A DNA stretch of 22,141 bases, from positions 1 through 22,141 of IMG/VR virus record IMGVR_UViG_3300033144_004970; one strand, written 5' to 3'. Positions within the stretch are counted from its first letter, which is position 1; each line of letters starts with the position of its first letter. Made by a program: the position numbers and the translations under genes. Below, in pieces: positions 1-22,141 of the stretch. The notes beneath the pieces are model-generated. The model was not told the origin of the DNA. It did not search any database and was given only the letters and a program-made list of their open reading frames with translations. The DNA is from a virus.

Positions 1-231
1 ATACCTATGCAAGAGATCTTCGTACTTATCGCACTTCTCTTCTAACACCGCAATACGATCACACTCTTCTTCCAGTCGTTTTTCCAACCGGTCGACAAGG
101 CCCGCGTAAACGGATTCGTCATCCTTTCTTGCGCTGGATCTATTATTGAGATATGCTAAAATCGCGGCGAAAGTTACTTGTATGAAGCCTATTGCGGCCA
201 CAACTATCAATATCAGATTTCCTTCTTCCAT
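1..231 (-). CDS. Partial small membrane protein with coiled-coil tail, cut by the window edge
   Basis: The frame runs open from an ATG at 229-231 to base 1, giving 77 codons without a stop. A ribosome site (AGAGGGTG) lies just upstream of the ATG. Residues about 5-27 form one hydrophobic membrane segment, followed by a positively charged patch (NNRSSARK). From about residue 43 the sequence is charged and heptad-like (LVDRLEKRLEEE, then VLEEKCDKYEDLL), suggesting a coiled coil on the cytoplasmic or periplasmic side. Its start overlaps the end of the previous membrane gene by 19 bases, so the two are probably translated together. Small one-span proteins with coiled coils are common near phage lysis genes, but nothing here proves a holin or spanin role. 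The C terminus is outside the window. Confidence 0.7.
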   Translation of the reverse strand, partial: MEEGNLILIVVAAIGFIQVTFAAILAYLNNRSSARKDDESVYAGLVDRLEKRLEEECDRIAVLEEKCDKYEDLLHRY

Positions 232-557
232 AGCACCCTCTTTATTGCTGGGATCAGCGTTATTATTTCAAACACAGCCTCTGACAGCATCAAGAATCCG
301 AGCGCCATTCTAGCCGCGGCTCGCCATGTAGGGAGGTCTTTTAGCGGTATAATCTGCCCAAAAAGCAGAAAAATGAATCCAAACGCGAGCCAATTGATAA
401 GTCTAATGACGACTCCTTCTCTTCGCATAACCTGCTTTACGCCGGTCTTTATCAAAAACAAGTCTATCGAATATAGAAATACTAATAGAAACGCGAGTCC
501 CGCAAGGAGTATGCTCATATTGTTGCTGAGAATACTTTCTACCCATTTATCATGCAT
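213..557 (-). CDS. Multi-span membrane protein, function unknown (holin-like size)
   Basis: This 114-residue protein has about three hydrophobic segments: residues about 13-36, 52-70 and 84-104. Basic stretches (KQVMRREG, and a KRVLWKKEI end) separate or follow them. The ATG at 555-557 is preceded by an AAGGAG site about 10 bases away, just after the hub gene's stop at 572. Size and topology fit a holin or another small phage membrane protein, and the position after the tail-tip genes is where many siphoviruses place lysis genes. No family was recognised, so the lysis role is an inference. The gene overlaps the next membrane gene by 19 bases. Confidence 0.75.
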   Translation of the reverse strand: MHDKWVESILSNNMSILLAGLAFLLVFLYSIDLFLIKTGVKQVMRREGVVIRLINWLAFGFIFLLFGQIIPLKDLPTWRAAARMALGFLMLSEAVFEIITLIPAIKRVLWKKEI

Positions 558-571
558 GTCATGTTTACTCC

Positions 572-3118
572 TTACACCAGAAAATCGAAAGCGAGATAAA
601 GCTTTTCGCCTTCAGTAGAATATGATCGAACTAACTCGATTACTCGGGCCCTTGTATCCTGTCCGTGCATAACGCATTGAACTATGTCGCCCATGAAGAA
701 GTCTTCGTTATACACAAAGGTCCCTCGAGCCACAAAGTCCCCTTCGAAAATTCCGAACGGGGTTCCTTCTTTTATTACTGTTTCGCCACGGGTTTGAATA
801 ATAGCTAGAATCTCCGAATCTGTCAGATCATCGCCACCGTCTCCGTCTGAATCTCTGTCTACCGTAGTGTTCAAAGAACCCTCGAATCTATTTATCCCCG
901 TTGGCTCGGCGCCATTCCAGACAAAAGTTTGATCGTGAACATCATCCCCAGTAACTACGTATGTTACATTCACTTTATCCAATTCAGATGAGTAGAATGA
1001 ACTATCCAAAACATTGTCAAGATCGTGTGAAAAAGCCACCCACGCATTTTCTATTTGACCGATAGATCTATCTTCGCCCTCATACATATAGAAATATAAG
1101 TCTAAATTATCAAAATCAAGGATGACTTTAAAACCAAAATCCACTCTTTTACAAACGGCTTCAACAACCGAATAGATATCTTGTATGTCAAACTGTTCCT
1201 CAATCGATGTCGGTGATAACATGGCAGGAGGCCACGTTTCAACCGTATCAAAAAGAGCGATCTTTCTATCCGCATCTGCTGGATTCCGTACATGATTATT
1301 GATAAGGGCGTACACTAAGAGCTCTGACCCCTGATTCCAAGTGACAGGGTTCAACAGAACTCGTCTCTCGAATATGCTTTCCGCAGATCGACCGTTGACT
1401 AACAAGCTAGTTTTATCGGTTGTGGTTTCTGGTTTTATCTCTTCGATAATCATAATCTTATCGGAGTTAGTAATATATAGGAAGTTCCCGAAGGTTATTA
1501 ATTGGTGACTACTCGCGAGAGGGTCGGCTAGATAACTTATCGGCAACTCCAATTCGAAATCGCCGAGTTCGTTATATCGTTCCGCCCAATTCAGAGAATA
1601 ATAGTCGTCTATTGCTCCTACCGGCTCAAAGGCCTCGTTATAAACATAGACTATCGGTCTCTCGACCCCGGTATCAACAACGATTGCCGGGGGTGGCATC
1701 TCAATTATATCTTCATATCGCCGACCATGGCCATAGTTGTATATCCAAGAAAACTCCTCATCGGTTAAGTAACGACCCATGTAGATAAAGAGATTGTCCA
1801 TTTTTCCAGCGTAGAAATTTGTTAAATCTCCCCACGACCCGACAAAGAACATCGTGTCCGTCTCATTTATGGCCGTCGGACCTGCCACAGAGTTATAAAC
1901 ACCATTGACACCCACTCTAATCGCATTAGTAGTTGCGTTATAGGTGGCGGTAATAAAGTACCATGTACCATTGGTTAAGTTGCCGAAGTTTGTTGCGTCT
2001 GCAATATAGTTACTTGACCCGTCGTTTACTGCAAAACGAGCCTTGTTGTTTGCTATTTGAAGAATCCATTCGGCATCGCCCCCGGCATCACTCCATCTCC
2101 CAAGTACTTGGTTGAATAGCTCAACCTTGCCGGGCCGCATCCAAACACCCAGAGAAAAATGTTCATCACCTGGACTAAGCCAACCCAAGTTATCGATACT
2201 GCGTAAGTAATCGCTATCACCCGAAAAGAAGTCTGCGTAATTCGGGATAATTGAGTGTCTTTGTTGCACTGATCCAGCCTGGACCCCATTGAAGTCGAAC
2301 AGAGTTAATACCCCTGAATCCGGATCGGAATTTAGACGATTTTCACCAGCGTCCTCGTCCATTTTCCACCACGCTCGTAATGCGAAGTCTCCAGGATTGG
2401 TTCCTACTGCCGCCGGTGCGACAAGCTCCGAATATGTTCGACCAGAACTACCTCCCCATAACCACATGCGTTCGGAAGAAGTAAGAATTCTTTTATATAC
2501 GAAACACTCATCGATCAAACCGTCAAAGAATCTATTCGTACCACCATGCCTGCCACCGATAGCGAAATCGTGTGCACCGTCAAATACACCACCAAAGTGC
2601 GCTTTTGGAACGGGGGGAGCATTATTGACCTGGATGAATATTTGGTTTGTGGCTGCGTTATGCCAAGCAATAATAAAGTACCAAGTATTAACTGCAGCAA
2701 TAACCCCGCTACTGACAGTGGTAACGGTACTCGAACCATCTGCTGAAACGGAAAAGTGAATTTCTGGTTTGGAGCCGCTAATACTTATATAATATTCTCT
2801 AGTTAAGGTTGTCGCTTTACCAATTAGCCGATGTTGATTAATTGGGAACTGGTTGAGTGATAATGGTTTAAACCAACCCCCAATAGTGAAATCGATATCA
2901 CCCATACTTAAGTCGGCATTATCCGTCCTGGTTAAATATCTGCCCTCGTTTCCTGGATTGTTGGCCCACGCGGCGTTGTCCTGCTTTCCATCCGGGTCAA
3001 ACGATATCGAGCCGTTGGCGGTCAGATGGTTACCTGAAAAGCTGTCATTACGTTGGCCGCTTTCCTCGTCAAGAGTCCACCAGGCAACAAGATTTGTTTT
3101 TAGGGGATTGGTGGACAT
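572..3118 (-). CDS. Baseplate hub/tail protein (ReqiPepy6 Gp37-like) with two N-terminal LamG-like domains
   Basis: The 848 residues split into two parts. Residues about 8-229 and 242-466 are two concanavalin/LamG-like beta-sandwich domains. Each opens with an AWW strand (LVAWWTLDEESG; LRAWWKMDEDAG), has a W-Y-F-I core strand, and ends in a GR-x-Y-x-E/D motif. Residues about 485-848 match the pattern of the siphovirus ReqiPepy6 Gp37-like tail family: an NWAERYNELGDFELELP segment, a MIIEEI strand, then a LLVNGRSAESIFERR block. These proteins form the hub at the tail tip, below the distal tail protein. LamG folds often bind carbohydrate, so surface attachment is a reasonable inference. Residues 754-769 carry a D-rich loop (DRDSDGDGGDDLTDSE) resembling calcium-binding loops. 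The ATG has a good AAGGAG site and follows the distal tail stop by one base. Confidence 0.85.
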   Translation of the reverse strand: MSTNPLKTNLVAWWTLDEESGQRNDSFSGNHLTANGSISFDPDGKQDNAAWANNPGNEGRYLTRTDNADLSMGDIDFTIGGWFKPLSLNQFPINQHRLIGKATTLTREYYISISGSKPEIHFSVSADGSSTVTTVSSGVIAAVNTWYFIIAWHNAATNQIFIQVNNAPPVPKAHFGGVFDGAHDFAIGGRHGGTNRFFDGLIDECFVYKRILTSSERMWLWGGSSGRTYSELVAPAAVGTNPGDFALRAWWKMDEDAGENRLNSDPDSGVLTLFDFNGVQAGSVQQRHSIIPNYADFFSGDSDYLRSIDNLGWLSPGDEHFSLGVWMRPGKVELFNQVLGRWSDAGGDAEWILQIANNKARFAVNDGSSNYIADATNFGNLTNGTWYFITATYNATTNAIRVGVNGVYNSVAGPTAINETDTMFFVGSWGDLTNFYAGKMDNLFIYMGRYLTDEEFSWIYNYGHGRRYEDIIEMPPPAIVVDTGVERPIVYVYNEAFEPVGAIDDYYSLNWAERYNELGDFELELPISYLADPLASSHQLITFGNFLYITNSDKIMIIEEIKPETTTDKTSLLVNGRSAESIFERRVLLNPVTWNQGSELLVYALINNHVRNPADADRKIALFDTVETWPPAMLSPTSIEEQFDIQDIYSVVEAVCKRVDFGFKVILDFDNLDLYFYMYEGEDRSIGQIENAWVAFSHDLDNVLDSSFYSSELDKVNVTYVVTGDDVHDQTFVWNGAEPTGINRFEGSLNTTVDRDSDGDGGDDLTDSEILAIIQTRGETVIKEGTPFGIFEGDFVARGTFVYNEDFFMGDIVQCVMHGQDTRARVIELVRSYSTEGEKLYLAFDFLV

Positions 3119-3119
3119 A

Positions 3120-4619
3120 TTAAACTCCTTGGAATTTCGTACTGAAGGTCATTTTTGTTTCCACTACACCGGCAGTTTCTGCATAGGTTCTTCCGTTACC
3201 AATATTACGCAGCCAGGTAAAATTTGCACCGGTAAGAAGACCATCGTAAAACATTATAGATTGTAGTCGACCATCGAACTCATCGCCACTAGATATTCCA
3301 CCTATAAAGGTTTTTGAACTACTATAAGCAAGTGGTGGGTCGAGTATAAGTTTAGTTACCGGCGTACCATCGTCTTTTTGCATATAAAAGTAGTCTGCAG
3401 CCACATCGTACCAAAGGTAGTAAATGGCCCAAGTCCCGGCCGTAGCCATAGGAAGGTTACGGGTTAAATCCACACCACCGCTTGCAATATTAAATTGTAA
3501 GTTTCCGTCGCTTCTTGCCCTAAGCCAATAACCATTGTCTCCGGCGGCGTCCACGGTGTGCATTATATAGTTGTAATCAGAAAAAACATCCACATTAGCC
3601 CAAAAAACAATGCTAAAATCTCCTACCGGGCAAAGATCTGGGTCAGGGGCTGAGTTTTCAAAGAGGCTGTCAGTAGTACCTGGAAAATCTCGAGCCGTAG
3701 GATAACGAAAAATGTTAAGTCCTGGACCCGAACCGATGGCGCCGCTGGATCTTATAAGATCCTTTCCGGCATGATGCTCTAAAAGTTTCCCCCCATGCAC
3801 CTCATTACCTGGGTAATAAGCAACCAGGTTGGACGGTCTACTTGAGTCGGGATTAACTGACGCAGCCATTTCGATATTATTATCTCCACGGTGGAGTTGT
3901 ATCCAGTCATCGCCCATACCCAAAGCTGGGAGTAGGCTCGTTTGGATTCCAAAAAATGTCTCGAATATGATCGATTTTTGGCCAATACGAGTGTCTATGT
4001 ATAACTTGTCGCCAATGAGAGCGGGACCAACAGAAGAAAGATCTATGTATAGGGCTTGACCCCCATTATCATTGGTTATATAAACGTTACTTACGGTTCC
4101 ACCAAAAGTAAGACTCATATAAACACCGGTAGAAACGTCTCCATTATAGGGAATATTTTTCTCAGTATTCATTGGGAGTGATACTTCGTCTGACAGTAAG
4201 TCTAAGAACCATGGATTTGCACAATATAGTCCAATGACCGCGTTCTCTACCTTGGCGAATTGATTGAATTCGTTCGTTTCAACTATGGCCTCCGTATAAA
4301 CATCCTTCGCGTCAGTGGTTATACCTAAGACAATCGTTCCTTTTATTGGGAAATAGTCATATATCAACTGTTTCGCTGTCTCTTCGGCATCTCCTGTCGC
4401 TGTTACTGCTAAAGTTAAGATTATATGTCTCGCATCTGTCCTGACAAAAGTACCCCGCATGCCGTCATAACCAGGTCCCGCCGTACCAGTAACGGTACCT
4501 TTAGGGGGACCCAGTCCGGACATATTAAAAACGAGGAGCCCGTGATCTTCTTCCGAGCTCCTCAAATTTAACTCAAGGGTGTTTCCGTCAGGGTTTGTGG
4601 CCCATAACGTTTGTATCAT
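3120..4619 (-). CDS. Distal tail protein (Dit/Sipho_tail type) with C-terminal LamG-like domain
   Basis: The first 250 residues or so have the Dit pattern: an N-terminal strand with NPDGNTLELN, a beta domain ending around VIGLYCANPWFLD, and a second beta-sandwich with GDNNIEMAA. Dit rings join the last tail tube ring to the baseplate hub. The position between tape measure and hub fits this role exactly. Residues about 262-480 form an extra LamG-like domain (LVAYYPGNE at its start, GDFSIVFWANV, IGNGRTYAE at its end) closely related in layout to the two such domains in the neighbouring hub gene. This makes the protein longer (499 residues) than a minimal Dit of about 250. The ATG overlaps the tape measure stop as ATGA, so translation is probably coupled. 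Confidence 0.85.
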   Translation of the reverse strand: MIQTLWATNPDGNTLELNLRSSEEDHGLLVFNMSGLGPPKGTVTGTAGPGYDGMRGTFVRTDARHIILTLAVTATGDAEETAKQLIYDYFPIKGTIVLGITTDAKDVYTEAIVETNEFNQFAKVENAVIGLYCANPWFLDLLSDEVSLPMNTEKNIPYNGDVSTGVYMSLTFGGTVSNVYITNDNGGQALYIDLSSVGPALIGDKLYIDTRIGQKSIIFETFFGIQTSLLPALGMGDDWIQLHRGDNNIEMAASVNPDSSRPSNLVAYYPGNEVHGGKLLEHHAGKDLIRSSGAIGSGPGLNIFRYPTARDFPGTTDSLFENSAPDPDLCPVGDFSIVFWANVDVFSDYNYIMHTVDAAGDNGYWLRARSDGNLQFNIASGGVDLTRNLPMATAGTWAIYYLWYDVAADYFYMQKDDGTPVTKLILDPPLAYSSSKTFIGGISSGDEFDGRLQSIMFYDGLLTGANFTWLRNIGNGRTYAETAGVVETKMTFSTKFQGV

Positions 4620-7600
4620 TTTTCGAATACCTTCCTTGAAAGATTAGCCACTTGCGTCCGGGTCTGCCTGTAGATTTCGGCACGATCCAGAGCCTTCGGC
4701 GAGTAATTATACTGATTGTAAACAACACCATCTTTTCCGTCATCGTCATTATCTAAGCCATCACCATCCGCATCGCTTGTTCGTACTCCGATGCTGGCCA
4801 GGTCTGAGGATATAGAAACATTTCCGAACGCACTCTGGATTAATCCAGCGCCGGCGGTAACGCTACTAAGGTCCATGACAGGAGATATGAGCGGTCTAAG
4901 TTCTATTGCATCATTAAGTTCGTCTGACAGTAATGAGATTAACGGGTCGAATTGTTTCTTACTATCTCTTACAAAGTCTGAAATAGCGCCCCTAGTGGTG
5001 GTAACACCGTGTCTAATAGAATTTACCAAACCAGCAATAAGATTCTTGCCGACTCGATAGGTCCATTTGGATGGGGATTCTTCTTCGAATCCTTCTTCCA
5101 TCTCATTCTTAGCTCCACCGATAAGACCCTGAATAGCAGTCCAAATTCTACCGGCGCCAGCCCCGAGGCCGTTTATCAAACCTTGTATGATGTTTCCCGC
5201 TATACTGAATCCAATTTCCATCACCCGCTCAATGTTCTTTTGGGTTATAACCTCTGATTCGATAGTTTCGAGGAATGTGAAATATAACTCAACCGCCGAT
5301 TCTACGATCTGTGGTAACCCCTCAGTTATCCCTTCGATGAACTGAGTGATAATACTGAGAGCCGTAGTAACGATGTCTTTGATATTATCTTCGATACCCT
5401 TCATGATGCCCAAAAGAATATCATAGCCAGCCTGAATTATATCAGGTAAAAGGTCGACAATAACCTGTAAAAAGTCAACTATCATCTGTCCTACCAGAAG
5501 CATTATATCAGGAAGGAGTGTTGTGAAACCTTCGATTATAGCCAAAAGGATGTCCTTACCAGCCTTGACAATCTCCGGAATCTTCTCAGCTATAGTTATG
5601 ATGAATTGGGTTATGCCTTCTGCTATAGCTATCGCCATCTTAGGCACCCATTGCACAATAGCGGGACCAATGACGGCAAGGGCAGATCCAACAAGAACAA
5701 ACGCGCCAGCGAGTGCTGCCAGCCCAGTTGCTGCCAAGAATATGCCAAAGCCGAATAGAGCGGCGCCAGCGCCCATCATCATCAAAGCGAGGCCGAAAGC
5801 CATTAGAACTATAACTATAGGGGCTAACAAGTAGCCAGCTACGATGAATATAAGTAGCGCTATGGCTATTGCAGCGAGGGCAGCTATTAATTGGTGTATT
5901 GGAATCCCACCAATGATCTTCAACGCAACGCCTAATATAACCAAAGCTCCAGCCATAACTATCATGGCTAATGCGCCTGGCATGGCGGTTGTCATAAGCT
6001 TTCCGGCTATCGCAAGTAAGACTATTACTATGGTGATGGCTACTAAGCCGACAACAAGCTGCATCAGATTCATCTTTCCGAATGCCTCTACGGCCTTTTG
6101 TATAACGAGGAGGGCTATACCCATAACCAACATTGCCCCGGCTGCTTGTAGAATCTTGTCCGTCTTCACGAATTTAGAGAAAAGAGCCATTCCAGCCATA
6201 ACTCCCGCGACCACAGCTAAGCCTTGCCGTATGATTTCCCATTTAGTTGTTCCGAATTTAACAACAACCTCATGTAATTTGTCTAATGATTTAGCTATAG
6301 CGAGCATAGCTATTGAGGCCTTGAGACTACTATTCTTATCGCCACCAGTTTTAGACAATATAGCTAGAGAACCAGTTAGGATAGCCACTGAAGCCGCCAC
6401 TGAAGCTAAACCGAGGCCCAATGTTACAGGATCAGTTTCGCCGAATAGCTTAACAACTCCCCATATTCCCAATAGAGCTAGTGCTAAACCCTGCATAACT
6501 AATATGCTTTTAAGTGTTCCCTTGCCTGTTTTCATTCCACGAACTGCCCCAACTAAAACAATTAAGGAAGCTATTATAGCCCCTATACCTTGTTCCATTG
6601 CGTCTGCATCGATACCCGACATAACTTTTAGGGCGAGCGCCATAAAACCGACAGCTATGGATAAACCAACTATTGCAACCGCAGACTTAATCGCGTCTTG
6701 TGGTTTTACCATTTTCAAAGCACCTGACGCACCAAATAACACAAGGAGCATGGCTGCGATTGATGCGGTAGCAGTCGTCAATTTCGTACTATCGATTAGG
6801 GTGAGTAGGAAGACAGAAGCCGCCAAGAGGGCTATAGATATAGCTATCTTTTGTAGCGTGTCCGCACGTATGTTGTTCTGGAATGATCCTATGGTACCTT
6901 CTAGTTTATCGAATACATCTATAATGCCTTCTCCGAAATCGGAATCGTCAATGGCTCCGCTTAAGAAGTCGCCACTAGCGATCTTTCGTATGGACAGAAC
7001 GGCGCCGGCTAACAAACCGGTATTGATTATATCGAATAGGTGAGAATAGTCGATATTGTCAGCGTTCTCAGCAAGGTAGTTGAAGGCTTCCGTTAGTGCT
7101 TCGAGAAGTCCGGCACCAAATTCTTTTGCTTTGGCTCCGGCATCATCAAAAGTTTTGGCGGCCCACAGACCAAATTTCGATTCTTTTAAACCATCTATCC
7201 AACTAAAACCTTCTTTGGCGTCAGCTCCAAATTGCTTTATTCGACGACCATCAAAGGTGTTCACTAACCCAAGAAAAGATTCTAGGACGTCAGAATTTTG
7301 GAATTCCTCCCATAACTCTTTAACCTTCACAATCGTCTCTTCTATAAAAGCATTGAAATCCCCCAGCGCCGCGATTCCACCATCGCGAATCTCAGCGAAG
7401 AAGTCCCCTATCTCAACAGCCATATCCCTAAAGTATTGTGCTGTAGCTTGCCAATCTATATTATTGAACCAGGCCACAATGTCTTTAACAATCTTTAGTT
7501 TGACTATTTCCGCATATAGCATCTGTGCGCCGACCGCCAGTAGGTAGAATGGGGCTATAAGGGCCGTAAGAATTGTTTTGGCCACTTCTAGAACGTTTAG

Positions 7601-9247
7601 CCAGTCTCCCTTATCTAGTTGTTGTAACCACTGGACAACTTTGTTAATGAGTTTTAACTCTAAAAACGCGTCAACCAATGATCTAACTTTATCGATAAAC
7701 TCCCCTACTTTTTCGATGACATCGGCAACAACTTTGTCGAAGAAACCAGTGTTCTCCGCAAACTCTTTGAATTGGAATATAGCAGTACCCAGGCCAGACG
7801 TAAAGTCTAACACAGAACCGCTGCCCTTAAAGAGTGTTCCGATAAGCGCAACAATAGGCTTTAATACAGCCTTTACAACCATAAACACAATAGCTATGGC
7901 CGCAAAGAGCCCCCGCATGCTGTTCCCGAATCGTCTTGAATTATCGCCAGCATCACTTAGAAACCAACCAATTCGTTGGAAGAGATAGGTTATTTGGAAT
8001 AAATCCGTAACGTCCATACTGCCAAAGACTTCTCTAAACGCCCAGGTAACACGATCCAAAAGACCGACCATGCCGCCCAGCATATCCATAAAGGCCGATA
8101 CAAGTTTATTCCTGCCCCCCAGCCTCTCCCACGTCTCAAGTAAATTGTTTCTGGCATCAGATGAGGCATCGATTACGCCGCCGATCAGACCGGCAACACC
8201 GCCCCATAATTCTTTAGCCTGTTCGAAATCGCCAAATATAAGTCGCCAACTCGTGGCCCAACCACTCCCCAGGGCTTCCCCTAGCGTGTCTTTTAGGGCC
8301 GTGAAGGTCTTGACCTTGGTTGCTGCGTCGTTCGCAATGACAGCCAGTTTTTGAATCTCAACGATTTGCTCTGCGGTATACCCCATCGATTCTAATTGGG
8401 AATCTGTTAGATCGCCCGTGAATTGAGATAGGGTCTCCAATAGAATTTCCGAAGATAACCACCCGGTGTTAAGACTTCCGCGGAAATCATTTTGCGCGGC
8501 GGTCATGTCGCTTACAGCAACTCTGTGCACCTTGGCCGTTGTGATCAAGGCATCCTGGAATAGTTGTCCGCCCAAACCAGCACTTTGAACGCTATTCCAA
8601 TCCATAAGTTTAACTGTTCCAGTAGAAAGGGCCTGGCTTAACTGGTACATTGCCGTTGCGGCCTGTACTGAACTTGAACCAGAGACAGCGGCCAAATTTG
8701 CAATACCCTTAATCGCCTGAACGGACGTATCGAGGTCCACACCGGCTGCCGTGAAGGTACCGATGTTCTTAGTCATCTCTGTGAAATTATATATGGTTAA
8801 ATCGGCGTATTCGTTCAATTCGTCGAGCGCATCAGTCACATCTTGAAGATTTGTTCCCGCCTTCGCAGTGTTGGCAAGGATTGTCTGAACTGCGTTAAGC
8901 TGTGTTTCGTATTCCCCGAAACCATCCGCAGCCGCGCCAAAAAGCACAGTACCAGCGAGTTTTTTCGCACCGCCAATAACCGCCTCTGTAATCTTCGCTA
9001 TTATTACGCCCGCTGCGACACCCATTATACTTAGCTTACTATTTATAGACTCTAGACTGTTCGCCATAGTAGAAAAGTCTATCTTCGCCACCTTGTCTAA
9101 ATTTGCGAATGCTTGTTCCGACTTAGTAAAGTCGATGTTCCTTTTAAATTCTGATAAATCGTCCGTGGATTTTTTTACGCCATCTCTAAACTTCTTGGCG
9201 TCGAATTCCAATTGGACGATATTTTTTTCAATTGTAGTGTTACTCAT
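4616..9247 (-). CDS. Tail tape measure protein
   Basis: At 1543 residues this is the longest tail gene, directly upstream of Dit as usual. Residues about 1-80 are charged and helical. Residues about 80-350 match the conserved tape-measure N-terminal domain (GEYETQLNAVQTILANT, LMDWNSVQSAGLGGQLFQ, GDFEQAKELWGGV). Residues about 795-1200 are a long run of hydrophobic helices, expected for a segment that enters the host membrane during DNA injection. Residues about 1200-1330 are amphipathic helical repeats (IVKAGKDILLAIIEGF, IIQAGYDILLGIMKG). A common tape-measure motif, ESPSKWTYRVGKNLIAGLV, lies near residue 1391. The C terminus has the conserved NQYNYSPKALDRAEIYRQTR. A D-rich loop at 1492-1507 is unusual. 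The start overlaps the upstream stop (ATGA) and has a GGAGG site. By the usual rule that tape length sets tail length, the tail should be long. Confidence 0.95.
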   Translation of the reverse strand: MSNTTIEKNIVQLEFDAKKFRDGVKKSTDDLSEFKRNIDFTKSEQAFANLDKVAKIDFSTMANSLESINSKLSIMGVAAGVIIAKITEAVIGGAKKLAGTVLFGAAADGFGEYETQLNAVQTILANTAKAGTNLQDVTDALDELNEYADLTIYNFTEMTKNIGTFTAAGVDLDTSVQAIKGIANLAAVSGSSSVQAATAMYQLSQALSTGTVKLMDWNSVQSAGLGGQLFQDALITTAKVHRVAVSDMTAAQNDFRGSLNTGWLSSEILLETLSQFTGDLTDSQLESMGYTAEQIVEIQKLAVIANDAATKVKTFTALKDTLGEALGSGWATSWRLIFGDFEQAKELWGGVAGLIGGVIDASSDARNNLLETWERLGGRNKLVSAFMDMLGGMVGLLDRVTWAFREVFGSMDVTDLFQITYLFQRIGWFLSDAGDNSRRFGNSMRGLFAAIAIVFMVVKAVLKPIVALIGTLFKGSGSVLDFTSGLGTAIFQFKEFAENTGFFDKVVADVIEKVGEFIDKVRSLVDAFLELKLINKVVQWLQQLDKGDWLNVLEVAKTILTALIAPFYLLAVGAQMLYAEIVKLKIVKDIVAWFNNIDWQATAQYFRDMAVEIGDFFAEIRDGGIAALGDFNAFIEETIVKVKELWEEFQNSDVLESFLGLVNTFDGRRIKQFGADAKEGFSWIDGLKESKFGLWAAKTFDDAGAKAKEFGAGLLEALTEAFNYLAENADNIDYSHLFDIINTGLLAGAVLSIRKIASGDFLSGAIDDSDFGEGIIDVFDKLEGTIGSFQNNIRADTLQKIAISIALLAASVFLLTLIDSTKLTTATASIAAMLLVLFGASGALKMVKPQDAIKSAVAIVGLSIAVGFMALALKVMSGIDADAMEQGIGAIIASLIVLVGAVRGMKTGKGTLKSILVMQGLALALLGIWGVVKLFGETDPVTLGLGLASVAASVAILTGSLAILSKTGGDKNSSLKASIAMLAIAKSLDKLHEVVVKFGTTKWEIIRQGLAVVAGVMAGMALFSKFVKTDKILQAAGAMLVMGIALLVIQKAVEAFGKMNLMQLVVGLVAITIVIVLLAIAGKLMTTAMPGALAMIVMAGALVILGVALKIIGGIPIHQLIAALAAIAIALLIFIVAGYLLAPIVIVLMAFGLALMMMGAGAALFGFGIFLAATGLAALAGAFVLVGSALAVIGPAIVQWVPKMAIAIAEGITQFIITIAEKIPEIVKAGKDILLAIIEGFTTLLPDIMLLVGQMIVDFLQVIVDLLPDIIQAGYDILLGIMKGIEDNIKDIVTTALSIITQFIEGITEGLPQIVESAVELYFTFLETIESEVITQKNIERVMEIGFSIAGNIIQGLINGLGAGAGRIWTAIQGLIGGAKNEMEEGFEEESPSKWTYRVGKNLIAGLVNSIRHGVTTTRGAISDFVRDSKKQFDPLISLLSDELNDAIELRPLISPVMDLSSVTAGAGLIQSAFGNVSISSDLASIGVRTSDADGDGLDNDDDGKDGVVYNQYNYSPKALDRAEIYRQTRTQVANLSRKVFEK

Positions 9248-9615
9248 CGAAGGGCCTCCTCCACCAATTCTTCATGAAGGCCGTCGTATATCGGTATTAA
9301 TGCAGGATTTATTATATCCCGACCGGGTACGAACGAACCACCTCTTGTTGCGTGACCATATTGTATAAGAAGAACCAGGGGAGCTGTTCCCGCCATCTTA
9401 TTATTCTTCCAAATCAATTGATAGTAATTTTTACTACCTCTAACCTCGTAAGACCAGCCGGCGGCCGTCTCACCACTATCTATGGGGGTGGCCTTGGCGA
9501 GAGCGGAAACTCCCAGCGCCCCGTACTTTTCTAATATGGGTTTTGGGTCGTATTTGTCTATCATTTCAAGGAATTTAAATGTCTTTCTAAAGTCTGGAAC
9601 CTTAGCTTTTATCAT
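9244..9615 (-). CDS. HK97 gp10-like tail/neck protein
   Basis: This 123-residue protein has the pattern of the HK97 gp10 family: a helical N terminus, then YGALGVSALAKATPIDSGETA, a W-S-Y-E-V strand, and IQYGHATRGGSFVPGRDIINPAL near the C terminus. Family members act at the head-tail neck or in tail completion. Here the gene sits between the chaperone partner and the tape measure rather than among the connector genes. It overlaps both neighbours as ATGA (start 9615 with the stop of the upstream gene, stop at 9244 with the tape measure start), so the three are tightly coupled. A GAGGGG ribosome site precedes the ATG. The family call is from sequence pattern only, and the exact virion location is uncertain. 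Confidence 0.75.
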   Translation of the reverse strand: MIKAKVPDFRKTFKFLEMIDKYDPKPILEKYGALGVSALAKATPIDSGETAAGWSYEVRGSKNYYQLIWKNNKMAGTAPLVLLIQYGHATRGGSFVPGRDIINPALIPIYDGLHEELVEEALR

Positions 9616-10163
9616 CCGCCACCCCTCGCTTTATTCGCTAAGTATTGATGTCTAGCAGCATCCGCCGGCGTCATCTTGTTCTTGCCGGAGGCTTCTTTTT
9701 CTTTTATGTTACATATGTTTACAAGAGTTAGCAATCGATTAATGTGCCACCTCTCATACTCATTTGGGATGTTGAATCGAACCATCCAATAATAAATTAC
9801 TTCTGTGGTAATGACCGCTCTCGACGCGCGCCCCGGTACGTCTGCGTTATAGATAGTTGTTGCGGTGTTGGGGGCGGCAATATAGTCTCGTATTTCCTGT
9901 CCATGGTCTCGGTATAAAACACTAGGCATATGGGGGTCTACCCTGCCAATGATCATACAACGTATATATGATAATTCCTGCTCGTGTGTTTCTATACCTT
10001 TTTCTTTGTTTTTCACTGGGAGAAAAGGTTTGCACCAAAGCGCCTCCCACTTCGACATAGAGATTAGAGAATGCTCTAACTGAGCTTTCACAGGTTTTGA
10101 CTGGAAAAAGGTGTTTTTGTCTGCGTCATAAAACTCTTGTTCAGCTACATTTAATGTGAGCAT
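9612..10163 (-). CDS. Conserved tail-module protein downstream of the tail chaperone (possible second chaperone)
   Basis: The 183-residue protein resembles a conserved family found between the tail chaperone and tape measure in phages of Gram-positive bacteria. Recognisable parts are LEHSLISMSKWEALWCKPFL (residues about 29-48), an ITTEVIYYWMVRFNIP segment and RWHINRLLTLVNICNIKEK. It starts at an ATG with a GGAGAT site seven bases upstream. In many siphoviruses the second chaperone product is made by a -1 ribosomal slip from the first gene. Here the matching frame is closed by a TAG at 10167-10169 just before the ATG, so independent initiation is the simpler reading. The function is inferred from position: helping tail tube and tape measure assembly. 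Confidence 0.75.
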   Translation of the reverse strand: MLTLNVAEQEFYDADKNTFFQSKPVKAQLEHSLISMSKWEALWCKPFLPVKNKEKGIETHEQELSYIRCMIIGRVDPHMPSVLYRDHGQEIRDYIAAPNTATTIYNADVPGRASRAVITTEVIYYWMVRFNIPNEYERWHINRLLTLVNICNIKEKEASGKNKMTPADAARHQYLANKARGGG

Positions 10164-10198
10164 TCTCTATCTCCGTTGTTGTGCATATTCGATTGGGC

Positions 10199-10582
10199 CT
10201 AGCCTAGGGATTTAGGCTCAATGAATGTCTTCGTTAATACCCCATTGAAGAACTCTTCGGCCAACTCGGGGGACGTGGCCAACTGAGCGAATAGGGCACT
10301 ATATGCCGCGGATGCTAGGAAGTCATTTACAACATCCTGGTTCTTGACAAAGCGACTACCGTCCGGACTCTTGGTGCCGACAGACATCTGAATCAGTCTC
10401 TCAAACAGCTCCAGGAGCTCTTCCGCGGAGGTATTCTCGTCGAAATTCTGGACATACTCGCCCAGACCAGGTTCGAACTCGGCATCTAAACGGGTCACTT
10501 CGACCTCGGTAAGATTAAAGTACCAGACCTCTTCGGCGGGCTTGCCATCAAAACCATTGAACTTGATTGTTTTCTTTAACAC
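10199..10582 (-). CDS. Tail assembly chaperone
   Basis: This 127-residue, mostly helical and acidic protein matches the tail assembly chaperone pattern of Gram-positive siphoviruses. It opens with MLKKTIKFNGFDGKPAEE and a VWYFNLTEVEV segment, then LLELFERLIQMSVGTKSPDG, AYSALFAQLATSPELAEEFF and a short tail. It lies between the tail tube and tape measure genes, the standard place. Such proteins coat the tape measure during tail assembly and are absent from the mature virion. The start codon is GTG at 10580-10582, with a strong AAGGAG site nine bases upstream. No -1 slip product can extend far: the -1 frame stops at 10167-10169. Confidence 0.88.
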   Translation of the reverse strand: MLKKTIKFNGFDGKPAEEVWYFNLTEVEVTRLDAEFEPGLGEYVQNFDENTSAEELLELFERLIQMSVGTKSPDGSRFVKNQDVVNDFLASAAYSALFAQLATSPELAEEFFNGVLTKTFIEPKSLG

Positions 10583-10609
10583 GTTTCAAATCTCCTTTTA
10601 AGATTAATA

Positions 10610-11269
10610 TTAGGTAAGCAGGGCGATGAGGGCGTCGGGCAGGGGTAACTGAGCGAGCGGCGTCGGGTCGGTCCCGTAGAGGACATCCGTAATAGCTGTC
10701 AGGTTACCAGCAGTCAAAACACTCTCGTCGATGGTGATTTTCGAAACTGGTGCGCTACCGGTGACTGCCACAGGTGTCGACTTGGCTTCGAAGGTCATCG
10801 TCGCAGCTTCTGGTGAATCGTTAATGGTGGCGCGTGAGACCTCGGAAGGCTGCGCAATCAAACCATAAACAAGGTGTAGCTTGAAGTTGGCTTGCGATCC
10901 GTCGGCATCGCTGCCGTAATACGAACGGTAAGCCAAACCAAACGATACCCGCTGCTGCTGGCCGAGGATAACGCCCGGATCAGTGCTGTCAGGTACCATT
11001 CCCAGGCAAGCCAGGAATTCTTCTGGGAAAGTATAGGCTTCGATTGATATATCGAAGGTTTCAACTGCGACCAACGCCGAATACTTCGCGTTGTTGGCCC
11101 AGAGATCTGTAATTTCGGCGCCCGAGGGTTTTTCAGTAACGTTAATCAGACCTTCCCAAGCTTTCCCATCTGGGTAAAGCCCGGCAGCCTGAACATACAG
11201 GACGCCTTGATCGAGGCCGGATTCGAATTTCTTATCGGCGGCCGCGTTCCAGGTTAATAGTTGTGCCAT
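10610..11269 (-). CDS. Major tail tube protein
   Basis: The 219-residue protein carries the signature of the phi13/Gram-positive major tail protein family: VLYVQAAGLYPDGKAWEGLI, KPSGAEITDLWANNAKYSAL, FDISIEAYTFPEEFLACLG, GQQQRVSFGLAYRSYYGSDA and YGLIAQPSEVSRATINDSPE. Copies stack as hexameric rings to form the tail tube. The ATG is preceded by an AGGAG site. It lies 12 bases after the tail terminator stop and 27 before the chaperone start. Length is typical, without an added Ig-like domain. Its base composition looks somewhat richer in G and C than the accessory genes at both window ends, in line with strong expression, although I did not compute this. Confidence 0.93.
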   Translation of the reverse strand: MAQLLTWNAAADKKFESGLDQGVLYVQAAGLYPDGKAWEGLINVTEKPSGAEITDLWANNAKYSALVAVETFDISIEAYTFPEEFLACLGMVPDSTDPGVILGQQQRVSFGLAYRSYYGSDADGSQANFKLHLVYGLIAQPSEVSRATINDSPEAATMTFEAKSTPVAVTGSAPVSKITIDESVLTAGNLTAITDVLYGTDPTPLAQLPLPDALIALLT

Positions 11270-11281
11270 TGTTTATTTCTC

Positions 11282-11614
11282 CTATGTTGTGTGGACGGAT
11301 ACGGTAAAGACATCGTGAACGAGGTCATTAGTCGTAAAACTATTGTTTCTAACTACAACAACCTGCGGCATCAGCGAATATATCAGTCTTGTACCGGTGT
11401 AACCAGGAACATGACTGATGAACATCACTTGAAACTGCGTTCCAATAGTATATGGTTGGTTGTTGGCGAAACTCGGTTCCTCTGTCTTAGGTTCGTATGT
11501 CACACAGGGATATATGAGTTTGTAGTTTCCTGAGGGTCTAAATATCACAGATAAGTCTGGAAATGCAACTTCGAGAGCTGTCTGTAAAACTAGACGTACT
11601 TCTTCTTTATCCAT
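11282..11614 (-). CDS. Tail terminator protein
   Basis: This 110-residue protein has the layout of the siphovirus tail terminator family: an N-terminal helix (MDKEEVRLVLQTALEVAFPD), a loop with FRPSGNYKLIYPCVTYEP, an EPSFANNQPYTIGTQFQVMF block, and a final strand NDLVHDVFTVSV. Terminator rings cap the finished tail tube and join it to the head connector. It sits between head closure and tail tube genes, as expected. The start overlaps the upstream gene by eight bases. A run of G residues at the end of the upstream gene serves as a possible ribosome site. Confidence 0.85.
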   Translation of the reverse strand: MDKEEVRLVLQTALEVAFPDLSVIFRPSGNYKLIYPCVTYEPKTEEPSFANNQPYTIGTQFQVMFISHVPGYTGTRLIYSLMPQVVVVRNNSFTTNDLVHDVFTVSVHTT

Positions 11615-11915
11615 TGTATAAACCCCCCAGGGTCAATTGAACACGAGGCGGTAAATATTCGATGTCAATAACCGACCATCGCCGATTCTTCCACCAAATA
11701 TAGACCACCTCGTTTATGTCTACTGTTGAGCTTTCGGGGGGAAACATACTCAGGATGTGTTTTGCACGGGCATCTCGAGATTTCATACTGGACCATCGTG
11801 CGTTATCGCGACGAACCGTGCCAGTAACTTCTATCTCCTTGAACTGTTCTTCATGAATTCCAGGAGATGTCTCTTTGGGCCCAAGCGCAATCCCGATTTT
11901 ACCCGAAAATCTCAT
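11607..11915 (-). CDS. Head closure / head-tail connector protein
   Basis: The 102-residue protein follows the capsid gene by two bases and precedes the tail terminator. Its C-terminal half has a beta pattern seen in small head closure proteins: YIWWKNRRWSVIDIEYLPPR followed by VQLTLGGLYNG. The N-terminal half has alternating strands and a basic stretch (VRRDNARWSSMKSRDARAK) that may face DNA or neighbouring subunits. Such proteins plug the portal after packaging and receive the tail. No clear Shine-Dalgarno site precedes the ATG at 11915, so translation is probably coupled to the capsid gene. A dedicated gp6-like adaptor gene was not found, so this protein or an unrecognised one may cover that role. 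Confidence 0.75.
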   Translation of the reverse strand: MRFSGKIGIALGPKETSPGIHEEQFKEIEVTGTVRRDNARWSSMKSRDARAKHILSMFPPESSTVDINEVVYIWWKNRRWSVIDIEYLPPRVQLTLGGLYNG

Positions 11916-11917
11916 CG

Positions 11918-13084
11918 CTATGCAGTCTTAGCTGTGATTAGCTGGACAGCAATAGCGCTCTTCGGGGAAACCAGGGCGCCAGAAATACGCGTCTCAATCA
12001 GGTATTCGAGTTTGTTGAAGTTCAAGTCGAAATCCTCAAAGAAGGTAGTTTCTCCGCCTTTATCGGCGCCTACAACGTAGTCTTGTAGGTTGACTATGAT
12101 GCCCAATGTGGCGATATCATAGGTGCCTGCGGGAATAGCAGCGCCACCCTGATCCAAACCACTCGGGTCAACAACACCGGTGTCTTCCAAGCCAGCGATG
12201 ACCGGAACCTCGATAATCTTGCTAACACGCATAGCAGCAGCCAGAGAGGCGACACTATCGTGAATTCGACGATTGGTCGTATCTCGAACTTGCAGCATCA
12301 GGCTTACCAGAGCGGGATCGCAATACAGAGTTGGCGAACCGGAACCTTGGTAATAGGACATTGCGAAGGAAATATGATCGACGAAAGATAGAACCTGAGC
12401 ATCGGTGGCGGCAGACCAGTCGAATAGGGAGCCGGCGTCATTGTGCTGGGCTTTGTGGGTGTAAACGTCGGAGTCGTTGTAAATCGGGCGGACGTTTGTT
12501 TCGACGATTTTGTCGTCATCTACGCCAGAGCGACCATCGCCGATGAGAATGGCCCTCGCCAATTCCTCATCAAGCATCATGCGCATTTCGGCCTTCAACC
12601 ACACCACGACGTTAAAGTCGCTGATGTCGATGACGTCGTCGCGATCTAGTTTCTGGAACTTGTAGATGGTCTGAGGAGTCGTCACCCTTTTCAAAATGGC
12701 GAGCACTTCCTCAACCTTCTGATTGGGCGAAGTCCAGCCTTTGGCCCGAGCGGCATCGGCAGAAATATCTGCGTACCAGCTCTTGATTCGGCCAAACATC
12801 CGGGGTCGGACGCTGTCGAGTACGCCTCGAACCCATCCTTGCTCGCGGTTAGCCCAAAGCTGCGGACCACCCGGCCGAACTGCTCGTGCATCGGGGAACA
12901 TAAAATCAATGTCAGTGATACTGTGACGAATAACGTCGTCGCCATACTCATTGTCTTCAAAAAGGGTCCGCAAAGACGGATGGCTATTCTTCTTGGCTTG
13001 CATCAATAGTTTAGTCACGTTCGCATGGGCGATCATGTCACGATCTCCGGCGGGGGCTTCAAACGGGTTGTAATTTCTTGGCAT
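11918..13084 (-). CDS. Major capsid protein from internal start (predicted second product of the fused gene)
   Basis: Inside the protease-capsid frame, Met340 (ATG 13082-13084) opens the capsid domain with MPRNYNPFEAPAG and would give a 388-residue protein. That is the normal size for this HK97-fold family. A perfect AAGGAG at 13093-13098 stands eight bases upstream, and it is embedded in the Ser-Gln-Gly-Asp codons of the linker. This is at least as good as the ribosome sites of the neighbouring late genes. The inference is that ribosomes start here independently, giving hundreds of capsid subunits while the full-length fusion gives fewer protease-scaffold copies. Whether both forms exist needs protein evidence. 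The domain call itself is firm; the separate product is the inferred part. Confidence 0.7.
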   Translation of the reverse strand: MPRNYNPFEAPAGDRDMIAHANVTKLLMQAKKNSHPSLRTLFEDNEYGDDVIRHSITDIDFMFPDARAVRPGGPQLWANREQGWVRGVLDSVRPRMFGRIKSWYADISADAARAKGWTSPNQKVEEVLAILKRVTTPQTIYKFQKLDRDDVIDISDFNVVVWLKAEMRMMLDEELARAILIGDGRSGVDDDKIVETNVRPIYNDSDVYTHKAQHNDAGSLFDWSAATDAQVLSFVDHISFAMSYYQGSGSPTLYCDPALVSLMLQVRDTTNRRIHDSVASLAAAMRVSKIIEVPVIAGLEDTGVVDPSGLDQGGAAIPAGTYDIATLGIIVNLQDYVVGADKGGETTFFEDFDLNFNKLEYLIETRISGALVSPKSAIAVQLITAKTA

Positions 13085-14101
13085 TTCTTGGTCTCCTTGT
13101 GAGATGGATTCTTCTGGTTCTTCTGGTTCTTCGTCGCCTTCGTCGACTTCGGCTAGGGTTCCGGCCAGATATTCAACAACATCTTTCTGTTTATCGGTGA
13201 GCGTATCAAATACCGCCCCTAGATCCTGGCCGTCTTCGCCGTCTTCACTCGCTGACTCGGGGGATGTCTCTCCGATCAAAGCGCTATGTAGAACAACATC
13301 AACAGCCTCTCTCTGTTCTTCCGTTAAGGTGGCGAGAACATCAGCAATACTTTCATCTGCTTCTGCAACCGCGTGAGCAATAGCCTTATCTTCATCAGAT
13401 TCGGCCTCTTCCTCAGCTTCTTCCTCAACGATTTCTTCTTCGGTCTCTTCGGCTTCTTCCGCTTCTTCAGCTTCTTCAGCTTCTTCAGCTTCTTCGGTCT
13501 CTTCGGTCTCTTCGGTCTCTTCGGTCTCTTCTTCGGTCTCTTCTTCGGTCTCTTCTTCGGTCTCTTCCTCATCTTCAACTTCTAGATCGAGGGGGATTCC
13601 AGAATGAATAATCAAACCGTCATGGACCATCACGTCGGGGTCTAGGGGATCGGTCGAATGACGAACGACTTCGTCAATCCTTGCTCCTGGGTTCATACCT
13701 CTGGGGACAAGGCTAACTTCTCGAATTACGCCTCCTGTTACCGATTTAGTAGCAAAGGTGCCATCTTCAAGCTTGAACCGTCCGACTTCTTCTTGAATTT
13801 CGTTCGCCCAGATAGACAAACCTTCAATTGTTCCGTCGTGTACTAGCTCTTTCGCCTGCTGGCCCTCCCTTGTTTTTAGAAATTTGGCTTTGCCTCTTAC
13901 TCCGAGGGGTGTTCCTTCGTTACGAGACAGGACTATATGACCTAAAATATTAGTAATGTTGCCGTGCATATGTTGCCATACGAGGCTTACTCTTTCGCCT
14001 TCTTGATGGCCAAAAGCATCATCTCTAATAACTCGTCCGTCGTCACACAACACCTCATAGGCTGTGGCAATGCCAGAAAAATCATAAATTTTCTTTGGCA
14101 T
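11918..14101 (-). CDS. Fused HK97-type prohead protease, acidic scaffold-like linker and major capsid protein
   Basis: One 727-residue frame contains three parts. Residues about 1-150 are an S78-like prohead protease: VSLVWQHMHGN gives the candidate catalytic His44 or His46, TIEGLSIWANEI the candidate Ser96, and GVIREVSLVPRG the partner Glu128. Residues about 171-335 are an extremely acidic linker: glutamate runs with T or A (about 172-234), then two related helices starting ATLTEEQ and DTLTDKQ. Residues 340-727 are the HK97-fold major capsid protein (ITDIDFMFPDARAV, TPQTIYKFQKLDRDDVID, DEELARAILIGDGRSGVD). The linker sits where a delta or scaffold domain is expected. The ATG at 14101 has an AAGGAG site. 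There is no stop between protease and capsid, so a full-length fusion can be made, but an internal start (see 11918-13084) probably supplies most capsid subunits. Confidence 0.92.
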   Translation of the reverse strand: MPKKIYDFSGIATAYEVLCDDGRVIRDDAFGHQEGERVSLVWQHMHGNITNILGHIVLSRNEGTPLGVRGKAKFLKTREGQQAKELVHDGTIEGLSIWANEIQEEVGRFKLEDGTFATKSVTGGVIREVSLVPRGMNPGARIDEVVRHSTDPLDPDVMVHDGLIIHSGIPLDLEVEDEEETEEETEEETEEETEETEETEETEEAEEAEEAEEAEEAEETEEEIVEEEAEEEAESDEDKAIAHAVAEADESIADVLATLTEEQREAVDVVLHSALIGETSPESASEDGEDGQDLGAVFDTLTDKQKDVVEYLAGTLAEVDEGDEEPEEPEESISQGDQEMPRNYNPFEAPAGDRDMIAHANVTKLLMQAKKNSHPSLRTLFEDNEYGDDVIRHSITDIDFMFPDARAVRPGGPQLWANREQGWVRGVLDSVRPRMFGRIKSWYADISADAARAKGWTSPNQKVEEVLAILKRVTTPQTIYKFQKLDRDDVIDISDFNVVVWLKAEMRMMLDEELARAILIGDGRSGVDDDKIVETNVRPIYNDSDVYTHKAQHNDAGSLFDWSAATDAQVLSFVDHISFAMSYYQGSGSPTLYCDPALVSLMLQVRDTTNRRIHDSVASLAAAMRVSKIIEVPVIAGLEDTGVVDPSGLDQGGAAIPAGTYDIATLGIIVNLQDYVVGADKGGETTFFEDFDLNFNKLEYLIETRISGALVSPKSAIAVQLITAKTA
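13093..13098 (-). promoter_or_regulatory. Internal Shine-Dalgarno site for the capsid start
   Basis: On the minus strand the bases read AAGGAG, followed by an eight-base spacer and ATG at 13084. The site lies within the coding sequence of the fused gene, in frame, at the exact linker-capsid boundary. It marks where independent capsid translation probably begins. Confidence 0.75.
13440..13568 (-). repeat. Tandem 9- and 12-base microsatellite encoding the acidic linker
   Basis: The plus strand shows tandem units: cttcttcag-type 9-mers, then ggtctcttc 9-mers, then ggtctcttcttc 12-mers. On the coding strand these read GAAGAAGCT and GAAGAGACC, giving Glu-Glu-Ala and Glu-Glu-Thr or Glu-Glu-Glu-Thr. 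All unit lengths are multiples of three, so copy-number slippage changes linker length without breaking the frame. The repeat lies between the protease and the two linker helices. Confidence 0.9.
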
Positions 14102-14109
14102 TTGGTGTA

Positions 14110-15348
14110 TTACTCCTTTTCATTAGGGTCGACTTGTTGTTCTGGTTCTTCACCATCTATCATTTGGTCCGACTTGTTAAGGTTTTTGTTCCTCAACTCG
14201 TCCGCATTTGGATCTTCGCTAGCCACAAGGCCGATTTCTGCTCTAACTTCATTAGAACTCATTATCTCGTTACGAGTTAATTTATCGGCGGCATCCGCTA
14301 TTTCGCTTAGCGGTGCCATTTTGAATAAATCTTGGATCGGCTTTATGGTGTTCCCTTTCTTAATAGCGGGTCTGCTAAAGAAGGACACGGTCATGCCTTC
14401 CGCTAACGCTCTTAGTATGGGGTAGACGGTTTTGTTGTTGTAAGCGAGCATTTCTTCTTGCGTCGCTGTCCCCATGAAGACAGCCGGGGTTAAGCCCAAC
14501 TGACTATGAAGACTCTCCGTCAAACCCTCTACTGTCTGTATCAGAGCATTGGGTACCGGGCGATTTAACTGTGTAATCTTCTCGGCATGCCCAACATAGG
14601 CAATACCATACTTACGATTGTATAGCTGATCCTCGAGTTCTTCTAATCTTCGTCTAGCCTCATTCTTCTTTCGAGTGGTGCTAGCAGTATAGCTCATTTG
14701 AACAATCAGATCCAATTGCGCACTATACAGACGACTGTCTGCAATGTCTAGTAACGCTAACTTGTCAATCAAACGTTTCATCGTGCTGTTGCTTTCATTC
14801 ATAACTGCATATAGCGGGTTGTAAATGATTGCCACATAAGATTTCGGCACAATGATGGACGTTCTCCTTCCAGCTAATTCATTATAGACCTCTACCTTAA
14901 CGCTGTAATTGAACCACTCGGACACAACACCGACCCGCATAGAGAGTATGTCATAATTACCGGTGCTTGGATGGGCACTCGTTTCTGTTGGAAACAAAAC
15001 CGCGTGTCCGCCATCAAGCATAGTCATTACAGCATCCTGAATGAAGGCTGTTCCCGTCTGATCGATGTTGGCTGCTAAAGCAAGTCTGTCATTAAGTTCG
15101 CTTTGTTTGATCGAGAGGAATTTCCCCTTCTGATCAACTTTAGCATGCCTAAGTGGAACATTGGCAGCGTCTATAGCTATTCGTGTCTGTATTGGTGCCA
15201 ATACGCTCGATGTCGAATCGTATGACATACGATGACTACTCGGCACTGCCGGAACGTAACTAGTGATCATTTCGTCGTTTTCGATACGAAATGGTGTGCC
15301 GCGAAGAACCTTGTATGCCGATCGTGCTCTGTTAAATAAACTTGGCAT
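14110..15348 (-). CDS. Portal protein
   Basis: The 412-residue protein matches the HK97/SPP1-type portal pattern of Gram-positive siphoviruses. It has an N-terminal wing region (TRIAIDAANVPLRHAKVD), a mid-section with a GGHAVLFP strand and KSYVAIIYNPLYAVMNES, a long helical stem (MKRLIDKLALLDIADSRL, then ARRRLEELEDQLYNRKYGI), and a crown region with LHSQLGLTPAVFMGTATQEE. The C terminus is polar and acidic. Twelve subunits form the vertex ring through which DNA is packaged and ejected. It lies directly upstream of the protease-capsid gene, as usual. The ATG has a strong AAGGAGG site. The terminase genes normally found just before the portal are not in that place here; five other gene products intervene before the unidentified fragment at the window edge. 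Confidence 0.88.
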   Translation of the reverse strand: MPSLFNRARSAYKVLRGTPFRIENDEMITSYVPAVPSSHRMSYDSTSSVLAPIQTRIAIDAANVPLRHAKVDQKGKFLSIKQSELNDRLALAANIDQTGTAFIQDAVMTMLDGGHAVLFPTETSAHPSTGNYDILSMRVGVVSEWFNYSVKVEVYNELAGRRTSIIVPKSYVAIIYNPLYAVMNESNSTMKRLIDKLALLDIADSRLYSAQLDLIVQMSYTASTTRKKNEARRRLEELEDQLYNRKYGIAYVGHAEKITQLNRPVPNALIQTVEGLTESLHSQLGLTPAVFMGTATQEEMLAYNNKTVYPILRALAEGMTVSFFSRPAIKKGNTIKPIQDLFKMAPLSEIADAADKLTRNEIMSSNEVRAEIGLVASEDPNADELRNKNLNKSDQMIDGEEPEQQVDPNEKE

Positions 15349-15364
15349 GTGTCCTCCTTGCCGG

Positions 15365-15718
15365 TTAAGGCCTACCTCTCAGGTTATCTATCTGAAAAGA
15401 AACCTCTTTAAGTACCGTCAAGTCAGTGCCAAGAATACCGTCATATACGCCCTCGACGAGCACATACCTTCTAGCAGAGCTTCCGGTTAACGCCAGATCA
15501 GCGCCTTTCAAAACGATCGTAATCGATTCTGCAGCGGTTATGGTGACGCCCGTTCTCCCATTAACTGGTTGGCCCCTTGAGTCTCTTAAACTCCAAGCGG
15601 GATCAGCTTTTGGGGTGAACGGGACGTCTCCTTCTGGTGTCTTTTCAACGAAGTCGCACCTAATGCCAAACGTACCCCCTTCCGGGGCTTTCTCATCGAG
15701 ATGTGTACTGATAGGCAT
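15365..15718 (-). CDS. Small Ig-like beta protein of unknown function, next to portal
   Basis: This 117-residue protein looks all-beta. It includes DPAWSLRDSRGQPVNGRTGV, an AESITIVLKGADLAL strand pair, and a C-terminal RYVLVEGVYDG with VSFQIDNLRG. The layout (a W-x-L strand, a D-x-x-G turn, an I-V-L-x-G-x-D-L-A-L strand) is like small Ig-like phage proteins of unknown role commonly found near head genes. It may be a capsid or neck accessory or a fibre-linked protein. The ATG has a GGGAG site, and 16 bases separate its stop from the portal start. No catalytic motif is visible. Confidence 0.65.
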   Translation of the reverse strand: MPISTHLDEKAPEGGTFGIRCDFVEKTPEGDVPFTPKADPAWSLRDSRGQPVNGRTGVTITAAESITIVLKGADLALTGSSARRYVLVEGVYDGILGTDLTVLKEVSFQIDNLRGRP

Positions 15719-15733
15719 TGGTGTCTCCCTTTA

Positions 15734-16099
15734 TTATACTGCGTCAGGTACGCCAATGGCGAACTGAGCTAAAGTAAAGGTGTTTCCGTTAGTGACGGTT
15801 TGCGGAGCGCTGAGCTGGCCGGCAGCCAAAAGTTCTGACGCGTCAACCAAAGCCCAACTGTCAGCATCGCCGTCGCCGGTGACGTTACCGTCGGTAATCG
15901 CTGTAACAACAATCTCACGACCGCCACCACCACGATCACTTGGTTCAGCGATGGTCGGGGTTGCTTTGTTTCCGAGATCGTACGTTGTCGTGGCCTGGGT
16001 ATAATTTATTGCTTCCGTACTTGTGATGTGTAAAACCGTGGTGCTATCCTGAATATAATTCAAAAGAGCATCCAACGCTGTATCTGGTATGTATGGCAT
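15734..16099 (-). CDS. Conserved beta-rich phage accessory protein, function unknown
   Basis: The 121-residue protein begins with a helix (PDTALDALLNYIQDST) and continues with beta strands: TSTEAINYTQATTTYDLGNK, GREIVVTAITDGNVTGDG, ADSWALVDASELLAAGQL and a final TLAQFAIGVPDAV. Similar small proteins are familiar from phage regions next to long beta-repeat proteins, and here it follows the giant repeat gene by two bases. That suggests it caps or attaches to the fibre-like repeat protein, although this is inference. A strong GGAGG site precedes the ATG. The Gly-rich stretch DRGGGGRE is a probable loop. Confidence 0.65.
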   Translation of the reverse strand: MPYIPDTALDALLNYIQDSTTVLHITSTEAINYTQATTTYDLGNKATPTIAEPSDRGGGGREIVVTAITDGNVTGDGDADSWALVDASELLAAGQLSAPQTVTNGNTFTLAQFAIGVPDAV

Positions 16100-16101
16100 G
16101 T

Positions 16102-19100
16102 CTAAACCTCCGTGATTACATTAATTTCAATATCTGGGTATACGGCGTTAACTTCTGCCGTAGGATACACTGCACTAACTTCTGCTGTAGGATATACTGC
16201 GCTAAATAGGATGTCTGGTGGATACCGGACCATATATAGATCTATTCCTGGAACGCCCAGAACAGGCGTTGTTAGTATTCCTTGTGCAGTCACGATATGT
16301 ATCTGACCGACCGTTGGAACACCAAGAATTGGCGAGACCAAAATATCCGAACTACTTAAGACATGAATCTGTCCTATTCCAGGGGTATCTATTTGAGGCG
16401 TAGTCAATATCCCGCTAGCAGTTAACGCATGAATACTACCTAAATCAGGCACATCAAGAACCGGTGTCGTTGAGATCCCGCTCGCAGTTAGCGATTGTAT
16501 CTGTCCTAACGCTGGCGTACCAAGAACCGGGGTGGCCGTAATTTCAGTAGCTTCTAAGTGATGAATGATTGTTGATATGGGCGTATCTACTATTGGAGTT
16601 GTAGATATATCCGTGGCCGATAACGCATGTATCTGAGCAAGCTCAGGCGTATCTAAAACCGGGGTGGTCGTAATTTCAGTAGCATCTAAGTGACAGATGA
16701 CTGTTAATGTCGACGTATCTAAAACCGGTGTGGCCGTAATTTCAGTAACATCTAAGTGATAGATGATTGTTAATGTCGACGTATCTACTATTGGCGTTGT
16801 AGATATGTCAGTGGCAGATAGCACGTGTATCTGACCAAGCTCGGGAGTATCTAAAACCGGGGTGGTTGTGATATCTTGAGCGGCTAGATTGTCTTGTCCT
16901 TCCGTGCTTACTGTCGGTGTGTCTAATACGGGATTAGCGGTGATACCGGCCGCATCTAGGGCATGTTCTTGCCCCACCGTCGGTGTATCTACCACTGGAT
17001 TAGTGGTAATATCAACCGCACCTAAGACGTGTGTTTCTTCCAAAGTCGGTGTATCTAATACCGGATTAGCGGTAATATCGACACTGTCTAAGTCGTGTTC
17101 TTGGCCTATAGGCGGCGTGTCTAGGACTGGATTAGCCGTTATCTCTGTGACCGCTAAGACGTGTTCTTGGCCTATTACAGGCGTGTCTAAGACCGGCGTA
17201 GTCGAAATATCGTCTGCTGTAAGGGCGTGCTCTTGAGCCAACGCAGGCGTATCTAAGACTGGATTAGCCGTTATCTCTGTAGCCGCTAAGACGTGTTCTT
17301 GGCCTATTACAGGCGTGTCTAGGACTGGCGTGGTCGAAATATCGTCTGCTGTAAGGACGTGAGCGCCAACAGCTAGTATCGGCGTGTCCAAGACTGGCGT
17401 GACCGAAATATCGACTGCGGTAAGATCGTGTTCTTGAGCCAACGCAGGTGTGTCTAGGACTGGCGTGGTCGAAATATCGACTGCTGTGAAGGCGTGTTCT
17501 TGGCCTATTATAGGCGTGTCTAAGACTGGATTGGCCGTTATCCCTATGGCTACTAGGTTGCTTTCCCCAATGACCTCTTCTAACGCCGGTGTATCAAGTA
17601 CTGGATTAGCCGTAATATCAACCGCGTCTAAGCCGTGCTCTTGCCCTATGGGTGGCGTATCAAGTACTGGATTAACAGTAATATCAACCGCGTCTAAGCC
17701 GTGCTCTTGCCCTATAGGCGGCGTTCCTACTACTGGATTGACTGTGATACCATTGGCTATAAGCGCGTCCGGAAAGCCAATAGTGACGTAATCAATATCC
17801 AAAGATATACTATCATCATAAACGGACACCGCGGCAGAGGCATTATTACCCGTATCTAAGTCGTTATGTAAACGTATTAGAATCTGAGTATCGCTAGCCT
17901 CATACGCAGCCGCAATGGCTTGATAGGACTGATTACCTATTGATGTCCAGCTTCCTTCTACGCCAGTGGGCGATCTTCCTGCCCACAAAGTAGCTATAAG
18001 AATTGTTCCGGTGGAATCGTATATATCATATGGGCCAATAGTACAAGAATCTACTACGTTCCATTCCGTACATCGATTGTCGGCATCATTTATTCTTATC
18101 TGCGTTAGAATATCCCCAGGGGTTATGCCCAGATCCTCCCAAGTTCCAGACCACTCCCAATACGATACTGCTGCATTTTTCCTTCCGGAAAGTCGTGATT
18201 TTAACGAACCAAGAGGATTGCCGTACCCTGAATCATAAGACAGAACCACATCCCCATTTTCCGGATATCCCACAAACCCTTCGGCTGTGGTTAGGAATGG
18301 AAAGGTTACATTAAGAGAACCCGGAATCGGCACCCCGGGTGTAGGCTCGTCTAAAATCGGATTAGCGGTAATATCGACGGCATCTAGGGCGTGTATCTGG
18401 CCCAAAGCAGGCGTGCCTAATACTGGATTAGCAGTAATATCCGCACTATCTAGGACGTGTGTCTGACCCACAGATGGTGTATCTAGCGCCGGATTAGCTG
18501 TGATATCGACTACCGTAAGATTGTAAATCTCTGTTAAAACAGTCGTATCTAAGACCGGTGTGGTTGAGATATCGACGGCTATTAGATCAACTATCTGACT
18601 AGCAATCGGTGTGTCTACTGCCGGATTAGAAGTAATATCGACGGCGTCTAAGGCATGTTCTTGGCCTATAGATGGTGTGTCCACTGCTGAATTAGCAGTA
18701 ATATCGACGGCGTCTAAGGCATGTGTCTGCCCTACGGACGGCGTATCTACTACTGGAGTTGTTGTTATGCCTACAGAAGTAAGAACAACTATCTGACTAA
18801 CAATCGGCGTATCTATCACTGGGTTAGTAGTAATATCGACGGCTGTTAGGACGTGTTCTTGGCCTAACGCAGGCGTGTCTAAGACTGAATTAGCCGTTAT
18901 CTCTGTGGCCGCTAAGACGTGTTCTTGGCCTATTACAGGCGTGTCTAAGACCGGTGTGGTTGAAATATCGACTGCTGTTAGCGCGTCTGGCTCTTGTGAG
19001 AAGCACACCGGGGTGCCTAAAACCGGATTAACGGTAATATCGACTGCTGTTAGAGCGTGTTTTTGGCCTAACGCTGGAGTATCTAATACCGGCGTGGTCG

Positions 19101-20625
19101 AAATATCGACTGCTGTAAGGCCGTGTTCTTGGCCTAACGCGGGCGTATCTAAGGTCGGTGTGGTCGAAATATCGACTGCGGTAAGATCGTGTTCTTGGCC
19201 TAACGCGGGCGTATCTAAGGTCGGTGTGGTCGAAATATCGACTGCTATAAGATTGTGAATCTCTGCTAGAACAGGCGTGTCTAAGACTGGTGTGGCCGAA
19301 ATATCGACTGCTGTGAGAACGTGTTTCTGCCCCAAAGCGGGCGCATCAAGCACCGGGTTGGCCGTTATCTCTGTGGGTGTTAGGGCGTGTTCTTGACCTA
19401 TTGCCGGTGTATCAAGAACCGGGTTGGCCGTTATCTCTGTGGCTGTTAGAGCGTGTTCTTGACCTATTGCCGGTGTATCAAGAACCGGGTTGGCCGTTAT
19501 CTCTGTGGCTGTTAGAGCGTGTTCTTGACCTATTGCCGGTGTTCCTAGAACTGGTATAGTCGAAATATCGACCGCGGTTAGGTCATCGATAGGAGTCGTC
19601 AAAACATACTCTTCCCAATAAATGGTGGTGCCCGAGCCCCCCGACTGATAAAGATAGTCAATCGTAAGGGTATTATTTAGATCATTATACGACCAACCAG
19701 CCACTATCCGGACATTCACGCCTGTAGTCAATACGCCTTTATCCGTCCACCCAGAGCCGGAATTTGAAATTAGATGAATATAATCATCGCTATCAATATA
19801 TAAAACATAACGATCCCCTGTGGCATTATCAAGGTAGGGGCTTATTCTAACTGCATCGTAAACTGTGTCTATCTCGTTCTCTTCAATATTATCAGTATTC
19901 TCAACGCGATAACGATAGGGTGTGCCCGACGTGTTTATGGTAATACCGCGATCGGGCATAAGCGCTGTAGCTGCATCGATTGTTTCCGTCGCCCAGCTCG
20001 TTCCATTATAGGTGTTGTAGTACGTATCTTCACTGGCATCCTGATACACACAAATCGCGTTATCTGAACTATCTACAGAGAAAGAAGGACGGTAATAGTT
20101 CGTTGTTTCGCCGTCTGTAACCTGGGCAGGGGTTGACCAAGTTGAGCCATTGTACTCGGATGAGAATATTTGTGAGTAAGGGACGCCCATGTCTTTAATT
20201 GATGATGTCCAGACCACCATAGGATAGCCATCTGATTTTATAGATACGCTTACCCTGGGGCCGACGGAGGCCTTATTTTGTACTCCATCGATCTCTGCCC
20301 ATGTCCCCCATACCGGCGTTCCATCGGGATCAGAAATAGTATTCCAAGATAAACCATATCCAAAGTTGTTACCATTAAGTGCGAAGACGTATACCAAATC
20401 ACTACCGTTGATTGCGGCGGTAGACCACTCCAGATATGCTCCTCCATCATTTGCCCAATCTGTGCGGGCTTGTGCTGGACTGACAAAACTCGGTGATCCA
20501 TCGATGTCTTTATAGAAACGTAGATCCAGGCCATCAGTAATAAACGCACATTTAGTGTCGCCAGACGTCTTGAAAACGGCAGCGCCACGCGCGAGGCTTC
20601 CTGGGTTTCGTATATATACAGACAT
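16102..20625 (-). CDS. Giant repeat protein: propeller-like head, 42 beta repeats, inserted domain; candidate adhesin or fibre
   Basis: The 1507 residues have five parts. Residues 1-347 are beta-rich with propeller-like blade motifs (YNGSTWSTPAQVT and YNGTSWATETID, each after a D-x-x-x-x-x-x-V-Y/W strand). Residues 348-763 hold 19 repeats of about 22 residues, with a core like DISTTPVLDTPALGQEH. Residues 764-953 are a non-repeat beta domain (GSLNVTFPFLTTAEGFVGYP, YWEWSGTWEDLG). Residues 954-1464 hold 23 further repeats. Residues 1465-1507 end in 9-residue repeats (SAVYPTAEV). No signal peptide or membrane segment is visible. The repeats look like a stiff beta rod, so a fibre or surface adhesin is the best inference, yet no homology search was possible. 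The start overlaps the upstream stop (TAATG) with GGTGG nearby. It lies before the portal gene, not after the tail genes, which is odd for a tail fibre. Confidence 0.8.
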   Translation of the reverse strand: MSVYIRNPGSLARGAAVFKTSGDTKCAFITDGLDLRFYKDIDGSPSFVSPAQARTDWANDGGAYLEWSTAAINGSDLVYVFALNGNNFGYGLSWNTISDPDGTPVWGTWAEIDGVQNKASVGPRVSVSIKSDGYPMVVWTSSIKDMGVPYSQIFSSEYNGSTWSTPAQVTDGETTNYYRPSFSVDSSDNAICVYQDASEDTYYNTYNGTSWATETIDAATALMPDRGITINTSGTPYRYRVENTDNIEENEIDTVYDAVRISPYLDNATGDRYVLYIDSDDYIHLISNSGSGWTDKGVLTTGVNVRIVAGWSYNDLNNTLTIDYLYQSGGSGTTIYWEEYVLTTPIDDLTAVDISTIPVLGTPAIGQEHALTATEITANPVLDTPAIGQEHALTATEITANPVLDTPAIGQEHALTPTEITANPVLDAPALGQKHVLTAVDISATPVLDTPVLAEIHNLIAVDISTTPTLDTPALGQEHDLTAVDISTTPTLDTPALGQEHGLTAVDISTTPVLDTPALGQKHALTAVDITVNPVLGTPVCFSQEPDALTAVDISTTPVLDTPVIGQEHVLAATEITANSVLDTPALGQEHVLTAVDITTNPVIDTPIVSQIVVLTSVGITTTPVVDTPSVGQTHALDAVDITANSAVDTPSIGQEHALDAVDITSNPAVDTPIASQIVDLIAVDISTTPVLDTTVLTEIYNLTVVDITANPALDTPSVGQTHVLDSADITANPVLGTPALGQIHALDAVDITANPILDEPTPGVPIPGSLNVTFPFLTTAEGFVGYPENGDVVLSYDSGYGNPLGSLKSRLSGRKNAAVSYWEWSGTWEDLGITPGDILTQIRINDADNRCTEWNVVDSCTIGPYDIYDSTGTILIATLWAGRSPTGVEGSWTSIGNQSYQAIAAAYEASDTQILIRLHNDLDTGNNASAAVSVYDDSISLDIDYVTIGFPDALIANGITVNPVVGTPPIGQEHGLDAVDITVNPVLDTPPIGQEHGLDAVDITANPVLDTPALEEVIGESNLVAIGITANPVLDTPIIGQEHAFTAVDISTTPVLDTPALAQEHDLTAVDISVTPVLDTPILAVGAHVLTADDISTTPVLDTPVIGQEHVLAATEITANPVLDTPALAQEHALTADDISTTPVLDTPVIGQEHVLAVTEITANPVLDTPPIGQEHDLDSVDITANPVLDTPTLEETHVLGAVDITTNPVVDTPTVGQEHALDAAGITANPVLDTPTVSTEGQDNLAAQDITTTPVLDTPELGQIHVLSATDISTTPIVDTSTLTIIYHLDVTEITATPVLDTSTLTVICHLDATEITTTPVLDTPELAQIHALSATDISTTPIVDTPISTIIHHLEATEITATPVLGTPALGQIQSLTASGISTTPVLDVPDLGSIHALTASGILTTPQIDTPGIGQIHVLSSSDILVSPILGVPTVGQIHIVTAQGILTTPVLGVPGIDLYMVRYPPDILFSAVYPTAEVSAVYPTAEVNAVYPDIEINVITEV
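16123..16203 (-). repeat. Three 27-base repeats encoding a 9-residue C-terminal motif
   Basis: Three tandem 27-base units encode SAVYPTAEV, SAVYPTAEV and NAVYPDIEI at residues 1475-1501 of the giant protein, followed by a partial NVITEV. The period (9 residues) is unrelated to the 22-residue repeat, so this is a separate terminal structure, possibly a capping or trimerising beta element. Confidence 0.85.
16234..17766 (-). repeat. Repeat block 2 of the giant protein: 23 units of about 66 bases
   Basis: Residues 954-1464 divide into 23 units, mostly exactly 22 residues, with four of 21, 23, 24 or 25. The invariant core is I-x-x-x-P-x-L-x-x-P. Units near the protein C terminus drift (SLTASGISTTPVLDVPDLGS), while units 7-10 alternate between two sequence types. 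The unit changes occur at linker ends (AVGAH, STEGQD), suggesting loops there. Confidence 0.9.
17767..18336 (-). other. Non-repeat beta domain inserted between the two repeat blocks
   Basis: Residues 764-953 of the giant protein contain no 22-residue repeat. The 190-residue segment has features of a carbohydrate-binding-like or jelly-roll beta domain: GDVVLSYDSGYGNP, YWEWSGTWEDLGITPGD, TLWAGRSPTGVEGSW and ILIRLHNDLDTGNN, then DDSISLDIDYVTI. It is aromatic-rich and is entered and left precisely at repeat boundaries. The ligand is unknown. Confidence 0.6.
18337..19584 (-). repeat. Repeat block 1 of the giant protein: 19 units of about 66 bases
   Basis: Residues 348-763 form 19 units. Seventeen of the first 18 are exactly 22 residues, one is 24 (it contains VCFSQEPD), and the last is cut to 18 where the inserted domain begins. 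Common forms include ATEITANPVLDTPAIGQEH and AVDISTTPTLDTPALGQEH. Confidence 0.92.
19385..19540 (-). repeat. Near-identical tandem 66-base units (recent duplication)
   Basis: The same string gcgtgttcttgacctattgc begins at 19385, 19451 and 19517, exactly 66 bases apart, and the sequence between copies is nearly identical. These encode units 2-4 of block 1, whereas most other units differ at many synonymous sites. The pattern fits recent unit duplication or gene conversion. Confidence 0.9.
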
Positions 20626-21323
20626 TATACACCACCCGCAATGTTACCAGTCACAATATCTATCCAGAAGTGCTCAGAACGTAACGCGGCCCATTCCGAC
20701 AGGTTAAATCTATTGGGTGCTATTTCGCTATCGACAAGTGAAGAATCAAGGGAATCCATAGCCGTTATCATATGATAGACAGTGCTCTGTCCTTGGGCAC
20801 GCAAATTGTCGCAAGCATCAAGGGCGGTGTCTATGTCTTCAATAGGCCAATCTTCCAACAAATGTTCTGTAACGACATTCCTAAATGCTCCACTCTTATT
20901 ACCGGCATTTACTGCCTTAAACAAAGATTTAGCATTAGGAGCAGTAAAGTCGATATCTAAAACAAGTGCTTGAATATCTGCTCGGACACCTACTGACGAA
21001 TCGATTAGGCCTGTTTGAATAGGGGTGCTAATGTCCGACCCCCACACGTTATTAGCTCCAATGTCCACTAAGACTTCGATCAACCAACCAAAACCACACC
21101 CGACAATAAGTGTCTCTGCTGCAGGACTGAAACCACCAGCTCCTAGCTTTTGAAGTCGTAGTCTATATGCAGCCAATCCGGTACCACCATCTCGGGCCAA
21201 ATGTAACGCGTAAGTACGGCCGTCTAAATACGACAGTCTATCACCAAACCCCGCTACACCGGGAAACCCTCCTATAATATCATACCCTTGCGCCCATGTT
21301 GCGGGATCATTCCAGTCGGCCAT
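20625..21323 (-). CDS. Class I SAM-dependent methyltransferase-like protein
   Basis: From the preferred start the protein has 232 residues. The motif TLIVGCGFGWLIEVLVDIGA followed by NNVWGSDIS matches SAM-binding motif I and the acidic residue after strand 2. Later segments fit the same fold: FRNVVTEHLLEDWP (motif like HVLEHL) and STVYHMITAMDSLDSSLVDS with a following N-x-S-E-W. There is no N/D-PP-Y/W motif, so it is unlikely to be a DNA adenine or N4-cytosine methylase. Its substrate is unknown. The ATG at 21323 has a strong GGAGG five bases upstream. An earlier in-frame ATG at 21365 would add 14 residues but has no clear ribosome site, only a TAATG overlap with the previous gene. The stop overlaps the giant gene start (TAATG), so the two are probably co-translated. 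Confidence 0.7.
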   Translation of the reverse strand: MADWNDPATWAQGYDIIGGFPGVAGFGDRLSYLDGRTYALHLARDGGTGLAAYRLRLQKLGAGGFSPAAETLIVGCGFGWLIEVLVDIGANNVWGSDISTPIQTGLIDSSVGVRADIQALVLDIDFTAPNAKSLFKAVNAGNKSGAFRNVVTEHLLEDWPIEDIDTALDACDNLRAQGQSTVYHMITAMDSLDSSLVDSEIAPNRFNLSEWAALRSEHFWIDIVTGNIAGGV

Positions 21324-21364
21324 AATAACCTCCAAGGTGGCTCCCCCCACGAGAACCACTTTCA

Positions 21365-21646
21365 TTAACGTTTAAAAACAATCTTGTCTGCGAATCGGCC
21401 GATGTCTGCTGCTGCCCAGCCAATAAGCCAAGCGGCGCCAAAGGCCATTTCACCGATGCCCGCCAAGTCCGAAACTACTAATGGAAGTAACAATCCCGCG
21501 ATGACTACCGCGATTAACTGCGGCCATACGTACCGCCACGACCATTGAGCCTTTTCTGGGTCATCTCGCCGCGCTTTCAACCAAGGAACAAAGATGCGGG
21601 AAACCAACCCCAACGCTAAACCAAACCATCCAATATATACTGCCAT
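21365..21646 (-). CDS. Small membrane protein next to the M23 peptidase (holin-like)
   Basis: This 93-residue protein has three hydrophobic segments: residues about 3-22, 41-58 and 66-82. Between the first two is a charged loop (KARRDDPEKAQWSWR), and it ends in a basic tail (KIVFKR). It starts at an ATG with AAGGAG 11 bases upstream, 20 bases after the peptidase stop, and its own stop overlaps a possible start of the methyltransferase gene. Size, topology and pairing with a cell-wall peptidase fit a holin or another lysis-linked membrane protein. No family signature was recognised, so the role is inference from context. Confidence 0.75.
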   Translation of the reverse strand: MAVYIGWFGLALGLVSRIFVPWLKARRDDPEKAQWSWRYVWPQLIAVVIAGLLLPLVVSDLAGIGEMAFGAAWLIGWAAADIGRFADKIVFKR

Positions 21647-21666
21647 TTTGAATTATTCTCCTTTTT

Positions 21667-22080
21667 CTATCTGAGGTACTTAGCCGGATCAACTACATCC
21701 GGAACAATAAAACCATCTAAACCATGGCCTATATGCTGCACCGTAAGATGCAGATGTGGGCCACTGCTATTGCCTGTGCTGCCTGCTTCGCCTATCATCT
21801 CGCCGCGCTTGACGTTGTCTCCAACACCACTCAACATGAAAGATAGGTGTGTGTACCAGGTTCTCCATCCATCATCGTGTTCTATGATGATGTGGTTGCC
21901 GTACTTTGAATCACCTCCACTTCTACGCTGATTACTAGCCCAAACAACCGTACCATCTAGACAAGCCACGATGGTGTCTCCCCTGTTAGCATAGATGTCT
22001 ACGCCTTCATGGGGACCCCAGGTACGTGGCTCGCCAAAAGGGTGGTTGATAGTGTGGTCACGGTTTAGAACCGGCCACAA
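21667..22080 (-). CDS. M23 (lysostaphin-type) zinc metallopeptidase, probable cell-wall hydrolase
   Basis: The 137-residue protein is almost only an M23 domain. All four zinc or catalytic positions are visible: PHEGVDIYA gives His24 and Asp28, TWYTHLS gives His78, and GPHLHLTV gives His109 and His111. GNHIIIEHDDGW and VKRGEMIGEAGSTGNSSG are classic M23 strands. M23 enzymes cut glycine-containing or peptide cross-links in peptidoglycan. It may serve as an endolysin or as a virion-borne wall-opening enzyme. No signal peptide is seen. The start is a TTG at 22080 without a clear ribosome site. The frame is continuous with the preceding fragment (22087-22141) except for one TGA, so reinitiation or readthrough is possible. 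The domain could also be the C-terminal part of a larger split protein. Confidence 0.85.
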   Translation of the reverse strand: MWPVLNRDHTINHPFGEPRTWGPHEGVDIYANRGDTIVACLDGTVVWASNQRRSGGDSKYGNHIIIEHDDGWRTWYTHLSFMLSGVGDNVKRGEMIGEAGSTGNSSGPHLHLTVQHIGHGLDGFIVPDVVDPAKYLR

Positions 22081-22086
22081 AAGGCT

Positions 22087-22141
22087 TCATTGGTAGGGGT
22101 CTTCGAAGAAGTAAGGCGGCTTTCCGTCTTCCCAAACATAG
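22087..22141 (-). CDS. C-terminal end of an unidentified upstream gene
   Basis: Reading on the minus strand from the window edge, an open frame gives YVWEDGKPPYFFEDPYQ and ends at a TGA (22087-22089). The stretch is rich in aromatic residues and acidic, with no stop before that, so it is plausibly the end of a coding sequence. It is too short to identify. It is in the same frame as the M23 gene, separated from its TTG start by only two codons after the stop. Terminase or a wall-degrading enzyme are possible identities, but nothing here decides. Confidence 0.45.
   Translation of the reverse strand, partial: YVWEDGKPPYFFEDPYQ

Follow-up and report, generated by a model that had tools for sequence, protein, structure and literature searches.

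The window analysed here, a 22 kb virus record (22,141 nt) that is apparently a fragment, carries its structural genes all on the minus strand: a portal gene (14110–15348), a protease–capsid fusion, the gene for a DUF7253 protein, a possible tail terminator gene, the genes for the major tail protein and the tape measure protein, and tail genes. The original prediction that the prohead protease, an acidic linker and the major capsid protein are encoded in one frame without a stop was right in its coordinates, the strand being minus: the frame comprises 727 codons and runs from an ATG at 14101 to a stop at 11918 (Table 1). The profile of PHROG 3270 ('major capsid and protease fusion protein') matches it in two stretches, over the protease and over the capsid, and 244 phage records match the ORF, most of them being the same fusion. 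All the features of the PHROG 3270 family were found, namely the profile match, an N-terminal S78 protease, a C-terminal HK97-fold capsid and an uninterrupted frame. The family includes fusions of the Arthrobacter AM and AU, Gordonia DJ, Streptomyces BI, Rhodococcus CC and Microbacterium EL phages and of Lactococcus phage 1706. These share with the window the fusion itself, similarity over the full length and a comparable layout in which the portal gene and the fusion are followed by two small genes and that for the major tail protein, although the acidic repeat of the window is longer than in most of them.

Table 1. Features of the protease–capsid fusion locus (positions are those of the window)
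Feature	Position	Strand	Basis
Protease–scaffold–capsid fusion ORF, 727 aa	11918..14101	minus	open frame; PHROG 3270, E = 1e-160
Shine-Dalgarno of the fusion ORF	14113..14118	minus	AAGGAG, 11 nt before ATG 14101
S78-type prohead protease domain, residues 1–145	13667..14101	minus	Pfam Peptidase_S78; high-confidence AlphaFold domain
Acidic low-complexity repeat, residues 177–249	13355..13573	minus	predicted disordered (AlphaFold)
First helical hairpin, scaffold-like, residues 252–276	13274..13348	minus	AlphaFold helices 252–257 and 261–276
Second helical hairpin, residues 294–318	13148..13222	minus	AlphaFold helices 294–298 and 303–318
Internal Shine-Dalgarno, AAGGAG	13093..13098	minus	sequence; conserved in relatives
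Putative internal start codon, ATG (Met340)	13082..13084	minus	sequence; conserved in relatives
Predicted nested capsid product, 388 aa, HK97 fold	11918..13084	minus	AlphaFold and Foldseek

Peptidase_S78 (PF04586) was matched at residues 28–148 with a score of 21 bits, which is exactly Pfam's curated cut-off, and His44 and Ser96 of the protease domain are invariant among 38 sequences. The acidic tract that follows is a Glu/Thr/Ala repeat. The copy number of its TEEES unit differs between two close relatives (L002 and L003), which amounts to an in-frame change of length. Runs of acidic residues in the linker might also slow or destabilise ribosomes and so cut the yield of the fusion. The first helical hairpin carries the family motif V.DVF.TLTEEQK.VV, and the second hairpin is a repeat of it. 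In the AlphaFold model (38 sequences), disorder at residues 321–354 is followed by the capsid domain from about residue 359, and Met340 falls within this disordered joint between the hairpins and the capsid fold. Both hairpins thus lie upstream of Met340, while a helical arm of about 60 residues stays downstream of it, before the core fold.

Folded alone, the product beginning at Met340 matched many HK97-type capsids in Foldseek, including that of HK97 itself (best E 6.6e-9, probability 1.00). The pLDDT of this model is moderate (75) and the Foldseek TM-scores are 0.31–0.59, values that plausibly fit a subunit with flexible arms. Phage_capsid (PF05065) was detected in 37 of 39 relatives at E values of up to 1, and searches of the PDB sequences with the full protein and with the capsid profile returned low-complexity or chance matches only. 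The roughly 60 residues preceding the core fold might be cleaved from the Met340 product. The free product may thus be trimmed further, and finding the mature N terminus elsewhere than at Met340 would not be enough to refute the internal start.

Around the internal site the minus strand reads ACAAGGAGACCAAGAAATGCCAAGAAAT, the A of the ATG being position 13084; AAGGAG, 8 nt and the ATG follow each other in frame, just as had been proposed; the minus strand at 13084 reads ACAAGGAGACCAAGAAATG, in which the ATG encodes Met340. Six places in the window carry the pattern AAGGAG-N5–11-ATG (seven rows, of which two overlap), against 1.43 expected by chance. The remaining five places all coincide with predicted gene starts, so that 13084, too, looks like a gene start. 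With a Shine-Dalgarno energy of −8.3, it resembles the gene starts of the window itself and is the strongest internal start-like codon of the fusion ORF, the next being at −6.6. Moreover, the 71 nt around 13084 are almost unstructured (−2.7 kcal/mol vs −10.4 at the ORF's own start). Given that about 13% of synonymous recodings give an equal or stronger site, however, the signal in the window by itself is suggestive only.

Much stronger evidence came from conservation of the internal Shine-Dalgarno and ATG in relatives, the check that the original prediction had set. Relatives were drawn from IMG/VR, GTDB genomes and GenBank phages; removal of duplicates left 188 sequences, of which 121 are below 70% identity to one another. 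In all 121, a start codon lies in the Met340 column or no more than a few codons from it (103 ATG, 16 GTG and 2 TTG), and the Shine-Dalgarno energy at this site is −6 or lower in 113 and −4 or lower in 120, although these counts are not fully independent because all relatives share ancestry. An unbiased scan of all alignment columns ranked Met340 first for a start combined with a Shine-Dalgarno (108/121), with the ORF's own start second (97/121). In an earlier set of 42 sequences, 83% of the sites had an energy of −8.3 or lower, compared with 2.4% of 654 other in-frame ATGs.

Further protease–capsid fusions, divergent in sequence and mostly belonging to other PHROGs, were also examined. In the PAJU2 family (PHROG 617), all 17 representatives have an ATG at the protease–capsid junction or no more than two codons away, and in 10 of them the Shine-Dalgarno energy at the exact column is −6 or lower; PAJU2 itself has a strong internal start. 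Ten further loci of this family are split (L155, L160, L162, L175, L181, L184, L185, L196, L197 and L199), and there the capsid gene has its own Shine-Dalgarno and begins with the Met that corresponds to the internal one; at L160 the TAG that ends the protease gene overlaps the TAGGAGG serving as Shine-Dalgarno for the capsid. The Microbacterium EE phages (PHROG 2263) have the ATG in 9 of 9 cases, with a modest Shine-Dalgarno at variable spacing. RRH1, also of PHROG 2263, has GGAAGG and an ATG at residue 274, and Nocturne116/Q54, distant members of PHROG 3270, have a junction ATG whose site is weak. The start precedes a delta-like segment in PAJU2, EE, RRH1 and Nocturne116/Q54, whereas it comes after the hairpins in the family of the window. 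BK5-T was excluded as its genes are separate, and the protease and capsid genes of D3 are likewise separate. The Rhodococcus phage RRH1 protein (L314, 4439–6424) carries an extra hydrophobic N-terminal segment before the protease, with residues 8–83 matching PHROG 4316; this might be a holin-like part or reflect a mis-set start.

The coexistence of fused and split genes among the relatives of PAJU2 means that a fusion can arise simply, and it could be argued that the internal start makes the functional capsid while the fusion came about through the chance loss of a stop codon and has no role of its own. The window's family makes this very unlikely. Among 201 loci, protease and capsid are in one frame in 192 and a break was found in none, the other nine being cut by contig ends so that the capsid part alone is visible; split protease and capsid genes were sought in this family and none was seen among the 192 assessable loci. 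The linker meanwhile takes 59 different lengths between 87 and 268 residues, which, together with the difference in repeat number between L002 and L003, indicates that the frame has survived many insertions and deletions. With such slippage-prone repeats in the linker, an unimportant frame would have been broken. Given that it never is, both the internal start and the fusion appear, from sequence comparison, to be under selection.

Selection on the site was also visible at the nucleotide level. Of the 17 non-ATG codons in the Met340 column, 13 are GTG or TTG, and in the remaining four cases the start codon is displaced by a few positions. By contrast, only 7 of 149 replacements in five other conserved-Met columns (residue 1 excluded) are GTG or TTG. 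The joint probability of the observed codons under each gene's codon usage is about 1e-11, a figure that ignores relatedness; tree parsimony gave about 15–17 start-codon changes, with up to two of the 17 being alignment gaps. In the Shine-Dalgarno region, the residue before the first Gly ([EKQ]-Gly) has A as its third base in 94 of 98 sequences (44 expected), and the first Gly itself is encoded by GGA in 76 of 98 (20 expected). These swaps to GTG and TTG and the fixed GAA and GGA codons point to a constraint on the nucleotides and not on the protein alone. Codon fixation was used in place of duplex energy because the latter test fails in GC-rich relatives: compared with a synonymous-codon null, the Shine-Dalgarno duplex is stronger in GC-poor relatives (z = −8.8) but not in GC-rich ones, where the deviation is in the opposite direction (z = +2.7), probably because GAG-GGC is itself Shine-Dalgarno-like and would pair well too. 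Residue 687, with a Shine-Dalgarno-like signal in about half of the relatives, was rejected as a start, as the non-Met codons in its column (TTC, CTG, CTC and others) are not start codons; a start there would leave 41 residues only.

This constraint bears on a different scheme, in which only the full-length polyprotein is made, giving protease and capsid at 1:1, autocatalytic cleavage frees the capsid, and the internal start is incidental to the coding sequence. PMC8306868 cites a proposal of such a cleaved polyprotein for the PAJU2 fusion, and the disordered joint would be a good region for cleavage. As an account of the window's family by itself, however, we regard it as highly improbable: it leaves the GTG and TTG swaps, the fixed codons and the peak of the column scan unexplained, and in the PAJU2 family as well it must contend with the strong internal start of PAJU2 and with split relatives that begin their capsid gene there. 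That Glu-Gly-Gly...Met is a protein motif for protease cleavage or assembly with an incidental likeness to a ribosome site can practically be set aside, for although the EG/GG and the following N-x-F residues are conserved at the protein level and a Gly-Gly motif mimics a Shine-Dalgarno at residue 687, it is in the 340 column only that Met gives way to Val or Leu through GTG or TTG, loss of the usual codon there moves the start by several codons, and the spacing at Met340 is that of an initiation site.

Taking the conserved start and Shine-Dalgarno together with the codon-level evidence, the two nested in-frame products of the original prediction are well supported, and we put at roughly 84% the probability that this gene specifies two nested, in-frame, C-terminally identical products, a 727-residue fusion and a free 388-residue capsid protein. 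Initiation at 14101 would yield the fusion of protease, acidic linker, helical hairpins and capsid, and initiation at 13084 the free capsid protein; the ideal spacing and open RNA of the internal site lead us to predict that the free capsid outnumbers the fusion. By way of its capsid part the fusion would be built into the shell together with free subunits, so that each procapsid would receive a minority of subunits bearing protease and scaffold-like segments, and the protease and hairpins would thereby be placed inside the shell. Cleavage by the protease within the flexible joint would next remove the protease itself, with the linker being cleared.

Given that a junction start is kept in the sequence-divergent families PHROG 3270, 2263 and 617, it seems fairly probable that nested two-product genes are the rule among the protease–capsid fusions of tailed phages, and that in the window's family the fusion is obligatory, protease and scaffold entering the procapsid solely as N-terminal extensions carried by the minority of its capsid subunits, with translation initiation fixing how many there are.

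Arrangements of this kind have counterparts in well-known viruses. In phage lambda, C and Nu3 are in-frame products with a common C terminus, the longer of which carries the protease, and the shorter starts from an internal Shine-Dalgarno and start codon; Nu3 is a scaffold and the capsid is encoded by a separate gene. The window has a same-frame internal Shine-Dalgarno and a probable start codon as in C/Nu3, but its short product is predicted by Foldseek to be an HK97-fold capsid rather than a scaffold. As a consequence, we consider that it would work like C/Nu3 without classing it as a member of that system. In the herpesvirus UL26/UL26.5 pair, the protease enters the shell as the N-terminal extension of a commoner in-frame short product, UL26.5, which is a scaffold and comes from its own transcript. 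The likeness to the window, a protease as the N-terminal extension of a short product that is predicted to be more abundant, is drawn by analogy. HK97 gp4 and gp5 share with the window the S78 protease and the HK97-fold capsid, but are encoded by separate genes, and each subunit of the HK97 capsid has a scaffold (delta) domain of its own. The PAJU2-type fusion shares the conserved internal start at the protease–capsid junction, but differs in that this start lies before the delta-like domain and in that split forms occur.

The protease–capsid fusion itself has already been described (PMC5513430; PMC7302621; PMC5679793), in each case as one fused gene, and the passages of these papers that were searched do not mention an internal capsid start. 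Our literature search, which covered few subscription journals, found no report of such a start; the fusion is thus a known annotation and the internal start one for which we found no report. In hundreds of sequenced phages the annotation gives one 'capsid and protease fusion' or just a 'head maturation protease', which implies that protease and coat protein are made in equal amounts. A conserved internal start would resolve this problem of stoichiometry. If it is true, the start of the main coat protein is missing from those annotations. It would also give the virus a testable way to dose its maturation enzyme and scaffold. A simple edit to the internal ATG, or to the Shine-Dalgarno before it, should uncouple assembly from maturation. 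In RefSeq records such as NC_048816 (L087) and NC_070945 (L085), the whole fusion is named 'head maturation protease' only, and the stretches examined have no entry under the name of major capsid protein.

Elsewhere on the minus strand of the window, a gene just upstream of the head genes (16102–20625) encodes a 1507-residue protein that consists mostly of imperfect repeats of the type LTAVDISTTPVLDTPALGQEH and has no match in Pfam or PHROG. The Gp37-like and Dit-like tail proteins (572–3118 and 3120–4619, minus strand) carry Laminin-G/concanavalin-like domains.
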